From the NCBI GenBank assembly GCA_022614805.1, contig JAKEHY010000015.1:1-64000 (forward strand): a stretch of DNA of 64,000 nt. Direction: 5' to 3'. Shown here in pieces: positions 1-64,000 of this stretch. Made by a program: the position numbers and the translations under genes. The number at the start of each line of letters is the position of its first letter. Within the stretch, counting starts at the first letter, position 1. The notes below the pieces were generated by a model. The model ran no database searches. It saw only the letters and a program-made list of their open reading frames with translations, and had not been told where the DNA came from. Source of the DNA: Candidatus Zixiibacteriota bacterium. GTDB lineage: Bacteria; Zixibacteria; MSB-5A5; DSPP01.

Positions 1-2
1 CG

Positions 3-86
3 CACAGCGCGCTGGGGATGAAGTCTCCCACGCAGTTCTATGCCGATTGGTTGTCAAAAATCAAGAGAATGCCTGTCCAAAATTAG
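3..86 (+). CDS. C-terminal end of an IS3-like transposase (integrase core)
   Basis: The frame open from the window edge reads HSALGMKSPTQFYADW, then about ten basic residues and a TAG stop at 84-86. 'HSALG...SP..F...W' is the typical end of the DDE integrase core in IS3-type (OrfB) and related transposases. Only 27 codons are visible, so intactness cannot be judged. A terminal inverted repeat overlaps the stop codon, which supports the assignment. An IS481-type transposase is a possible alternative. Confidence 0.6.
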   Translation, partial: HSALGMKSPTQFYADWLSKIKRMPVQN

Positions 87-104
87 GTGGGGCAGTACAG
101 GTCA
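75..104. repeat. Right terminal inverted repeat of the IS3-like element
   Basis: Read on the minus strand from 104, the sequence begins TGACCTGTACTGCCCCACC and continues to GGAC at 75. The TGaCCTG...CCCC pattern and a TG/CA terminus are typical of IS3-family ends, and such ends commonly overlap the transposase stop codon as here. The left end lies outside the window, so target-site duplication cannot be checked. Confidence 0.5.
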
Positions 105-438
105 ACTGTAAAGGCATTCGTTGGAGGTGTGGTCTTTTTACCTTTGATCGTTCGTTCGCTCATAGCTAAAATATATTGATTATCCCATCGAAAGCAATTC
201 AAGGCTTGTCGGTATTGTCTGCTTTGAAACGGACAACGGTAGGGGTTGCTTTAACCAAACACAACCGCCACATCTTTGCCGGGGGGGTAACCCCTTTACC
301 GGTACGTGTCATCTCCCTTAAAAAGGAGTAGGCGAGGAGACCTTGCCCCTACGAAAACGACCTAACCCCTGGCCCCTTTCCGAAGGGCCGGGCTTTTTGG
401 CTTGATTTTGGTTTTCAGAAGCCGTTTTATTCCCTGAA
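105..438. other. Intergenic region between IS end and cmk-plsC
   Basis: No coding region is supported here. It holds a GTAGG...CCCTAC imperfect palindrome at 328-352, a member of the GTAGG-type intergenic repeats. A terminator-like hairpin at 371-389 (GGCCC/GGGCC) is followed by a T run at 394-398. A promoter for the next gene lies at 402-431. Confidence 0.5.
402..431 (+). promoter_or_regulatory. Promoter of cmk-plsC, leaderless type
   Basis: TTGATT (402-407), an 18-base spacer and TTTATT (426-431) lie directly before ATG 439, with only 7 bases between the -10 box and the start. No Shine-Dalgarno sequence is visible. Transcription would start at or next to the AUG. Confidence 0.4.
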
Positions 439-1770
439 ATGGCCAAAAGTACCGGCAAAATCATCGCCATCGACGGGCCGGCCGGTTCGGGGAAATCGAC
501 CACCGCCCGGCTGGCGGCCGCCCGGCTGGGATACAGCTATTTCGATTCCGGCGCCCTCTACCGCGCGGTCGCCCTTCTTGCCTCCGAAGCGGGAATTCTT
601 CCGGACGACGAGGAAAAGCTGACCGATGTGGCGAAAAAAATGGAGATTCGCTTTCAGACAGACGAGAATCGCAACCGGGTATTCATCGGCGACCGCGAAA
701 TAACCGAAGCGATTCGCACCCCGGAGATTGACCGGGCGGTGACGCCGATGGCGGCTTTGCCCAAGGTCCGCAAAGCAATCGTGGAAAGGCTTCAAGAAAT
801 GGCCAAAGGCCAAAACGTGGTCGCGGAGGGGCGGGACATCACCACGGTGGTTTTTCCGGATGCGGATTTGAAGATATACCTCGACGCCTCACCGGAAGAG
901 CGGGTCAAAAGAAGGTTTTTAGAATATCAGGCCGTGGATAAACAGGCCGACCCCGAACTGCTTGCGCAGGAATTGAAAAGAAGGGATAAAGCGGACAAAA
1001 GCCGGTCGGAAGGGCCGCTGAAGATAGCTCCCGGGGCGGTCGTCATCGACACCACCGGATTCTCCGTCGAAGAGCAGGTGGAAAGAGTGCTCCAACTGGT
1101 CGGTGAGAAAATGGGCGTGGAGGTTCGAAAGGAAGCGGTTGGGAAACGAAGCCGGATGAAGTGGTTTTACCTGTTCATCTGGACTTTGGTGAGGAATCTT
1201 TCCCGCTTTTTATGGCGGCTCTCCTGGGAGGGAATCGAAAACATTCCGCGGGAGGGAGGGGTCATCATCGCCAGCAACCACATTTCCTGGTATGACCCGC
1301 CGTTTGTTTCCGTAAGCTGTCCGCGCGAAGTGCATTTTATGGCCAAGCGGGAGCTTTTTTCCATCCCTGTTCTCGGTTTCATAATCCGCAACCTGAACGC
1401 CTTTCCCGTCAGCCGGGGAAAGTACGACCGGCAGGCGCTGGAGGCGGCCATCGAAGTTTTGAAAAAAGGGGAGGCGTTAATCGTGTTTCCGGAAGGAACC
1501 CGCAGCCGGAAGAAGGGGGAATTTCTGCCTCCCAAGGCGGGGGTCGGCGTTTTGGCACGGGAAGGGGAAGTTCCCATCGTTCCCGCCTACATTTCCGGCT
1601 CGGATGAGTTGACGAAAGTTTTTTTCAGCTTCGGGCGGGTGCGGGTGACCTTCGGCCCTCCCATTCTGCGGGAGTGGGTCAAGTCCCTCCCGGAGGGAAA
1701 ACCGGGTTTTTCCCAGATTGCCGAAGAGGTTATGCGGCGGATTGGGGAGCTAAAAAAAGCCGCCGCTTGA
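439..1770 (+). CDS. cmk-plsC: Fused cytidylate kinase / 1-acylglycerol-3-phosphate acyltransferase
   Basis: A single 443-residue frame joins two enzymes. Residues 1 to about 228 are CMP kinase, with P-loop GPAGSGKST (13-21), the DSGALYRA motif and the EGRDITTVVFPDA segment; it phosphorylates CMP/dCMP. Residues about 235-443 are a PlsC-type acyltransferase with the NHISWYD motif (His281, Asp286) and FPEGTR (350-355); it makes phosphatidic acid at the inner membrane. cmk, plsC, ispH and rpsA are commonly neighbours as separate genes in Firmicutes and others, and the same order follows here. The linker around residues 225-240 is basic and no internal stop is present. A lost stop codon between two formerly separate genes is the simplest origin. 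Confidence 0.93.
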   Translation: MAKSTGKIIAIDGPAGSGKSTTARLAAARLGYSYFDSGALYRAVALLASEAGILPDDEEKLTDVAKKMEIRFQTDENRNRVFIGDREITEAIRTPEIDRAVTPMAALPKVRKAIVERLQEMAKGQNVVAEGRDITTVVFPDADLKIYLDASPEERVKRRFLEYQAVDKQADPELLAQELKRRDKADKSRSEGPLKIAPGAVVIDTTGFSVEEQVERVLQLVGEKMGVEVRKEAVGKRSRMKWFYLFIWTLVRNLSRFLWRLSWEGIENIPREGGVIIASNHISWYDPPFVSVSCPREVHFMAKRELFSIPVLGFIIRNLNAFPVSRGKYDRQALEAAIEVLKKGEALIVFPEGTRSRKKGEFLPPKAGVGVLAREGEVPIVPAYISGSDELTKVFFSFGRVRVTFGPPILREWVKSLPEGKPGFSQIAEEVMRRIGELKKAAA

Positions 1771-1829
1771 GTTTAGCCCCCCGGCTTCTGCCGGGGGGAA
1801 ACCCAGGGGCGGAGGCCCCTGGGCTAAGC
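1771..1829. repeat. GTTTAG-type double-hairpin repeat, copy 1
   Basis: The element begins GTTTAG and ends CTAAGC, enclosing two hairpins: CCCCCCGGC/GCCGGGGGG and CCCAGGGGC/GCCCCTGGG. It lies directly after the cmk-plsC stop. A near-identical full copy lies at 32852-32910 and a half copy at 1953-1983. Confidence 0.75.
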
Positions 1830-1868
1830 TTCCATGGGAAATCGATTATCCGATAACCGGACAGTTTT

Positions 1869-1931
1869 TGACCCCTCCCTTCGGCCCGCGCTTACAGCGT
1901 GGGCCTAAATCCCTCCCCTCAAGGGGAGGGA
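1869..1931 (-). repeat. Composite CCCTCCCC repeat, copy 1 (minus orientation)
   Basis: Read on the minus strand, a constant hairpin CCCTCCCC-TTGA-GGGGAGGG is followed by a second stem (GGCCC...GGGCC) and the tail GAAGGGAGGGGTC. The same constant hairpin and tail, with different second stems, occur at 53263-53325 and 63801-63863. Confidence 0.65.
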
Positions 1932-1952
1932 AAGACTTCTGATTTTAGAAAA

Positions 1953-1983
1953 AAACCCAGGGGCGGAGGCCCCTGGGCTAAAC
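1953..1983. repeat. GTTTAG-type repeat, right-half copy
   Basis: Only the second hairpin of the element is present (CCCAGGGGC/GCCCCTGGG), with its CTAAAC end. It stands 124 bases from the full copy at 1771-1829 in the same orientation, consistent with partial duplication or excision. Confidence 0.65.
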
Positions 1984-2020
1984 TTTTGGAACGGGAAAAA
2001 AGGGCGGATTGAAAAAGCGG

Positions 2021-2048
2021 TTGCGCATCCCAGCGGGGTGTGTAAATT
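2021..2048 (+). promoter_or_regulatory. Promoter of ispH, leaderless type
   Basis: TTGCGC (2021-2026), 16 bases, TAAATT (2043-2048), then 8 bases to ATG 2057. No Shine-Dalgarno sequence fits between the -10 box and the start. The same TAAATT box, 8 or 9 bases before an ATG, precedes aroC and lipA. Confidence 0.45.
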
Positions 2049-2056
2049 AGGGCTGG

Positions 2057-2932
2057 ATGGAAGTCGTACTTTCCAAGGAAGCCGGTTTCTGTTTCGGGGT
2101 GGAGCGGGCCATCCGGCTCGCCTTGCAGTCCACTGAAAAAGAAACGGACAAGGTTTACACCCTGGGCCCCATCATCCATAACCCGCAGGTGGTGGAGGAA
2201 TTCAAACAGAAGGGGGTTGAGGTTATCTCCAGCCCGGATGACGTTCACTCCCAAGGGGTGGTGGTCATCCGCGCCCACGGGGTGAAGCCCTCGGTGGAAT
2301 CGGAGCTCAAGGAACTGGGGGCGGAAGTGGTGGACGGCACCTGCCCCATCGTCAAGCACAGCCAGAAGTATGCCAAAAAGCTGTTCGACGAGGGGTATCA
2401 GGTGGTCGTCATCGGGGAGCGGCATCATCCGGAAGTCATCGGGCTTATGGGATACACCAACGAGACTGCCATCGTCATTGACCCGGACGTCACCGCCGTA
2501 GACATCCCGCCGGGAAAAAAGTTAGGTGTCATCCCGCAGACCACCCTTGAAGTGAAGGACTTTCTCCGGGTGGTCGGCCTTCTAATAGAAAAGGCGCGCG
2601 AGGTGCGGGTCTTCAACAACGTCTGCAACGCCGTCACCGACATCCAAGAAGCGACCAAGGATTTGTCCCAAGAAGTGGATATGGTTTTGGTCATCGGCGG
2701 CAAAAACTCCGCCAACACCTCCCGCCTCGCGGTCATATGCCGGGCTTTGGGGAAAGAGGCCCACCACATCGAGACGCCGGAAGAAATCCAAAAGGAGTGG
2801 TTTTACGGGATGAAACGGGTGGGGGTGACGGCGGGAACCTCCACACCGGACTGGATTATCCAGGCGGTGATGGAGCGGGCCAAGCACTTGGGGGAGGAAG
2901 CGGAAAGGGAGGCGGCAGAGCGAAGTAGGTAA
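2057..2932 (+). CDS. ispH: 4-hydroxy-3-methylbut-2-enyl diphosphate reductase
   Basis: A 291-residue LytB/IspH, the last enzyme of the MEP isoprenoid pathway; it reduces HMBPP to IPP and DMAPP with an iron-sulfur cluster. The three cluster cysteines are present: Cys12 (GFCFGVERA), Cys96 (GTCPIVK) and Cys190 (NVCNAVTDIQEA). The other family blocks, HNPQVVEEF, GERHHPEV, GGKNSANTSRL and GVTAGTSTPDW, are also in place. Length and motif spacing are normal for the family. The ATG is chosen because it begins the conserved N-terminus directly and has a promoter immediately upstream. Confidence 0.97.
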   Translation: MEVVLSKEAGFCFGVERAIRLALQSTEKETDKVYTLGPIIHNPQVVEEFKQKGVEVISSPDDVHSQGVVVIRAHGVKPSVESELKELGAEVVDGTCPIVKHSQKYAKKLFDEGYQVVVIGERHHPEVIGLMGYTNETAIVIDPDVTAVDIPPGKKLGVIPQTTLEVKDFLRVVGLLIEKAREVRVFNNVCNAVTDIQEATKDLSQEVDMVLVIGGKNSANTSRLAVICRALGKEAHHIETPEEIQKEWFYGMKRVGVTAGTSTPDWIIQAVMERAKHLGEEAEREAAERSR

Positions 2933-3123
2933 AGATTTCCCCTCATTTTGAGCGGTCCAAAGGCCGACAATCATAAAAGAAGAGGATTGAGCTTGCCCCG
3001 GCCAAACTCGCAATCAGCCGGGAGAGGCCTCTTTCCGCATATATGACTTGCGTTTACCGGAAGGGTATTTATATTTGAACGTTCCGCCAAAAATGGCTGA
3101 AAACAAAGGAGGAAAAAAAACGA

Positions 3124-5028
3124 GTGGTCTCGAAGTCCAAAGGCGCTAAAACTGTTTCCAAAACGGGAGGTGCGCACGCAAAAAGCAAGAAAAGAACCGT
3201 TCCAACCGATTCCAAACCAAAAGTAACCCGCAAGCTAAAAGAAAAATCCCGACCCTCGGAAGCTTTTCCCGCCGGCGCTTCGATGGTGGTGGGGGATGCA
3301 ACCGCTCTTTTTGAGGAAAACGAAAAAAACAGTTCCGGCTTCGGCCAGTTGTTGGCCAGCCAGAGCCTCGGCGCCCCCGTCGTGCAGGAGGGGGAAGTGG
3401 TCAAAGGACGCATCATCGGCACGGCCGGGCAGGACGTATTGGTGGACGTCGGCTTCAAGTCGGAGGGGATTATTCCGCTCGAGGAGTTTGGCGACGTGGC
3501 CTCCGTTCATCCGGGGGAGGAGATTGACGTTTTAATCGAAATCTTGGAAGACCAGAACGGACAGCTCATTTTATCCAAGCAGAAAGCCGACTTTCTGCGG
3601 GTTTGGGACCGCATCAAGGAGGCCCACGACGCCAACCGGGCGGTGGTGGGCCGGGTGATGCGCCGCATCAAGGGGGGCCTGGTGGTGGATGTTTTCGGGG
3701 TGGAGGCCTTTTTGCCCGGCTCGCAGGCCGGTTTGCGGCAGGTGATTGATTTTGACGCGATGGTCGGCCAGGAAATTGAACTCAAGGTGGTGCGCATAAA
3801 CAAGCTGCGCCGCAACATCGTCGTTTCCCGGCGCCAGTTGTTGGAAGAGGAACGGGACAAGATGCGCCAGCATCTGTTGACCGAAATCGCCGTCGGCCAG
3901 GTGCGGGAGGGAATCGTAAAGAACATCACCGATTTCGGCGTCTTCATCGACCTCGGGGGCGTGGACGGGCTTTTGCACATCACCGATATGTCCTGGGGAA
4001 GGATTGCCCATCCTTCGGAAATCGTGGCCTTGAATCAAAAAATCAGCGTCCAAATTCTGGATTTCGACAAAAACACGGGACGCATTTCGCTCGGGTTGAA
4101 ACAGCTGACTCCCTACCCTTGGGAGGGGGTGGATGAGCGCTATCCGGTGGGGCGGCGGGTTAAAGGAAAGGTGGTTTCCTTGACCGACTACGGCGCGTTC
4201 GTGGAGTTGGAAAAAGGAGTGGAAGGGCTTATTCACATTTCCGAGATGAGCTGGACCCAGCACGTCAAACACCCCTCCAAGCTTTTGGCGGTGGGGGATA
4301 TGATCGAGGCCATCGTGCTTTCCACCGACAAGCAGAACGAAAAGATTTCCTTGGGCATCAAGCAGCTTGCCCCCGACCCGTGGCAAACCCTGGACCTTCG
4401 CTATCCGGTGGGAACCCGCCTTTCCGGCAAGGTGCGCAACCTGACCGCCTTCGGCGCCTTTGTGGAGCTCGAAGAGGGAATCGACGGCCTGGTGCACATT
4501 TCCGACCTTTCCTGGACCAAACGGATTTCCCATCCTTCCGAAGTGATTAAAAAGGGGGAGAAGGTGGATGTGGTGGTTCTGGGGGTGGACAAGGAGAACC
4601 GCCGGGTTTCCCTGGGCTACAAACAGCTGCAGACCGACCCCTGGCCGGCCCTGGCGGACCGGTTCCGCTCCGGCACGGAGATGCAGGGGAAAATTTCCCG
4701 CTTTATGGACCGGGGGGTGGTGGTGGAACTCCCCGGCGACGTGGAAGGTTTTGTTCCCCTCAATCACTTGGGGATTCCGGGGCTCACAAAGCCCCATCAG
4801 GCCTTCAAAGAGGGGGAGACCGTGCCGGTCGTCATTTTGGAATTTGACGCCGGCAACCACAAGATCATCTGTTCGGTCGAAAATTACTTTCAGCGGCACG
4901 AAAAATCCGAACAGGAAAAATTCGCGGCCGCCCATCCCTTGCGGCCCGAAAAGCAGGAAAAGCATCCGCCCAAGGCCGAAAAGCCGGAGCCGGTGGGGGC
5001 CGAGCCGCCCCCGAACACCGAAGGATAG
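3124..5028 (+). CDS. rpsA: 30S ribosomal protein S1, with basic N-terminal extension
   Basis: A 634-residue protein with six S1 (OB-fold) domains, starting near residues 85, 170, 258, 345, 430 and 515. The middle repeats carry the canonical FGVFIDLGGVDGLLH- and YGAFVELEKGVEGLIH-type cores, and the first two and last are more divergent, as in S1 generally. S1 recruits mRNA to the 30S subunit. GTG 3124 is chosen for the strong AAAGGAGG at 3105-3112, 11 bases upstream. Residues 1 to about 48 form a Lys/Ser/Thr-rich extension not typical of S1, and the last 40 residues are charged and proline-rich. It follows cmk-plsC and ispH, the usual neighbourhood. Confidence 0.95.
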   Translation: MVSKSKGAKTVSKTGGAHAKSKKRTVPTDSKPKVTRKLKEKSRPSEAFPAGASMVVGDATALFEENEKNSSGFGQLLASQSLGAPVVQEGEVVKGRIIGTAGQDVLVDVGFKSEGIIPLEEFGDVASVHPGEEIDVLIEILEDQNGQLILSKQKADFLRVWDRIKEAHDANRAVVGRVMRRIKGGLVVDVFGVEAFLPGSQAGLRQVIDFDAMVGQEIELKVVRINKLRRNIVVSRRQLLEEERDKMRQHLLTEIAVGQVREGIVKNITDFGVFIDLGGVDGLLHITDMSWGRIAHPSEIVALNQKISVQILDFDKNTGRISLGLKQLTPYPWEGVDERYPVGRRVKGKVVSLTDYGAFVELEKGVEGLIHISEMSWTQHVKHPSKLLAVGDMIEAIVLSTDKQNEKISLGIKQLAPDPWQTLDLRYPVGTRLSGKVRNLTAFGAFVELEEGIDGLVHISDLSWTKRISHPSEVIKKGEKVDVVVLGVDKENRRVSLGYKQLQTDPWPALADRFRSGTEMQGKISRFMDRGVVVELPGDVEGFVPLNHLGIPGLTKPHQAFKEGETVPVVILEFDAGNHKIICSVENYFQRHEKSEQEKFAAAHPLRPEKQEKHPPKAEKPEPVGAEPPPNTEG

Positions 5029-5030
5029 CC

Positions 5031-6305
5031 GTGCCGAGGGTCTCCCTCGTTACCCTTGGCTGCCGGTTGAACCAGGCCGAAACCGAGGCGATGGGAGAGG
5101 CCTTGGAGTCGGCCGGTTTTGACACCGTTCCCTTCGGCCAGCCGGCCGAACTCACCTTAATCAACACCTGCACGGTCACCCAATCGGCCGACGCTTCTTC
5201 CCGGCAGGCCATCCTGCGTGCCAAGCGGGTCTGGCCGAGGACCAAGGTGGTGGTCACCGGCTGTTTTGCCGAAACCCACCGGGAGGCGCTGGCAAAAATG
5301 CCGGAGGTGGCCCGGGTGGTCGCCAATGGCAAAAAAGAAGAGATTCTGGCCGAGCTTTCCCTTCTGTTTCCGGAGGAAATTCTCGCGGGAAAATTCGCCG
5401 TTTCCCCCGACTACGTCAGTCCCAACCGCACCCACACCCGCGCCTTCGTAAAAATTCAAAACGGCTGCGAGGAGGGCTGCACCTATTGCGTGATTCCGTT
5501 CTCGAGGGGGCAGGAACGGTCGCGCCCGGCTTCAGAAGTTCTTTCCGAAATTCTGCGGCTGGAAGCCGCCGGTTACAAGGAAATAGTTCTGACCGGCGTC
5601 CATATCGGCAAGTACCGGGACGAACAGTTTTGGCTGGAAGGGCTTGTGCGGATGATTTTGGCTCAAACCAAAACCCCCCGTCTGCGGCTTTCTTCCATCA
5701 AGGTCAATGAGGTCAACGATAGGCTGCTTGAACTTTTTCATAACGAAGAACGGATTTGCCCCCATTTTCATACTCCCATACAATCCGGATGCGATTCCGT
5801 TTTGGAGCGGATGAAACGGCGCTATCGCACTTCCCAGGTCAGGGAAACGCTTGGCCGGCTCAAGGAGACTCGCCCGGATGCCACCATCGGCACGGACTTA
5901 ATCACGGGCTTTCCCGGGGAAACGGAAGAGGAGTTTACCGCAGGATACAATTTCATTGCCTCGGTGCCGGTGGACCATATGCACGTTTTTCCCTATTCCG
6001 ACCGCCCCGGCACGGCTGCATCGGAGATGACTAATAAGGTCGATGGCAGCGTCAAAAACGAAAGGGGTGAAAAGCTGCGGCAGCTTTCCGAAAAAAAATG
6101 GAGGGCGCACATTTCCCGTTTTGTAGGCCGGGAGCTTTCGGTTCTCTTCGAGTCCGGCCGCGCGCGGGAAAAAGGGGTTTCCGCCGGAGTTTCGGACAAC
6201 TATATTCGGGTCACGGTGCCGGCGGATGAAAAATTGGTCAATCAGTTGCAACGGGTGAAAATTCTTTCCGTGGAGGGAAAAAGTTTGCGAGGAGAAGCGG
6301 TTTGA
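5031..6305 (+). CDS. mtaB: MtaB-type tRNA t6A37 methylthiotransferase (radical SAM)
   Basis: A 424-residue member of the MiaB/MtaB/RimO family. The N-terminal UPF0004 domain has LGCRLNQAE (Cys11) plus cysteines in INTCTVT and VTGCFAE. The radical-SAM cluster motif is CEEGCTYC (Cys146, Cys150, Cys153), and a TRAM-like segment ends the protein. Family members insert sulfur and a methyl group at C2 of modified A37 in tRNA. The LGCRLNQAE motif and overall length fit MtaB better than MiaB or RimO, but subfamily assignment by eye is moderately sure. GTG 5031 lies two bases after the rpsA stop, so coupling is likely. The stop overlaps the next start (TTGA). Confidence 0.87.
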   Translation: MPRVSLVTLGCRLNQAETEAMGEALESAGFDTVPFGQPAELTLINTCTVTQSADASSRQAILRAKRVWPRTKVVVTGCFAETHREALAKMPEVARVVANGKKEEILAELSLLFPEEILAGKFAVSPDYVSPNRTHTRAFVKIQNGCEEGCTYCVIPFSRGQERSRPASEVLSEILRLEAAGYKEIVLTGVHIGKYRDEQFWLEGLVRMILAQTKTPRLRLSSIKVNEVNDRLLELFHNEERICPHFHTPIQSGCDSVLERMKRRYRTSQVRETLGRLKETRPDATIGTDLITGFPGETEEEFTAGYNFIASVPVDHMHVFPYSDRPGTAASEMTNKVDGSVKNERGEKLRQLSEKKWRAHISRFVGRELSVLFESGRAREKGVSAGVSDNYIRVTVPADEKLVNQLQRVKILSVEGKSLRGEAV

Positions 6306-9121
6306 AACCGCTCTGGGGGCTTGTTTTGGCGCTGGGGGCCGCCTTTGCCCTGTTTTTGAGTTTGCAACGAAATAAAAAATTTCTGTTGAGCTTTTTTGCC
6401 TTCCTTTTTTCCGCTTCCTTTCTTCTCTTGCCGGGGCTTTTCGGATTGGAAGACCATATTCTCCTGTTCGGGCAGGGGTTTTCGGCTTGGGTGGCCGCGC
6501 TTTTCGCTCTGGCGGGGCTTTTGTTCGGATTTCGTGAAGCCGCCTCCAGAGAGGAAAAAGTGGTGGTGGAAGCGGCCCCGCTGGCGGAATTCTTCGGCTC
6601 GCTGAAACAGTTTTTAATCCATCCCTATACGCTGGTGGAGGTTTTCAATCTCTCCCTGCGCGAGGTCTGCCGCCTGTGGGGCCTGCCGGCTGGGGCCGTT
6701 TTCATCTACCATCCCGGAACGGATGAGCTGCTTTTGGCGGTCCACGTGGGGCTTTCCCGCGAGCAGGAAAAGAAATGGGAGAAAATCCGGGCCAAAGAAG
6801 AGCTTTTTTCCCGTTCGGCCAAAACCGGAATGAGCCTCGTGATGGGCGACCTTTCCCATTCGCGCAAAAGCTGGGCGGCTCTGGCCCCCTTCGTCAACTT
6901 CGGCTCTCTTGTTTCCATTCCGCTTGTGGGGCGGGAGCGGGTTTTGGGGGTTCTGGTAATGCTGGCCGAGGAGCCGTATCACTTCACCCGGGTGGAAGAG
7001 GAGGAACTGGGGCCGGTGGGACTGTCTTTGGGAATGTTCGCCGACGGGGTGCGCATCCAGCGCGAAAGCCGCCGCCGGGCCGAGGAAACCACGACTTGGA
7101 GGCTGGAACTGGAGGAAACCCTGGCCGGCTTTGCCTCCATCGCCAAAGGGGATGCCCTTCACAATCTGCTCGATTTGGCCGCACGGCGGATGCCCTACCG
7201 CCTCGGTTTGATTCTGGCGCTGCGGCAGGAAAAGTGGGAGGTGGTTTCCGCCAGTTTGGAACCCTTGGTGGGGGATAGATTGTCTCCCGTTCTGACGGAG
7301 ACGGTTGCCAGCGGCTGCCAGACCCCGGAGGCGAAGCGGCTTTATGAATTGGACAAACTCGCTTCATTTTTTGAGCATCCCCATGAAATGCCGGATATTA
7401 CCGAAGCGCTTTTGTTGCCGCTTATAGACGAGCGGAAGGTGGTCGGGGCCCTTTTGCTTGGATTTGAGGGGGGCTTCCCAAACGGCGACTATGTTTTGTC
7501 CCATCTTTCCGCCCTGGCCGGCATGGCCGTTCCGCTTATAAGCCAGCCGGCGGCGGCGGCCCATTCGGAAAATTGGGTGGGCGCCCTGCAAACTTTGGCG
7601 ACGGTCAAGCGGGAGGAGGAGCTACGCTCGTTTCTCGATTTCGCCCTGATTACGTTCTTTCATTTTGATACCGGGTTTCTGTTCCGTTTCGAGGATGACA
7701 AACTCCGGCTGGCCAAGAATTGGGGATACCCTCCTTTCAACTCGGTTGAATTGGAATTGGAAGAGGGAATTTGGGGGCATGTGGCGGCGGAAAGAACTCC
7801 TCTCCTCGTCGCGCGGGAAAAAGCCAAGGAGTTTATGGAGACTGTCAACCGGGGCGCCTTCGAGCAGATTTTGAAAGCCACCGGCGGGGTCGGGTTGCCG
7901 GTTTCGCAAATGGCGGTGGCCCTTGTCAAAGGGGATAAAATCTGGGGGGTTTTGAGCCTGGAACGGTACCGGAAATCCTTTTCCCCGGCCGATTTTGAAA
8001 AATTCGCCGCCCTGGCGGAACTCGTTTCGATTAAACTTTCCGCCCTCGAACAAAAAGGACTGGGCCTGGATGGCCTTGTCCCGGGCGACTTGTCCCGAGC
8101 GCAGTCGAGGGAAGCCGAGGGAGGTGTGGCGATAGGAAACGAAATCAACAACGAGCTTACCGCCATCATAGGCAATCTGGAATTGACCTCTGCCGAATTG
8201 CCGGAGGGCTCCCCCTTGCGGGAACGGCTGGGGGAACTGGTCGGGCTGGCGCAGAAGACGGGAGAAAAGGTCGGCCAGCTGGCTCGTAACCTTTCAACGT
8301 TGGCCGGACAGCATAGGGACATCAATCGATTGCTCGATGAAGTTGCAGAAGAAGAAAAGAAAACAGTGGAAGCAGACCTTTCCCCCCTGCCGGAAATTCG
8401 GGTTGATTCGAGCAAATTGAAGGATTTTTTACGGGAAGTTATCCACGAGCTTATGGCAAAGGGTGAAAGCAACGCTTTAAGCTTGAAAACCGACACCGAC
8501 AACCAGTACGTTTACATCCGCCTCCTTTCCAAAAACCCCCAAGCCCGCCACGACGGTTTGACCGGCATCAGCTTCGGCCAGATTTTCCGCTCCGATTTTT
8601 CCCGGCTGGAGGAAAGCTTGTCCCCCTCCGACTTGGGCTGGATAACCGAAGCAGGCGGGCAGGTGAGCTTGGTGGAGGACGAAGTGTCCGGCCGCGCCCT
8701 CACCCTCCGTTTTCCGATTCCAAAGGCCGCCAAGAAGGGGTGGAGGAAAAGCTTGAAAATTCTGGCCATCGATGACCAGGAAATCATCCGCGACCTGCTG
8801 GTGAATATGTTCGGCTCCGCCGGGCACGAGGTCACCACGGCGGAACGGGGGGAGGAGGGGATTGCCAAGTTCAAAATCCAGCGTTTCGATTTGGTGGTCA
8901 CCGATTTGTCGATGCCCGATTTGTCCGGCTGGGAGGTGGCGCGCGAGGTGAAAAAGCTGCGCCCGGATATGCCGGTCGTCCTCATCACCGGCTGGGGGCA
9001 GAATCTGGACGAGGAAAAGCTGAAAACCTCCGGCGTGGACCGCATCGTCGCCAAACCCTTCCGCATCGAGCAGTTGATGAAAACGGTGGAGGAGTTGCTT
9101 TCCAAGCCGGTTGCCCGTTGA
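6302..9121 (+). CDS. Multi-GAF membrane protein with degenerate histidine kinase core and receiver domain
   Basis: A 939-residue protein with two or three N-terminal membrane segments (residues about 3-80), two or three GAF-like domains (about 95-240, 265-395, 410-575), a kinase-like region (about 600-800) and a C-terminal receiver domain (about 818-935). The H-box-like segment reads AIGNEINNELTAIIGNLEL, with Asn613 where the phosphorylated His should be. The ATPase-like part lacks a recognisable N box and glycine-rich boxes. The receiver has its acidic pocket (IDDQE) and the phosphorylation site Asp868 (VVTDLSMPD), so it could be phosphorylated by another kinase. TTG 6302 overlaps the mtaB stop. 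A repeat-derived segment lies just before the H-box (8085-8112). Confidence 0.8.
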   Translation: MKPLWGLVLALGAAFALFLSLQRNKKFLLSFFAFLFSASFLLLPGLFGLEDHILLFGQGFSAWVAALFALAGLLFGFREAASREEKVVVEAAPLAEFFGSLKQFLIHPYTLVEVFNLSLREVCRLWGLPAGAVFIYHPGTDELLLAVHVGLSREQEKKWEKIRAKEELFSRSAKTGMSLVMGDLSHSRKSWAALAPFVNFGSLVSIPLVGRERVLGVLVMLAEEPYHFTRVEEEELGPVGLSLGMFADGVRIQRESRRRAEETTTWRLELEETLAGFASIAKGDALHNLLDLAARRMPYRLGLILALRQEKWEVVSASLEPLVGDRLSPVLTETVASGCQTPEAKRLYELDKLASFFEHPHEMPDITEALLLPLIDERKVVGALLLGFEGGFPNGDYVLSHLSALAGMAVPLISQPAAAAHSENWVGALQTLATVKREEELRSFLDFALITFFHFDTGFLFRFEDDKLRLAKNWGYPPFNSVELELEEGIWGHVAAERTPLLVAREKAKEFMETVNRGAFEQILKATGGVGLPVSQMAVALVKGDKIWGVLSLERYRKSFSPADFEKFAALAELVSIKLSALEQKGLGLDGLVPGDLSRAQSREAEGGVAIGNEINNELTAIIGNLELTSAELPEGSPLRERLGELVGLAQKTGEKVGQLARNLSTLAGQHRDINRLLDEVAEEEKKTVEADLSPLPEIRVDSSKLKDFLREVIHELMAKGESNALSLKTDTDNQYVYIRLLSKNPQARHDGLTGISFGQIFRSDFSRLEESLSPSDLGWITEAGGQVSLVEDEVSGRALTLRFPIPKAAKKGWRKSLKILAIDDQEIIRDLLVNMFGSAGHEVTTAERGEEGIAKFKIQRFDLVVTDLSMPDLSGWEVAREVKKLRPDMPVVLITGWGQNLDEEKLKTSGVDRIVAKPFRIEQLMKTVEELLSKPVAR
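8085..8112 (+). repeat. Repeat fragment inside the GAF/receiver gene
   Basis: This 28-base stretch matches the intergenic sequence at 37445-37472 at 25 positions (GCGACTTG.CCCGAG.G.AGTCGAGGGA). It is read in frame as part of PGDLSRAQSREAEGG, a linker just before the degenerate H-box. Confidence 0.55.
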
Positions 9122-9137
9122 ACTCTAAGCATATAAC

Positions 9138-9229
9138 GTGGCGCAGGATAAAGCCCTGCCGAAGGCGGAGCGTATCCTGCGTTTTGCTTGACAGCGCACG
9201 CAGGTTAGATAAAACTTAACCTGCGCCAC
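9138..9229. repeat. Nested palindrome of 92 bp
   Basis: Outer arms GTGGCGCAG (9138-9146) and CTGCGCCAC (9221-9229) enclose two inner hairpins. The first is CGCAGGATA/TATCCTGCG around a loop (9143-9181), the second CGCAGGTTAGATAAAACTTAACCTGCG folded on itself (about 9199-9225). The parts compete for pairing, so a cruciform or alternative hairpins are possible. No match is seen elsewhere in the window. Confidence 0.65.
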
Positions 9230-9284
9230 AGATTTTTGTTGTTGACACAGAAATATTAGCTATATTTACAGTGGAGGATATGAA

Positions 9285-10643
9285 GTGTCCTCGCGCTGGC
9301 TTATAGTCCCGCTTTTAGTTCTCTCCCTCTCCAATAGCACCTTTTCCCAGAAGCTGATTAACGGCTTCACCCGCGAATTAGCTTTTAAGCTAATTACCAC
9401 TCCTTTTTCGATAAAATCTTTTGACGTTAACAATGATACAGTTCCAGAAATCATTGCCACGCCAAGTCGGGAGCTTTTGATTTTTGACGGCAAGACCTTT
9501 AACCCGCTGCTTCTGGACGATTTTGCTCCAGGCACGGCCAATCTTAGCCAAGCGGATGTCGATAGGGACGGGATTTTCGACTTAGTGGCAACTAACGGAG
9601 CATCAAGTGTGATAGTGTGGTATGGGCCGGATTTTCTCAAGCGGAGAGTTTATACGGCTCCAGTCGGTTCCCCTCTTTTTGCAGTGCGAAATCTGGAAGA
9701 TGGGCAGCCAGAGTTTACATTTGGGTTTTCAGACGTCTCTTATAGCTGTCTCGGGATAGGCAGCACAAGCGTAACAACAGGGCATCTCACCAAGTATATA
9801 GATACAGTCTTTTCTGGACCCTCTACCATTGCTTTAGGTTACGCTCCGAGATTTCTATTGTGGCGGAATATATCCCCGGGACAAAGCACACTTCTTTTGG
9901 CTGGACATTATGAGTATAATAGTTGCTCCCCTTGTGGGTCTTTTCAATGCTACACAAATTGGCAGTCGTGGATTGGAGGAAGTGTATTTTGGTTTGGTTC
10001 TTATAATTGGAATGCTCCCGCCGCAGTATATGAGTGGGTCTTGCAGAATTATCAAACTGGAAATTTGGATGCTGATTCTGCAAGGGAGAGTGTAGAGTAT
10101 ATCACCCCTAAAAGTTGGGGATTCTTCCCTTCATCCGTGTTCAGAGCAAAAGACCTTCTGACCGATTCGATTCAATGGTCGCGCGATGCAACCGGTTTTC
10201 GATTTATCTCGACGGTTGATCTTGACCGGGATGGCGTAGACGAACTCTTGGCCTACAAAGTTCTAAGCGGCCAGCCGGTGCTTTATGAATTTCAGGTTTT
10301 CGATGGGGACACACTTGGGTTCACGCCGCTTCCTTTTAGGGCGGATACCATGGTGTTCGGTTTATTTGGTCAACCGCCAAAACCTAAAGTTCTGTTGGCT
10401 CATGCAGATTCGATAGTTGTTTTTGGAATAGATGCTCCCTGTGCAGTAGCGAGGGGGGATATGAATGCTGACGGAATCGTGACATTGCCGGACGTAATTT
10501 TGGAATTGGATTGCGTTTTTCTTGGAACGGGGAATTGCGAGCTTTGTTTTGCCGATGTCAACTGCGATGGGGTTCTTTCAGCGGCGGATGTGGTTTGGGG
10601 GTTAATGGCTGTTTTTCAGCAAAGGTCATTTCCCTGTTTGTAA
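9285..10643 (+). CDS. Exported protein with VCBS/FG-GAP-like repeats and dockerin-like C-terminus
   Basis: A 452-residue protein with a signal peptide (LIVPLLVLSLSNSTFS, cleavage near residue 22). The body contains FG-GAP/VCBS-like calcium segments (DVNNDTVPEIIATPS, DVDRDGIFDLVATNG, DLDRDGVDELLAY), suggesting a beta-propeller. The last 65 residues form two EF-hand-like dockerin repeats (GDMNADGIVTLPDVILELD; DVNCDGVLSAADVVWGL). Such tails are frequent in FCB candidate phyla without cellulosomes and may act as anchoring or sorting modules; that is inference. GTG 9285 is chosen for GGAGG at 9273-9277. The middle (about 9700-10130) is visibly more AT-rich than neighbouring genes. Confidence 0.75.
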   Translation: MSSRWLIVPLLVLSLSNSTFSQKLINGFTRELAFKLITTPFSIKSFDVNNDTVPEIIATPSRELLIFDGKTFNPLLLDDFAPGTANLSQADVDRDGIFDLVATNGASSVIVWYGPDFLKRRVYTAPVGSPLFAVRNLEDGQPEFTFGFSDVSYSCLGIGSTSVTTGHLTKYIDTVFSGPSTIALGYAPRFLLWRNISPGQSTLLLAGHYEYNSCSPCGSFQCYTNWQSWIGGSVFWFGSYNWNAPAAVYEWVLQNYQTGNLDADSARESVEYITPKSWGFFPSSVFRAKDLLTDSIQWSRDATGFRFISTVDLDRDGVDELLAYKVLSGQPVLYEFQVFDGDTLGFTPLPFRADTMVFGLFGQPPKPKVLLAHADSIVVFGIDAPCAVARGDMNADGIVTLPDVILELDCVFLGTGNCELCFADVNCDGVLSAADVVWGLMAVFQQRSFPCL

Positions 10644-10664
10644 CGTAATACCCATCTTGTTTTG

Positions 10665-10714
10665 GTAGCCTCGACTTCAGTCGAGGACTTTTTCCGACAC
10701 TAAAGTGTCGGCTA
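10665..10714. repeat. GTAGCC...GGCTAC double hairpin
   Basis: The element starts GTAG and ends CTAC. Inside are hairpins CCTCGACT/AGTCGAGG and CCGACACT/AGTGTCGG. The half-element at 51367-51388 (GTAGCCGGCACTTCAGTGCCGG) has the same start and a different stem. Confidence 0.65.
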
Positions 10715-10728
10715 CTGGGGAAAGGCGT

Positions 10729-10869
10729 TTATGACCCCACCCGTACCCCCAAATCCTTCATCACCCGCATCGCCGCGTTGTGGCCGGCGGAGCCGATGAC
10801 GGAGCCGGCGGGGTGGCAGCCGGCACTGCGGGAATACAACCCGGCGAAGGGGGTGGCAGTTTTATTCAT
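10729..10869 (-). pseudogene. C-terminal remnant of a phytoene-dehydrogenase-like FAD oxidoreductase
   Basis: The minus strand encodes 46 residues ending at TAA (10729-10731), containing PFAGLYSRSAGCHPAG and GSAGHNAAMRVMKDLG. This is the FAD-binding C-terminus of the COG1233 (phytoene desaturase / PYROXD2-like) family, where 'GLY.CG.G.HPGG...G..G.NAA' is the signature. An in-frame stop lies just upstream of the ATG at 10869, and no remaining part of a roughly 500-residue enzyme is present. It is therefore a gene fossil; both flanks carry mobile-looking palindromic repeats. Confidence 0.65.
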
Positions 10870-10933
10870 AAGCAAAAAAGCTTAAGGGTTACCCATTGGT
10901 TTGTCAAGTTTAAGCCTCGTATCTGGTGTTCCC

Positions 10934-10981
10934 CGTAGGCCGGGTATCAACCCGGCTGCGGCATTAAGATGCCGCCTACGA
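10934..10981. repeat. CGTAGG...CCTACG double hairpin, copy 1
   Basis: Ends CGTAGG and CCTACG are inverted. Inside are hairpins GCCGGGT/ACCCGGC and GCGGCAT/ATGCCGC. It is homologous, in opposite orientation, to 53147-53196. Confidence 0.75.
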
Positions 10982-10996
10982 ATTTCTGGAAAACGA

Positions 10997-11025
10997 TTGG
11001 CGCAAGGGGGCGTTTTGTATAAATT
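10997..11025 (+). promoter_or_regulatory. Promoter of aroC, leaderless type
   Basis: TTGGCG (10997-11002), 17 bases, TAAATT (11020-11025), then 8 bases to ATG 11034. There is no Shine-Dalgarno sequence. Confidence 0.4.
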
Positions 11026-11033
11026 AGCCCCCT

Positions 11034-12239
11034 ATGCTGCGCTTTTTTACGGCCGGGGAATCGCACGGGCCGGCCTTGGTCGGGATTCTGGAAGGGCTTC
11101 CGGCCGGGCTGGCAGTTGATTTCGATTTCATCAATAACGAACTGGCCCGGCGGCAAAAGGGGTACGGCCGGGGGGGACGGATGAAAATCGAGCAGGATAA
11201 AATCAAAATCCTCTCTGGTATCCGCCATCAAAAAACGTTGGGCAGCCCGGTCGCCTTTGAAATCGCCAATCTGGACTGGGAAAACTGGAAAAACATTATG
11301 AACATCGAAGGCGCGGGGCCGAATCCACAGACCGAAGAGGAGAAGAAGAAAGCCATTCCGTCAACCGCTCCGCGTCCCGGCCACGCCGATTTGGCGGGGG
11401 CCATCAAATACAACCAGTTCGATATTCGCAACGTTTTGGAACGGGCTTCCGCCCGCGAAACCGCGGCCCGCACCGCCTGCGGCGGCTTTGCCAAACTGTT
11501 CCTGCAAGAATTTGGCATCCGCATCACCAGCCACGTCATCGACATCGGCGGGGAGCGTCTGCCGGAAGGTTCGCGTCCGGCGTTTGACCTTCTCGCTCAA
11601 AAAGCGGAGACATCCCCCGTGCGAGCCATCGACTCCGCTCTGGAAAAGCGGATGATGGCTAAAATTGACCAGGCGATTCAGAGCAAGGACACTGTTGGCG
11701 GGGTGTTCGAAGTCATCGCCACCGGCGTTCCGGTCGGTCTGGGGAGCTATGTTCACTGGGATAGAAAGCTGGACGGACAGCTAACAGCGGCGGTGATGTC
11801 CATCCATTCGGTCAAGGGGGTGGAAATCGGCGCCGGGTTTCGACAGGCAGCAATGTTTGGCTCGCAGGTGCACGACCAGATTTATTACGATGCAAAAAAA
11901 CCGGCGGAGCGGAAGCGCACGAAATATTTTTACCGGCAGACCAACAATGCCGGGGGGCTGGAGGGGGGCGTCACGAACGGCGAGGATATTGTCATCCGGG
12001 GCTGCTGCAAGCCGCTTTCGACTTTGATGCAGCCCTTAAAGACGGTGGATATAAAGACCAAGGAGCCGAAGGAGGCCATCGTGGAGCGCTCGGATGTTTG
12101 CGTGGTTCCCACCTATGGCATCGTGGCGGAAGCGATGGTGGCTTTTATTCTGGCTTCCGCCTTTCTGGAAAAATTCGGCGGCGACAATATGGACGAAATA
12201 GAAAAACATTATCAAACCTACCTTGAAAGCGTATTTTAG
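11034..12239 (+). CDS. aroC: Chorismate synthase
   Basis: A 401-residue chorismate synthase, which converts EPSP to chorismate with reduced FMN in the last common step of aromatic biosynthesis. Diagnostic blocks are FFTAGESHGPALVG at the N-terminus, RQKGYGRGGRMKIEQD, RPGHADLAGAIKYN, RASARETAARTACGG and GGLEGGVTNGEDI. Family length is usually 350-400 residues, so this is complete. It opens a long co-directional run; the next start is 18 bases after its stop. The start codon begins the conserved N-terminus directly. Confidence 0.97.
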   Translation: MLRFFTAGESHGPALVGILEGLPAGLAVDFDFINNELARRQKGYGRGGRMKIEQDKIKILSGIRHQKTLGSPVAFEIANLDWENWKNIMNIEGAGPNPQTEEEKKKAIPSTAPRPGHADLAGAIKYNQFDIRNVLERASARETAARTACGGFAKLFLQEFGIRITSHVIDIGGERLPEGSRPAFDLLAQKAETSPVRAIDSALEKRMMAKIDQAIQSKDTVGGVFEVIATGVPVGLGSYVHWDRKLDGQLTAAVMSIHSVKGVEIGAGFRQAAMFGSQVHDQIYYDAKKPAERKRTKYFYRQTNNAGGLEGGVTNGEDIVIRGCCKPLSTLMQPLKTVDIKTKEPKEAIVERSDVCVVPTYGIVAEAMVAFILASAFLEKFGGDNMDEIEKHYQTYLESVF

Positions 12240-12257
12240 AAACCGAAGCGAGGGGAA

Positions 12258-13382
12258 ATGATAAAAACGACGGTGGTCGGAAATTATCCGAAAATCTCTT
12301 CGGACAGAAGCGTTCCGAATTTGCGCAATGCGCTGAACAACTTCGACCAGAAAAAAATTTCGGCCGAGGAATTGGAACGGGTCTATCAAACCACCATTCA
12401 GCGGGTGGTGCGCGAGCAGGAGGAGGCGGGAGTGGATTTGCCCACCGACGGGCAGATTCGCTGGGACGACATCGCCACGTTTTTCGCCAGGAATTTCGAA
12501 GGAGCCCAAATCAACGGCCTCATCCGTTTTTTCGACAACAATGTCTATTACCGCAAGCCGGTTTTCACGGGGGAGTTGAAATTAAAGGCTCCCGTGTCCG
12601 GGATGGAGTATCGAACCGCCTCGATTCATTCAAGAAGGCGGCTCAAGGGGGTGGTCGTCGGCCCCTATACGCTCGCCCGTATGTCGGTGGATGAATATTA
12701 CAGGGACGAGGAGCGGCTGGTGATGACCCTCGCTTCCATCCTGCGGCAGGAAGTTCTTGACCTTCAGGCGGCCGGCGCCGAATATATCCAGATTGATGAA
12801 CCGTTTTTGACCTGGGCGCCGGAAGGATTATCTCTGGCAAATCGGGCGCTGACGGAGATGCTCGCCAATGTTCGAGCCAAGAAGATTTTCTGCCTGTATT
12901 TCGGCTCCATTAAGCCGCTGGTTCCCCATCTTTACGATTTTCCGGTGGACATCTTTGCTGTGGATACGGTTTCAAAACCGGAGAATTTGAAGCTGCTTTT
13001 GGAAACACCTCTGAATAAAGGCGTCGTCGCCGGCTGTTTGGACGCCCGCAACATTAAATTGGAACCGAAATCGGAGCTGTCTTTCATCTATGAACAACTT
13101 GCATCCCAGAACCGGTCGGAGGTTTTTGTTTCCCCCTCCTCTGGGTTGGAGTTTCTGCCTCATTCAGATGCGGTGGCCAAGCTGAAATGGATGGTTCGGA
13201 CGGTAAAGGAGTTTAATGCCGGCGCTTCCCGACCGGTCAAGGCCAAGACAAGAGCCGTTGCAGTGAAACCGAAAACCAAGAAAAAAACGGCGGAGAAAAA
13301 AGCCGTAACGAAAAAAAGCAAAACCTCCGTGAAGCCCCCGCCTAAAAAGAAAATTTCCAAGGGCCGGAAAAAAAGAAGGTAA
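12258..13382 (+). CDS. MetE C-terminal-domain-like protein with lysine-rich tail, zinc ligands altered
   Basis: Residues 1 to about 320 match the catalytic barrel of cobalamin-independent methionine synthase, with no N-terminal MetE half ('core' form): TTVVGNYPKI, DLPTDGQIRWDD, VVGPYTLA and IQIDEPFLTW are visible. By eye, three of the four zinc ligands of MetE are changed: His-x-Cys reads IFC, the Glu position is Asp in DIFAVD, and the PDCGL cysteine is Ser in SPSSGL. Homocysteine activation as in MetE is therefore doubtful. Residues about 322-374 form a Lys/Ala/Pro/Thr tail like histone H1 or AlgP-type proteins, suggesting nucleic-acid binding (inference). It lies between aroC and glyA, so a one-carbon or methionine role remains plausible. 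Confidence 0.7.
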   Translation: MIKTTVVGNYPKISSDRSVPNLRNALNNFDQKKISAEELERVYQTTIQRVVREQEEAGVDLPTDGQIRWDDIATFFARNFEGAQINGLIRFFDNNVYYRKPVFTGELKLKAPVSGMEYRTASIHSRRRLKGVVVGPYTLARMSVDEYYRDEERLVMTLASILRQEVLDLQAAGAEYIQIDEPFLTWAPEGLSLANRALTEMLANVRAKKIFCLYFGSIKPLVPHLYDFPVDIFAVDTVSKPENLKLLLETPLNKGVVAGCLDARNIKLEPKSELSFIYEQLASQNRSEVFVSPSSGLEFLPHSDAVAKLKWMVRTVKEFNAGASRPVKAKTRAVAVKPKTKKKTAEKKAVTKKSKTSVKPPPKKKISKGRKKRR

Positions 13383-14636
13383 ATGCTGGAGCATCTTAAG
13401 AAAACCGACCCGGAGACCTACACGGCCGTTCAGAACGAAACCCGCCGGCAGGCCAATAAATTGGAGCTGATTGCCTCCGAAAATTTCGTTTCGGAGGCGG
13501 TTCTGGAGGCGATGGGTTCCCCTTTGACCAACAAGTATGCTGAAGGCTACCCCGGCAGGCGGTATTATGGGGGGTGTGAGTTTGTCGATGTGGCTGAAAA
13601 TCTGGCCATCGAGCGAACCAAAAAACTGTTCGGCTGCGAGCACGCCAACGTCCAGCCCCATTCCGGCTCGCAGGCGAATATGGGGGCGTATCTTGCCGTT
13701 CTGGAAATCGGCGACAAAATTCTGGGTTTGAATCTTTCTCACGGTGGGCATCTGACTCACGGCCATCCACTGAATTTCTCCGGCAAATTTTTCAAGGTGG
13801 TGGCCTACGGTGTTTTACCGGAAACGGAGACCATTGATTACGATGAGTTGGAAAAGCAGGCGACGGCCGAAAGGCCGAAGATGATTGTGGCGGGCGGCTC
13901 GGCTTATCCCCGCATTCTCGATTTTAAACGCTTTAAGGAAATTTGCGACAAGGTGGGCGCCTATCTGATGGTCGATATTGCCCACATCGCCGGGCTCATC
14001 GTGGCCGGACTGCATCCAACGCCCGTGCCGTATGCCGATTTCGTTACCACCACCACCCACAAGACGCTGCGCGGCCCGAGAGGGGGAATGGTGATGTGTA
14101 AAAAAGAGCACGCGCAAAAGCTGGACAGGTTGATTATGCCCGGCATTCAAGGGGGGCCGTTGATGCACGTGATTGCCGCCAAGGCGGTCGCCTTTAAGGA
14201 AGCGTTGACGGAAGAGTTTAAAGAGTACCAGAGGCAAATCGTCCGCAACGCCAAAGCGCTTGGGGAGAGCTTCGCCCGCCGGGAGTACCGGCTGGTTTCC
14301 GGCGGGACGGACACCCATCTTTTTCTCGTTGACTTGCGGCGCAAGGAGATGACCGGCAAGGAGGCGGAGGGGGCGCTGGATTTGGCCGGCATTACCGTCA
14401 ACAAAAACACAATCCCCTTCGACCCCCAACCGCCTTTGGTCACCTCCGGCATACGGGTCGGCACCCCGGCCATTACCACGCGCGGGATGAAGGAACCGGA
14501 AATGGAGCAAATTGCAGCCTTGATGGACGAGGCCTTGCAGAACCGGAATTCCAAGGAAAAATTGGCGGCCGTAGCCAAAAAAGTGGAAGCTCTGGCCGCC
14601 CGGTTTCCGCTCTATGCCGTAAGGCTGGCGCCGTAG
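13383..14636 (+). CDS. glyA: Serine hydroxymethyltransferase
   Basis: A 417-residue PLP enzyme interconverting serine and glycine with transfer of the one-carbon unit to tetrahydrofolate. Visible blocks are [10 protein letters not shown], the [15 protein letters not shown] substrate loop, [20 protein letters not shown] and the PLP-lysine motif [15 protein letters not shown]. Its ATG immediately follows the stop of the MetE-like gene with no gap, so translation is probably coupled. Length is typical. Confidence 0.98.
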
Positions 14637-14638
14637 CG

Positions 14639-14943
14639 ATGCTGGTGGAATTTGCCACCTTCCCGGTGGACAAAGGCCCCAAGCGGTCACGTCCGATAGC
14701 CAAGGTCATCGACCTGATAGACAAAAGCGGTCTCAAATATCAAACCACGGCGATGTGCACGCTTATCGAGGGGAGTTGGGACGAAGTTTTCGCTTTGATA
14801 AAAAGTGCCATTTTCTGCTCCGGAAAGATTCAACCCGGGTTTATACCCGCATCGTGGTGGACGACCGCAAGGATTTTCCCAGCCCGATGACGGAAAAAGT
14901 CGAGCGGGTTGAAAAAGTTCTGAAGCGCAAAATCCGCCGATGA
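14639..14943 (+). pseudogene. MTH1187/YqgV-family (DUF77) protein, frameshifted
   Basis: The first frame from ATG 14639 gives MLVEFATFPVDKGPKRSRP and continues to about residue 55; the rest of the roughly 100-residue family (VYTRIVVDDRKDFPSPMTE, KVERVEKVLKRK) is in the -1 frame and ends at TGA 14941-14943. The switch falls in the run of five A at 14800-14804. Restoring one A, or a -1 slip of tRNA-Lys on AAAA, reads ALIKKCHFL. MTH1187-type proteins are small ferredoxin-fold proteins linked to thiamine or hydroxymethylpyrimidine binding. Both halves look conserved, so a sequencing indel or programmed slippage is likelier than decay. The end overlaps cutA by ATGA. Confidence 0.75.
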
Positions 14944-15260
14944 AGGTTGCCGCGCACAACTGGCTCGTTTTGGTCACCGTTCCGGACAAGAAAACGCAGG
15001 AGAAGTTGGCGGCCGCGCTGCTAAAGGAAAAGTTGGCCGCCTGCGTTTCAGCTTTCCCGGTTTCTTCCCGGTATCGGTGGAAAGGAAAAATCGAACGGGC
15101 TGAAGAGCTTCAACTTTTCATCAAAACGTCGGCTTCCGTAGAAAAACTTAAACGAAGAATCACCGAGCTGCATCCCTACGAAGTGCCGGAAATTATGGCT
15201 TTTGAGGTCAAAAGAGGGCTTTCCGATTATTTGACCTGGATGCGAGGGGAATCCGGTTAG
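14940..15260 (+). CDS. cutA: CutA1-type divalent cation tolerance protein
   Basis: A 106-residue CutA1 family protein; these form stable PII-like trimers and are linked to metal tolerance. Visible are LVLVTVPDKKTQEKLA, KLAACVSAFPVSSRYRWKG and LHPYEVPEIMAFEV, the family's strongest block. ATG 14940 overlaps the preceding stop (ATGA), and its TAG overlaps the next GTG, so the genes are tightly coupled. The precise physiological role of CutA1 is unsettled. Confidence 0.93.
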   Translation: MKVAAHNWLVLVTVPDKKTQEKLAAALLKEKLAACVSAFPVSSRYRWKGKIERAEELQLFIKTSASVEKLKRRITELHPYEVPEIMAFEVKRGLSDYLTWMRGESG

Positions 15261-15679
15261 TGCGATATCGCAAAGTCGAAAACGGCTATTTTCTGCGGCT
15301 GGAAAAGGGGGAGGAGGTCCTTTCCTCCATCGTTCAGTTCGCTGCAAAAGAGAATATCCGCTCGGGGGCTTTTTTCGGTCTGGGAGCCATCAACCGTTTC
15401 GAGCTGGGCTATTATGATTTGAAAACCCGCCGGTATGAAAAGGAAAAATTCGAAGAGGATATGGAAGTGGGGAACATCACCGGCAACATCGCCTCCCTGG
15501 ACGGAAAACCGTTCGTGCACACCCACGTCACCGTTTCCGGCAAGGATTTAAAAGCCTATACGGGGCATCTTTTTTCCGCCGAAGTGGCCCTGACTCTCGA
15601 AATTTTCGTTTTCACTTCTTCGGACGAAATCGAGCGGAAAATGGATGCGGCGGTCGGTTTGAATCTTTTGGATTTGTGA
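15260..15679 (+). CDS. PPC/DUF296-domain protein
   Basis: A 139-residue single-domain PPC (DUF296) protein. Visible blocks are GEEVLSSIVQFAAKENI, SGAFFGLGAINRFELGYYD, the histidine motif PFVHTHVTVSG and AYTGHLFSAEVALTLEIFV. In plants this domain is attached to AT-hooks; bacterial versions stand alone, and some bind metal through the conserved histidines. The function is not established. GTG 15260 overlaps the cutA stop by one base, and the stop overlaps the next start (GTGA). Confidence 0.88.
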   Translation: MRYRKVENGYFLRLEKGEEVLSSIVQFAAKENIRSGAFFGLGAINRFELGYYDLKTRRYEKEKFEEDMEVGNITGNIASLDGKPFVHTHVTVSGKDLKAYTGHLFSAEVALTLEIFVFTSSDEIERKMDAAVGLNLLDL

Positions 15680-16461
15680 TAACTTTTTGTTCCGATTTCG
15701 GCACCGCCGACCCGTACGCCGCCATCGTCAAAGGGGTGGTCTTATCCATCAATCCGAAAGCTCGAATCATCGACCTTTCCCACGAGTTGACTCCCCACGA
15801 CGTCCGCCGGGCGGCTTTTTTCGTCGCCTCCGTCTGCTCGGCCTTTCCCCCCGGCACCATCCATCTTTGTGTGGTTGACCCGGGAGTGGGGTCGGCTCGT
15901 AAGCCGATTTTGCTGGTAACGGAAAAGGGGCTTTTCATCGGGCCCGATAACGGGCTTTTCGGTCTTCTCTGGCGGAACAGTAAAAGGAAGCAAGCCTATT
16001 GGCTCAAGGATGAAAAATATTTTTTCACTGGAAGTTCGCGTACCTTCGATGCCCGTGATATCTTCGGGCCCGTGGCGACCTATCTTTCCTTGGGGGTTGC
16101 GCCGGAGGAGTTCGGACCGGCTTTGAGCAAAATAAACCTGCTCGAGTTTCCGGCGCCGGTCAGGCGTATTTTTTCGGAAGGTGGGAAGAGGCGTTTTACG
16201 GGTGAAATCATATATATTGACCGTTTCGGGAATCTGGTGACCAATTTCCCGTATCCGCTCGTACGAGGAAAACGCATGGAAGTGAAGGTGAAAAACCGGG
16301 TAATGCGGGGCCCCGCCTCCAATTATGCAATGATTCCAAAGGGGAAGGTGTCCCCTGTTTTGGGAAGCCTGGGGTATCTTGAAATCGCCGGATACGCCCA
16401 GTCGGCGCAAAAACTCTTGAAGGCCGAAGTGGGCGCAAAGACGGAACTGACGCTTGTATGA
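15676..16461 (+). CDS. SAM hydroxide adenosyltransferase family protein (DUF62)
   Basis: A 261-residue member of the fluorinase/chlorinase-like family. In bacteria the common form hydrolyses S-adenosylmethionine to adenosine and methionine. Visible motifs are CSDFGTADPYAAIVKGV, IDLSHELTPHDVRRAAF, VVDPGVGSARKPILL, FIGPDNGLFG and YIDRFGNLVTNFP. Hydrolase, not halogenase, is assumed because the halogenases are a small branch with special loops. GTG 15676 overlaps the upstream TGA, and the stop overlaps nrdR by ATGA. Confidence 0.9.
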   Translation: MITFCSDFGTADPYAAIVKGVVLSINPKARIIDLSHELTPHDVRRAAFFVASVCSAFPPGTIHLCVVDPGVGSARKPILLVTEKGLFIGPDNGLFGLLWRNSKRKQAYWLKDEKYFFTGSSRTFDARDIFGPVATYLSLGVAPEEFGPALSKINLLEFPAPVRRIFSEGGKRRFTGEIIYIDRFGNLVTNFPYPLVRGKRMEVKVKNRVMRGPASNYAMIPKGKVSPVLGSLGYLEIAGYAQSAQKLLKAEVGAKTELTLV

Positions 16462-16910
16462 AGTGCCCCTACTGCGGCAAGGAAGAGGACAAGGTCATCG
16501 ATTCCCGCAGCGTGCAGGAGGGGAAGGCGGTCCGCCGCCGCCGCCAGTGCCTTTCCTGCGGCAAGCGATTCACCACCTATGAATACGTGGAAAACGTCTC
16601 CTTGATGATTGTCAAAAACGACGGCCGACGGGAGCCCTTCGACCGCCAAAAACTCCGGGTCGGCATTGAGCTGGCCTGCAAAAAACGCCCCGTCGGCTCC
16701 AAGCGAATCGATGCGATGGTGGATGAAATCGAGGAAAAGCTTCTGGCGCTGTCGAAAGGGGAAATCGAGTCGTCCGTGATGGGGGAAATGGTGATGGAGA
16801 AGCTCCGGGAAACCGATGAGGTCGCCTACGTCCGCTTTGCTTCCGTATATCGAAAGTTCCAGGATAAAGGGCAGTTTTTGGAGGAACTCAAAAAATTACT
16901 GGGGTCCTGA
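16458..16910 (+). CDS. nrdR: Transcriptional repressor NrdR
   Basis: A 150-residue NrdR, the ATP/dATP-sensing repressor of ribonucleotide reductase genes. The zinc ribbon uses Cys3, Cys6, Cys31 and Cys34 (MKCPYCG...RQCLSCGKRF), followed by the ATP-cone domain (MIVKNDGRREPFDRQKLRVG). Length is exactly typical. nrdR is frequently found near glyA, as here. No ribonucleotide reductase gene is in the window, so the targets lie elsewhere. Confidence 0.97.
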   Translation: MKCPYCGKEEDKVIDSRSVQEGKAVRRRRQCLSCGKRFTTYEYVENVSLMIVKNDGRREPFDRQKLRVGIELACKKRPVGSKRIDAMVDEIEEKLLALSKGEIESSVMGEMVMEKLRETDEVAYVRFASVYRKFQDKGQFLEELKKLLGS

Positions 16911-16952
16911 CCCCTCCCGGCAAGGACGTTTTTCAACCAACCTTTTTTTCCA

Positions 16953-17660
16953 ATGGTTAAAAACCAGAAAGAGATGACCTTTGTCGAGCATCTGGACGAG
17001 CTGCGCAGCCGGCTTATCGTCTGTTTGGCTTCCGTTCTGGCGCTCTCGGCCGCGGTCTGGTTTTTTTCCAAGGAAATTCTGGATTTTATCACCCGCGATA
17101 TTCCGAAAGTATATTTCACCGCCGTCACCGAAGCGTTCGGCGTCCGCATCAAAATCTCCATGTGGGGCGGGCTTATCGCCGGCGTTCCGGTCATCCTCTA
17201 CCAGGCCTGGCAGTTCGTGGTGCCGGGGCTTTTGGAGCGGGAATCCAAAGCCGCCTTCGGGGTCATATTCTTCGGCACGTTTTTCTTCGCCGCCGGGGGG
17301 GCTTTCTGTTTCACTGTGGTTCTGCCGGTGGCCATCCAGTTTCTTTTGAGCTTTCAAACCGAAAAACTGGCCCCCATCATCACCGTCGGCGATTACGTGG
17401 GGTTTGTCGCTTTTATGATATTTGCGTTCGGAGCGGTTTTCGAGTTGCCGGTGGTGGCTTTCTTTCTGGGCAAGCTGGGCCTCGTGGATGCGCCGATGCT
17501 GGCCTCCGGCCGCCGCTGGGCGGTGGTCATCATTCTCGTCGTGGCGGCGGCGGTGACACCGACCCCGGATTTGTTTTCGCAAATCGCCCTGGCCGTGCCG
17601 CTTTATTTTCTGTATGAAATTTCCATTTGGGTCGTGCGTTTGACCGGCCGGAAACCTTGA
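16953..17660 (+). CDS. tatC: Sec-independent protein translocase TatC
   Basis: A 235-residue polytopic membrane protein with six predicted helices. It is the receptor for twin-arginine signal peptides. The conserved cytoplasmic N-terminus (MTFVEHLDELRSRL) with its essential Glu, the periplasmic segment before the second helix, and QAWQFVVPGLLERE are present. No tatA or tatB is nearby. It sits 42 bases after nrdR and 55 bases before pepP on the same strand. Confidence 0.96.
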   Translation: MVKNQKEMTFVEHLDELRSRLIVCLASVLALSAAVWFFSKEILDFITRDIPKVYFTAVTEAFGVRIKISMWGGLIAGVPVILYQAWQFVVPGLLERESKAAFGVIFFGTFFFAAGGAFCFTVVLPVAIQFLLSFQTEKLAPIITVGDYVGFVAFMIFAFGAVFELPVVAFFLGKLGLVDAPMLASGRRWAVVIILVVAAAVTPTPDLFSQIALAVPLYFLYEISIWVVRLTGRKP

Positions 17661-17715
17661 ATTGTACTATTTCATAAAACATGTTTAAACGGGAAATTAT
17701 GGCGAAGGAGGAAGA

Positions 17716-18969
17716 ATGAGAAAATCCCTGTTGGCGTTGGGAATGACAGTTTTTTTCGCAGAGTCGTTGTTCGGCTTGCCAAAAGAGATTTTTAAGCAAA
17801 GACGGGCCAAACTGTTGGAGTTGATGGGGGATGGAGTCGCCGTCCTCTACGGCAAAACCGGCGGCTTTGAAGGGGAATTCGAGCAGGACAAAAACTTTTA
17901 CTACCTGACCGGGGTGGAAGAGCCGGGGGCCATTTTGATACTGGCTCCCAAGGAAAAAAGCCGCCGGGAGGTTCTGCTTTTGACTCCCCGCAATCCGGAG
18001 GATGAGCGCTGGAGCGGCGAGCGGCCTTCCATCGGCAGGAAGCTCGAAGATTCGCTCGGATTTGAATTCGTGGGCCGCACCGGCGGCCTCGGGTGGATGG
18101 TTAACGCCTACCTCCAGCATACCGGCAACCTCTGCTATCTTGCCCCGCCGGTTTCTCACAGTTCGCCCGTACCGCCCGACTTGAATTTTTATAAGGATGT
18201 AACCGCCCGCGTACCCGGCACCTCCATCAAAAATATGTCCCATTTCATCCGGGATATGCGCGCCATCAAAACGGATGAAGAGCTGGCGGCGATGCAGAAG
18301 GCCATCGACATCACCGGCGAGGCTTTCAGAAAAGCGGCTTTGACGATTGAACCCGGAATGACGGAGCGGGAGGTTCAAGATGTCATCGAAAACGGGTTCA
18401 GAGCGTACGGTGCCCGTCATTTGGCCTTCCCTTCCATTGTGGCTACCGGCAAAAACACCACCACCCTGCACTACACCCGTAATGATGCCGCCATTAAAAC
18501 AGGAGATTTGTTCTTGATGGATATCGGGGCGGAGTATGACCATTACGCCGGCGACGTTTCCCGAACCATCCCGGTTTCCGGCAAATTTTCCCCCGAACAG
18601 CGCAAAATCTACGAAATCGTGTTGAAGGCCCAAAAGGCGGCGATGGCCAAGGTGAAGCCGGGAGCCTACATACGTGAGGACATTCACGCCGAAGCCAAAC
18701 GGGTCATCGAGGAAGCGGGCTATGGGGAGTATTTCATCCACGGTACCAGCCACTTCATCGGGCTGGACGTGCATGACGTCGGCGATTACGGCAGTCCCCT
18801 GAAACCGGGAATGGTCATCTCGGTCGAGCCGGGCATCTACCTTCCGGAAAAGGGTATCGGGGTGCGCATAGAGGATGACGTTTTGGTTACCAAAACCGGT
18901 TATAAGCTTTTGACGGGGCACATTCCGAGAGAAATTGAAGAAATAGAGAAGCTTTTGTCCGGAAAATAA
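17716..18969 (+). CDS. pepP: Xaa-Pro aminopeptidase (M24B), probably exported
   Basis: A 417-residue aminopeptidase P with an N-terminal AMP_N domain (about 20-170) and a pita-bread metallopeptidase domain. Two-metal site ligands are visible: Asp in LMDIGAEYDHY and in AGDVSRT, His in HGTSHFIGLDVHD, Glu in SVEPGIYLP and Glu in GVRIEDDV. It removes N-terminal residues preceding proline. A hydrophobic start (LLALGMTVFFAESLFG) suggests a signal peptide, unusual for cytosolic PepP but common in FCB bacteria. GAAGGAGGAAGA just before ATG 17716 supports the start. Confidence 0.92.
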   Translation: MRKSLLALGMTVFFAESLFGLPKEIFKQRRAKLLELMGDGVAVLYGKTGGFEGEFEQDKNFYYLTGVEEPGAILILAPKEKSRREVLLLTPRNPEDERWSGERPSIGRKLEDSLGFEFVGRTGGLGWMVNAYLQHTGNLCYLAPPVSHSSPVPPDLNFYKDVTARVPGTSIKNMSHFIRDMRAIKTDEELAAMQKAIDITGEAFRKAALTIEPGMTEREVQDVIENGFRAYGARHLAFPSIVATGKNTTTLHYTRNDAAIKTGDLFLMDIGAEYDHYAGDVSRTIPVSGKFSPEQRKIYEIVLKAQKAAMAKVKPGAYIREDIHAEAKRVIEEAGYGEYFIHGTSHFIGLDVHDVGDYGSPLKPGMVISVEPGIYLPEKGIGVRIEDDVLVTKTGYKLLTGHIPREIEEIEKLLSGK

Positions 18970-18987
18970 GATTATATTTTATCCGGG

Positions 18988-21213
18988 ATGACCGGAACGG
19001 AGTTTGCGCACTACAAAACCATAAAAAAGCTGGGTGCCGGGGGAATGGGGGAGGTGTATTTGGCCGAGGATACCAAGCTCAACCGGAAAGTCGCCCTCAA
19101 ATTTCTGTCCACGGGCCAAAGCATAGACCCGGAGGTCAAAGGGCGCTTCACCCAAGAGGCCCAGGCCGCCGCGGCTTTGAACCATCCCAACATAATCACC
19201 ATCTACGAGGTGGGGGAATACCAGGACCGCGCCTACATTGCCATGGAGTATGTAGATGGTAAGCCGCTCAAAGACTTGATAGTAGTCCAGGGTCTTTCCA
19301 TCGACCAGCTCCTGGATATGGCGATTCAAATCGGCGAGGGACTGGCCAAGGCCCATCAGGCTGGCATCCTGCACTGTGACATAAAATCGGATAACATTCT
19401 GGTCGACCAAGACGGACGGGTAAAAATTCTGGATTTCGGTTTAGCCCGGCTAAAGGGGGCTTCCGGTTTTGGTCTTTATACCAGCGCCGGCACTCCCGGA
19501 TACACGTCCCCGGAGCAGATAGAGGGGGAAGAGCTGGACGCCCGCACGGATGTTTTTTCCTTTGGCGTGGTGCTGTACGAGATGGCGGCCTCCCGGCCGC
19601 CTTTCGCGGGGGGTCATCCGGCGGCGGTGGCATACGGCATCCTTAACGAAAAGCCGACCCCCCTAAACCGTCTACGGCCGGAAATACCGGCCCAACTATT
19701 AATCATCGTGGACACGGCGCTGGCCAAAAACCGGGAGGAGCGGTTTGCCTCCGCTGTCGAGATGGCGGCGGCCCTGAAAACCTGTAAAAAGGAGTTTGAG
19801 GAACCGAGGCGGGCGCCGAAAAAGGAGCGGAAAGCCGTCGCCGTTCTGTACTTCGACAACTTGAGCCAGGAACCGGAAAGCGACTACTTTTGCGCCGGTA
19901 TGACCGAGGACATCATCACCGACCTGTCTAAAATAGAAAACGTCCGGGTCGCTTCCCGAAACGCCGTTTTACCCTATAAAAATAAGCCGGTGGACGTTCT
20001 GGAGCTGGGCAAAAATTTGGCTCTAGACGCCGTTTTGCAGGGGAGTTTTCGCAAATTCGGGAACCGCATTCGCATTTCCGCCCAGTTGATAGATGCCCGC
20101 GCGGGTTTCAACCTCTGGGCCGAGCGCTACGACCGGGAGCTTTTGGAGGTTTTCGAATTGCAGGAGGAAATCGCCAAAAACATCACCACGGCCTTGAAAA
20201 TAAAACTGTCCGACGAGGACGAGGAGAAAATAGCCCAGAAATATAAAAGCAACCTGGCCGCTTACGACCATTACTTGAAAGGCCGGGATTATTCGTACCG
20301 CTACACCAAGCCGGATATGCTCGTGGCCATTCAGATGTTCAAAAAAGCTCTGGAGATTGACCCCGATTACGCGCTGGCTCACGCCGGCCTGGCCGACAGC
20401 TACTTCCAGTTGATTGACCAGCATTACGAAACGGACAAGCACTTTTTGAAAAAGGCCGAGGAAGCGGCCCGAAGGGCTTTGGAAATTGACCCCCTCTGTG
20501 CGGAGGCGCACATCGCCCTCGGTTTCGTCTACTATGGACAGTGGCGCTTTCGCAAGTCAAAGGAGCAGTACACAAAAGCGCTGGAGCTCAATCCCAATTA
20601 TGCCCCGGCCCACTCCCGCCTGGCCAGCATTTATCTTTTTCTGGGGGATTTCGACCGAGCTGAAAAAGAGTATCTCATCGCCTACGAGAAAGACCCCTCC
20701 CGCACCAATATCCTGTGGCTCATCGCCCGATTGTATTTAAGCGTAAATAAGTTTTCCCAGGCCGAAACCTATTTGCAAAAGGTGCTCGAGTCCGGGCATC
20801 TGGATATCGGTTACTTCCTTCTTTCCCGCTCCTGTTTTTATCAGGGCCAACTCGAGAGGGCCCTTCGGTATATGCAGCAGTATGCCGAGGTGGGGACGGA
20901 CACGCAGATTGGCGATTCCGCCCTGGCTTCCCTCTATGCCGCGTTGGGTCAGCCGGAAGCCGCGCGCGCCAAAATCGCCGATACGCTGAAGCAGCTTCCC
21001 TGGGACGAAGACATAATCGAGAACTTAATTTTAGCCCACCTGTTTTTGGGGGAAAAAGAAGAGGTCTACAATTGGATTCGGAAAGGAACGGCGGAAAATA
21101 AAATCCTCTGGGTTTTTCTGGAAAAAAACCCTCTTCTGGAGAGACTCCGCGGCGAGCCGGAATTTCAGAAGCTTTTGGGCGAGCTTAAAAGCAAGACTTT
21201 GCGGAAGACTTAG
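18988..21213 (+). CDS. Ser/Thr protein kinase with TolB-like and TPR regions, HCD catalytic loop
   Basis: A 741-residue protein with a Hanks-type kinase domain (about 5-270) carrying GAGGMGEVYLAED and Lys38. The catalytic loop is HCDIKSDN (His129, Cys130, Asp131), so the usual Arg of HRD is Cys. DFG is intact (ILDFGLAR). Next comes a region (about 285-420) like the TolB-N/FlgO-like module found in adenylate cyclases (AVLYFDNLS, YFCAGMTEDIITDLSKI), then about eight TPR units. No transmembrane helix is evident. Lack of the RD arginine means the activation loop need not be phosphorylated for activity. Two paralogues with HRD lie at 53468-57939. The ATG is 18 bases after pepP. Confidence 0.88.
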   Translation: MTGTEFAHYKTIKKLGAGGMGEVYLAEDTKLNRKVALKFLSTGQSIDPEVKGRFTQEAQAAAALNHPNIITIYEVGEYQDRAYIAMEYVDGKPLKDLIVVQGLSIDQLLDMAIQIGEGLAKAHQAGILHCDIKSDNILVDQDGRVKILDFGLARLKGASGFGLYTSAGTPGYTSPEQIEGEELDARTDVFSFGVVLYEMAASRPPFAGGHPAAVAYGILNEKPTPLNRLRPEIPAQLLIIVDTALAKNREERFASAVEMAAALKTCKKEFEEPRRAPKKERKAVAVLYFDNLSQEPESDYFCAGMTEDIITDLSKIENVRVASRNAVLPYKNKPVDVLELGKNLALDAVLQGSFRKFGNRIRISAQLIDARAGFNLWAERYDRELLEVFELQEEIAKNITTALKIKLSDEDEEKIAQKYKSNLAAYDHYLKGRDYSYRYTKPDMLVAIQMFKKALEIDPDYALAHAGLADSYFQLIDQHYETDKHFLKKAEEAARRALEIDPLCAEAHIALGFVYYGQWRFRKSKEQYTKALELNPNYAPAHSRLASIYLFLGDFDRAEKEYLIAYEKDPSRTNILWLIARLYLSVNKFSQAETYLQKVLESGHLDIGYFLLSRSCFYQGQLERALRYMQQYAEVGTDTQIGDSALASLYAALGQPEAARAKIADTLKQLPWDEDIIENLILAHLFLGEKEEVYNWIRKGTAENKILWVFLEKNPLLERLRGEPEFQKLLGELKSKTLRKT

Positions 21214-24051
21214 TTAGTATTGCACGCAGGTGACGGGCATCTCCAAAAATGCGGCGTTAAGCAAAATCACCACATCGGAGGGACTTATCGCGGAACCGTC
21301 ACAGTTCAAGTCAGTAATCTCAAGCGGGCAATACCCCTGCTGCAAAAAGATGCAGTTGAGCAAAAGATAGATATCGGCCGCCGATAGGCGCCCATCTCCA
21401 TTTAAGTCCCCCTTATGGGCAATCTGGTACACGAAAGCCGCGCCGGCCTCCGCTTCCGCGCCGGGTGCCCCGAGGATGATTCGCACCGACCCCCCGCCCC
21501 CCGTGGACTCGAACGCGCCGGCCGAGCCCCCCAGCCGGTCCCCGGAAGTGCCGCCGTCGACCGACATCAAGGTTTGTCCATTACTGCCGGAGTACACGGT
21601 TACCTGGCCGGCATCGACCAATCCGTTGGGGTCCGCCTCCGGCGCGGCCACAAAAAAGTCGTCGTAGAGGTCCCCGTTCACCGGTCCGGAAATGCCCACC
21701 GAGCCCCCCAGCCGGTCGCCGGAACCGCTGCCGTCAATTTCATATAACAAGCCTCCATCGGCGCCCGAATAGACATAGGCGGCACCCGCATCTTCCAGGG
21801 CAGCGGCAGCGCCCGCATTCTTTAGGGCGGCACCGCCCACAGCAATTATGTCCTCAAACGGCGCACCCACGATAAAATCGGCTTTGCCGTCGGCATTCAC
21901 ATCGCCGGAAATCCCCACGGAACTTCCCAGGCGGTCCCCGGCGGCCCCGCCGTCTATCTCATAGACAAGCTGCCCATTTGTTCCAGAATAGACGTAGGCA
22001 GCCCCAGCGTCGACCAACCCGTTGGGGTCGGCTTCCGGCGCTCCCACTATAAAGTCTCCCGTGCCGTCGGCGTTCACGTCGCCGGAAACGCCCACGGTGC
22101 CCCCCAGCCCGTCGCCGGCTCCGGTGCCGGTAACCTGATATAAGAGACTACCGTCCACTCCGGAATAAACGTAAACGGCTCCCGCATCCGGCAGTGCCGC
22201 CATCTCACCGGTTCCCCCCACATCATAGCCGGGGGCTCCGACCAAAAATTCATCTTTACCATCCCCGTTGACATCCGCAAGGATGCCGACCGAGCCCCCC
22301 AACCGGTCGCTTTCAGCGGCGCCCCCAACCGTGTACAGAAGGGTGCCGCCGGCCCCGGAGTAGACATAGGCGGCGCCGGCATCCACCATCCCATTTGCGT
22401 CGGCATACGGTGCGCCTACGATGAAGTCGTCCAACCCGTCATTGTTGACATCTCCTTGTATGCCGACTGAACCGCCCAGCCGGTCTCCCCCGCTGGAGCC
22501 GTCTGCTTGATAGAGCAGGCTGCCGTCCGCCCCGGAGAAAACTTCAACCGAGCCGGCATCGAGGAAGACAGCGGAATTTCCCGCAGCTCCCCCATCCGCC
22601 CCCGGTATGCTCACTAAGAAGTCGGCAAAGCCGTCGCCGTTTACGTCCCCGCCGCCCGCCACCGAAAAGCCAAGCTGGTCGCCCGCAAAAGCGCCGGAGC
22701 GCTGGAAAAAAAGAAGACTGTTTAGGGTCACCGTAAAGGAACAGGCGGAAGAATTCCGGGAGGCATCGGAAGCCGTGCAGGTTACGGCCGTTACCCCGGT
22801 CGGAAATAGCGACCCGGAGGGAGGCGTGCATACGACGGCTGGACTGGCGCAGTTATCCACGGCCACCGCCGAATAACTCACCGGCACGCCGTTGTCTTGG
22901 TTCGAGCCGGTATGCACCGCGATATTTTCGGGGCAAAAAAACTGGGGCGCTTCGGTATCCTGAACGCTCACGGGAAACGAGCAACTGGCGGAGTTGCCGG
23001 CCGTGTCGGTCGCCGTGCAGAGCACCGCGGTTGTTCCAACCAGGAAAAAAGAGCCGGAGGAAGGGGAACAGCTCGTGGTTGTCGGTCCGCATTTTCCGGA
23101 GGCCTCGACGCTGTAAAAAACCGGGGCGCCGCACTGCCCCGGTTCGTTCGCCTGCGTTACGTAGCTTGGACAGTTGATTATCGGTTCCCCGCAGCCGCAG
23201 GCGATTGTATCAACAATATAAGTCGCACAGACATTGGCGGTCGAGAGATTGGTGCATCTTTTGTTGGCCAGCGGGTCGGTGGGATTGCAGGCATTGTTGC
23301 CGACTTCCGGACAGGGTTCCGGCCGGTCTTCGCCCTGAAATTTTACCCGCAGGGCAAACTCTCCGGGCGCATCCGGAACGGAGAGAGTGAAGCAGGCGTT
23401 TCCATCGGTGTCCGTCTGGATGGTATCCTCTCCATTCTGACCCACGTTGGCCCCGCAATCGCCGGCATTGGCGTAAAAAATGAGCTCCCGGCCCGGTAGA
23501 GGGGTCAAAAGGCCTCCGCCGCACTGCTGGGAGAGGTTGGCGCAGACTTCGATTCTCTCCCCGGGGCAAAGGGTGTCCGGCAGGTTCGTGGTCAAAGAAA
23601 GCTGTACATTGGCGTCGGCAAAAAAGGCGGTCGCTTGGCGCTTGGAGGTCTTCCCCGTGGCGGTCACTTTGAATACTTCCTCCAAGGCGTCGTTATCGGG
23701 AACCGCCCAATAACTTGTGAATCCGCCTTTGTTTGAGGCCGATACGTCCCATGGTTCGTCTGCTTCACCCCCAGCGCTGTAGGAATCGAGAAGGCTGACC
23801 GTCAACGTTACCGTTTCCCCGGACAGAAACCCGCTACCGGTTATATGGACCTCACTGCCGGGGGGATAACTGTTTTGGTCGGTGTCCAAGGATGGGGAAA
23901 GGGATGTCTCCTTCGGATTGGATTTTTGGTCCGAGGCGCCTAACTGCACGGCGGCACATAAGATTAAAAGTAAAAGGTCAAGCCGTTTGGGCAGCTTTTT
24001 AAACTTGAGTTGGCGAGTAAAAACTAAATACAGAGCAGATAACCGTTGCAC
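21214..24051 (-). CDS. Exported HYR / FG-GAP repeat protein with dockerin-like C-terminus
   Basis: A protein of about 945 residues: signal peptide (LDLLLLILCAAVQLGAS), an Ig-like region (GSEVHITGSGFLSGE), a cysteine-rich section, two HYR-like domains (each with a 'V.CTA.D..GNS..C.F.V' core), seven FG-GAP repeats (DVNADG.ADFIVGAP..D type) and two dockerin-like calcium loops (GDLNGDGRLSAADIYLLLN; DLNCDGSAISPSDVVILLN). This is a typical large surface or secreted adhesin of FCB-type bacteria; the ligand is unknown. The frame is open to ATG 24150, but GTG 24051, preceded by GGGGGAAA and close to the signal peptide, is the better start. It converges on the upstream kinase gene and the stops abut. 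Confidence 0.78.
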   Translation of the reverse strand: MQRLSALYLVFTRQLKFKKLPKRLDLLLLILCAAVQLGASDQKSNPKETSLSPSLDTDQNSYPPGSEVHITGSGFLSGETVTLTVSLLDSYSAGGEADEPWDVSASNKGGFTSYWAVPDNDALEEVFKVTATGKTSKRQATAFFADANVQLSLTTNLPDTLCPGERIEVCANLSQQCGGGLLTPLPGRELIFYANAGDCGANVGQNGEDTIQTDTDGNACFTLSVPDAPGEFALRVKFQGEDRPEPCPEVGNNACNPTDPLANKRCTNLSTANVCATYIVDTIACGCGEPIINCPSYVTQANEPGQCGAPVFYSVEASGKCGPTTTSCSPSSGSFFLVGTTAVLCTATDTAGNSASCSFPVSVQDTEAPQFFCPENIAVHTGSNQDNGVPVSYSAVAVDNCASPAVVCTPPSGSLFPTGVTAVTCTASDASRNSSACSFTVTLNSLLFFQRSGAFAGDQLGFSVAGGGDVNGDGFADFLVSIPGADGGAAGNSAVFLDAGSVEVFSGADGSLLYQADGSSGGDRLGGSVGIQGDVNNDGLDDFIVGAPYADANGMVDAGAAYVYSGAGGTLLYTVGGAAESDRLGGSVGILADVNGDGKDEFLVGAPGYDVGGTGEMAALPDAGAVYVYSGVDGSLLYQVTGTGAGDGLGGTVGVSGDVNADGTGDFIVGAPEADPNGLVDAGAAYVYSGTNGQLVYEIDGGAAGDRLGSSVGISGDVNADGKADFIVGAPFEDIIAVGGAALKNAGAAAALEDAGAAYVYSGADGGLLYEIDGSGSGDRLGGSVGISGPVNGDLYDDFFVAAPEADPNGLVDAGQVTVYSGSNGQTLMSVDGGTSGDRLGGSAGAFESTGGGGSVRIILGAPGAEAEAGAAFVYQIAHKGDLNGDGRLSAADIYLLLNCIFLQQGYCPLEITDLNCDGSAISPSDVVILLNAAFLEMPVTCVQY
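21420..22710 (-). repeat. Seven tandem FG-GAP-coding repeats
   Basis: Imperfect repeats of about 175-220 bases encode seven units built on 'DRLGGSVGISGDVN.DG..DFIVGAP..D...AGAAYVYSG'. Units five and three carry extra alanine-rich inserts. Recurrence is at protein and DNA level, so unequal recombination could change copy number. Confidence 0.75.
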
Positions 24052-24201
24052 CCGATTTCCCCCGATGTTGTTTTCAAAACAGGCCTCCTTTGGTCGGATA
24101 TCCGCTTTTTCCCTCATTGGACAAGGTAGATAAAAGGCCGGGTTTGTCAAGCAATTTTTGGCTGATAAGGCTTGCCGGAAACCCCGGATTTAACAAAAGA
24201 G

Positions 24202-24232
24202 TTGCCGAACCGAAATTGGGGACGCATATTAT
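24202..24232 (+). promoter_or_regulatory. Promoter of the RsbU-like gene, leaderless type
   Basis: TTGCCG (24202-24207) is followed by CATATT (24225-24230, 17-base spacer) or TATTAT (24227-24232, 19-base spacer). ATG 24239 is 6-8 bases downstream and no Shine-Dalgarno sequence is present. Confidence 0.4.
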
Positions 24233-24238
24233 CCATCA

Positions 24239-25513
24239 ATGGTCGATTACCTGCAGGAAGAAAACCTGAAGTTGAAACAGGCGGTGGAGGAGCTTTCGCT
24301 TTTGAACGAAATCGCCACCGCGGTTTCCTCGACGATGCCGATGGAGGAAATCAACAAGCTTATCGTCGGCAAGTGTCTGACCCGCATTCGGGCCGAGCAG
24401 GGGTACATTTCACTGATCGACAGCCAGGAAAAATCGGGCAATACCCATACCCTGGTGCGTGTCTTTGACAAATCCACCCTTTCGGTTCCCTTCCGGCTGG
24501 GGATTACGCTTACCGGCTGGATGGTCAAAAATCAAACGCCGCTTTTGGTCAACGACGCGCTTTCGGACGAGCGCTTTCAGGGGACCGAATGGAACGGCGT
24601 TCCCGTCCACTCGGTTCTGGCGGTCCCGCTTAAAGTCAAAAACCGGCTGATCGGCTTTATGGCCCTTTTCAACCGGAAGGGAGGGGATTTCACGCCGGAA
24701 GACCAAAGGCTTTTGTCCATTGTGGGAATGCAGTCGGCCCAGACCATCGAACAGGCCCGCCTGTACGTCAAAGAACGGGAGGCGGCAGCAATGGAAGAGG
24801 ACCTGCGGGCCGCCAAGACCATCCAGCAAAACCTCTTGCCCAAAACCGTCCCCAAAATCGCCGGTTTTGAAGTGGCCGGCTATATGATTCCGGCCCGGGA
24901 AGTAGGGGGGGATTATTTTGATTACCTTCCGTTGCCGGAGGGGCGCTGGGGATTTGTGGTGGCGGATGTGGCCGGCAAGGGGCTGCCGGCGGCGATGCTG
25001 ATGTCCAACCTGCAGGGAACCATCCGCGCCCAGGCGGGGGTGACCAATTCCTGTGCGCAGTGCGTGGCAATCGCCAACCGGATGCTGAAACTTTCCGTTT
25101 CGCCGGGGCAGTTCGTGACCCTTTTTCTGGCGGCTTTAGACCCGGCCAAAATGTCGCTTTCCTACTGCAATGCCGGCCATAACCCCCCGTATCTTTACAA
25201 ACCGGATGGCAGCTTTAGGGAGTTGACCGCCGGCGGGCCGATATTGGGAGCCTTTGAGGGCCTTTCCTATGACGAAGAGACCGTGCAACTTTCTTCCGGA
25301 GAGGTTCTGGTGGTTTTCTCCGACGGCGTTACTGAAGCCAACAACGAAACGGGGGAGATGTACGGCGAGACCCGTTTGATACAAGCGGTCAAGCCGGTGC
25401 TGACCAAAACGGCGGGCGAGATTTTAATCTCGATAATTGAGGGTGTTCACCGCTACGCGGACAAAACTCCCGCGGCAGATGACTTAACACTAATGGTGAT
25501 TAAGGCTCTGTAG
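24239..25513 (+). CDS. GAF-domain PP2C/SpoIIE (RsbU-type) serine phosphatase
   Basis: A 424-residue protein: short N-terminal coiled coil (VDYLQEENLKLKQAVEEL), GAF sensor domain (about 25-170), linker helix, then a SpoIIE-type PPM phosphatase (about 190-424). Metal-binding motifs are visible: VGGDYFDYLPL, DVAGKGLPAAMLMS, FSDGVTEANN and DDLTLMVIKAL. Family members dephosphorylate anti-sigma-factor antagonists in partner-switching stress responses. No antagonist (STAS) or anti-sigma kinase gene is adjacent, so the partner is unknown. Its 3' end overlaps the convergent prolyl oligopeptidase gene by 14 bases. Confidence 0.92.
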   Translation: MVDYLQEENLKLKQAVEELSLLNEIATAVSSTMPMEEINKLIVGKCLTRIRAEQGYISLIDSQEKSGNTHTLVRVFDKSTLSVPFRLGITLTGWMVKNQTPLLVNDALSDERFQGTEWNGVPVHSVLAVPLKVKNRLIGFMALFNRKGGDFTPEDQRLLSIVGMQSAQTIEQARLYVKEREAAAMEEDLRAAKTIQQNLLPKTVPKIAGFEVAGYMIPAREVGGDYFDYLPLPEGRWGFVVADVAGKGLPAAMLMSNLQGTIRAQAGVTNSCAQCVAIANRMLKLSVSPGQFVTLFLAALDPAKMSLSYCNAGHNPPYLYKPDGSFRELTAGGPILGAFEGLSYDEETVQLSSGEVLVVFSDGVTEANNETGEMYGETRLIQAVKPVLTKTAGEILISIIEGVHRYADKTPAADDLTLMVIKAL

Positions 25514-27698
25514 TTTTCGGTTTCTTCAGTGCCTGAATGTCATTCTCCATTCCCAAAACCTTAAACACGAAAGCGTAAATATCGGACTGCTCCTCGATAA
25601 CCTTGTTGGTCGGCTTGCCAGCCCCGTGCCCGGCTTTCGTTTCCACTCTTAAAAGGATGGGATTTTTGCCGGCGTCGGCCACCTGGATGGCGGCAGCAAA
25701 TTTCTTGGCGTGCGCCGGCACCACCCGGTCGTCCGTATCTGCGCTGGTGATTATTGCCGGCGGATAAGCCGATCCCTTTTTGATGTTGTGAAGGGGAGAA
25801 TAGGCGTATAAAAACTTGAAGTGCTCCGGATTTTCCGCGGCGTTGCCGTATTCCGGCACCCAGTAATGCCCTACGGTAAACTTATGATAACGGAGCATAT
25901 CGATGACCGGCACCTGGCAGACCACCGCGCCGAAAAGTTCCGGTCGCTGGAGCATACAGGCCGCCACCAAAAGCCCGCCATTAGAGCCGCCGTTTATTAC
26001 CAGCTTGGAGGAGTTCGTATATTTATTGGCAATCAGCCATTCACCTGCAGCTATGAAATCATCAAAAACGTTCTGCTTTTTCTCCAGCATCCCGGCCTGG
26101 TGCCACTCCTCGCCATACTCATCCCCGCCCCGCAGGTTGGCAACGGCAAAAACTCCGCCCGCCTCCAACCAGATGAGCTTGGATGTGGAAAAAAACGGCG
26201 TCTCGCTGATGTTGAAGCCGCCGTAACCGTACAGCCAGACCGGATTGGCACCGTTCAGCTTTAAACCTTTCTTATGCGTCAGGAACATCGGGATTTTGGT
26301 GCCATCCTTGGAAGGATAAAACACCTGTTTGGTTTCGTAGCCGGCCGGGTCAAAATCGACCTCCGGTTTCTGAAACACGATGGTTCGATTGATTTTGAAA
26401 TCGTAGCGAAAAATTGTGGTTGGGTACAAAAACGAAGTAAAATTGAAGAACATCTCCGAATCCTCCGGTTTTCCGGAAACGCCGGCCGCTGTACCGATGG
26501 TGGGCAGCTCGATATCCCGCACAAACGAGCCGTCAGTGTTGTAAATCTTCAACTGATTATGAGCATGATGCTTGTACACCACCACGAATTGGTTGTTAAT
26601 CGCATACACCGAAGAAATAACGTCCGCACCTTCGGGAAGGATTTCCTTCCAGTTTCCACGCGCCGGATTTTTGACGTCGAGGGCGATGATGCGGCCGCGC
26701 GGGGCATTCAAATCTGTATGGAAATAGAAGAGAGACCCGACGTTGTGAATTGGGTTGTACATCGCATCGGCCTCGTCCAAAAGCTTCACGACCGGCCCGT
26801 CCATTTCCAGTTCCTTGTAATAAATCCGGTTTTTCGGGTCGGTGCCGTGCCAGACGTTTAACACCAAATACTTGCCATCATCGGTAATCGAGGGTGAAAA
26901 ACCGAAATCCTTCTGGTCGGGCCGCTCGTAAACCAGCACATCCTCCGTCTGGGGCGTTTCCAGCTTGTGCCAGTACAGCTTGTTGTAGCGGTTCCGGTCC
27001 TCCGGTGCCACGGTGGATGGGTCCGGGTAGCGGTTGTAAAAGAATCCTTCCTTGTCAGGCTTCCAGGCAACATCGGTAAACTTGCAGTACTTCAGAACTT
27101 CATCGTAATCCTTGCCGGTGTCGAGATTGCGAATTTTGAACTCCTGTTCGTCGCTCCCTTTGGCCGAAAGAGCGTAGGCCAAAAGCGTCCCGTCCTTGGT
27201 GTATTCCGTAGCGGACAGAGCGATGGTTCCATCTGCGCTTAACAGGTTGGGGTCGATAACCACCTCCGGAGTGGCTACCAGCCCTTTTTGCATATACAAA
27301 ACGGACTGGTTCTGCAGCCCTTCGTTTTTGGTGAAAAAATACCGGCCGCCCCTTTTCTTCGGCAGCCCGTATTTCGGATAGTTCCACAGTTTGGTCAACC
27401 GGGTTTTCACTTTTTCCCTGGCCGGGGTGGCGACGAACGCTCTGGTCAACTGGTTTTCCGCCTCCACCCAGTCCATCACCTCCGGCGAGTCCGGATTCTC
27501 CAGCCAGCGGTAGGGGTCGGCCACTTTGGTGCCGTGGTAATCGTCCACCACCGAAGCGTCCATCCGCGCCGGGGGGTAGGGAAGTTTTTCTGCCTGAACG
27601 GCTGCGAACGGCCCCGAGAGTCCGAGTAAAAATAGAAAACATATAAAAGTTGAAAAGGGATGGCCGATTCGCTTTGAGTTTCTACGCTCCCGCTGCAT
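25500..27698 (-). CDS. Prolyl oligopeptidase (S9A), exported
   Basis: A 732-residue S9A peptidase with an N-terminal beta-propeller (about 45-430) and a C-terminal alpha/beta hydrolase. The nucleophile lies in NGGSNGGLLVAA, the acid in SADTDDRVVPAHA and the His in TKAGHGAGKPT. It cuts short peptides after proline. The frame is open to 27734, but ATG 27698 is chosen because AAAGGAGAG lies 5-14 bases upstream on its strand. A signal peptide (FICFLFLLGLSGPFAAVQA) then follows. Together with pepP this gives two exported proline-specific peptidases in the window. Confidence 0.95.
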   Translation of the reverse strand: MQRERRNSKRIGHPFSTFICFLFLLGLSGPFAAVQAEKLPYPPARMDASVVDDYHGTKVADPYRWLENPDSPEVMDWVEAENQLTRAFVATPAREKVKTRLTKLWNYPKYGLPKKRGGRYFFTKNEGLQNQSVLYMQKGLVATPEVVIDPNLLSADGTIALSATEYTKDGTLLAYALSAKGSDEQEFKIRNLDTGKDYDEVLKYCKFTDVAWKPDKEGFFYNRYPDPSTVAPEDRNRYNKLYWHKLETPQTEDVLVYERPDQKDFGFSPSITDDGKYLVLNVWHGTDPKNRIYYKELEMDGPVVKLLDEADAMYNPIHNVGSLFYFHTDLNAPRGRIIALDVKNPARGNWKEILPEGADVISSVYAINNQFVVVYKHHAHNQLKIYNTDGSFVRDIELPTIGTAAGVSGKPEDSEMFFNFTSFLYPTTIFRYDFKINRTIVFQKPEVDFDPAGYETKQVFYPSKDGTKIPMFLTHKKGLKLNGANPVWLYGYGGFNISETPFFSTSKLIWLEAGGVFAVANLRGGDEYGEEWHQAGMLEKKQNVFDDFIAAGEWLIANKYTNSSKLVINGGSNGGLLVAACMLQRPELFGAVVCQVPVIDMLRYHKFTVGHYWVPEYGNAAENPEHFKFLYAYSPLHNIKKGSAYPPAIITSADTDDRVVPAHAKKFAAAIQVADAGKNPILLRVETKAGHGAGKPTNKVIEEQSDIYAFVFKVLGMENDIQALKKPKTTEP

Positions 27699-27763
27699 TT
27701 GCGCTCTCCTTTGTTGTGATTTTAATTCACTCAATGATAAAATGAATCAATGATTCACTTCCA

Positions 27764-29188
27764 TCACGGCCAGATTTCCGCCGGGCGGCGGTCTTTTTTC
27801 TCCAAAATGTCTTTTCCGTTGTGGTGTTCGATTTTGGTCGGGTATTTTCCGGCAAAACAGGCCACGCAGAAATTCCCCTTCGGCAACGAAGGCATCGAAA
27901 GCATCCCTTCAATGGAAAGATAACCGAGCGAGTCCACGCCCAAATACTTCCGGATATCCTCCACCGTGCGGCTGGAGGCAATCAACTCCTCCCTGGTGGG
28001 CATATCGATGCCATAGAAACAGGGGGAAATGATGGGGGGGGCGGAGACCCGAAAATGCACTTCCTTGGCCCCGGCTTCCCGCACCATTCCCACCAGCTTT
28101 TTGGAGGTGGTTCCGCGCACTATGGAGTCATCCACAATCGCCACCCGTTTTTCCTTCAAGACCCCCTTGACGGGATTGAATTTTATGCGGACGTCCAGGT
28201 CGCGAATGGCCTGCTCGGGATGGATGAAGGTTCGCCCGACGTAATGGTTGCGAATGAAGCCGATTTCCAGTTGGATGCCCGACTGTTCGGAAAAGCCGAG
28301 CGCGGCGGTGTTGGAGCTGTCCGGCACGGCAATGACGATGTCGGCATTCACGGGCCTTTCGATGGCCAGCTGCCGCCCCAGCCGGCGGCGCACCTTGTCC
28401 ACGTTCTCGCCGTAAATCATCGAATCCGGCCGGGCGAAGTAGATGAACTCGAAAATGCAGAAGGCGTGCTCCTGCCGCTCGAAGGGGTAGTGGGAACGGA
28501 GCCCTTTTTCGTCGATGACCAAAACCTCCCCCGGCTCCACTTCCCGCAGGTACTGGGCGCCGATGATGTCGAAGGCGCAGGTTTCCGAAGCCACCACATA
28601 AGCGCCGGCGAGCTTCCCCAAAGCCATCGGCCGAAACCCCTTCGGGTCGCGGGCAGCCACAATCCCCTCGTTGGTGACAAACGTCAAAGAATACGCCCCC
28701 TCGCACTGTTTCAAGGCATCGATGATTTTCTCGACCGGGTCGTTCTTCTTCGAATGCGCCACTAAATGCAGAATCAGTTCGGTATCGGTCGTCGATTGAA
28801 AGATGGCCCCGGCGTCTTCCAGTTTTTTGCGGAGGGAAAGGGTGTTCGTCAAATTGCCGTTGTGGCCGACGGCGATGCTTCTTCCCTTGTAATGAAATAA
28901 AAACGGCTGGATGTTGGTCACCGAATTGGCGCCCGTGGTGGAGTACCGGTTGTGCCCGATGGCGAAATGCCCGGGCAGTTCCGCCAGCACGTCCTTGGAA
29001 AAAACGTCGTTGACTTGTCCCATTCCTTTGCGGATGTGCAGTTTTCCGTTGAAATTGGATACGATTCCGGCGGATTCCTGCCCGCGGTGTTGCAGGGCGT
29101 ACAGCCCCAGATAAGTCAACTCGGCGGCGTTTTTAACGCCGAAAATGCCAAAAACCCCGCATTTTTCCGGCAGTAATTCGGCAGGCAC
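27764..29188 (-). CDS. purF: Amidophosphoribosyltransferase
   Basis: A 474-residue PurF, which makes phosphoribosylamine from PRPP and glutamine in the first step of purine synthesis. The nucleophile is Cys10 after a short propeptide (MPAELLPEKCGVFGIFGV), as in the B. subtilis type. Four cysteines in the right places (AFCIFEFIYFARPD, ISPCFYGIDMPT, FCVACFAGKYPT) suggest the regulatory iron-sulfur cluster. The PRPP loop is VAIVDDSIVRGTT. GTG 29188 is used, with GGAGG at 29200-29204 on its strand. A divergent promoter pair separates it from pgsA. Confidence 0.97.
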   Translation of the reverse strand: MPAELLPEKCGVFGIFGVKNAAELTYLGLYALQHRGQESAGIVSNFNGKLHIRKGMGQVNDVFSKDVLAELPGHFAIGHNRYSTTGANSVTNIQPFLFHYKGRSIAVGHNGNLTNTLSLRKKLEDAGAIFQSTTDTELILHLVAHSKKNDPVEKIIDALKQCEGAYSLTFVTNEGIVAARDPKGFRPMALGKLAGAYVVASETCAFDIIGAQYLREVEPGEVLVIDEKGLRSHYPFERQEHAFCIFEFIYFARPDSMIYGENVDKVRRRLGRQLAIERPVNADIVIAVPDSSNTAALGFSEQSGIQLEIGFIRNHYVGRTFIHPEQAIRDLDVRIKFNPVKGVLKEKRVAIVDDSIVRGTTSKKLVGMVREAGAKEVHFRVSAPPIISPCFYGIDMPTREELIASSRTVEDIRKYLGVDSLGYLSIEGMLSMPSLPKGNFCVACFAGKYPTKIEHHNGKDILEKKDRRPAEIWP

Positions 29189-29215
29189 TGGCTATTTCGC
29201 CTCCATCTTTCAATT

Positions 29216-29245
29216 ATATTAAACCTTTTTTCACCCCTTTGTCAA
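29216..29245 (-). promoter_or_regulatory. Promoter of purF
   Basis: On the minus strand, TTGACA (29245-29240), 18 bases, TAATAT (29221-29216). Transcription would start near 29209, giving a leader of about 20 bases containing the GGAGG. Its -35 box is only five bases from that of the divergent pgsA promoter. Confidence 0.6.
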
Positions 29246-29250
29246 TCCGG

Positions 29251-29279
29251 TTGACAGGCGGAGCGCCCAACGCTATACT
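29251..29279 (+). promoter_or_regulatory. Consensus promoter of pgsA, leaderless
   Basis: TTGACA (29251-29256), exactly 17 bases, TATACT (29274-29279). The GTG start at 29286 is six bases after the -10 box, so the expected transcription start coincides with the start codon. This is the clearest leaderless signal in the window. Confidence 0.7.
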
Positions 29280-29285
29280 TGCGCC

Positions 29286-29858
29286 GTGTCCAAGAGCGGA
29301 CCAATTTTAAACCTGCCCAATCTCCTTTCCTTTGCCCGCTTGGGGCTGTTGCCGGTTTTTTTGTTTCTTTTGGCCGCTGAATCTCACACGGCCCGTCTTT
29401 GGGTCTACATTTTGGGGATTTTCGGCCTTATTTCGGACGTTTTGGACGGCTATTTTGCCCGCCGTTGGAATCAAGTGACCGAATTGGGCAAAATTTTGGA
29501 CCCCCTCTCGGACAAAATCATCGTCGCCGTCTTGACGGTATTCGCCGTTGTGGAAAAGAACTTCCCCCTGTGGCTGGCCGCTTTGATTCTGGGGCGGGAT
29601 TTGTTGATTGTTTTTCTGGCGCTTGTCTGGAAAAGCAAACTGACCTTTGTTCCAACTTCCAATCTGGCCGGCAAGCTGGCCGCCCTGACTGTGGCATTGA
29701 CTTTGCTTGCTTACCTTTTCGACATTCATCCGGCCATCCCCCTTCTCACGCCGCTGGCCCTGGGGATGATTTTGCTCTCTTCGGCCATCTACGCTTGGCG
29801 TTTTTTGCGCCAGTTGGGGCGGACGGCTCCACTTCGAACGGGAGGTTCCAATGCTTGA
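29286..29858 (+). CDS. pgsA: CDP-diacylglycerol--glycerol-3-phosphate 3-phosphatidyltransferase
   Basis: A 190-residue CDP-alcohol phosphotransferase with four or five membrane helices. The signature D-x2-DG-x2-AR-x8-G-x3-D-x3-D is complete (SDVLDGYFARRW...LGKILDPLSDK). Length and the PNLLSFARLGLLPVF start fit PgsA, the committed step to phosphatidylglycerol. A cardiolipin or phosphatidylserine synthase of the same fold is less likely. The end overlaps the next gene by eight bases. Confidence 0.9.
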   Translation: MSKSGPILNLPNLLSFARLGLLPVFLFLLAAESHTARLWVYILGIFGLISDVLDGYFARRWNQVTELGKILDPLSDKIIVAVLTVFAVVEKNFPLWLAALILGRDLLIVFLALVWKSKLTFVPTSNLAGKLAALTVALTLLAYLFDIHPAIPLLTPLALGMILLSSAIYAWRFLRQLGRTAPLRTGGSNA

Positions 29859-30462
29859 TGTGGGTAAAGCCTTTTCGCTTCTGTTCGCCGACCGGCGCTG
29901 GCTGGAGAAATGGCTTTTGGGCTCGCTTTTGCACATCGCGGCCGTTCTGATTATCGGGATTCCCTTTCTTTTGGGCTATCTTCTCGAGGTGACCCGCCGG
30001 GCCGTCAAGGAAGAGACGTTCGAGTTACCGGAGTGGCAGGAATGGGGGGTTTACTTTGGGCAGGGGCTTGTGTTCTTTATCATCCTTCTGGTTTATCTTT
30101 TGCCCGCGTTGTTTTTTTCGTTCGTCTCCGGATGCTTAAGCTTGCCGTACCTGCTTTTGTTCTACTTCATTTTTCCCGTTTTGGCTTTTCGCTTCGCTTT
30201 GACCGGTGATTTCGCCTCCGCCTTTCGCTACAGCGAAATAATTCCCTTCGTCCAGAACAACTTGACCAACCTTCTGGTGGTCTGGTTTGTCGGACTTTTG
30301 GCCACGGTGGTGGCATCCTTTGGGATACTGGCCTTTTTTATCGGCATCTGTTTTTCCGCTTTCTGGGCGGAAGTGGCCATGTTTTACTTGGCCGGCTCCC
30401 TTTACCGGGTGGCTCCCAAAACGGCCCCGCCGGAAACCTCTCTACCCCCCGCCTCGTCATGA
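29851..30462 (+). CDS. DUF4013 membrane protein
   Basis: A 203-residue protein with four or five hydrophobic helices and the DUF4013 pattern: LDVGKAFSLLFADRRWLEKW at the start, an amphipathic LPEWQEWGVYFGQGL segment between helices one and two, and FRYSEIIPFVQNN later. Function is unknown for the family. It overlaps pgsA at its start and the next gene at its end (ATGA), so it belongs to the same operon, which hints at a membrane role. Confidence 0.8.
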   Translation: MLDVGKAFSLLFADRRWLEKWLLGSLLHIAAVLIIGIPFLLGYLLEVTRRAVKEETFELPEWQEWGVYFGQGLVFFIILLVYLLPALFFSFVSGCLSLPYLLLFYFIFPVLAFRFALTGDFASAFRYSEIIPFVQNNLTNLLVVWFVGLLATVVASFGILAFFIGICFSAFWAEVAMFYLAGSLYRVAPKTAPPETSLPPASS

Positions 30463-30896
30463 GCCCTCTTTCGGTTTGGGCATACCGTTTTGGTTTGTCG
30501 GTCGAACGCCGTAAGGTGGCGTTGCTTTCGGCCGTTTTTCTTGCCGTCCCCCTGACCGCCTTGGCATTTTCCTTCACACTTTCATCTTTTGGGCACTCGA
30601 TTTTCTCGCTGGTTTGCCATCAAGTCCCGGAACGCTCTCTCTACCTGGGTGGAACGATGCCCCTTTGCGCCCGCTGTTTCGGATTATATTTCGGATTCGG
30701 CCTGGCCGGGTTTTTTGCGCCGGCCTTCTCCACCCGTTTTTCCGGAAGATTTCTCTTGGCCGGGATTTTCGCATCGCTCACTCTGGCCGCACTGGGGCCG
30801 TTTTTTCCCGCGCTGGACGCCAATTACCTGCGCCTCTTTCTGGGCCTGGCCGTGGGAGCAGGGCTGGCTTTGTTGATTAAGTCGGTCTTGAAGTGA
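30459..30896 (+). CDS. DUF2085 membrane protein
   Basis: A 145-residue integral membrane protein. The family block is obvious: FSLVCHQVPERSLYLGG followed by MPLCARCFGLYFGFGLAGF, with conserved His and three Cys near the membrane face, suggesting metal or haem binding (inference). Four helices are predicted. ATG overlaps the DUF4013 stop, and recN starts one base after its stop. Function is unknown. Confidence 0.85.
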   Translation: MSPLSVWAYRFGLSVERRKVALLSAVFLAVPLTALAFSFTLSSFGHSIFSLVCHQVPERSLYLGGTMPLCARCFGLYFGFGLAGFFAPAFSTRFSGRFLLAGIFASLTLAALGPFFPALDANYLRLFLGLAVGAGLALLIKSVLK

Positions 30897-30897
30897 T

Positions 30898-32637
30898 ATG
30901 CTTTCCCGTCTCGCCATCTCCAACTTCGGCCTGGTCGGGGAGTTGGAGTTGTCGTTTGACCCCGGTTTGACGATAATCACCGGGGAAACGGGGGCTGGAA
31001 AATCGCTTCTGGTGGGAGCTGTGGGTTTTCTTTTGGGGGAAAGGGGCTCGGCCGAACTTGTCCGAAGCGGGGCTTTGCGGGCGACGGTAGAAGGAATTTT
31101 TACCAAGCTGCCGGGGGATATGCGGCCCCTTCTCGATGAAGGGGGAATTGAACCGGAGGCCGAGCTTATCCTTCGCCGTGAACTGAACCGTGACGGCAAC
31201 TCCCGGGCCTTTGCCAACAGCCGGGGGATTACCGCCGGTTTTCTCTCCCGTTTGGGGGACTTCCTGGTCGATTTCCACGGCCAGCACGAACATCAATCTC
31301 TTTTGAACGCCGCCAACCACCGCTACCTGTTCGACCGGGTCGTTATCTCCGACCAGCAGTTGTTCGGCGTTGCCGAGGCGTATGCCCGGCTACGGCAGAA
31401 ACAGAAAGCCTGGAACGAATTTCTAAACCAGCGCAAGCTGACGCCCGAGGAAGCCGAGCTTTTATCCTTTCAAGTTCAGGAAATAAGAGCGGTTGGGCTG
31501 TCGGACGACGAAGAAGCGAAGCTTTCCGCCGAAAGGAAAATCCTGGAAAATGTGGAAAAGCTCCGGCTCTCCCTCGAAACCGCTCTTTCCTTACTGGATG
31601 AAGGGGAGGCCCCCGCCCGTCTGCAAATTGCCGCCGCATTGAAAGAACTCAAAAGGGGAGAAACGCTCGATAATACTTTCTCCGACTGGGTCGGCCGTTT
31701 GGAATCCATATCCGCCGAGCTGAATGAAGTCGCCCGCGAAGCGGGGCGCTACCGCTCCAATTTGGACGCCTCCCCTGATCGGCTGGCGGAAGTTTTGGAC
31801 CGTCTAAATTTGTACCAGCAACTGAAAAGAAAATACGGCGGCTCGGTCGAGGCGGTCCTGGATTTTGAGAAAAAAGCGGAAAACCGCCTTTCAGCCTATC
31901 ATTCCCAGAAGTCGCTCGAACAGGAACTCCAGTTGGAACTTCGGGAGGCGGAAAAGAATTACCTCGATGCTGCTGGCGAAATTTCCGGTTTTCGCAAGCG
32001 AGCCGTGCCCAGATTTGTCCGCGAGCTCGACTCTCATTTAAAAGATTTGGCCTTGAAGGAGACTGCTTTCGAAGTCCGCTTTGACCTGAAAGAATTCAAG
32101 GATGGGATAGAATGGAACGGCTCCAAGGTTGCCTGCGACGAAGCCGGCTTCGACCAAATCGAATTTCTCTTTTCCGCCAATCCGGGGGAGGAGCCCAAGC
32201 CGCTGGTCAAGACCGCCTCCGGGGGGGAGCTATCCCGCCTGATGCTTGCCTTAAAGCTTTTGGCCGCCGGGAAAGACCAGCCGGCGACTCTGGTTTTCGA
32301 TGAAATCGACCAGGGGTTGGGGGGAGACACGGCCTACCGGGTGGGGGAGAAGCTTTTGGAAGCCTCCCGGCATTATCAAATCTTCTGCATCACCCATCTG
32401 CAGCAAATCGCCGCTTTGGCCAATCATCATCTTTTAGTCTCAAAAGAAAAGGTGGGAGCCCGCAATCAGATAAGGGTCGCCGACTTGTCCGAAACCGAAC
32501 GCAAGGCCGAAATCGCCCGAATGCTGGCCGGCTCCCGCGCCGGCGAGGCGGCCTTGAAACAGGCGGAGGAAATGCTCGTCAGACAACGGGGCGTAAGAAA
32601 GATACCCATGGCTGCCAAGCCCTCAAAGCGAAAGTAG
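30898..32637 (+). CDS. recN: DNA repair protein RecN
   Basis: A 579-residue SMC-like ATPase of double-strand break repair. The N-terminal FGLVGELELSFDPG and Walker A ITGETGAGKSLLVGA, the central coiled-coil arms (about 150-375), the ABC signature TASGGELSRLMLALK and Walker B TLVFDEIDQGLGG are all in place. RecN bridges DNA ends early in recombination. Length is typical. It ends a compact five-gene operon-like run begun by pgsA. Confidence 0.96.
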   Translation: MLSRLAISNFGLVGELELSFDPGLTIITGETGAGKSLLVGAVGFLLGERGSAELVRSGALRATVEGIFTKLPGDMRPLLDEGGIEPEAELILRRELNRDGNSRAFANSRGITAGFLSRLGDFLVDFHGQHEHQSLLNAANHRYLFDRVVISDQQLFGVAEAYARLRQKQKAWNEFLNQRKLTPEEAELLSFQVQEIRAVGLSDDEEAKLSAERKILENVEKLRLSLETALSLLDEGEAPARLQIAAALKELKRGETLDNTFSDWVGRLESISAELNEVAREAGRYRSNLDASPDRLAEVLDRLNLYQQLKRKYGGSVEAVLDFEKKAENRLSAYHSQKSLEQELQLELREAEKNYLDAAGEISGFRKRAVPRFVRELDSHLKDLALKETAFEVRFDLKEFKDGIEWNGSKVACDEAGFDQIEFLFSANPGEEPKPLVKTASGGELSRLMLALKLLAAGKDQPATLVFDEIDQGLGGDTAYRVGEKLLEASRHYQIFCITHLQQIAALANHHLLVSKEKVGARNQIRVADLSETERKAEIARMLAGSRAGEAALKQAEEMLVRQRGVRKIPMAAKPSKRK

Positions 32638-32699
32638 TTTTTAATGGGCGGAAGGGCGGGACTAATCCCTAATCCCCAATCACTAATCCCTGTTTTAAG

Positions 32700-32772
32700 T
32701 GGAGCGGAGGGGAGTCGAACCCCTGACCTCCTGAATGCCATTCAGGCGTTCTCCCAACTGAACTACCGCCCC
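32700..32772 (-). tRNA. tRNA-Ala (GGC)
   Basis: The minus strand folds as a 73-base cloverleaf: acceptor GGGGCGG with CCGCTCC and discriminator A, D stem GTTC/GAAC, anticodon stem CCTGA/TCAGG with loop ATGGCAT (anticodon GGC), T arm with GTTCGACTC. It reads GCC alanine codons. The CCA end is not encoded. It is antisense to and downstream of recN. Confidence 0.93.
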
Positions 32773-32851
32773 GGTCAGGTTTTCTAATATTACCGCCAAG
32801 CCCCATTTTGTCAATCCAAAAACCCAAACTGGTTTCATAAACCTCATATCC

Positions 32852-32910
32852 GTTTAGCCCCCCGGCCTCTGCCGGGGGGAATTCTAGGGGCAGAGGCCCC
32901 TGGACTAAAC
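32852..32910. repeat. GTTTAG-type double-hairpin repeat, copy 2
   Basis: Ends GTTTAG and CTAAAC are perfectly inverted. Inside are CCCCCCGGC/GCCGGGGGG and AGGGGC/GCCCCT hairpins. It differs from 1771-1829 at only a few positions, some of them within the stems. Confidence 0.75.
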
Positions 32911-32988
32911 AGTTTTGTGGAGAGGAGGGCAGACGCTGAGGTCAGGGAACAAAACTCCGCCGCCGAGGGTATTCAATTATGAAAGAGT

Positions 32989-33016
32989 TTGACTTTTGAA
33001 AAGCGGGTATTAGATT
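32989..33016 (+). promoter_or_regulatory. Possible promoter of the S41 peptidase gene
   Basis: TTGACT (32989-32994), 16 bases, TAGATT (33011-33016). The leader would be about 75 bases, with AGAGGA near 33088 before ATG 33098. Confidence 0.4.
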
Positions 33017-33097
33017 AAAAACGGGAGGGTTCAGGAGCAATGGCGGGTCCATTTGCCATAGCGAAAATAACTCGGATGGGCAAAAAAAGAGGATAAA

Positions 33098-34897
33098 ATG
33101 TTGGAAATTCGGAGCAAAGTCGAAGGGCAGGAAAGCAAGTTCTACAAGTTGTTACTGGTTTTTGTCGTTTTTCTCTCTTTGGGCATCATTTGGGTAGTCG
33201 GGCAGAGCGAGGCCACCCCGCCCGAACCCCCCCCAAAAATAGCCCAGTCCGACACCCTGCGCATCGAAACCGGCGACCGGGGCACCATCCGGCTCTCACC
33301 GGAAACCATCTACAGCTCGGTAAAAATCTTCAACGATGTCGCCATCAGCATCAAAAACCGCTACATGGAGGACGTGGACTCGCGCGACCTCATCCTTTCC
33401 GGCATCCGCGGAATGCTGGATGATTTGGACCCCTTCTCCGTTTTGATGGAGCGGAAGCCCTATGAGGACTTGATGGAAACCACCCAGGGGCGCTACGAAG
33501 GGTTGGGGATGCAAATCGACTCCCGGGACAACGTCATCACCATCATCACCCCCATTGAAGGCACTCCGGCCTATCGAATGGGCTTCCGCGCTGGCGATAA
33601 AATTATGGAAATCGACGGCAAATCGACCCTCAATATGAGCACGGAGGATGCCTCCCGTCTGATGCGGGGCCCGGCCGGCACCAGCGTCAGTCTGAAAATC
33701 CAGCGGGAAGGAGTGCCCGGGTATTTGGATTTCGACGTCCAGCGGGCGGTGATTGAAATCAAAACCGTCCCTTATGCCGGGCTTATGGACGGCGGCATCG
33801 GCTATATACGGCTTTCCCGCTTTGGGGAAGACAGTCCGAGAGAGTTAAAACAGGCGCTGGAAGATTTGAGAGAGAAAGGGGCCAAAGGCGTCGTTTTCGA
33901 CCTGCGCTCCAACGGCGGCGGGCTTCTGGAGCAGTCGGTCGAAATCGCCAATCTCTTTCTGGACAAGGACCGCTTGATTGTTTACACCCGCGGTCAGGAC
34001 CCGGACGAGGAACGCCGCTACATTTCGCGCGACGAGCCGGTTTATAAGGATGGCCCATTGGTGGTCCTGGTGGACGACCAGACCGCCTCGGCCTCCGAAA
34101 TCGTGGCCGGCGCCCTCCAGGATTGGGACCGAGGGGTCGTCATCGGCGACACCACCTATGGCAAGGGACTGGTTCAACAGGTTTTTCCGGTGGCCGGCAC
34201 CAACGATTACTTTTTGAAGCTGACCACGGCCCGCTACTTCACCCCCTCCGGCCGCTCCATCCAGAAACCGGAGAAGTCGAAAAAACATCCCAAGCCGATT
34301 GCTTCTTTGGATGGTTCCGGCGCCCCGTCCGAACCCGACCATCCGGCCTTCAAAACCCAGAACGGCCGCACGGTCATCGGCGCGGGCGGCATCGTCCCGG
34401 ATTTAACGATTACCCGCGAGACCTGGAAGCCGCTCGAATTCAACCTGGAACGGCAGATGATGTTTTTCGACTTCGCCGTGCAATACACCGCCAAGCATCC
34501 CGACCTGCCGCCCGATTTTCCGGTGACGGACCCAATGATTGAGGAGTTCCGCCAGTTCGTCAAAATCAAGGACTTCACCTACAAGACCGGCTTCGAGGTC
34601 GAAATGGACTCGCTGAAGGCCCAGGCCGAGCGGGAAGGACGGAAGGAGGCCCTGGCCCCTTACTTTGAGCAAATGAAAACCGCGATGGTGGCCGAAAAGG
34701 AAAAGGATTTCGACGCCAGCAAGGACTACATCCGCCGGGCCTTGAAGCGGGAGGTTTTGCTGAAACTTTTCAGCCAAAAGGGGTATTACGAGCAGGCCGT
34801 TTTCAAAGAAGACCCCTTCGTCAAAAAAGCGCTGGAAATTTTAATTAACAAGGTGGAATACGAAAAGCTTTTGAAGCCGGGTCAGAAAAAGGGTTAG
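33098..34897 (+). CDS. C-terminal processing peptidase (S41), membrane-anchored
   Basis: A 599-residue CtpA/Prc-like protease. One N-terminal helix (LLLVFVVFLSLGIIWVVG) anchors it, then a cap domain, a PDZ domain (about 130-215; YEGLGMQIDSRDNVITI) and the S41 catalytic domain (about 220-390). The catalytic Ser lies in QTASASEIVAGAL (Ser331/333) and the Lys in TTYGKGLVQQVFP. A charged region of about 150 residues follows. Such enzymes trim exported proteins and control peptidoglycan hydrolases. The start is supported by AGAGGA a few bases upstream. Transcription probably ends at the hairpin 34919-34951. Confidence 0.94.
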   Translation: MLEIRSKVEGQESKFYKLLLVFVVFLSLGIIWVVGQSEATPPEPPPKIAQSDTLRIETGDRGTIRLSPETIYSSVKIFNDVAISIKNRYMEDVDSRDLILSGIRGMLDDLDPFSVLMERKPYEDLMETTQGRYEGLGMQIDSRDNVITIITPIEGTPAYRMGFRAGDKIMEIDGKSTLNMSTEDASRLMRGPAGTSVSLKIQREGVPGYLDFDVQRAVIEIKTVPYAGLMDGGIGYIRLSRFGEDSPRELKQALEDLREKGAKGVVFDLRSNGGGLLEQSVEIANLFLDKDRLIVYTRGQDPDEERRYISRDEPVYKDGPLVVLVDDQTASASEIVAGALQDWDRGVVIGDTTYGKGLVQQVFPVAGTNDYFLKLTTARYFTPSGRSIQKPEKSKKHPKPIASLDGSGAPSEPDHPAFKTQNGRTVIGAGGIVPDLTITRETWKPLEFNLERQMMFFDFAVQYTAKHPDLPPDFPVTDPMIEEFRQFVKIKDFTYKTGFEVEMDSLKAQAEREGRKEALAPYFEQMKTAMVAEKEKDFDASKDYIRRALKREVLLKLFSQKGYYEQAVFKEDPFVKKALEILINKVEYEKLLKPGQKKG

Positions 34898-35271
34898 TCT
34901 TTAACCCCTGTTTTTGTAGGGGCGGGTCTTGGGCCCGCCCTTTTTCTTTTTGTGTTCTGCGATCGCACCCCAAAAACCGCTTGCCTTCCCATTTCTTCCA
35001 TTTTAACTTTCCCACGAGGGTTGAGGTTGCCCGTTGGGCTTTATTCCATTTGCAAGGTAGGTGCCGGCCGCAAGTCGGGCCGGCATAGATAAATAGCATT
35101 GCCGAAAGGGGTGATTATGCCTTGCGTTGTTTTTGTCCCTAATCTCCAATCTTATATCTCTGTTTTCATTGTAGGGGCAGACCGGTGTGCCTGCCTATTC
35201 CCCTCTCCGTATCGGAGAGGGGTTAGGGGAGAGGTCGCAGTTTTAACCCGCAACCAAAAAGGAGATTCCAA
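34898..35271. other. Intergenic region with terminator and GTAGGGGC-type repeat
   Basis: Contains the terminator at 34919-34951 and a second GTAGGGGC element starting at 35171 with hairpin CCCCTCTCCG-TAT-CGGAGAGGGG (35200-35222). AAAGGAGA lies before the next ATG. No gene is seen. Confidence 0.55.
34919..34951 (+). terminator. Rho-independent terminator after the S41 gene
   Basis: Stem GGGGCGGG/CCCGCCC-like (34919-34940) is followed by TTTTTCTTTTT (34941-34951). The stem begins with GTAGGGGC, so the terminator appears to be made from one of the dispersed palindromic repeats. Confidence 0.65.
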
Positions 35272-37350
35272 ATGAAGCGCTTTACTCTGATTCACTTGTT
35301 GTTTTTGTTGGTGCTGTTGGCATCAACCGCCATTGCCACCGTTCCCAAACTCATCAACTTCCAGGGCGTTTTGCGGGACGGCTCCGGCAATCCGGTGGCG
35401 GATGCTTCCTATTCCGTCACCTTCACCATCTACGACGCCGCCACCGGCGGCAACAACCTCTGGACGGAAACCCAATCCGTCAGCACTACGAGCGGGCTTT
35501 TCGCCGTTCTCTTGGGCACTTCAAATCCAGTGCCGGATACGGCGTTTAAGGGTTCAGACCGCTGGCTGGGGATTGCCGTTTCTCCGGATCCGGAAATGTC
35601 GCCCCGACAACAGCTCGTCTCGGTTCCTTTTGCCATGGGAAACTGGAGTTCCACCGGCAACTCCGGCACCTCCCCCGGAACCAACTTTTTGGGCACCACG
35701 GACAATCAAGCCCTCGAGTTGAAGGTGCAAGGCAGCCGTGCCTTACGAATTGAGCCTACCCCTGCTAGCCCAAATTTGATTGGGGGGTATCCACTTAACA
35801 GCGGAACCTCTGGTGTATGGGGTGCAACTATTGGTGGAGGGGGGAGGAGCGGCCTAACCAATCGAGTGACCGATGATTTCGGCACGGTTGGCGGGGGATT
35901 TGGCAATATTGCCGGTGACAACGGGGGAACAACCAGTGACAGATCTGAGGCAACGGTTGGAGGCGGAAGCTACAATGCCGCCAGCCATTTTTACGCAACA
36001 GTAGGTGGTGGCACACGAGACAGCGCCACAGGCATCGCTTCGACGGTTAGTGGAGGACAAAGCAACATCGCGGGCGGTTCTTACGCCACTGTAGCGGGTG
36101 GAATATCAAACGTCTCAAATGGTCTCGCCTCCACCGTCAGCGGAGGCCAACTGGATACGGCGAGCGGGAACTATTCTACGGTCGGTGGAGGGCATACAAA
36201 TACAGCCAGTGGCATTAGCGCCACGATTGGCGGCGGCGTTTTGAACAATGCCGGTGGTTCTTATGCAACTATTCCAGGCGGGCTTTTTAATTTTGCTTCC
36301 GGCCACTATTCACTTGCTGCCGGACGGCGGGCCAAAGCCATTCACACCGGCGCTTTTGTCTGGGCGGACAGTCAAAACGTGGATTTTGCCTCCACAGCTG
36401 CCAACCAGTTTTTAATCCGGGCTTCCAATGTCGGTATCGGCCTGAATAACCCTTCAAAAAAGTTGGAAGTAGCAGGAAGCATCAAGGTCGGCACGAGTGA
36501 CACCGTTTTTTCAAGCAACATTTCCTCTAACAGCCCGCTTACATTACAGGCGCCGGCTGGAACGACAAGGATATTTGTCGATGATGGTACCGGCAGCGTC
36601 GGCATAGGGACGGCCAGCCCCTTTGCGAAGCTTCATCTATCGTTAGGAAGCGGTGAAGGAATATCACCTGGGGGTCCGGGGCTATTGATAAACAACAACG
36701 CCGTGGCAGGTGCCACCGCTGGTATTACGGTCGTAGCTGGTTCTGCCGGCACAGCCTTTTTGAACTTCGGGGATAATTTAAGCGCTGCCCAGGGCGGTCT
36801 CTCTTACGATAACGCCTCGGACAATTTGTCTCTGCGTACTAACGGCCTTCTCTGGATGACGATTGGAAACACCGGCAATGTCGGCATCGGGACGACCACA
36901 CCTGCAAATAAGTTGGACGTGGAAGGGGGAGCGGCTGTTGGCGCTACTTATTCAGGAACCAGTGCGGCTCCGGCCAACGGGCTTCTGGTGGAAGGAAACG
37001 TCGGCATCGGGACTGCCAGCCCGGTGAGCGGCACCCGGCTCACCGTCAACGGCGGTATTGCCACGGCCATAACCACTGTTTCCGGCACCCTCACGCTGGG
37101 AGATGCCCACAGCATGGTTTTGTGCGACGCTGCCGGGGGCGCTATTACGGTGAATCTTCCGACAGCGGTTGGAAGGAACGGGAGACAGTACACCATCAAG
37201 AAAATTGACGGTTCAGGCAATGCGGTTACCATCGACCCAGCGGGAGGAGAGAGCATTGACTTCTTCGCGACCTATACGCTTTCGACAACAATGAAGTATG
37301 TCACCATCGTGAGCAATGGGTCACACTGGTTTGTTGTGGCGAATAATTAA
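35272..37350 (+). CDS. Exported YadA-head-like repeat surface protein
   Basis: A 692-residue protein with a signal peptide (LIHLLFLLVLLASTAIA), an N-terminal segment common to such proteins (KLINFQGVLRDGSGNPVAD), and a central run (about 190-345) of glycine-rich 14-16 residue repeats such as ATVSGGQSNIAGGSYATVAG. These match left-handed beta-roll YadA/Hia head repeats. NVGIG.T-type motifs (NVGIGTTTPANKLDVEGG) then recur, as in phage-tail-like and trimeric surface proteins. There is no clear outer-membrane anchor domain, so it is not a classical autotransporter. AAAGGAGA supports ATG 35272. A terminator follows at 37374. Its ligand is unknown. Confidence 0.75.
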   Translation: MKRFTLIHLLFLLVLLASTAIATVPKLINFQGVLRDGSGNPVADASYSVTFTIYDAATGGNNLWTETQSVSTTSGLFAVLLGTSNPVPDTAFKGSDRWLGIAVSPDPEMSPRQQLVSVPFAMGNWSSTGNSGTSPGTNFLGTTDNQALELKVQGSRALRIEPTPASPNLIGGYPLNSGTSGVWGATIGGGGRSGLTNRVTDDFGTVGGGFGNIAGDNGGTTSDRSEATVGGGSYNAASHFYATVGGGTRDSATGIASTVSGGQSNIAGGSYATVAGGISNVSNGLASTVSGGQLDTASGNYSTVGGGHTNTASGISATIGGGVLNNAGGSYATIPGGLFNFASGHYSLAAGRRAKAIHTGAFVWADSQNVDFASTAANQFLIRASNVGIGLNNPSKKLEVAGSIKVGTSDTVFSSNISSNSPLTLQAPAGTTRIFVDDGTGSVGIGTASPFAKLHLSLGSGEGISPGGPGLLINNNAVAGATAGITVVAGSAGTAFLNFGDNLSAAQGGLSYDNASDNLSLRTNGLLWMTIGNTGNVGIGTTTPANKLDVEGGAAVGATYSGTSAAPANGLLVEGNVGIGTASPVSGTRLTVNGGIATAITTVSGTLTLGDAHSMVLCDAAGGAITVNLPTAVGRNGRQYTIKKIDGSGNAVTIDPAGGESIDFFATYTLSTTMKYVTIVSNGSHWFVVANN

Positions 37351-37373
37351 GTTTGAATCACCGAACTGAAAAA

Positions 37374-37404
37374 GGCGTTCCGAAATGGAACGCCCTTTAG
37401 TTTC
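37374..37404 (+). terminator. Terminator after the surface-protein gene
   Basis: Hairpin GGCGTTCC-GAAAT-GGAACGCC (37374-37394) is followed by CTTTAGTTT. It lies 24 bases after the stop at 37350. Confidence 0.55.
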
Positions 37405-37490
37405 CCTCTCCACAAAGTGGAGAAGGATTAAGGGTTTGCCCTGAGCGACTTGCCCCGAGAGTAGTCGAGGGAGGTCGGATGGGTGAAGAT
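37403..37490. repeat. Variant composite repeat with GCGACTTG segment
   Basis: CCCTCTCCAC/GTGGAG hairpin, then GGATTAAGGG, then the 28-base GCGACTTGCCCCGAG.G.AGTCGAGGGA segment (37445-37472) also found in coding sequence at 8085-8112, and the tail GGATGGGTGAAG. The layout resembles the composite CCCTCCCC repeats. Confidence 0.5.
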
Positions 37491-37837
37491 TAGAAATTCA
37501 CTTCTCCCGGCTCGTCCTTTTTCCTCTTTTTGGGGGCTTCTTTCCCCGGCTTTGTTGGCTTTTCAAACCGGTCGTCGATGCCGTTTTTGTCCTTGTCCTT
37601 GAAATCGTCGAACTTCTTCTTTCCTTCGGTCTCTTTTTCCCCGCCGGTTACTTTTTCTTCTTTTTCTTTCTTTTCACGTTTGGACGGCTTTTCCTTGTCC
37701 AGGTTTAAGTCGGCCAGTTGCTGGCCGCTATCCCCCCCCGTGGTGAAAACCGAGTCGGGAAAGGGAGTCGCCTTGACGGGCGGGGGCACCAAAACAAACA
37801 CCGCCGTCAGAATCGCTATGGTCAACTTTTCCCGCAT
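37490..37837 (-). CDS. Small exported lysine/glutamate-rich protein
   Basis: A 115-residue protein starting at ATG 37837 with a signal peptide (LTIAILTAVFVLVPPPVKA). The mature part is strongly charged, with K/E-rich runs and a DKDKNGIDDRFE segment that looks like a single calcium loop of the 'D.D.NGI.D' (thrombospondin-3-like) type. No family is recognised. It lies 35 bases downstream of the DUF4384/PEGA gene on the same strand, so joint expression is likely. The open frame extends upstream over the neighbour's end, but that extension lacks any protein-like features. Confidence 0.6.
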   Translation of the reverse strand: MREKLTIAILTAVFVLVPPPVKATPFPDSVFTTGGDSGQQLADLNLDKEKPSKREKKEKEEKVTGGEKETEGKKKFDDFKDKDKNGIDDRFEKPTKPGKEAPKKRKKDEPGEVNF

Positions 37838-37872
37838 CGGTTTCACCAAATTACCTTCTTGACCAATTAAGG

Positions 37873-39411
37873 TCAATCGTCTCTTCCTTTTTTGGAGGAG
37901 CCGCGCGAGCGGCCTTCCTTGCCGCCGCTGTCCTGCTTGGAGCGTTCCACCTTGGCCGGTTCGGATGAGCGGTGGGATTCTTTCTTGCTTTCCACCTGCC
38001 GCGACTGGTCCGAATTTCCAGAGGAACGTTCCCTTTTGCTTCCTTCCACCCGGCCCGGATCGTTCGAGTTTCCGGTCGAGCGCTCTTTTTTCCCTTCTTC
38101 CCAGCCCCGGTAGCGGGTTTTCTCTTTTACCTGCCCGTCGCTTTCGCCGCTCCGCCCTTTGCGGGATTCCTCCCATGCCTCATAAACCGACTTGGATTTT
38201 TTCTCTTCGCGGGAGCTGACTTTCTCCCGTTCGCCGTCCCGGGTGCGGACTTTAGTCCGGCCCTCATCCCGGTTTCTTTCCATTACATCGCGTATCGTCG
38301 AGCGCTTTTTGGTCTCGCGGCGGTCGACCACCACCTTGCCGTCATCCCGGTGCAGCTTCTCCCGCACCGTGCCGCCCAAGAGCTTGGATTTTCCCCAGTC
38401 CCGGTCATCCTTATCCCGCGACACCCAGCTTTTGAAGCGCACGTCCTTGTGGAAAACGTCTCTATAGCGGCTCTCACCGTAGTAATAGTGCCGATACTTG
38501 TAGCGATAGTCCGGCGAAATCAGGCAGAAGTAGGTGTAGGGGTAATAATACCGGTAGTACCGGTAGTTCCGGTAGCCGAAGTTGAAGAAAACCGAAAAGC
38601 TGACCGAAAATCGCCGGCGAGGGTAGACGTAAACATGCCGCACGTAGGGCGGACAGCCGGGTTGAATCACCCGCACGATGTGGGTGCCGGGATAGAGCTG
38701 CCAGTCATAAAGCGGCCCCACGCCGCAATAGACCCCGTCAATCCAGATTTCCGAACCGTAGGGGAAATCCAGGTCGCAGTATCCATAATCGTATATCACC
38801 GGCTGATAGACGACGTGCGGCCGGGGCGCCACATAAAAGGTGTATAAATCCTCGGCGCACTCGTCGGGATACTGCTTGATGGGGATAAGCTGGCTGTTGA
38901 GTTCGTAGATGAACTCTTCGATGTCCTCGTCATCCACCTGCACCGGCGAGGAATAGCTCCGGCTGGGGGCCCGGCTGCCGCGGTAATAGGAGGGCCAGTT
39001 GTCCGGCAAGTTGAACGGCCGCAAGCTGGCCACTGCTTGCACGAACTCCACCCCCTGCGGGCCGGTCACCCAGAAATCAAAATCATCCTCCCGGTCCGGC
39101 AGTCGGTAGGTCACGCCCCCCCGAACAAAGTGGGGGTCATCCGGATGCTGGGGATAGAGCAGAAAAACGTTCCCGCGGGCGTCGATGTTGTACAGTGCCA
39201 CGTAGGCATCCCGGTTGGCGCGGAAATAAAGGGTGATGTTTTCCCCTTCGTGATAGGTTGCCTCGTTGTCCCTGTCCGCCCAGAGCTCGATTTCCAAGGG
39301 CTCTCCTTTCGGCCCCGGCACGATTCGGTTGGGGGCGTAATCCTCGTCATCCGCCCACCCATTGGCGGTCATCCCCAATCCTATCAGGAATATCAAGAGC
39401 AGCTTCTTCAT
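37873..39411 (-). CDS. Exported DUF4384 / PEGA-like envelope protein
   Basis: A 512-residue protein from ATG 39411, chosen for AAAGGAG just upstream and an immediate signal peptide (KKLLLIFLIGLGMTANGWA). A DUF4384 domain follows (about 30-130: ENITLYFRANRDAYVALYNI, GNVFLLYPQ), then a PEGA-like segment (GSEIWIDGVYCGVGPLYDWQ, LYPGTHIVRVIQPG), an aromatic Tyr-rich stretch (YRYYRYYYPYTYF) and about 190 residues of Arg/Lys/Glu/Ser-rich low-complexity sequence. DUF4384 proteins are envelope-associated in many phyla with uncertain roles. The basic tail might bind polyanions such as nucleic acid or wall polymers (inference). Confidence 0.78.
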   Translation of the reverse strand: MKKLLLIFLIGLGMTANGWADDEDYAPNRIVPGPKGEPLEIELWADRDNEATYHEGENITLYFRANRDAYVALYNIDARGNVFLLYPQHPDDPHFVRGGVTYRLPDREDDFDFWVTGPQGVEFVQAVASLRPFNLPDNWPSYYRGSRAPSRSYSSPVQVDDEDIEEFIYELNSQLIPIKQYPDECAEDLYTFYVAPRPHVVYQPVIYDYGYCDLDFPYGSEIWIDGVYCGVGPLYDWQLYPGTHIVRVIQPGCPPYVRHVYVYPRRRFSVSFSVFFNFGYRNYRYYRYYYPYTYFCLISPDYRYKYRHYYYGESRYRDVFHKDVRFKSWVSRDKDDRDWGKSKLLGGTVREKLHRDDGKVVVDRRETKKRSTIRDVMERNRDEGRTKVRTRDGEREKVSSREEKKSKSVYEAWEESRKGRSGESDGQVKEKTRYRGWEEGKKERSTGNSNDPGRVEGSKRERSSGNSDQSRQVESKKESHRSSEPAKVERSKQDSGGKEGRSRGSSKKGRDD

Positions 39412-39554
39412 AAACTTCTCCTTTCTATGATACGTCTTTGACGCGTTTTTATGCGCCGGTTTTTCTTGTGCCTCGCCTGGCGTGGAGAGGGAATACCCTC
39501 CCCGTTCGGCCAGGGTTTGATGCATTCGGTCAGTCAAAAGTTGGAAGGTCATTA

Positions 39555-40403
39555 CTACCTCGCTATGCTCCGCCGCAGATAGGTGGCAGGGTCATGTTGC
39601 GGCTTTCCTATGACCGGCTTTAACTCGCGGTTGCCATCTTGGCTGGTCGACAATTGGTAGCCCCAATCGAAATAAACGTACGAGTTGACGTCATCAATTG
39701 ACGTAATGCGAATTTTGGCGTAACGATAGTCCGCCGTCCAGATGACGTAAGTGTGTCCATCAATTGCTTCCACCCAGCCGACGTTTGACCAGCCGAATTC
39801 CGGCGCGTATGAAATCTCATCAAAACTGGTGGTATAACCCATGTCCTGAATATCAATATCAGGATAGGTAACATTAATGAACCAAACCCCATCGACTGAA
39901 TCCAGGTAGATATCTGCATTGGCATCAGTCCACGCGGTTCTTATGCCGTAGGGTGAACTATTCGTGAAGTTAAACCCAGCCGAGCCGGGAGCGACGTATA
40001 AATCCCGCATATAGTTAGAACCTTCCGGCCGGGGGGTGTCGAATGTGCTGTCAGGGGAGAGGGCGCTTTCATTACCAGCTTTATCGAAAGCGCTGACTGC
40101 ATAAAAGTAAGTCGTTGTGTTGTTGACATTCTGGTCAAGGTAGCTCGACCCCGTCACATCGGCGATTGCAGAATAGGGTCCTGCGTATTGAAGGGCACGC
40201 CAAACCCGATAGAAATCCAAGTCGCTTTCCCCGTTGGGGTACCAGTCCACCCAAACCTGCCCATCCCCCGTTGTAGAAGTAACCCCCCTCGGTGCCGCCG
40301 GTGCCTCATTACCCGGCCCAGTTACATAAACCGTTTTTGTATCATTGCAACCCGCTAAAATCAGTGTTAGCACCGTCAATCCTATCATCTTTATCCCGTT
40401 CAT
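39555..40403 (-). CDS. Lipoprotein with fibronectin type III domain
   Basis: A 282-residue lipoprotein: signal with lipobox LILAGC (Cys19), a fibronectin type III domain (about 35-120; GVTSTTGDGQVWVDWYPNG, TTYFYAVSAFDKAGNESALS) and a C-terminal beta-rich part ending YVYFDWGYQLS. The C-terminal part is not recognised. GGAAAGGAGAGCGT before ATG 40403 fixes the start. It precedes the DUF4384 gene on the same strand; the 143-base gap contains no clear terminator. Confidence 0.78.
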   Translation of the reverse strand: MNGIKMIGLTVLTLILAGCNDTKTVYVTGPGNEAPAAPRGVTSTTGDGQVWVDWYPNGESDLDFYRVWRALQYAGPYSAIADVTGSSYLDQNVNNTTTYFYAVSAFDKAGNESALSPDSTFDTPRPEGSNYMRDLYVAPGSAGFNFTNSSPYGIRTAWTDANADIYLDSVDGVWFINVTYPDIDIQDMGYTTSFDEISYAPEFGWSNVGWVEAIDGHTYVIWTADYRYAKIRITSIDDVNSYVYFDWGYQLSTSQDGNRELKPVIGKPQHDPATYLRRSIAR

Positions 40404-40589
40404 ACGCTCTCCTTTCCAGCCATTTATTTAGCAACCCAATTGCCAGAAATAGAGTATATTGATATACAATGGGTTATGGCCTTGTGCTAAAGCGCAGCTT
40501 TACTTAAACTCTAAAATCTGCCCAATTTTTGTGCAGCCGGGTGATGGCTTTTTGGGCAGATTTTGTAGGGGCGACTTTCCGTGGATGCC

Positions 40590-41960
40590 CTATTCGTTGA
40601 GGGCTTCCGAAATCCCGTATTCCCGAATCTTCAACCGCAGCGTATTGCGGTGAATCCCCAAAATCTCCGCCGCGCGGGAGAAATTCCAGCCGACCGATTC
40701 CAGCACTTTGCGGATATGTTGCTTTTCAATTACTTCCAAAGGTTCCAAAGAATCGCCCGATGGCAGGGGGAAAGCTTCAGAGGGGCTCGACTCCGCTTTC
40801 AACTTCAAATCCTCAACGTCAATCTGTTCCCCCCGCGCCAAAAGCGCCGCCCGCTCGAGGGCATTCTCCAGCTCCCGCACATTCCCCGGCCAGCCGTAAT
40901 TCAACATTGCCTCAAACGCCTCGCGGGTTAAACTTGGAGATGGCTTTCCCATTTGAGAAGAAAACTTGTGAATAAAATGCTCCGCCAAAACGGCAATATC
41001 CTCCCGCCGTTCTCTTAAAGGCGGAATTGTGATGCTGACCACATTGAGCCGGTAGTACAAGTCTTCCCGGAAGGTTTTGGTTTTGACTTTCTCTTCCAGA
41101 TTTTGATGCGTCGCCGCCAGAAACCGAACGTCAATCTTCACCGTGCCGGTGGCCCCCAAACGCTCAATCTCCTGCGTTTCCAAAACCCGCAAAAGCTTGG
41201 CCTGAAGGGGAAGGGGCAGGTCGCCGATTTCGTCCAGAAAGAAAGTTCCGCCAGATGCCATCTCAAATTTCCCCGGCTTGGATTTTACCGCTCCGGTGAA
41301 AGCCCCCTTTTCAAATCCGAAAAGTTCCGATTCCAGAAGTGTCTCGGGCAGGGCGGCGGAGTTCAAGGCCACAAACGGTTTCTGCGCCCGGGCTGAAAGC
41401 CGGTGAATGGCCCGCGCCACCAATTCCTTGCCGGTGCCGGATTCCCCCAGGATTAATACGGTCGAATTCGACTTCGCCACCCGCGCTACCAGACTCAAAA
41501 CCTCTTTAATCTTTTCCGATTTCCCCAATATCAGTTCATCCTTATAGCTAACTTCAAGCGTTTCCTTCAAGAATTTGTTTTCCGCCAAAAGCAGTTGCCC
41601 CTCACGCGCCTTTTGGAGCGTTACTTTCAGTTCTTCCAAAGACACCGGCTTGGTGAGGTAATGAAACGCCCCCTTTTTCAGCGCATCGACGGCCGTTTCC
41701 ACCGTCCCAAAGGCGGTGATGACGATGACCTGCATTTCGGGGTTCAGCTCCTTCAGTTTTACCAAAAGTTCGATGCCGGACATCTGCGGCATCCGCAAGT
41801 CCAGAATTCCCAGGTCAAAAAGCTTTCCCTCCGCTGCTTTTATCCCTTCCGAGGGGCGGTCGCAGACCGTGACGGAATACCCTTCCTTTTTGAGGAAACC
41901 CGCCAGCATCTCCCGCTGGGGGGCCTCGTCGTCTACGATTAAAAGATGCCCTTTGCTCAT
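40590..41960 (-). CDS. NtrC-family sigma-54-dependent response regulator
   Basis: A 456-residue regulator: receiver domain (LLIVDDEAPQRE, phosphorylation site Asp54 in GILDLRMPQMSG), AAA+ sigma-54 activation domain (about 140-370) with Walker A GESGTGKELVARAI, the sigma-54 contact loop ELFGFEKGAFTGA and Walker B GGTFFLDEIGDLP, and a Fis-type helix-turn-helix (NFSRAAEILGIHRNTLRLKI). It opens sigma-54 promoters when phosphorylated. Its ATG overlaps the stop of the sensor kinase gene (ATGA), so the two form a pair. No sigma-54 promoter could be placed in the window with confidence, so targets are unknown. Confidence 0.96.
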   Translation of the reverse strand: MSKGHLLIVDDEAPQREMLAGFLKKEGYSVTVCDRPSEGIKAAEGKLFDLGILDLRMPQMSGIELLVKLKELNPEMQVIVITAFGTVETAVDALKKGAFHYLTKPVSLEELKVTLQKAREGQLLLAENKFLKETLEVSYKDELILGKSEKIKEVLSLVARVAKSNSTVLILGESGTGKELVARAIHRLSARAQKPFVALNSAALPETLLESELFGFEKGAFTGAVKSKPGKFEMASGGTFFLDEIGDLPLPLQAKLLRVLETQEIERLGATGTVKIDVRFLAATHQNLEEKVKTKTFREDLYYRLNVVSITIPPLRERREDIAVLAEHFIHKFSSQMGKPSPSLTREAFEAMLNYGWPGNVRELENALERAALLARGEQIDVEDLKLKAESSPSEAFPLPSGDSLEPLEVIEKQHIRKVLESVGWNFSRAAEILGIHRNTLRLKIREYGISEALNE

Positions 41961-43969
41961 CCCGAAATGGGCAGGATTATGGTGAAGGTGGTTCCCGATC
42001 CCGGTCTGCTCTGCACGTCAATTTTACCATTATGCTCGGTAATTATCCGATGGGCAATTGCCAGTCCCAAACCGGTGCCCGCCGATTTGGTAGTAAAGTA
42101 CGGCTCGAAAATCTTGGGCAGAACCTCCGGCGCTATCCCCGGGCCGGTGTCCTGGACAATAATTTCCAGACGGTTTTCGGAAGGGATGCTCCTGTTTTTC
42201 AACGCCAAGTTGCTGCCGTCCGGCGCCGCCTCACAAGCGTTGCGCACCAGGTTAAACAACGCTTTTTTGAGCTGCGAAGCGTCCATTTCAACTTCGGCTT
42301 CAACCGCCGGGTCAGCCTTGACTTTTAATCTCTTTGGGTTTCCCTCCAATTGCGCCGCCGTCACCAGTTCGTTCCAAAAATTTGCCCAGCCCGTTTTGTT
42401 TTTTTGCAGTTTCTCGCTTCGCACCAAACCGAGAAATTCCGAAACCGATTGGTTTATCCGCCTCGATTCGTTTTCGACCGCCGTTACGAATTTTTCAAAC
42501 TCGGCTTGGTCACCGGTGACTGAAAATTCGTTTTTCAACCGCTGGGCCGCAATGGAAATGGTGTTCAACGGATTGCGAATCTCGTGAGCTACCCCCGCCG
42601 CCAGGTTTCCCAAAAGCGCCAGCCGCTCGCTTTTTTTGGCTTCCTCTTCCAATTTTTTTAAACGGGTCAAATCGCTGATAACGGCAATTCCCCCCTCCAA
42701 CTCGCCGTTGGGTCCGAACAGGGGGGAGGTGGACCCCAAAAAGAACTGCCCTCCTTTTTCAAATTGCCATCCGCTTTTCGGCCGGCGGCTTTTCAGCACT
42801 TCCGAGAGGCCCAATTCGTCTTTTTGAAAAGCTTCACCGTAGCGTGACTTTTCATTCTCGGTCACTCCCAGGAGCTTCTCCGCCTGCCGGTTGGCCAGTT
42901 GGATTTGCTCTTCGGCGTCCACAACGACGACCGCCGCTTCCATATCCGCAAGAATGCGGTCGGTCGTTCCTTTCAGGCGGGTAAAGCTGGTCTCCAGCGT
43001 TTTGACCGATTCCGCCGAGGCAAAATAACCGTAGGCCACCAGTCCCAAGAGAAATAGCAGAGCGGAGAAGAAGATGATTTGATACCGGAACGAGGCTGAA
43101 ATCGATTGGAATCCTTCCAGCGAAAGTCCGACCCGGAACAAAGAAAGAGGGAAATCCGCGGCCGAAAAAGGATGCACGGCCTCGAAAACCTGATTCCCTT
43201 CAAAACTGGTCAAACGGGTGACTAAATGGGGGGAAGCAAGTGCGCTTTCCAGAAACGGTTCCCCCTGAATCCGGGTCATCTGCGAAACGTCCCGCGAGGC
43301 GAGGATAATCCCGTCCGCGGATTGCAAGACCACATAAACCACGCCTGGTGAGGCGGCGATTTTTTGAACCAGATACCCGATGCCGACCTCCTGTTGAAAA
43401 TTCTTCATAAAGGTCTGGTCAGCGACTAAGTTCACAATCCCCTTGGGCGTGCGCACCACAACTGCCATCCGCTCCCCGGCTAAAAAGTCCTCCGGCAGGC
43501 GGTAGGAAAAAGCCCGGTCGCGGTTGGAGCTTTTCAGAAAATCCCTCAACGTTGAATCAAACACGGAACTGTAAAAGTCATTTTCCCTGTCACGAGAATT
43601 GGTGAGCAAAAGCTTTCCGGCCGGAGAGAGGAGGTTGATGTAATCCAGTTGCGCCTCGTTGGCAATCTGTGAGAGGTCACCGACCGCCAGTCCGTGATTT
43701 TCCCATAAGTCGGCGACAAAGTAGCCCAAATCGGAAAGCCGGCTTTCCACCATACTTTCCAAAAGCCGGTTGGCCTTCAAGGCGTTGGTGGAGGCAAGCG
43801 AAAGCGTTTCCAAAAGCCCTTCCGCCTGCTGGCTCATCAACGCCAGCAAATCCTTTTTCGATTTCTGTATCCCAAAAAACACCAACCCGGCAAAAAGCAC
43901 GGCGAGAATCAGGGCGAAAAGGAGCGTGGTTTTGAGCGTCAAAGCCCGCCGAAGGCGGAATTGGGCCAT
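41957..43969 (-). CDS. Sensor histidine kinase partner of the NtrC-type regulator
   Basis: A 670-residue kinase from ATG 43969: transmembrane helix (LLFALILAVLFAGLVFFGI), large extracytoplasmic sensing region (about 45-310), second helix (IIFFSALLFLLGLVAYGYF), PAS domain (about 345-430; AAVVVVDAEEQIQLANRQA), HisKA with VAHEIRNPLNTI (His462), and HATPase with NLVRNACEAAP, DTGPGIAPEVLPKIFEPYF and GTGLGLAIAHRI. All catalytic boxes are intact. The frame stays open to 44077, but 43969 is preferred because a TTGACT/TACTTT promoter ends seven bases before it. Confidence 0.94.
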   Translation of the reverse strand: MAQFRLRRALTLKTTLLFALILAVLFAGLVFFGIQKSKKDLLALMSQQAEGLLETLSLASTNALKANRLLESMVESRLSDLGYFVADLWENHGLAVGDLSQIANEAQLDYINLLSPAGKLLLTNSRDRENDFYSSVFDSTLRDFLKSSNRDRAFSYRLPEDFLAGERMAVVVRTPKGIVNLVADQTFMKNFQQEVGIGYLVQKIAASPGVVYVVLQSADGIILASRDVSQMTRIQGEPFLESALASPHLVTRLTSFEGNQVFEAVHPFSAADFPLSLFRVGLSLEGFQSISASFRYQIIFFSALLFLLGLVAYGYFASAESVKTLETSFTRLKGTTDRILADMEAAVVVVDAEEQIQLANRQAEKLLGVTENEKSRYGEAFQKDELGLSEVLKSRRPKSGWQFEKGGQFFLGSTSPLFGPNGELEGGIAVISDLTRLKKLEEEAKKSERLALLGNLAAGVAHEIRNPLNTISIAAQRLKNEFSVTGDQAEFEKFVTAVENESRRINQSVSEFLGLVRSEKLQKNKTGWANFWNELVTAAQLEGNPKRLKVKADPAVEAEVEMDASQLKKALFNLVRNACEAAPDGSNLALKNRSIPSENRLEIIVQDTGPGIAPEVLPKIFEPYFTTKSAGTGLGLAIAHRIITEHNGKIDVQSRPGSGTTFTIILPISG

Positions 43970-43976
43970 CAACGAT

Positions 43977-44004
43977 AAAGTAGAAAAGCTGAAGGGGAAG
44001 TCAA
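43977..44004 (-). promoter_or_regulatory. Promoter of the two-component pair, leaderless type
   Basis: On the minus strand, TTGACT (44004-43999), 16 bases, TACTTT (43982-43977), then seven bases to ATG 43969. No Shine-Dalgarno sequence is present. Confidence 0.45.
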
Positions 44005-44080
44005 GACAACTTCGCCCCGACCGCTCGAGCCGGGCAGGCTCAGTCCCTTTTATATTGGTTGCATCGCCCGAGCCCAACCG

Positions 44081-44109
44081 TTGACTGGAGTGGGAAGATA
44101 CGCTATGCT
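44081..44109 (+). promoter_or_regulatory. Promoter of the GT-C-like gene
   Basis: TTGACT (44081-44086), 17 bases, TATGCT (44104-44109). The leader would be about 90 bases to ATG 44205. It diverges from the sensor-kinase promoter. Confidence 0.5.
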
Positions 44110-44204
44110 CTTGGCGAGCGAACCGGGATGATCTATCCCCGCCTTCTAAATTGTGCAGACTCTGGTGTCAAAAACCTTGTGGAGAACTTGTGATAAACGA
44201 AGCA

Positions 44205-45845
44205 ATGAGTGAAAAGGAGACGAAACCATCTGCACGACGAATTTTTGTGTTGACGTTTCTGTTGATGGCCGCGGCGGGCGCCGTGGCGCATTACTTGTTT
44301 GGCTTTTCGCACGCCGATCAATCCGGTCACGCGTGGGGTTCGGATGATGCCTACATATCGTATCGCTATGCGCTCAACCTGGCCAACGGTCACGGCTTGG
44401 TTTTCAATCCGGGTGAAAAAGTCGAGGGATATACCAATTTCCTTTATGTGCTGGTGGCAACGATTTTTGCCATGGTTAACCCCAGTGCCATCTATATTGG
44501 CTGCTTCATCTTCAATGTTTTGATGTTCCTGGCGGCCCTGGGGCTAGGTTTTTGGTATCTCAATCGAACCATCGGCGGGGTAAACACGCTCTTGGGATTC
44601 GCTTTTTTATGCCTGTCTCCCCTTTTGTGGGCTTGGCCCGCTTCTGGTCTGGAGACATCAACCGTGCTCTTGATACAGCTATCCATCTTCATCTGCGCCG
44701 ATTTCGGTTCCCAAAATCCTTCACCAACGGCCGGGCTTTTTTTCTGTTGTCTGGCCGGCATCTCTATTTTGATTCGTGCGGATGGGTTTGTTTTTCCGCT
44801 CATCTGTTGCTCCGCATTCATTCTGCGGAAAAGATGGCGGTATGGCTTCCTCGCGATGGGGGTCATTCTTGTCTTCACGGTCCTCTACATCGCCGCCAGA
44901 TATAAATACTATGGTGCTCCGTTTCCCAATACCTACTATGCGAAGGTGTCCGGGCCGCTGGACCAGCGGGTGATGTCCGCCGCAAAACAGTTGATTAAAT
45001 TCTGCGGGAAAACCGGCTTTTTTCTGTATCTGCTACCCTTGGCTTTTGGATGGCGCTCCTTCCTCGCGGCACTCAAATCCAGCCGGCGGCTTGACTTATC
45101 GGCGGCCCCTTTGATACCCTGCATCGCCGGCGGACTTCTGGCGTACTGGTTCTACATTGGCGGAGACGTGTTCTATGAACGGTTTTTACTCATACTCATT
45201 CCGTTGGGAGTCGCGCACCTTTTGGCCAGCGACAGCCATCCGGGGTTTGTCAGTTGGAACAAGTATGCCATTTTGGGCATTATCGGCTTGCAGCTGACTC
45301 CATTCGCTCTTGACAGGCGGTTCGAATACCAGCTCAAGAAATACGATCGATGGATTGATTTGGGCCAGTTTCTTGCGGTCAGACATCGGGACGCAACCTT
45401 GGCGATAGATGCCGCCGGCAAGGTGCCTTTCTATTCTGGTTTCCACACGATAGACATATTGGGCCTTAATGATCCCCATATAGGCCGGTTGCCCGTGGCT
45501 AACTTTAATGTAGCTGGCCACAACAAGTTCGATGCGGATTACGTTTTGGCCAAAAGGCCCGATTTGATTGCCGCCTGGGGAAACGAAGCGCTGGATTTGC
45601 AATGGGGGTTGACCAGGGGCAAGTATCGGTCAGGCGGGTATAGGCTCAAGTACGTGGTGAATGCTTCTTCACAAAGCAAGGCCGAAAACATCGTGGATGT
45701 GTCCCGCACTGACCAGAAGGGCATTGCCGCCTTGCACAAACAAGGCTACCAGTATTTAATGCTCATGAGACGGCCGGCCGCCGAGGATGGCAACGGCATA
45801 GCCCGTGCACGCTATGACTTACCTCCAACCACTCACCAGAGGTGA
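44205..45845 (+). CDS. Polytopic GT-C-like glycosyltransferase
   Basis: A 546-residue membrane protein (from ATG 44205) with about ten hydrophobic helices. The first extracytoplasmic loop has the Asp-Asp motif and pattern GSDDAYISYRYALNLANGHG followed by LVFNPGEKVEGYTN, seen in GT-C enzymes related to mycobacterial arabinofuranosyltransferase AftB and similar proteins using polyprenyl-phosphate sugars. The C-terminal quarter is a soluble extracytoplasmic domain. Substrate and acceptor are unknown. The open frame begins at 44151, but those residues look non-native. No Shine-Dalgarno sequence is clear, so the start is uncertain. Confidence 0.75.
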   Translation: MSEKETKPSARRIFVLTFLLMAAAGAVAHYLFGFSHADQSGHAWGSDDAYISYRYALNLANGHGLVFNPGEKVEGYTNFLYVLVATIFAMVNPSAIYIGCFIFNVLMFLAALGLGFWYLNRTIGGVNTLLGFAFLCLSPLLWAWPASGLETSTVLLIQLSIFICADFGSQNPSPTAGLFFCCLAGISILIRADGFVFPLICCSAFILRKRWRYGFLAMGVILVFTVLYIAARYKYYGAPFPNTYYAKVSGPLDQRVMSAAKQLIKFCGKTGFFLYLLPLAFGWRSFLAALKSSRRLDLSAAPLIPCIAGGLLAYWFYIGGDVFYERFLLILIPLGVAHLLASDSHPGFVSWNKYAILGIIGLQLTPFALDRRFEYQLKKYDRWIDLGQFLAVRHRDATLAIDAAGKVPFYSGFHTIDILGLNDPHIGRLPVANFNVAGHNKFDADYVLAKRPDLIAAWGNEALDLQWGLTRGKYRSGGYRLKYVVNASSQSKAENIVDVSRTDQKGIAALHKQGYQYLMLMRRPAAEDGNGIARARYDLPPTTHQR

Positions 45846-45922
45846 GTTGTGTCGTAAGCCAAAAAGAATGAACCAAATTTATAACCCGATACGGTTTTTT
45901 CCCTTGCAAAAAAACGGATGGC

Positions 45923-46042
45923 TTAAAAGGCCGAAATCACGAGCGAAAGAGGAAGAAAAGTCAAAATCCCCGCGGCCGTAACGGTTACGTAATTGACAAA
46001 TTTTTTATTGACGTAATTCCCCATCAGCTTTGGCTTGTATTG
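45923..46042 (-). pseudogene. Remnant of the 3' end of an Nramp-family transporter gene
   Basis: The minus strand from 46042 reads YKPKLMGNYVNKKF, continues VNYVTVTAAGILTF and ends SLVISAF followed by TAA (45923-45925). This is nearly the same as the C-terminus of the intact transporter gene at 48667 (KPKVMGNYVNKKFVNYVT...). An in-frame stop lies two codons upstream of the matching part, and nothing more of the gene is present. It is a partial duplicate of the 48667 gene, in the same orientation. Confidence 0.85.
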
Positions 46043-46058
46043 CTAAAGCACCAAAAGG

Positions 46059-46088
46059 TTGACACTGTTCGCAGGGGTTGACTACATT
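46059..46088 (+). promoter_or_regulatory. Promoter of the SGNH hydrolase gene
   Basis: TTGACA (46059-46064), 18 bases, TACATT (46083-46088), with ATG 46100 eleven bases later, giving a leader of at most about five bases. Confidence 0.45.
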
Positions 46089-46099
46089 GGTTTTGAACG

Positions 46100-47683
46100 A
46101 TGGGTAAAAAGCTCTTTTTTTCTATTTTCCTTTTTGTTTTCTCCCTTGCTTTCCTTGAATTGATTGCACGCGGGGTGGAGTCAAAACTTAAGCTGGCTCC
46201 GGAGAGGGCGGCCCACCGCTCCGGATGGCAGGTCGATTTTTTTCGCTCCCTTTTCCGCTGGCACGAGCCGGACCCCGACCTGCTCTGGCGCTTTAAGGCG
46301 GGGCTGACCAACCAACTTTTTCGGACGAACGCCGACCATCTTCTGGGTGCGGAAATTCCTAAAAAGAAAAGCGCTCGAAGCTTCCGCATCTTGCTTCTTG
46401 GAGATTCTTCTCCTGTCGGGTTGGGGCTTAAAATCCGATGGCAGGCCTTTGGCGAAAGAGCGCGGGAGCTTCTGGAAATGCAATACGGGGAGAGGCGGGA
46501 TTTTGAACTGATAAACGCCGCCGTTTCCGGCTATACCAGCGAACAAATCGCCCGCTTTCTCCGCTTGAAGGGATGGCAATACCAGCCGGACGTCGTCGTT
46601 TTGTACTGCGGCAATAACGATGCTTCCATTTCCGGGACCGTCACCGACCGGCGGCTTTTGGAAACCCAGCGGTTTTTGGCCGCTCGCAGAATGCTTGCTC
46701 AATTAGCTTTTTACCGGATTTTAAGCGGCATACTGAAACCCGGAGAGGCTTTCGAAAGCGGGGCGGGCGAATCTCTCAAAGTCCGGGTTTCGGCCGAGGA
46801 ATTCGGTCAAAATCTTGTCGAAATCGCCCGTCAATGCCAAAAACACCGCCGCCCGTTAATCGTTCTGAAGCCGCCGGTGCCTTATCTTTGGCCGGCGGGT
46901 TTGCAGTTTAAAGTCTTTACCCATTTGGGAGGCGAAACGGGTGAATTTTTGATGCCGGAGGCAATGATCAAAATCCTTGGGCGAAAGCTCAAATACTGTC
47001 TTTCCCAATCGGTTTTGACCCAAAGCCCCGACCGTTTGGACCCCTTCACACAGCGCGTCTATTCGGCCGCTTTTTCCGATTCGATGCCTCCGGCAGCGGC
47101 CGTGACCTATTACCGTAAACTCATCGCCGAAGGCCGTGACGACCCGGTTCAATTCAACAACCTGGGGGTTTCATTTTGGGAGCTTCATCAGTATGAGCAG
47201 GCGGACTCCTGTTTACGGCTGGCCCGCGATTTGTTCAATCGCCTGTATGGCAAAAGCTCCTCTCCGGCAGTGGCGGCCGCCGGCGCTCCCCTCCTCTTCA
47301 ATCTCGGAATCAACTTGCTATCGGATAGGAAGGAGAACTTGACCGAATTTGCCGACACGACCGGCTTGGCGTTTGCCTATCTGGATTCCGCCCTTCAGGC
47401 TGATTTTTTTTCACTCCGCATCAAAAAGGAATACGGGCGGAAACTTGACCTTCTGACATCCTTCGAAAATGTAACGGTTCTTGACCTTCCCGAACTCTTC
47501 CGGAAAAGCGGCGGGGAAAAACTCTTTATCGACCACTGCCATCCCACGGAAGAAGGCCACCGTTTGATTGCGGAGGAAGTATTTAAAGTTATTCAAACTC
47601 ATCTGCCCGTCGCCGAGAGAAAGCAGTCCCGAAAATCGGCGGGAAGTCAAGGCGGCCTTATAATTAACCGATATTATAATTAG
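46100..47683 (+). CDS. Membrane-anchored SGNH/GDSL hydrolase-like protein
   Basis: A 527-residue protein with an N-terminal anchor or signal (LFFSIFLFVFSLAFLELIA) and an SGNH hydrolase fold interrupted by a long insert. Block I is ILLLGDSSPVGLGLK, block II Gly lies in NAAVSGYTSEQ, block III Asn in VVLYCGNNDAS, and block V is IDHCHPTEEGHRLIAEE with the catalytic D-x2-H. The middle (about 270-440) contains a TPR-like helical pair. Related proteins act on acylated polysaccharides or lipids, but the substrate is unknown here. It lies between the duplicated ends of the transporter gene. Confidence 0.85.
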   Translation: MGKKLFFSIFLFVFSLAFLELIARGVESKLKLAPERAAHRSGWQVDFFRSLFRWHEPDPDLLWRFKAGLTNQLFRTNADHLLGAEIPKKKSARSFRILLLGDSSPVGLGLKIRWQAFGERARELLEMQYGERRDFELINAAVSGYTSEQIARFLRLKGWQYQPDVVVLYCGNNDASISGTVTDRRLLETQRFLAARRMLAQLAFYRILSGILKPGEAFESGAGESLKVRVSAEEFGQNLVEIARQCQKHRRPLIVLKPPVPYLWPAGLQFKVFTHLGGETGEFLMPEAMIKILGRKLKYCLSQSVLTQSPDRLDPFTQRVYSAAFSDSMPPAAAVTYYRKLIAEGRDDPVQFNNLGVSFWELHQYEQADSCLRLARDLFNRLYGKSSSPAVAAAGAPLLFNLGINLLSDRKENLTEFADTTGLAFAYLDSALQADFFSLRIKKEYGRKLDLLTSFENVTVLDLPELFRKSGGEKLFIDHCHPTEEGHRLIAEEVFKVIQTHLPVAERKQSRKSAGSQGGLIINRYYN

Positions 47684-47719
47684 CATGAAGGATTTTTTGC
47701 AGTAAAGGAATCTCGGGTT

Positions 47720-48034
47720 GTGGTATTTTTTCTGGCTGTTGTAGCGTTGCTGTGCATTGGGTTCGACTGGTTCTTTCTTTCCAAAGCAGGGCAGATCGGG
47801 GACACAAAGACCGGCCTTGGCGACCCAGTCAAAGCACTTGAGCTTGAAAACCGTGCAACTCCCTTCCTTGTTTGTGCAGCTCTAGCCATTGGAGGAATAG
47901 GTTACGCAATATCTCGTATACCAATCGCGCTCCGGATACTCTTCGCGATAATTGTTGCCGGGTTTGCTCTGGTGGGGCTTTGGCTCATCGGCGGTGAAAT
48001 AGAAACTGCAAATCTTGGCAATTTCACGAATTGA
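47720..48034 (+). CDS. Small membrane protein, unknown
   Basis: A 104-residue protein with three hydrophobic helices (VFFLAVVALLCIGFDWFFL; ATPFLVCAALAIGGIGYAI; LRILFAIIVAGFALVGLWLI). No family is recognised. GTG 47720 is assumed and no strong Shine-Dalgarno sequence is visible. The DNA is more AT-rich than the neighbours. The 3' end overlaps the open frame of the YiiX-like gene. Confidence 0.5.
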   Translation: MVFFLAVVALLCIGFDWFFLSKAGQIGDTKTGLGDPVKALELENRATPFLVCAALAIGGIGYAISRIPIALRILFAIIVAGFALVGLWLIGGEIETANLGNFTN

Positions 48035-48044
48035 TCAGATTACC

Positions 48045-48650
48045 ATGACGGTCATCACATTAATTTTTCTTTTATTGCTTCTCGGCTGCTCCGGTCAAGG
48101 GAAATATGAGCCAAGGAACGGAGACATAGTATTTCAGACATCATTATCGGCGCAGAGTCTGGCAATCCAATTGGCTACGAAATCACCCTATAGTCATATG
48201 GGAATTGTTTACATCCGCAATGGTCATCCTTTTGTATTCGAAGCTGTACAGGTGGTGAAAGTAACACCGTTGCATGAATGGGTCAGACGTGGGAAGCATG
48301 GTCATTTTGTGGTGAAGCGCCTCATAAATGCAGAATCAGTGCTGACTGCGGAGACCATTCAAAAGATGCAGGCTATTGGTGAAAAGTTTGTGGGGCGAGA
48401 TTATGATGTGTATTTTGAGTGGTCGGATGACCGCTTATACTGCTCTGAATTGGTGTGGAAGATCTTTAAGCGAGGTGCAGGGGTAAAAATTGGCCGTTTA
48501 GAAAAGCTGGGAGACTTTGACTTGTCGGCTCCGGCCGTTCAAGCGAAAGTCCGTGAGCGTTTGGGAAAAAACCCTCCGCTGAACGAGACAGTTATTTCTC
48601 CGGCCGAAATGTTCGCATCGTCAAAATTGGGCACCGTATATGAGAAGTAA
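48045..48650 (+). CDS. YiiX/YebB-like NlpC/P60-superfamily lipoprotein
   Basis: A 201-residue lipoprotein from ATG 48045, with lipobox LLLLGC (Cys15). It has the circularly permuted papain-like (YiiX/YebB, LRAT-like) fold: GDIVFQTSL, catalytic His51 in SPYSHMGIVYI, and catalytic Cys133 in DRLYCSELVWKIF. Members cleave amide or thioester bonds, possibly in peptidoglycan or lipids; the substrate is unknown. The frame opens at TTG 48015, but the lipoprotein signal starts at 48045. The region is relatively AT-rich and lies between the duplicated transporter ends. Confidence 0.82.
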   Translation: MTVITLIFLLLLLGCSGQGKYEPRNGDIVFQTSLSAQSLAIQLATKSPYSHMGIVYIRNGHPFVFEAVQVVKVTPLHEWVRRGKHGHFVVKRLINAESVLTAETIQKMQAIGEKFVGRDYDVYFEWSDDRLYCSELVWKIFKRGAGVKIGRLEKLGDFDLSAPAVQAKVRERLGKNPPLNETVISPAEMFASSKLGTVYEK

Positions 48651-48666
48651 AATACAACGGATCAGC

Positions 48667-49896
48667 TTAAAACGCCGAAATCACCAGCGAAAGGGAAAGG
48701 AAGGTCAAAATTGCCACGGTGGCGATGGTTACGTAGTTGACGAACTTTTTGTTGACGTAGTTCCCCATCACCTTCGGTTTGTTGATGATAATGACCATAA
48801 AGGCGAGCGTAAGCGGCAGCAAAATTCCGTTTAACACCTGCGACCAGTACATCACCTGAATCAAGGGCAGCCCCGGCACCACGACGGTCAAAACTCCCAG
48901 CAAAATCAAAAGAGAATACAGCCCGTAGAATTGCGGCGCTTCGGCAAAGGTTTTGTTGACCCCGTTTTCCCACCCCATCCCTTCGCACACCACGTAGGCG
49001 GTGGAAAGGGGAAGAATCGAGGCGGCGAAAAGAGAGGCGTTTAGAAGCCCGAACGAGAAAAGAAAGGCGGCATAGTCCCCGGCCAAAGGTCGCAAGGCTA
49101 AAGCCGCCTCTTCCGCCGATTCAATCCGTATGTTCTGCGGATGTAGGGTGGCGGCGCAGGCGATGACGATAAAAGCGGCCACCACCGAGACCACGATTGA
49201 ACCGGCGAGCACGTCAAGCCGGGAGAACTTCAGATGTTCGATTTTGACGTCCTTTTCCACAATCGCCGACTGTAAATAAAACTGCATCCAGGGTGCAATC
49301 GTGGTCCCCACCAGCGCGATGAGGATGCCGATTTCCCCCGGGTTGAAGCTCATTTGTGGAACGGCGAACCCGCGGGCGACTTCGCTCCAGTCTGGACGGG
49401 CCATAAAGCCGGTAACGATATAGGCGGCGTAAAACAGGGTGGCGACCAGAAAGATTTTTTCCACCGATTTGTAACTTCCCTTGACCGCCAAAAGCCAGAC
49501 CAAAACCCCCGCCACCGGCACGCTCCACTCCCGGCCGACGCGGAAAATCTCCAGGCTGGCGGCCACGCCGGCAAATTCCGCCACCGTGTTGGCATAGTTG
49601 GCCGCCACGAGGATGATGAGAAAGTAGAAGGTGATTTTAACGCCGAACTGCTCGCGAATCAAATCGGAAAGTCCCTTCCCCGTCACCACCCCCATCCGGG
49701 CGGACATTTCCTGAATTAAAATCAAAAGGAAAGTTATGGGAACAAACGACCAAAGGAATCGGTAGCCGAAATGCGCCCCGGCGATGGAGTAGGTGGTAAT
49801 CCCGCCGGCGTCGTTATCGACGTTGGAGGTGATGAACCCCGGTCCCAAGATGGCCAGAATGACGAATACCTGCCGCCAGCGGGAGAGAATCTTCAC
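48667..49896 (-). CDS. Nramp-family divalent metal transporter, non-canonical metal site
   Basis: A 409-residue transporter with about eleven helices. It begins like Nramp (ILGPGFITSNVDNDAGGITT) but the canonical DPGN of helix 1 reads DNDAG (27-31), and the MPH of helix 6 reads APW (GTTIAPWMQFYLQS). Absence of the Met is shared with Nramp-related magnesium transporters, so Mg2+ or another ion is possible (inference). Its ATG overlaps the stop of the DUF512 gene. A decayed copy of its last 39 codons lies at 45923-46042. Confidence 0.85.
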   Translation of the reverse strand: MKILSRWRQVFVILAILGPGFITSNVDNDAGGITTYSIAGAHFGYRFLWSFVPITFLLILIQEMSARMGVVTGKGLSDLIREQFGVKITFYFLIILVAANYANTVAEFAGVAASLEIFRVGREWSVPVAGVLVWLLAVKGSYKSVEKIFLVATLFYAAYIVTGFMARPDWSEVARGFAVPQMSFNPGEIGILIALVGTTIAPWMQFYLQSAIVEKDVKIEHLKFSRLDVLAGSIVVSVVAAFIVIACAATLHPQNIRIESAEEAALALRPLAGDYAAFLFSFGLLNASLFAASILPLSTAYVVCEGMGWENGVNKTFAEAPQFYGLYSLLILLGVLTVVVPGLPLIQVMYWSQVLNGILLPLTLAFMVIIINKPKVMGNYVNKKFVNYVTIATVAILTFLSLSLVISAF

Positions 49897-51227
49897 GCCG
49901 AAAAGTTAAACTGGGCTTTCAAATGCTTCCGTTTGCGGCCGGAGTTCTCCAAATTCAAAAGCGTATCCACCAAGGTCGGCTCCCCGACAATGACCGGCAG
50001 TCCCAAAATTTCCGAAAGCTCGGCGGGCGTCATCTCGTCCAAAAATACGCCGGAAAGATTGACGCAGTAAGGGGGGAGCAAAACCGCATCAAAATCCCGC
50101 CCCGCTTCCGAGATCCCGGCCAGCATATCCTCTCCAATCAACAGCCCGGCCACGGTCACGCCCGATCCAAAAAAACGGTTTTCCAGTCCCAGCACATCAA
50201 TTTCAGGATGGGACGCCCATTCCATTATTCTGTCCGCGCATTTTTTCAAGGTCGGGTAGGCCGAACGGCCGGTTACGACCAGATAGCGCTTCTTTGGGCC
50301 GATCCGGGAAAGCCTCCCAACGTGCGCCTCCGTATCGTCAAGAATGTGCCGAATCATTCCGATGCCGTTCTCCAACTGCGGAAAACCGTCATAATATTCC
50401 GCCGGGGGAACTTCCCGCCCAGCCAGCGTGAACCACTCGTCAGCGGCGTAAAGAAAATTTATTCCCCACTTGGCCCGGAATGCTTTTTGTCGATTCTCTA
50501 CGTAATCAACCATCGCTCCGGCATATTCGGCATCAACCGGACGCAAGGGCCTCAAGTGGCTGCGATATTGGGTCAGCCCCACCGGCACAATCGCCAAAGT
50601 CGGCACCATCGGATAGCAGGCCGCCAAATCGCTTATGGTTTTTTCCAGCTCCCGCCCGTCGTTGAAATCGGGGCACAACACCACTTGCGTGTGCTGCACG
50701 ATGCCGTGCGAAAAGAAAAGCTCCATCAATGGCCTCAATTCGGGCGCTTTGGGGTTTTCCAGAAACTCCTTGCGGAGCGCCTCGTTGGTGGTGTGGACGG
50801 AGACGTAAAGCGGCGAAAGGTGATATTCGATAATCCGTTCAATGTCGGACGGTTTTAGATTCGTGAGGGTGACGAACTGCCCGTAGAGAAACGAGAGCCG
50901 GTAGTCATCATCTTTGATGTACAAAGTCCTGCGCATCCGGCGGGGATTCTGGCGGACAAAGCAAAAATTGCAGTTGTTTTTGCAGGTAATGATTTTGTCC
51001 GCTTCCGGCACAATCCCCAGTTCTTCATCATAATCCTTCTCGATTTCGAAAAGCAGTTCTTCGCCGTTTTCCTTGCGAACCAGCACGTCCAATTCTTCGC
51101 CGGCGCTCTGAAAGCGCAGGTCCAAAAAGTCGTTGACAGCCCGCCGGTTGATGGAAACGAGCTCATCCCCGGCTGCCAACCCCAATTCGGTGGCGATGGA
51201 GGAGGGTTCGATTTGGCGAATTTTCAT
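49893..51227 (-). CDS. DUF512-family PDZ / radical-SAM-like protein
   Basis: A 444-residue protein: an N-terminal PDZ-like domain (about 1-65; GLAAGDELVSINRRAVNDFL), a Cys-x3-Cys-x2-Cys motif CKNNCNFC (Cys82, Cys86, Cys89) as in radical-SAM enzymes, followed by FVRQNPRRMRRTLYIKDDD and the DUF512 C-terminal domain (YPTLKKCADRIMEW). Function is unestablished, though the family is widespread in Firmicutes, Chloroflexi and FCB phyla. ATG 51227 is assumed. Overlap with the transporter gene (49893-49896) suggests co-translation. Confidence 0.9.
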   Translation of the reverse strand: MKIRQIEPSSIATELGLAAGDELVSINRRAVNDFLDLRFQSAGEELDVLVRKENGEELLFEIEKDYDEELGIVPEADKIITCKNNCNFCFVRQNPRRMRRTLYIKDDDYRLSFLYGQFVTLTNLKPSDIERIIEYHLSPLYVSVHTTNEALRKEFLENPKAPELRPLMELFFSHGIVQHTQVVLCPDFNDGRELEKTISDLAACYPMVPTLAIVPVGLTQYRSHLRPLRPVDAEYAGAMVDYVENRQKAFRAKWGINFLYAADEWFTLAGREVPPAEYYDGFPQLENGIGMIRHILDDTEAHVGRLSRIGPKKRYLVVTGRSAYPTLKKCADRIMEWASHPEIDVLGLENRFFGSGVTVAGLLIGEDMLAGISEAGRDFDAVLLPPYCVNLSGVFLDEMTPAELSEILGLPVIVGEPTLVDTLLNLENSGRKRKHLKAQFNFSA

Positions 51228-51602
51228 CTTTTTTTTCTCAAGAACGGGCGGGTTGCTCCGGCTCCGCCGGAGAAAAACCCGCCCCTACAAAAACCCTTCA
51301 CCAATGAATTCCGGCGTCCGTATGGACGACAACTGCACGGTGCAAAAATAAAAAGCCTTTCCTCCCGTAGCCGGCACTTCAGTGCCGGAACGATTAATTA
51401 CAAAAAACAACAAAGCGGGAGAAGGGAGTCGAACCCTCGACGTCAAGCTTGGGAAGCTTGCATTCTACCGCTGAATTACTCCCGCTTGCGGTTGAAAATT
51501 TAGTCTCTTTCAGGCCGTCTGTCAAGAAAAGCCCGTTTTCCATCCGCTAATAATTCTCCTCAATAAGCTCCCGGTTCTTTCCGAAACATTGAATGGAGGA
51601 AT
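51228..51602. other. Intergenic region with palindromic repeats and tRNA-Gly
   Basis: Contains a GGGCGGGTT/AACCCGCCC palindrome (51246-51284) with inner hairpin CTCCGGC/GCCGGAG, ending CCCCTACA; the half-element GTAGCCGGCACTTCAGTGCCGG (51367-51388); tRNA-Gly (51414-51485); and TGGAGGAAT before ATG 51603. Confidence 0.6.
51414..51485 (-). tRNA. tRNA-Gly (CCC)
   Basis: The minus strand folds as a 72-base cloverleaf: acceptor GCGGGAG with CTCCCGC, D arm ATTCAGCGGTAGAAT, anticodon stem CAAGC/GCTTG with loop TTCCCAA (anticodon CCC), T arm GAGGGTTCGACTCCCTT. It reads GGG glycine codons. CCA is not encoded. Confidence 0.93.
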
Positions 51603-52346
51603 ATGTCAACAAGAGCCGTTTGGGCGTTGGCGGGGGGATTGTTTTTTGCTGCGGCAGGCCGTTCCATAGCCGCTGGGCCGGAACTGCAGGTCAACGCCGA
51701 CGCCCGCAACCTCTTGCGCCAGCCGGACCGCTATTTCGACCGCCAGCGCCCTCCCAAGCCGATGAAGGAGAATGAAGCCGCTTTTACGGAAGGGCTTGTC
51801 CGCTGCCGGACGGAGGCGGACGCCCATGCCAACGTGAAATCGGGTCGCAAAAACCAGCCCTGCGTAGCCACCATCACGGTGGAAGCGGTTTCCGTTCTGG
51901 TGGGGGGGGATGTTTCCGTTTACATACCCTACCGCCCGGAATACGGCGACCGCGTGGACGGCCAGAGCTGGGAGGTATTAAAAGCACACGAGGAGGGGCA
52001 CGCCCAAATTTACCGGGAGGTTTTCGCCCGGGTGGCCCAGCCGATTGCCGACGCCGTTTTTGCCAAATGTCCGGAGGCTTTTAACATCTCCATTCCGGTT
52101 TGCACGGATGAGGAAATCCGTTCCCGGATGGACCAGCAGCTGGACGTTTTGCTGGATGCCTTGACCGCCGAGGCGGTCAGCAAAATCACGAGCGTTTTCC
52201 GGGAAGTGAACCAGGCCTACGACCGCGCCACCGACCATGGCCGACAGGGGGCAAATGGGGAAAAGCCGACCGTCGAAAACCAGTTTGCAGCCGCCCGCGA
52301 GGCGATTGAAAGCTTCCAACGCACCTATTCCCATCTCCAACCGTAG
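51603..52346 (+). CDS. Exported HExxH protein (DUF922-like), paralogue 1
   Basis: A 247-residue protein with a signal peptide (VWALAGGLFFAAAGRSIAA). It carries HEEGH (129-133) in LKAHEEGHAQIYREV, preceded by SVYIPYRPEYGDRVDG-W, the arrangement of the DUF922 family of putative zinc proteases. Cysteines at about 68, 87, 155 and 167 may form disulfides. The last third is helical and ends VENQFAAAREAIESF. TGGAGGAAT supports ATG 51603. It is followed after 13 bases by a diverged paralogue. Substrate is unknown and proteolysis is inferred only from HExxH. Confidence 0.72.
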   Translation: MSTRAVWALAGGLFFAAAGRSIAAGPELQVNADARNLLRQPDRYFDRQRPPKPMKENEAAFTEGLVRCRTEADAHANVKSGRKNQPCVATITVEAVSVLVGGDVSVYIPYRPEYGDRVDGQSWEVLKAHEEGHAQIYREVFARVAQPIADAVFAKCPEAFNISIPVCTDEEIRSRMDQQLDVLLDALTAEAVSKITSVFREVNQAYDRATDHGRQGANGEKPTVENQFAAAREAIESFQRTYSHLQP

Positions 52347-52359
52347 CAGAAATGGACGG

Positions 52360-53136
52360 ATGAAGAAGAGGCCAATCGGAGTTGCGCTCGGGTTTTTGAC
52401 TGCTTCCCTTGCTCTCATTCCGGGGGGCCTTCCAAAAGCGGCCGCCCAAGTTCCGGGACTGGTAATTTCAGGCATCCTAAGACAAAACCCCGATTTGGAA
52501 GCGGGGCAAACCTTCTCCAGTGCCCGGCGGTCGGAAGAAAGAACCGCCGCCACCGTCGACACCGTTTATTGTCGTTCGTACGCCCGTTTGAAAACCGGGC
52601 GGGCCGCTTGGAATGAAGGGAGTTCGGCCTGCACATTAGTCCTGACGGTGGATTCCATCTGGGTGACGGTGGAGAAATCAATAGGCATCCGGTTGCCTTC
52701 CGGGGAAGATTTGGATGGTCCGGAACGGGAGCACGCCAAGGAAATTCTCTCGGCCCACGAAGAGAGTCATTCCCTCCTGCACCGGCAGTTGTTTTTTCAA
52801 ACCGTGGGGTCGGTGGTGAAAGAAATTTTCAAAAGTTTTCCGCAACGAATTACGGTGATTCAAAAAAGCTGCCCAATGACGGGAGAACCGGCGGTTGAAA
52901 ACCGTTGGGACGCCTCTTTTTCCGCCGCTGCCCGGGTTTTGGAAAGGATTTTGGACGACTTCAACGGCAAGACGGCGGAACAAATCTCCAAAATCGACCG
53001 GGAAGCCGGAGAAGCGTATGACTTTGCCACCAACCATGGCCGACGGGGTTCAGACGGGGACTGGCCCTCGGTGGAAAATCAATTCCAAGCGGCCCGAGAA
53101 GCCATTCAAAACTTCAAGTTCCAAGCCCGGTACTAA
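52360..53136 (+). CDS. Exported HExxH protein (DUF922-like), paralogue 2
   Basis: A 258-residue protein from ATG 52360 with a signal peptide (IGVALGFLTASLALIPGGLP). HEESH (133-137) lies in LSAHEESHSLLHRQL, and cysteines at about 71 and 91 match positions in paralogue 1. The C-termini of both proteins share 'NHGRRGSDGDWPSVENQF' / 'DHGRQGANGEKPTVENQF' followed by AAREAI. Identity elsewhere is low, so the duplication is old. The frame is open back to 52237, but the extension overlaps the first gene and lacks protein features. Confidence 0.72.
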   Translation: MKKRPIGVALGFLTASLALIPGGLPKAAAQVPGLVISGILRQNPDLEAGQTFSSARRSEERTAATVDTVYCRSYARLKTGRAAWNEGSSACTLVLTVDSIWVTVEKSIGIRLPSGEDLDGPEREHAKEILSAHEESHSLLHRQLFFQTVGSVVKEIFKSFPQRITVIQKSCPMTGEPAVENRWDASFSAAARVLERILDDFNGKTAEQISKIDREAGEAYDFATNHGRRGSDGDWPSVENQFQAAREAIQNFKFQARY

Positions 53137-53146
53137 GACTCTGACA

Positions 53147-53196
53147 TCGTAGGCGGCATTTTAATGCCGCCGCCGGATTGAAAATCCGGCCTACGA
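53147..53196. repeat. TCGTAGG...CCTACGA double hairpin, copy 2
   Basis: Inverted ends TCGTAGG/CCTACGA enclose hairpins GGCGGCAT/ATGCCGCC and GCCGGATT/AATCCGGC. Its reverse complement matches 10934-10981 over almost the whole length. Confidence 0.75.
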
Positions 53197-53262
53197 CCGC
53201 ACATGGTTTTCCAGAGAAAGAAAACCCTCGTTTTCACTTTCTCATCACAAACAACCCTCTTT

Positions 53263-53325
53263 TTCCCTCCCCTTGAGGGGAGAGAGTGAAGCCCTTGCCA
53301 GAGGCAAGGGCTGAAGGGTGAGGTC
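53263..53325 (+). repeat. Composite CCCTCCCC repeat, copy 2
   Basis: Constant hairpin CCCTCCCC-TTGA-GGGGAG, second stem AGCCCTTGCC-AGA-GGCAAGGGCT, then tail GAAGGGTGAGGTC. Confidence 0.65.
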
Positions 53326-53467
53326 AAAGCCTCCCCCCGACCGATTTCCATTTTGCTAAACGCTTTTCGTTCCTTAAATTACCGGTGAGGGATATGATTG
53401 GTCTTGAAATCTCGATAGAAAACGGATGGATATGCTGCTTGTGACTTCTTCGCTTGCAGTTTGACTA

Positions 53468-55714
53468 ATGGCCGACGCGATAGACTCCCGCTATAAGATT
53501 TTAGAAAAACTGGGGGAAGGGGGTGTGGGGGAGGTGTATCTGGCGGAAGACACGGTTCTGGGGCGCAAGGTGGCGCTAAAGAAACTTTCCTCCGGTCGGA
53601 TTTCCGACCCGGATTCCCGGCGACGTTTTATCCAGGAAGCCAAAGCCCAGGCACTTTTGAACCATCCCAACATCGCCACCTTTTTCGAGGTGGGGGAAAC
53701 GCCGGAAGAGGTCTTCATCGTTATGGAATACGTCGAAGGCCGCCTGCTCTCGCAGCTGGTTACGGATGGAAAACTTTCCCTGTCGGACGTGCTCGATTTG
53801 GCCATCCAAATCGGGGAAGGGCTTTTGGCCGCTCACGAGGTCGGAATCGTGCATCGGGACATCAAGCCGGCCAACGTCCTGGTCACCTCCCGCGGGTCGG
53901 TCAAGTTGACCGACTTCGGCCTCGCGAAATGGAGCGAGGCCGGAGGCCTCACTCAAACCGGCGTCCGGGTCGGCACCGCCCACTATATGTCCCCCGAACA
54001 GGTGGAAGGAAAAAACGTCGACCACCGTTCGGATATCTTTTCTTTTGGGGCCGTCTTATACGAGTTGTTGACCTCCAAGAAACCGTTTGACGGAGAGAGT
54101 GAGACAGCCATCTTTTACGAAGTTTTGAACGTCACTCCGCAACCCCTGGCCCGCTACGCTCGAGGCATCCCGCCGGAACTGGAGCGGGTGGTGCAGAAAT
54201 GTTTGGCCAAAGACTCCGAGCTGCGCTACCAGCGAATGGATGACCTGTTGGCCGACCTGCGGATGCTTAAAAAAAACGTAAAGGCCGGACGGCTCGGCGG
54301 GGAAGTTTCGGAGGGGGTACTGGTCCCCTCGATTGCCGTTCTGCCGTTCACCAATTTGAGCCCCGAACCGGAAAACGAATATTTCAGCGACGGATTGACG
54401 GACGAAATCATCACCAATTTGACCAAAATCCGCACCTTGAAGGTAATTTCCAGAACCTCGGCCATGCGCTACAAAAAAACGGCCAAGTCGCTGCGGCAGA
54501 TTGCCGCCGAGCTTTCCGTTCAATACATCCTTGAAGGGAGCGTGCGAAAGTACGGCGACCACCTGCGCATCACCGCCCAACTGGTTGATGCCTTTCAGGA
54601 CGCCCACCTTTGGGCCGAAACCTTTCGCGGCACGGTGGAAGACCTGTTCGACATTCAGGAAAAAGTGGCCGAGGAGATTGCCAGTCACCTCCGGCTACAT
54701 CTTACTCCGGGGGAAAACAGGGAGCTAAAAAAGCGCTATACCGAAAATACGGAGGCGTATCAGCTATATCTCCAGGGCCGCTTCCAATGGAACAAGCGGA
54801 CGGTGGAAGGTTTCAACAAAGCCATCGAGCTTTTTTCAAAAGCCTTGCAAATAGACCCCCGCTTTGCGCCGGCCTACGCTGGACTGGCAGACTCGTACGC
54901 CTTGCTTGGAGAAACGAGTTTGTATGCCCGCCATCCCCACGACGTTTATCCCAAAGCGAGGGAAGCGGCCGCCCGGGCTTTGGAGCTGGACGACCGGCTG
55001 GCGGAAGCCCACACCTCTATGGGCTATTTAAAAATGAACGACTATGACTGGACGGGCGCGGAGGAGGAGTTCAAAAAAGCGATTGAATTGAACCCGAATT
55101 ACGCTACCACCTACCACTGGTACAGCAGCTTGTTGTCGGCGACCGGGCGGAACGAGGAGGCCCTTGTCACAATGGAAAAGGCCCGGAATTTGGACCCCAT
55201 CTCGCTGCCCATACAGACCGATATGGGGCTGGCCTATTATTTTGCCCGCCAGTACGACCGGGCCATCGAGCAGTACAAAAGGGCCCTCGATTTGGACCCC
55301 AATTTTACCCGCGCCTACATAAGTTTAAGCTCGGCTTTGGCCCTCTCGGGCAGGTATGAAGAAGCCCTGGCCGAAGTCCAAAAAGCGATTGAAAGGACCG
55401 GCGACCGCAGCCGGGCGGCCTATCTGGGGCGGGTTTACGCCCGGATGGGGGAACGAAAAAAAGCGCTGGAGGCGATAGAAGAGGTAAAGGAGATTGCCAA
55501 AGGCCGCCTCGTTTCCCCCCATTCCATTGCCCTGGTCTATGCGGCGCTTGGAGAAAAAGATTTGGCCTTCGAATGGCTGAATAAATCCTGGGAGGAGGGG
55601 TACGTGGAGCTTTACACGCTGAAGGTTGACCCCTGGTTGGATTCGTTGCGGGACGACCCCCGCTTTCAGGAACTGCTTGACCGCGCCCGCTTGAAGGCCC
55701 GTTTAAAAAAATGA
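53468..55714 (+). CDS. Ser/Thr protein kinase with TolB-like and TPR regions (A)
   Basis: A 748-residue protein of the same plan as the kinase at 18988. Kinase domain (about 8-270): GEGGVGEVYLAED, Lys38, HRDIKPANVL, KLTDFGLAKW, and GTAHYMSPEQVEG in the activation segment. TolB/FlgO-like module (about 288-420): AVLPFTNLSPEPENEYFSDG, TDEIITNLTKIRTL. The rest is about eight TPRs. It is an RD-type kinase with all catalytic residues. Its TGA overlaps the ATG of kinase B (ATGA), so the two should be made together. No transmembrane helix is evident. Confidence 0.93.
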   Translation: MADAIDSRYKILEKLGEGGVGEVYLAEDTVLGRKVALKKLSSGRISDPDSRRRFIQEAKAQALLNHPNIATFFEVGETPEEVFIVMEYVEGRLLSQLVTDGKLSLSDVLDLAIQIGEGLLAAHEVGIVHRDIKPANVLVTSRGSVKLTDFGLAKWSEAGGLTQTGVRVGTAHYMSPEQVEGKNVDHRSDIFSFGAVLYELLTSKKPFDGESETAIFYEVLNVTPQPLARYARGIPPELERVVQKCLAKDSELRYQRMDDLLADLRMLKKNVKAGRLGGEVSEGVLVPSIAVLPFTNLSPEPENEYFSDGLTDEIITNLTKIRTLKVISRTSAMRYKKTAKSLRQIAAELSVQYILEGSVRKYGDHLRITAQLVDAFQDAHLWAETFRGTVEDLFDIQEKVAEEIASHLRLHLTPGENRELKKRYTENTEAYQLYLQGRFQWNKRTVEGFNKAIELFSKALQIDPRFAPAYAGLADSYALLGETSLYARHPHDVYPKAREAAARALELDDRLAEAHTSMGYLKMNDYDWTGAEEEFKKAIELNPNYATTYHWYSSLLSATGRNEEALVTMEKARNLDPISLPIQTDMGLAYYFARQYDRAIEQYKRALDLDPNFTRAYISLSSALALSGRYEEALAEVQKAIERTGDRSRAAYLGRVYARMGERKKALEAIEEVKEIAKGRLVSPHSIALVYAALGEKDLAFEWLNKSWEEGYVELYTLKVDPWLDSLRDDPRFQELLDRARLKARLKK

Positions 55715-57939
55715 TCGGCCAAACCGTTTCGCATTACAAAATTTTAGACAAGTTAGGCGAGGGGGGAATGGGGGTCGTTTACAAAGCCCAGGATTTGCGA
55801 CTGGACCGTTTGGTCGCTTTAAAATTCCTTCCCGCCCATCTCGGAGCCGAAGAGGAGCAGAAGAAGCGCTTCTTTCAAGAAGCCAAGGCCGCCTCGGCTT
55901 TGGACCATCCCAATGTCTGCACGGTGTATGAAATCGACCAGACCTCATCGGGGCAGATTTTCATCTGTATGGCTTACTACGAAGGGGAGCCGCTCAACAA
56001 GAAAATAGAAAAAGGCCCTTTAAAACTGGAAGAAGCGGTTTCCATCGCTCTCCAAATTGCCCGGGGGCTGGCCAAAGCCCACCGGCAGGGGATTGTCCAT
56101 CGGGACATCAAGTCCGGCAACGTGGTGATAACCGCCGACGGCATCGCTAAAATCGTGGATTTCGGTCTGGCCAAGCTGATGGGAAAAAACGCCACAGCCA
56201 AAACGAAAACGGTGGGCACCCCCAATTATATCTCCCCCGAGCAGCTCCGGGGGGAAACGGTTGACCACCGGGCCGATTTATGGTCGCTGGGAGTAGTGCT
56301 GTACGAAATGTTAACGGGACAAAAACCATTCAAGGGGGAATACGAACAGGCGGTTATGTACGCCGTTCTCAACGAGACCCCCGCTGCCGTAAGTTCGCTG
56401 CGGAAAGAAATCCCCTTTGCTCTGGATAACGTCGTCGCCAAGTGTTTGCAAAAAAATCCGCTCGCGCGGTATCAAAAAGCCGAGGATTTGATTGAGGACT
56501 TAAAACGCTCCGAGACGGCCCTGGCCGACAAACAGCCGGCCGCTCGTTCGGCAGCGAAGTCGATTGCCGTTTTGCCCTTCGACAACATCAGCCCCGATGC
56601 GGAAAACGAATACTTCAGCGACGGGCTGACCGAAGAAATCATCACGCATCTTTCCAAAATCCGGAGCCTTTTGGTGATTTCCCGAACCTCCATTATGCGC
56701 TACAAAGGGGTAAAAAAACCCCTGCGGGAGATTGCCGCCGAGCTGGGGGTTCAATACGTTTTGGAGGGAAGCGTCCGCAAGCAAGGCAACGACCTGCGGA
56801 TAACCGCCCAGCTCATCGACGCCAGCCGGGACGCCCACCTCTGGGCGGAAAAGTACGGAGGGAAACTGGAAGACGTGTTTGCGATTCAGGAAAAAGTGGC
56901 CGGCCAGATTGTGGATGCGCTGAAACTCACCCTTTCTCCCCAAGAACAAAAAATATTGGAGAAACGCCAGACGGAAAATACGGAGGCCTATGAGCTTTAT
57001 CTAAAGGGGCGCTTCTGGTGGAACAAACGTACGGAAGAGGGGATGAAGCGGGGGATTGCCTTCTTTAATCAGGCCATCGAAAAGGACCCGGGCTACGCCT
57101 TGGCCTATGTGGGGCTGGCCGATGCCCATATTCTTTTGGGGGTTTACGGACATCATCCCTTTCGAGAAGTAATGCCAAAGGCCGAAAAGGCGGCCTTGAA
57201 GGCTTTGGAACTGGATTCCGCCTCGGCGGAAGCCCACGCCTCGCTGGCTCACTTCAAAATGCTTTACGAGTGGGATTGGGCCGGCGGGGAACAAATGTTT
57301 CAGCGGGCCATCGAGTTGAATCCTAACTATGCTCCCGCCCACCTGTGGTACAGCCTGACCCTTTCGGCCATGGGAAAACTGGATGAGGCCTTCATTGAAA
57401 TCGAACGGGCCCGGGAACTGGATCCACTCTCCTTGATTATTAACACGGATGTGGGAATGGTGCATTATGAGGCGCGGAGGTACGATCAAGCTTTTGAGGA
57501 ATGTCGCAAGACCATGGAAATTGACCCCAACTTCTATGTGGTTAACCTGCTGCTTGGAAGAACGCACCTGCAGGCTGGAAATTTTGAAGAGGCCGTGGCT
57601 GAACTTCGCAAGGCCCTGGCGCTTTCGCACGAAAGTACCCTCGTTCTGGCTACTTTGGGATACGCGTATGCGCGCGCCGGCAAGAAATCGGAGGCGTTGG
57701 AAGTGCTGAAACGATTGGAAGAGATTTCCCGGGAGCGCTATGTTGCTCCCAACACCCGGGCTATTCTATATGTGGGTCTCGGTGAGACGGAACTGGCGTT
57801 TGAGTGGTTGCAAAAGGCCTTTGAAGAACGCAGCTTATGGGCCGCCCATACGCCTCTTGCCATCGATCCCATCTTGGACCCGCTGCGTTCCGACCCACGG
57901 TTTTCCGCTCTGTTACGAAAAGCCGGCTTGGAGAAGTAG
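55711..57939 (+). CDS. Ser/Thr protein kinase with TolB-like and TPR regions (B)
   Basis: A 742-residue paralogue of kinase A. Catalytic features are GEGGMGVVYKAQD, Lys38, HRDIKSGNVV, KIVDFGLAKL and GTPNYISPEQLRG. The TolB/FlgO-like module (SIAVLPFDNISPDAENEYF, LTEEIITHLSKIRSL) and TPR array align with kinase A without large gaps, pointing to tandem duplication. The two activation segments differ, so substrates or regulation may differ. Transcription probably begins upstream of kinase A. Confidence 0.93.
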   Translation: MIGQTVSHYKILDKLGEGGMGVVYKAQDLRLDRLVALKFLPAHLGAEEEQKKRFFQEAKAASALDHPNVCTVYEIDQTSSGQIFICMAYYEGEPLNKKIEKGPLKLEEAVSIALQIARGLAKAHRQGIVHRDIKSGNVVITADGIAKIVDFGLAKLMGKNATAKTKTVGTPNYISPEQLRGETVDHRADLWSLGVVLYEMLTGQKPFKGEYEQAVMYAVLNETPAAVSSLRKEIPFALDNVVAKCLQKNPLARYQKAEDLIEDLKRSETALADKQPAARSAAKSIAVLPFDNISPDAENEYFSDGLTEEIITHLSKIRSLLVISRTSIMRYKGVKKPLREIAAELGVQYVLEGSVRKQGNDLRITAQLIDASRDAHLWAEKYGGKLEDVFAIQEKVAGQIVDALKLTLSPQEQKILEKRQTENTEAYELYLKGRFWWNKRTEEGMKRGIAFFNQAIEKDPGYALAYVGLADAHILLGVYGHHPFREVMPKAEKAALKALELDSASAEAHASLAHFKMLYEWDWAGGEQMFQRAIELNPNYAPAHLWYSLTLSAMGKLDEAFIEIERARELDPLSLIINTDVGMVHYEARRYDQAFEECRKTMEIDPNFYVVNLLLGRTHLQAGNFEEAVAELRKALALSHESTLVLATLGYAYARAGKKSEALEVLKRLEEISRERYVAPNTRAILYVGLGETELAFEWLQKAFEERSLWAAHTPLAIDPILDPLRSDPRFSALLRKAGLEK

Positions 57940-58008
57940 TCAAATTATTTCACCGAACTCCTTACAAAACCAATCGTCAATGAACCAATCTGCGATCGTC
58001 AATACCTT

Positions 58009-58037
58009 TTGACACCTGTAAGCCGGTCATTTATATT
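58009..58037 (+). promoter_or_regulatory. Consensus promoter of dcd
   Basis: TTGACA (58009-58014), exactly 17 bases, TATATT (58032-58037). Transcription from about 58044 gives a leader of about 36 bases with AAAGGGAAG before ATG 58080, so this gene has a conventional leader. Confidence 0.65.
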
Positions 58038-58079
58038 CGCCTGCTCAAAATGGCTCTGGATTTGAAAGGGAAGAAATAG

Positions 58080-58640
58080 ATGCCGATTAAAAGCGACCGC
58101 TGGATAAAAGAGATGGCCAGAAACCATCGGATGATTGACCCCTTTGCCGACCGCCAGGTGCGCAAAGGAAAAATCTCTTACGGGCTTTCCTCCTACGGTT
58201 ACGACATCCGGGTGGCGGACGAGTTTATGATTTTCACCAACGTCAATTCCTCCATCGTCGACCCCAAAGGCTTCGACCCCGCCTCGCTGGTGAAAGTCAA
58301 AGCGCCACACATTTTGATTCCCCCCAATTCTTTCGCTTTGGCCCGCACGGTGGAATATTTCAAGATTCCCCGCTCGATTCTGACCGTTTGCTTGGGGAAA
58401 TCCACCTACGCCCGCTGCGGCATCATCGTCAACGTCACCCCCTTCGAGCCGGAATGGGAGGGATACGCCACGCTCGAAATTTCCAACACCACCCCCCTCC
58501 CGGCCAAAATTTATGCCAACGAAGGCATTGCGCAAATCATCTTTTTGGAGTCGGACGAACTGTGTCAAATTTCGTATAAGGATAAAAAGGGAAAATACCA
58601 GGCCCAGACGAAGATTACCTTGCCGAGGATGGATAGATGA
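58080..58640 (+). CDS. dcd: dCTP deaminase
   Basis: A 186-residue enzyme of the dUTPase/Dcd fold that deaminates dCTP to dUTP for dTTP synthesis. Visible are [56 protein letters not shown] and [20 protein letters not shown], with the catalytic Glu in the latter region. Length is normal. Whether it is monofunctional or also a dUTPase cannot be told by eye. The stop overlaps the next start (ATGA). Confidence 0.96.
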
Positions 58641-59758
58641 AATATAAAGCTTTGCTTTTTGGAATTCTGCTTATCGTCGCCTGCGGAAAAAAATCCGAAC
58701 CTCAAACTGCGGCGGCCAACAACAACCCGTCCACCTCAACCCCTTTTGCCCAATTGCCGGGGGAGGAGCCGCGCGTAACTCCCGCCGATACGCAGCCTAC
58801 GATTTTTTCGCAAATCCAAAGCCAGGCTTTGGGGATGAAGCTCCCCGGCAAAATCGCCTTCTGGCGGGGGGGACAACTTTATTATATGAACGCCGACGGT
58901 TCCAACCAGACCCGCCCCAATCAGGCCATTCGGGATGGCTACGGCAAAATCTCCTGGGCGCCGGACGGGGAGCGGCTGACCTTTGCCGCCCGCGGCCTGG
59001 CGCATATCGAGTATCCTTTGGGTGGGGAGATGCAGGTGCCGATTTCCGACATTTTCATCACCCATATCGACTCGAATCACTGGTACGCTCAACTCACGGA
59101 CAATTTCGGCACCAGCTACCCCGACTGGTCGAAGGATGGAAAGACGATTTGGGCTTCCACCGACCGCTCGGCAGGGAATTTCAGCAGTCTTTTCACCCCT
59201 CCCTATCCCAACTTCCAGCTTTTCCGCTTCAATCTGGGGAGGGATACTTTTAGCACCAATATCTATTCCTGCCCAACATCGGGCAAAGTTCGCGCCCAGG
59301 TGCTGCAGCCGGCCGTCTCGCCCGATGGAAAAAAAATGGCCTTCACGTTGGCTGTTTCAAACGTCCAGGGCGCTCCGCAAGTCGTCGGTCTGGCCATCCT
59401 GCCAGCCGGGGAGATAAAATTGGGCTTTCAGGAACTTATTAAGCAGGCGGAAAAACATCCCAAAGGGTATGCACCCAGTTGGTCGCCGGACGGCAGGGAA
59501 CTGGCCTATGTTTCTACGAAGGACGGCAACCCGAACATTTACATAATGTCCGCCGACGGCAGTTCCGAGCACCTGCTCTTAAAATCCGGTTCAAACTACG
59601 TCATCAACACCACCGCCCCCGGCTGGTCGCCGGACGACAAATGGCTTTGCTTTTCCTCGAATACCGGCAGCATTTACATCACGACCTCCGACGGCAAGCG
59701 GGTTTTGCAGCTCACCCAAACCGGCTCCGATTTCCACCCCGCCTGGTCACCGAAGTAA
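58637..59758 (+). CDS. PD40/TolB-like beta-propeller lipoprotein
   Basis: A 373-residue lipoprotein with lipobox IVACG (Cys16), a Pro/Thr/Asn-rich linker (about 20-60), then WD40-like PD40 repeats with the typical 'SPDG..L.F.S....IY.....DG' rhythm ([51 protein letters not shown]). Related to TolB but without the TolB N-terminal domain. It is probably a periplasmic binding protein. ATG overlaps the dcd stop, so it depends on the dcd promoter. Confidence 0.88.
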
Positions 59759-59812
59759 TATCAATTTCCTTTCAACTTTGTAGGGCAGGTTGGTTTTATA
59801 ATCCGCACATTT

Positions 59813-60232
59813 TTATTGGCTACTGACTCGTGCGCGGAGCAGAATCCCGGATACCAAGAATCCCTTCAAGATAAACGCCAAAAAATGCGGACTAAAGCCG
59901 CGGTATAATAATGCCCATAGGCCGAATACCACGTAGATGACAGCAATAGTCCCCGCCGGAACGAGGGTCACGTATTCCCTCCGTAACGTCTTGACCGCCG
60001 TGAAAACCACGATGGCCCCGAACCCAAACATCGCGAAGGAGCCGAAATGCCAGCCGACATTGAGTCCGCCAATCACATCCTGCACCACACCCGCCGCAGA
60101 CAGTTCCTTTTGAAAAGCGGGCCAGCCCAGAAAGGCATGGGCAAACGCGCTGGCGAGCATCAAAATGCCGCCAATCAAACCGGCTATTGTCCCGAGTTTA
60201 TTTTTATCCACGGTCATTAGGCTCTGTTTCAC
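59813..60232 (-). CDS. Four-helix membrane protein, unknown
   Basis: A 139-residue protein with four hydrophobic helices (LGTIAGLIGGILMLASAFAH; WHFGSFAMFGFGAIVVFTAV; VPAGTIAVIYVVFGLWALLY; a last one near the end). No family is recognised with certainty; HAFLGWP and NVGWHFGS are notable. GTG 60232 overlaps the stop of the preceding minus-strand gene. ATG 60217 is an alternative start. Confidence 0.6.
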   Translation of the reverse strand: MKQSLMTVDKNKLGTIAGLIGGILMLASAFAHAFLGWPAFQKELSAAGVVQDVIGGLNVGWHFGSFAMFGFGAIVVFTAVKTLRREYVTLVPAGTIAVIYVVFGLWALLYRGFSPHFLAFILKGFLVSGILLRARVSSQ

Positions 60233-61179
60233 CTCTTATAATAACCCATTATTTCTTTAACTTTTTCATTTGAGAACACATTTGATTTATGATTTTTCAA
60301 AACCCAATCCTCCGGTGCCATCGACCGGGAGAGTAGTATGTGATAAACTTCTCGTTTTTCCTCAAGTGTCAATTCATGTTTTGAAGTATACTTTGTGTAA
60401 GCCTCGGCCATTTTCTCCCAAATATCGATCTCATTCTCAACGTTCAAGTCACGATCAAAATCCTCAATTCTTTTCTCAAGTGAAATATTGTCCACCTCAT
60501 GAAATATTTTGTGAATCATTTGGATTCGAATCATACGTACAGCAGAAAGTTGGTTTTGCTGAATTGACCACGGTTTTATTTTGGAGATTTCAACCGTTTC
60601 AATTTCACCTAGTTGTGATTTTGAAGTGCTACGGGGCGATATTTCGGATAGTTGTGGCTCGAGTGCTTTTAATTCTTCTTCCAACTTCTTTTGCTCTTTC
60701 AGGCTCTTTTCTAACCAGTGCTTACATTTCTCAACCTTTTCCTTAACAACGTCAATATTTTCAATCGATTGTCGAGACAATATTTCTGTAAAATTTTTAA
60801 GATCTTCAATCGGCAAAGATATTCCCTCTGGACCTACATTTGGAAGAAAAGAGGACAAGAAAAGATATGCCACTTTAAAGTCCTCCCTTTCCTTTACAGT
60901 TCTCGCAGCAAGCATCGATACGTGAAGACCTTTCTTGATTACTTCCTTACTCGCCGGAAGACAGGTCTCATCCCTAATAATTAGGTTGTCATCTTTCCAT
61001 CCAAGGAGTTCTCCGTAAGATACCATAATCCGCTGCAATTCGTCGAAGGTGATATCGTCAAAAATGACTTCGCCACTTCGCTTTTTCTTGGGAGATCTCC
61101 ACATATTCAGCAAAGCTGCCAAAGCCCGCAACGCGACCACAACGATTGCGATCACGACCAGGACCGAAAGGATTTCCAT
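60229..61179 (-). CDS. Unknown membrane-anchored coiled-coil protein, AT-rich
   Basis: A 316-residue protein from ATG 61179, with an N-terminal helix (MEILSVLVVIAIVVVALRAL), a cytoplasmic region with ITFDELQRIMVSYGELLG, and a coiled-coil segment (about 165-195; CKHWLEKSLKEQKKLEEEL). No family is recognised. Codon use and base composition are clearly AT-richer than the neighbours, suggesting acquisition from elsewhere. The frame is open to 61302, but the extra residues overlap the cobO start and look non-native. Confidence 0.55.
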   Translation of the reverse strand: MEILSVLVVIAIVVVALRALAALLNMWRSPKKKRSGEVIFDDITFDELQRIMVSYGELLGWKDDNLIIRDETCLPASKEVIKKGLHVSMLAARTVKEREDFKVAYLFLSSFLPNVGPEGISLPIEDLKNFTEILSRQSIENIDVVKEKVEKCKHWLEKSLKEQKKLEEELKALEPQLSEISPRSTSKSQLGEIETVEISKIKPWSIQQNQLSAVRMIRIQMIHKIFHEVDNISLEKRIEDFDRDLNVENEIDIWEKMAEAYTKYTSKHELTLEEKREVYHILLSRSMAPEDWVLKNHKSNVFSNEKVKEIMGYYKR

Positions 61180-61301
61180 CAATATACTCACTCGAATTTT
61201 TAAAATAGCGCATGATAAGTTTGTACGCAAATCAGGAGTTCTTGGAGTGCAGTAGAAATTTCCCTTTTTTTCAACATTCTTTCTCATTACTTTCCCATTC
61301 A

Positions 61302-61850
61302 ATGCCCGAACAAAAAGACCAAAAACACGGCCTCGTCATCATCCACACCGGCGACGGGAAGGGGAAGACCACGGCGGCTCTGGGGATTGCCGTGCGGGCG
61401 GCGGGGTACAAGATGAAGGTTTTGATTCTGCAGTTCGTCAAGGGAAGCTGGAAATACGGTGAAATGAACGGCGTCAAAATGCTCGCCCCCTACGTGGAAA
61501 TGAAACAGTTAGGGAAAGGGTTCGTCGGCATTATTGACGACAAACTCCCTTTCGAAGAGCACGTCAAAAAGGCGGAAGAGGCGCTGGCGGAGGCCAAAGA
61601 ATGGATTTTGAAAAACGAGCATCGGATTATCATTCTGGACGAAATCAACGTTGCCCTCGGTTTGCGCCTGCTGAAAGTGGAGCAGGTTTTGAACTTGATT
61701 AAATCCAAGCCGCCCCAAATGCATCTGGTCTTGACCGGCCGCAACGCCCCGCCTGAACTCATTGAAGCCGCCGATTTGGTGACCGAAATGAAAGAAATCA
61801 AACATCCCTACCGGAAAGGCATTTTGGCCCAAAGGGGCATCGATTTTTGA
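61302..61850 (+). CDS. cobO: Corrinoid adenosyltransferase, CobO/CobA type
   Basis: A 182-residue P-loop enzyme that adenosylates cob(I)alamin or cob(I)yrinate. It has IHTGDGKGKTTAALGIAVRA, the FVKGSWKYGE segment, ILDEINVAL (Walker B-like) and HLVLTGRNAPPELIEAADLV, and ends with the usual HPYRKGILAQRGIDF. ATG 61302 is chosen over an upstream start that adds 30 atypical residues. No other cobalamin genes or B12 riboswitch lie nearby, so it may serve salvage. Confidence 0.95.
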   Translation: MPEQKDQKHGLVIIHTGDGKGKTTAALGIAVRAAGYKMKVLILQFVKGSWKYGEMNGVKMLAPYVEMKQLGKGFVGIIDDKLPFEEHVKKAEEALAEAKEWILKNEHRIIILDEINVALGLRLLKVEQVLNLIKSKPPQMHLVLTGRNAPPELIEAADLVTEMKEIKHPYRKGILAQRGIDF

Positions 61851-62731
61851 TGAAGGTTTTCGTCGCCGGCGCCACCGGCTTTGTGGGGAGCCACATTGTC
61901 AAAAAATTGGTCGCCCACGGTCATTCGGTCATTGCTCTGGCCCATAAGCGTTCAGACGAAGTCCTGAAAGGAGCGGCGGTTGAAAAAAGAGAAGGGAGTA
62001 TTCTCGACTTAAACTCCCTTCGCTCGACTGCCAAGGGAGCCGAGGCCATCGTTAACGCCGTCGGCATCATCAAGGAAGTAAAGGGCAAAACCTTTGACGG
62101 CATCCACCGGCAGGGGGTTGAAAATCTGATTGCCGCCGCAAAGGAGAATGGAATAAAGCGTTTCATCCATATTTCCGCTTTGGGCACCGGTGCTGGCATC
62201 GACACGGCCTATTTCCGCACCAAAGAGGCCGGAGAAAAAGTCTTGATGGCCTCCGGCTTGGACTGGACGATTTTTCGACCCTCAATGATTGTCGGCCCCG
62301 GCGATGGTTTTTCAACCGAAATGCTGGCGTTGATGAAAAAAGGCCCCTTCATTCCGGTAATAGGGAAGGGGGAGTACAAACTGCAAATGGTTTATATAGA
62401 AGATGTGGCCGAATGCGTGGCGTTGGCGTTGCAGAAACCGGAAACCATCGGCCAGACCTATTGCCTCGGTGGGCCGGATATTATGACAATGAACGAGGTT
62501 CTGGATTTTCTGGCCCGTTGGAAGGGAATTCACAAACCGAAAATTCATATTCCTCTTTTCATAATGCGCCCGGCTGCCGCCATTATGAAAGCCGTTTTGC
62601 CCAACCCGCCGGTTACGCTTGACCAAATAAGAATGCTTTTGGCCGCCTTCACCTGCGACCCGACGGTTGCCTCCCGTGTTTTTGAAGTTACATTTAAACC
62701 GTGGGCAGATGCAATAAAGGAGTATTCGTAG
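61850..62731 (+). CDS. NDUFA9-like atypical SDR / NAD-dependent epimerase family protein
   Basis: A 293-residue Rossmann protein of the atypical SDR group related to complex I subunit NDUFA9 and YcfA-like proteins. It has VAGATGFVGSHIVKKLV, ALAHKRSD, VNAVGIIKEVKGKTFDGIH and IHISALGTG, and lacks the Tyr-x3-Lys catalytic pair of classical SDRs in the usual form (DTAYFRTKEAGEKV). It may bind NAD(P)H and act in quinone or lipid metabolism (inference). ATG 61850 overlaps the cobO TGA. Confidence 0.85.
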   Translation: MKVFVAGATGFVGSHIVKKLVAHGHSVIALAHKRSDEVLKGAAVEKREGSILDLNSLRSTAKGAEAIVNAVGIIKEVKGKTFDGIHRQGVENLIAAAKENGIKRFIHISALGTGAGIDTAYFRTKEAGEKVLMASGLDWTIFRPSMIVGPGDGFSTEMLALMKKGPFIPVIGKGEYKLQMVYIEDVAECVALALQKPETIGQTYCLGGPDIMTMNEVLDFLARWKGIHKPKIHIPLFIMRPAAAIMKAVLPNPPVTLDQIRMLLAAFTCDPTVASRVFEVTFKPWADAIKEYS

Positions 62732-62823
62732 GGGTTTGATTAATCAAACCCCTATCAAGGTGGAACTCAAATCAACTACAATCGGTTGTATGCTATTATG
62801 ACGTGCAAGCGGAAGGGAGAAGA

Positions 62824-63780
62824 ATGAACGAAAGCTTTGACGTAATCATCGTTGGCGGCGGGCCGGGGGGGCTTTGCGCCGGAATGTATTCAGCCCGCGC
62901 CAATTTGAAAACCGTTTTGTTGGAAAAGCTCATCCCCGGCGGGGAGATCGTCAACACCGCCTGGGTGGAAGATTATCCCGGCTTCGAGTTAATTGGCGGG
63001 CCGGAACTGGCCAAGAAAATGGAAGACCACGCCCGCAAATTCGGCCTGGAAATCCGCACCGAGAACGTGACGGAGATATACTCGGACGGTAACGAGAAAG
63101 TCGTCAAGACCGATGAGAATACCTACCGCGCCAAAGCGGTCATCCTCGCCACCGGCGGTTCCCCCAACAAACTCGGCATCCCCGGAGAGTTGGAATACGC
63201 AGGCAAGGGAGTCAGCTACTGCGCCCTCTGCGACGGTGCTTTCTTCAAAGGGGAGGTCATTGCCGTCATCGGCGGGGGAGACGCCGCGGTCGAAGAGGGG
63301 ACCTTCTTAACCAAGTTTGGCAGCAAGATCCACCTCATTCACCGGCGGGATTCCTTCCGGGCGCAGAAAATCATTCAAGACCGCGCCTTTTCCAATCCAA
63401 AAGTAGAGGTTATCTGGAACACTCTGGCGCAAGAAATCGTCGGCAATAGCAACAAAGTTTCCGGCGTGAAGCTGAAAAACGTCCAAACCGGTGAAATGAA
63501 AACCCTCCCGGTCGGTGCCGTTTTCATCTTCATCGGATTCGTTCCCAACTCGCACATCATTCGGGACAAAATCAATAAAGACAAATTGGGCTACATCATC
63601 ACCAACGACCGGATGGAAACCGGCGTCCCTGGTTTGTACGCCATCGGCGACGTCCGCTCCCAGCTTTGCAAACAGGTGACCAACGCCGTGGGGGATGCCA
63701 CCACAGCCGCCGTGGCCGCCCAGAAATACATCGACGCTTTGAAAATCGAACCGGCCCCGGCCTCATCCTCTAAAGGATAA
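62824..63780 (+). CDS. trxB: Thioredoxin reductase
   Basis: A 318-residue low-molecular-weight thioredoxin reductase: FAD site IIVGGGPGGLCAGMYSARAN, active-site disulfide CALC (Cys133, Cys136) in SYCALCDGAFF, NADPH site VIGGGDAAVEEGTFL, and VPGLYAIGDVRSQL near the end. ATG 62824 is chosen because GGAAGGGAGAAGA directly precedes it; the upstream GTG 62803 only adds seven residues across that ribosome site. It reduces thioredoxin with NADPH. Confidence 0.96.
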   Translation: MNESFDVIIVGGGPGGLCAGMYSARANLKTVLLEKLIPGGEIVNTAWVEDYPGFELIGGPELAKKMEDHARKFGLEIRTENVTEIYSDGNEKVVKTDENTYRAKAVILATGGSPNKLGIPGELEYAGKGVSYCALCDGAFFKGEVIAVIGGGDAAVEEGTFLTKFGSKIHLIHRRDSFRAQKIIQDRAFSNPKVEVIWNTLAQEIVGNSNKVSGVKLKNVQTGEMKTLPVGAVFIFIGFVPNSHIIRDKINKDKLGYIITNDRMETGVPGLYAIGDVRSQLCKQVTNAVGDATTAAVAAQKYIDALKIEPAPASSSKG

Positions 63781-63800
63781 ACCAAAGTAGGGTTTCAATT

Positions 63801-63863
63801 TCCCTCCCCTCAAGGGGAGGGATTAAGGCCTCCGCCGAAGGCGGAGGCCGAAGGGTGGGGTCA
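63801..63863 (+). repeat. Composite CCCTCCCC repeat, copy 3
   Basis: Constant hairpin CCCTCCCCT-CA-AGGGGAGGG (63802-63821), second stem GGCCTCCGCC-GAA-GGCGGAGGCC (63827-63849), tail GAAGGGTGGGGTC. Confidence 0.7.
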
Positions 63864-63900
63864 TCGACTGATGAAATAGGAGCAGACACCACCACCCGAC

Positions 63901-63928
63901 TTGAATAGATTTCAAAAAAGCGTAAATT
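63901..63928 (+). promoter_or_regulatory. Promoter of lipA, leaderless type
   Basis: TTGAAT (63901-63906), 16 bases, TAAATT (63923-63928), nine bases to ATG 63938. AGGA before the ATG would lie at the very 5' end of such a transcript. Confidence 0.4.
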
Positions 63929-63937
63929 GAACAGGAA

Positions 63938-64000
63938 ATGAGTCCGATTACCGTAGAACCGCCGGTTGAAACCAAAACTCCCCAGCGCAAGCCCGACTGG
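63938..64000 (+). CDS. lipA: Lipoyl synthase, N-terminal fragment (cut by window edge)
   Basis: Only 21 codons are visible, with a Pro/Thr-rich start and then QRKPDW at the edge. RKP[DE]W is the conserved opening of LipA, the radical-SAM enzyme inserting sulfur into octanoyl groups. The evidence is short but specific. Confidence 0.6.
   Translation, partial: MSPITVEPPVETKTPQRKPDW

Follow-up and report, generated by a model that had tools for sequence, protein, structure and literature searches.

Two adjacent, putatively exported HExxH proteins of a Candidatus Zixiibacteriota bacterium appear to form a divergent branch of the DUF922 superfamily

The closest described relatives of the two proteins discussed here belong to DUF922 (PF06037). 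On the basis of HExxH in its members, Lenart et al. predicted this family to be zincin-like metalloproteases, with a fold-recognition score of -7.4 that is weak or modest (PMC3650047). A second paper describes a DUF922 protein that was increased in the outer-membrane vesicles of a mutant, and quotes its UniProt label as 'DUF922 domain-containing Zn-dependent protease' (PMC11788153). A literature search on DUF922 found no experimental protease assay.

The window analysed here is a stretch of 64,000 nucleotides from contig JAKEHY010000015.1. A first-pass annotation had described two neighbouring exported HExxH paralogues from a little-known family, and this description is borne out, with HEEGH in the first protein (A) and HEESH in the second (B). 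The features are as follows.

51603..52346, + strand: gene A, predicted exported DUF922-like HExxH protein of 247 aa (ORF; DUF922 at 23.7 bits; profile-profile match)
51603..51674, + strand: likely signal peptide of A, residues 1-24, cleaved between AA and GP (by eye)
51987..52001, + strand: HEEGH of A, residues 129-133, within predicted helix 123-154
52218..52307, + strand: C-terminal block of A, YDRATDHGR...AREAI, residues 206-235, which holds the DUF922 signature YDxxTxHG
52360..53136, + strand: gene B, diverged paralogue of A, 258 aa, without a Pfam or NCBIfam match of its own
52360..52446, + strand: likely signal peptide of B, residues 1-29, cleaved between AAA and Q (by eye)
52756..52770, + strand: HEESH of B, residues 133-137 (position 4 is variable in PF06037 members)
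53017..53106, + strand: C-terminal block of B, YDFATNHGR...AREAI, residues 220-249

The listed open reading frame of B opens at 52237, inside A, which is too early. The natural start is 52360, where MKKRPIG is followed by a signal-peptide-like N-terminus, and with this correction the two gene calls are regarded as established. The signal peptides assigned earlier to both proteins are retained as putative, the N-termini being signal-peptide-like by eye. GGAGGA lies just 5′ of the ATG of A. The genes are adjacent on the same strand with 13 bp between them, and are likely to be on one transcript. Directly upstream of A on the opposite strand is a tRNA-Gly(ccc) (window 51413-51486, −). The locus is adjoined by a gene for a PDZ, radical-SAM-like and DUF512 protein (window 49893-51227, −), the end of which is overlapped by an Nramp-family transporter gene.

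A and B are clearly paralogues, with 30% identity across 224 columns (BLASTP, E = 2e-32). Cysteines are found at positions 68, 87, 156 and 167 of A and at 71, 91 and 171 of B, so that the matching cysteines noted in the first-pass annotation hold for three of the four, but not for Cys156 of A, which has no counterpart in B. The C-terminal tails read DHGRQGANGEKPTVENQFAAAREAI in A and NHGRRGSDGDWPSVENQFQAAREAI in B. Amino acid-changing difference between A and B is much lower in the C-terminal block (pN 0.17) than in the body (pN 0.51), while silent sites are near saturation in both (pS 0.66 in the block and 0.72 in the body). The shared block is thus as real as was claimed, and because pN is low where pS is almost saturated, it is held by selection. 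Recent gene conversion was considered as a source of the likeness and is rejected, since the silent sites of the block are about as diverged as those elsewhere. Gene A is itself under strong purifying selection: its body compared with the corresponding gene of a sister species gives dN 0.084, dS 0.87 and dN/dS about 0.10.

Searches with both full sequences, which had been suggested as a check, gave a family for A only. In Pfam, DUF922 was the sole family matched by A (23.7 bits, E = 5.8e-5, against a cut-off of 27 bits) and by the sister-species protein (21.0 bits, again under the cut-off), while B had no Pfam match. Neither A nor B matched in a scan of NCBIfam. Since A is below the Pfam cut-off and B is without a match, they are filed as divergent relatives of PF06037 and not as members.

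Two sets of family sequences were assembled for comparison. Set 1 consists of 75 DUF922-type domains, from the 80 loci listed among at least 117 stretches matching a DNA pattern for the peptide HEQGHFDI; five of the 80 open reading frames ended less than 60 residues beyond the motif, and were left out. We take this peptide to be typical of DUF922, and as set 1 was picked by it, conservation of HEQGHFDI within the set means nothing. Of ten domains scanned with Pfam, eight were over the cut-off, the exceptions being L048 (20.5 bits) and L060 (24.4 bits). These two DUF922-like proteins (L048 2957-3607, +; L060 905-1579, +) are rich in cysteine and, like A, have a long inter-helix region; within the HEQGHFDI set it is L060 that the A/B profile matches best. 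Set 2 consists of 21 loci that were found by searching whole genomes with the PF06037 profile. It was reduced from 24 by removal of L151, in which no HExxH plus block was found, and of L155 and L160, which are of the HEQGHFDI type. For extraction, set 2 loci had to hold HE..H and a loose form of the C-terminal block.

A profile made from A, B and the sister protein was aligned to each set with hhalign, using 100 column shuffles as control. Against set 2 it gave a probability of 94.9% and a score of 55.0 (shuffle maximum 18.0), in an alignment that spans Cys87, the Pro109 strand and HExxH, and extends up to THG; with the HExxH region masked the score was still 36.1, compared to 15.8 for shuffles. 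Against set 1 the score was 46.5 (shuffle maximum 16.4), and 31.1 against 17.1 with HExxH masked, the match then being the C-terminal block. A alone scored 46.1 against set 2 (shuffle maximum 17.5). B alone aligns poorly: against set 2 it gave a probability of 18.8% and a score of 27.6 (shuffle maximum 18.2), with its HExxH misplaced relative to that of the family, and against set 1 a probability of 6.5% and a score of 22.3, this last value being without a shuffle control. The place of B in DUF922 therefore rests on its homology to A. E-values from very small hmmsearch sets were left out of the evidence. Homology to DUF922 at the level of profiles is considered established, and from these sequence comparisons A and B appear to be a divergent and apparently genus-restricted branch of the DUF922 (PF06037) superfamily. 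They are probably exported, divergent relatives of a family whose members are predicted to be zinc-dependent proteases.

The C-terminal block had been proposed to define a new family or a recognition element. This proposal does not survive the comparison, in which the core of the block corresponds to the C-terminal signature of DUF922, aromatic-Asp-x-x-Thr-x-His-Gly. In set 2, where a loose form of the block was required beforehand, the aromatic residue (Tyr or Phe) is present in 20/21, Asp in 21/21, Thr in 18/21 (Ser in the other three), His in 18/21 and Gly in 21/21. In set 1, Tyr is found in 75/75 and Asp in 72/75 (Glu in two and Asn in one), followed by Gln in 74/75 and Trp in 67/75, while the His position is occupied by His, Phe, Tyr or Asn. 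YDRATDHG in A and YDFATNHG in B both fit aromatic-Asp-x-x-Thr/Ser-x-His-Gly. A and B stand apart in their spacing and in their tail, HGR.G..G..P..ENQF..AREAI.

The residues H, E and H of HExxH are present in all 21 sequences of set 2, and are retained in A, B and the sister gene. PF06037 members have G, E, Q, R, N, K or T at position 4 of the motif, so that the Ser in HEESH of B is unremarkable. B also retains the H, E, H, Y, D, T, H, G and Q of the family positions. The suggestion that B might be an inactive-like partner is thus unsupported, because the near-invariant residues of the family are all kept and HEESH is within normal variation. Cysteines occur in set 2 in the strand region (16/20) and in the inter-helix loop (14/19). 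Cys87 of A is aligned by hhalign to the strand-region cysteine and B has Cys91; Cys167 of A is opposite the inter-helix cysteine by position only, and B has Cys171. By conservation, the strongest candidate third metal ligand is the near-invariant Asp of the YD pair (21/21 and 72/75 in the two sets). The THG histidine was also considered, and is disfavoured because many HEQGHFDI-type members have Phe, Tyr or Asn there.

Structure predictions of A were made twice. The first, from three sequences, had a pLDDT of 59.8 and a best match of Z 6.5, and was discarded. The second used alignment A2, composed of 36 of the 75 domains of set 1 together with A, the sister protein, B and P0004; 38 of its 40 rows match DUF922 at E ≤ 0.01. 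This model has a mean pLDDT of 76.8 and a pTM of 0.69. Its block covers the end of helix 169-210, a loop and the last helix, 224-241. No Foldseek match was found at E ≤ 0.001 and no solved relative, nor any match in BFVD at E ≤ 0.001; the best structural match (VIA Z 6.0) was to an unrelated translocon subunit, and there was no zincin among the 50 structure matches listed. Sequence searches of the PDB found no credible relative.

Genes of the A/B type occur in 2 of 132 genomes of the phylum, both in the host genus. PF06037 itself is over its cut-off in one of these 132 genomes, in 16 of 369 genomes of one class and in 6 of 294 of another phylum. One genome from the host's own class has a single DUF922 protein over the cut-off, which adjoins a DUF2589 protein (L009 1459-1959, −, and 739-1398, −). 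A plasmid tblastn search found nothing for A, and for a DUF922 protein only one match (E 0.07), which is weak and not credible. Scans of viral contigs gave three pattern matches with A, none confirmed as a relative, and none with the DNA motif, while a first scan of genome contigs matched 94 stretches, of which none was confirmed. Two weak matches, with E of 6.5e-4 and 0.0097, came from a profile search that covered 297 genomes of another group. The former lies antisense to an apparent sensor-kinase gene, and E 6.5e-4 is taken as the chance level of that search. The A/B profile also gave one match (E 0.07) in 18 DUF922-bearing genomes; it has two internal stops and was disregarded.

The second genome with such a gene is that of a sister species in the same genus (99% complete). 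In the same neighbourhood, between the DUF512 gene and the kinases described below, it has one gene, and no second A/B-type match was found in the genome. The idea of A and B as an obligate pair, for which co-occurrence had been the proposed check, is therefore contradicted. The window DNA from 52307 to 53344 has no counterpart in the sister species. The sister gene has an A-like body and a B-like tail: it is B-like at 21 of the last 30 informative sites, against 30 of the 276 before them, and none of 2000 permutations gave a split as good. With so short a tail, and with silent sites that are almost saturated, the join can be called likely but not proven. B is more distant from the sister body (pS 0.69) than A is (pS 0.52), which disfavours an origin of B after the species split. 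The value for A is similar to those of neighbouring genes, which have a pS between the species of 0.51-0.55 in three of four, and 0.67 in the second kinase. The simplest reading of these sequences is an old duplication, with B later lost in the sister species by recombination between the 3′ ends. The comparison would then provide a natural loss of one of two paralogues, joined in the common block.

Two coupled Ser/Thr kinase genes were reported to follow the pair, and this is correct. They start at 53468 and 55711, overlap by 4 bp, and both encode kinase-TPR proteins. The sister species has the two kinase genes, and the neighbouring genes as well, in the same order. There is no sign of a functional link to A and B: the first starts 331 bp past B, and the two are among 16 kinase domains found in the genome at E ≤ 1e-10. 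The gap between B and the kinases contains a dispersed palindromic repeat (window 53145-53196), for which a 70-base query gave 23 genome matches including itself at E ≤ 0.001, to one or both arms of a 50-base unit. The second kinase (window 55711-57939 against L004:10242-12461) has a pN between species of 0.21, far higher than that of the first kinase (0.07) and of two neighbouring genes (0.05), as if it had been partly exchanged with another paralogue.

Our best guess from sequence is that A is an exported zinc-dependent peptidase or a descendant of one, and the same is proposed with less certainty for B. Both would be exported by Sec, followed by signal cleavage, and each mature protein would fold into a small domain with a long β-hairpin and helices. 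Zinc would be held by the two histidines of HExxH, and the glutamate would activate water for peptide hydrolysis. The Asp of YDxxTxHG, where the second long helix ends, may be the third metal ligand or an active-site residue; the THG loop would cap the active site, and the conserved cysteines may tie the hairpin to the inter-helix loop. B would be an old duplicate of A that predates the split from the sister species, which would then have lost it by recombination through the common 3′ ends of the two genes.

A and B could share DUF922 ancestry and yet not be proteases, with the HExxH helix and YDxxTxHG serving an envelope binding protein or chaperone as a core that binds metal or is purely structural. 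The model matched no solved zincin fold, the literature found on DUF922 shows no activity, and B has drifted far from A in the body. We nevertheless consider this unlikely, given that H, E and H are invariant in set 2, whose selection did not involve the DNA motif, and that A, B and the sister gene all keep them. The Glu is a catalytic and not a structural need, and is also invariant in set 2, an argument that is weakened by the requirement for HE..H in that set. A rather speculative proposal, which we doubt, is that DUF922 and the A/B branch are HExxH enzymes with a fold unlike solved structures, made of a long β-hairpin and a three-helix bundle, with the metal on HExxH and the YDxxTxHG Asp. 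If so, A and B would be a small and easily made pair for establishing the chemistry of the whole family.

That the two genes encode an enzyme and a dedicated partner, either an inhibitor or a decoy paralogue, is suggested by their close spacing on one strand and likely common transcript, and by the strong divergence of B, including its lack of a match to Cys156. It seems improbable given the single gene in a sister genome that is 99% complete, the retention in B of every near-invariant family residue, and the freedom of position 4 of HExxH in DUF922. Finally, A is below threshold in Pfam and B has no score, and short HMM matches with a similar per-genome E-value do occur by chance, as with the antisense frame at 6.5e-4; the likeness of HExxH and tail could then be coincidence, with no relation to DUF922. 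Because HExxH, YDxxTxHG and the Cys/Pro strand region align in order and far above shuffles, also when HExxH is masked, coincidence is highly improbable. The preferred reading is still that of divergent DUF922 relatives. It places two unannotated and presumably exported proteins in a widespread family with almost no literature, and accounts for their conserved tail block as a signature of that family. The import would be greater if the metal site and activity of DUF922, both predicted, were established.

Compared with known systems, A and B share HExxH with the zincin-like metalloproteases (Peptidase_MA clan), though no zincin was among the structure matches listed for the model of A. DUF922 domains of the HEQGHFDI type (75 domains) occur in Bacteroidota, Planctomycetes, Acidobacteria and others, and are 12-19% identical to A in aligned rows. 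They have in common with A and B the pattern YD..T.H[S/G], the Gln, and a final helix, Q..W...I, that resembles ENQF..AREAI. In contrast, A and B lack the N-terminal L.W.DF and SW blocks of this type, and differ in the Asp and Ile after HExxH. PF06037 has the same layout as A and B, namely HExxH in a helix, a C...P strand region, an inter-helix Cys and aromatic-Asp-x-x-Thr-x-His-Gly near the C-terminus. A and B differ from it in lacking W-x-x-Y/M-x-x-A-L before HExxH, in a longer inter-helix region, and in an extra C-terminal VENQF..AREAI helix and HGR.G..G..P spacing, which are absent from the 21 PF06037 loci. They also differ in being confined to one genus among the 132 genomes of the phylum, with A below the cut-off and B undetected. 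Overall, the first-pass annotation was right about the exported HExxH paralogues and the selected block; a new family is not what the block defines, an inactive partner is unsupported, and a required pair is contradicted. The observation was accurate and its explanation is ordinary: A and B represent a divergent branch of DUF922 that is restricted to this lineage, and that has two genes here but a single one in the sister species.
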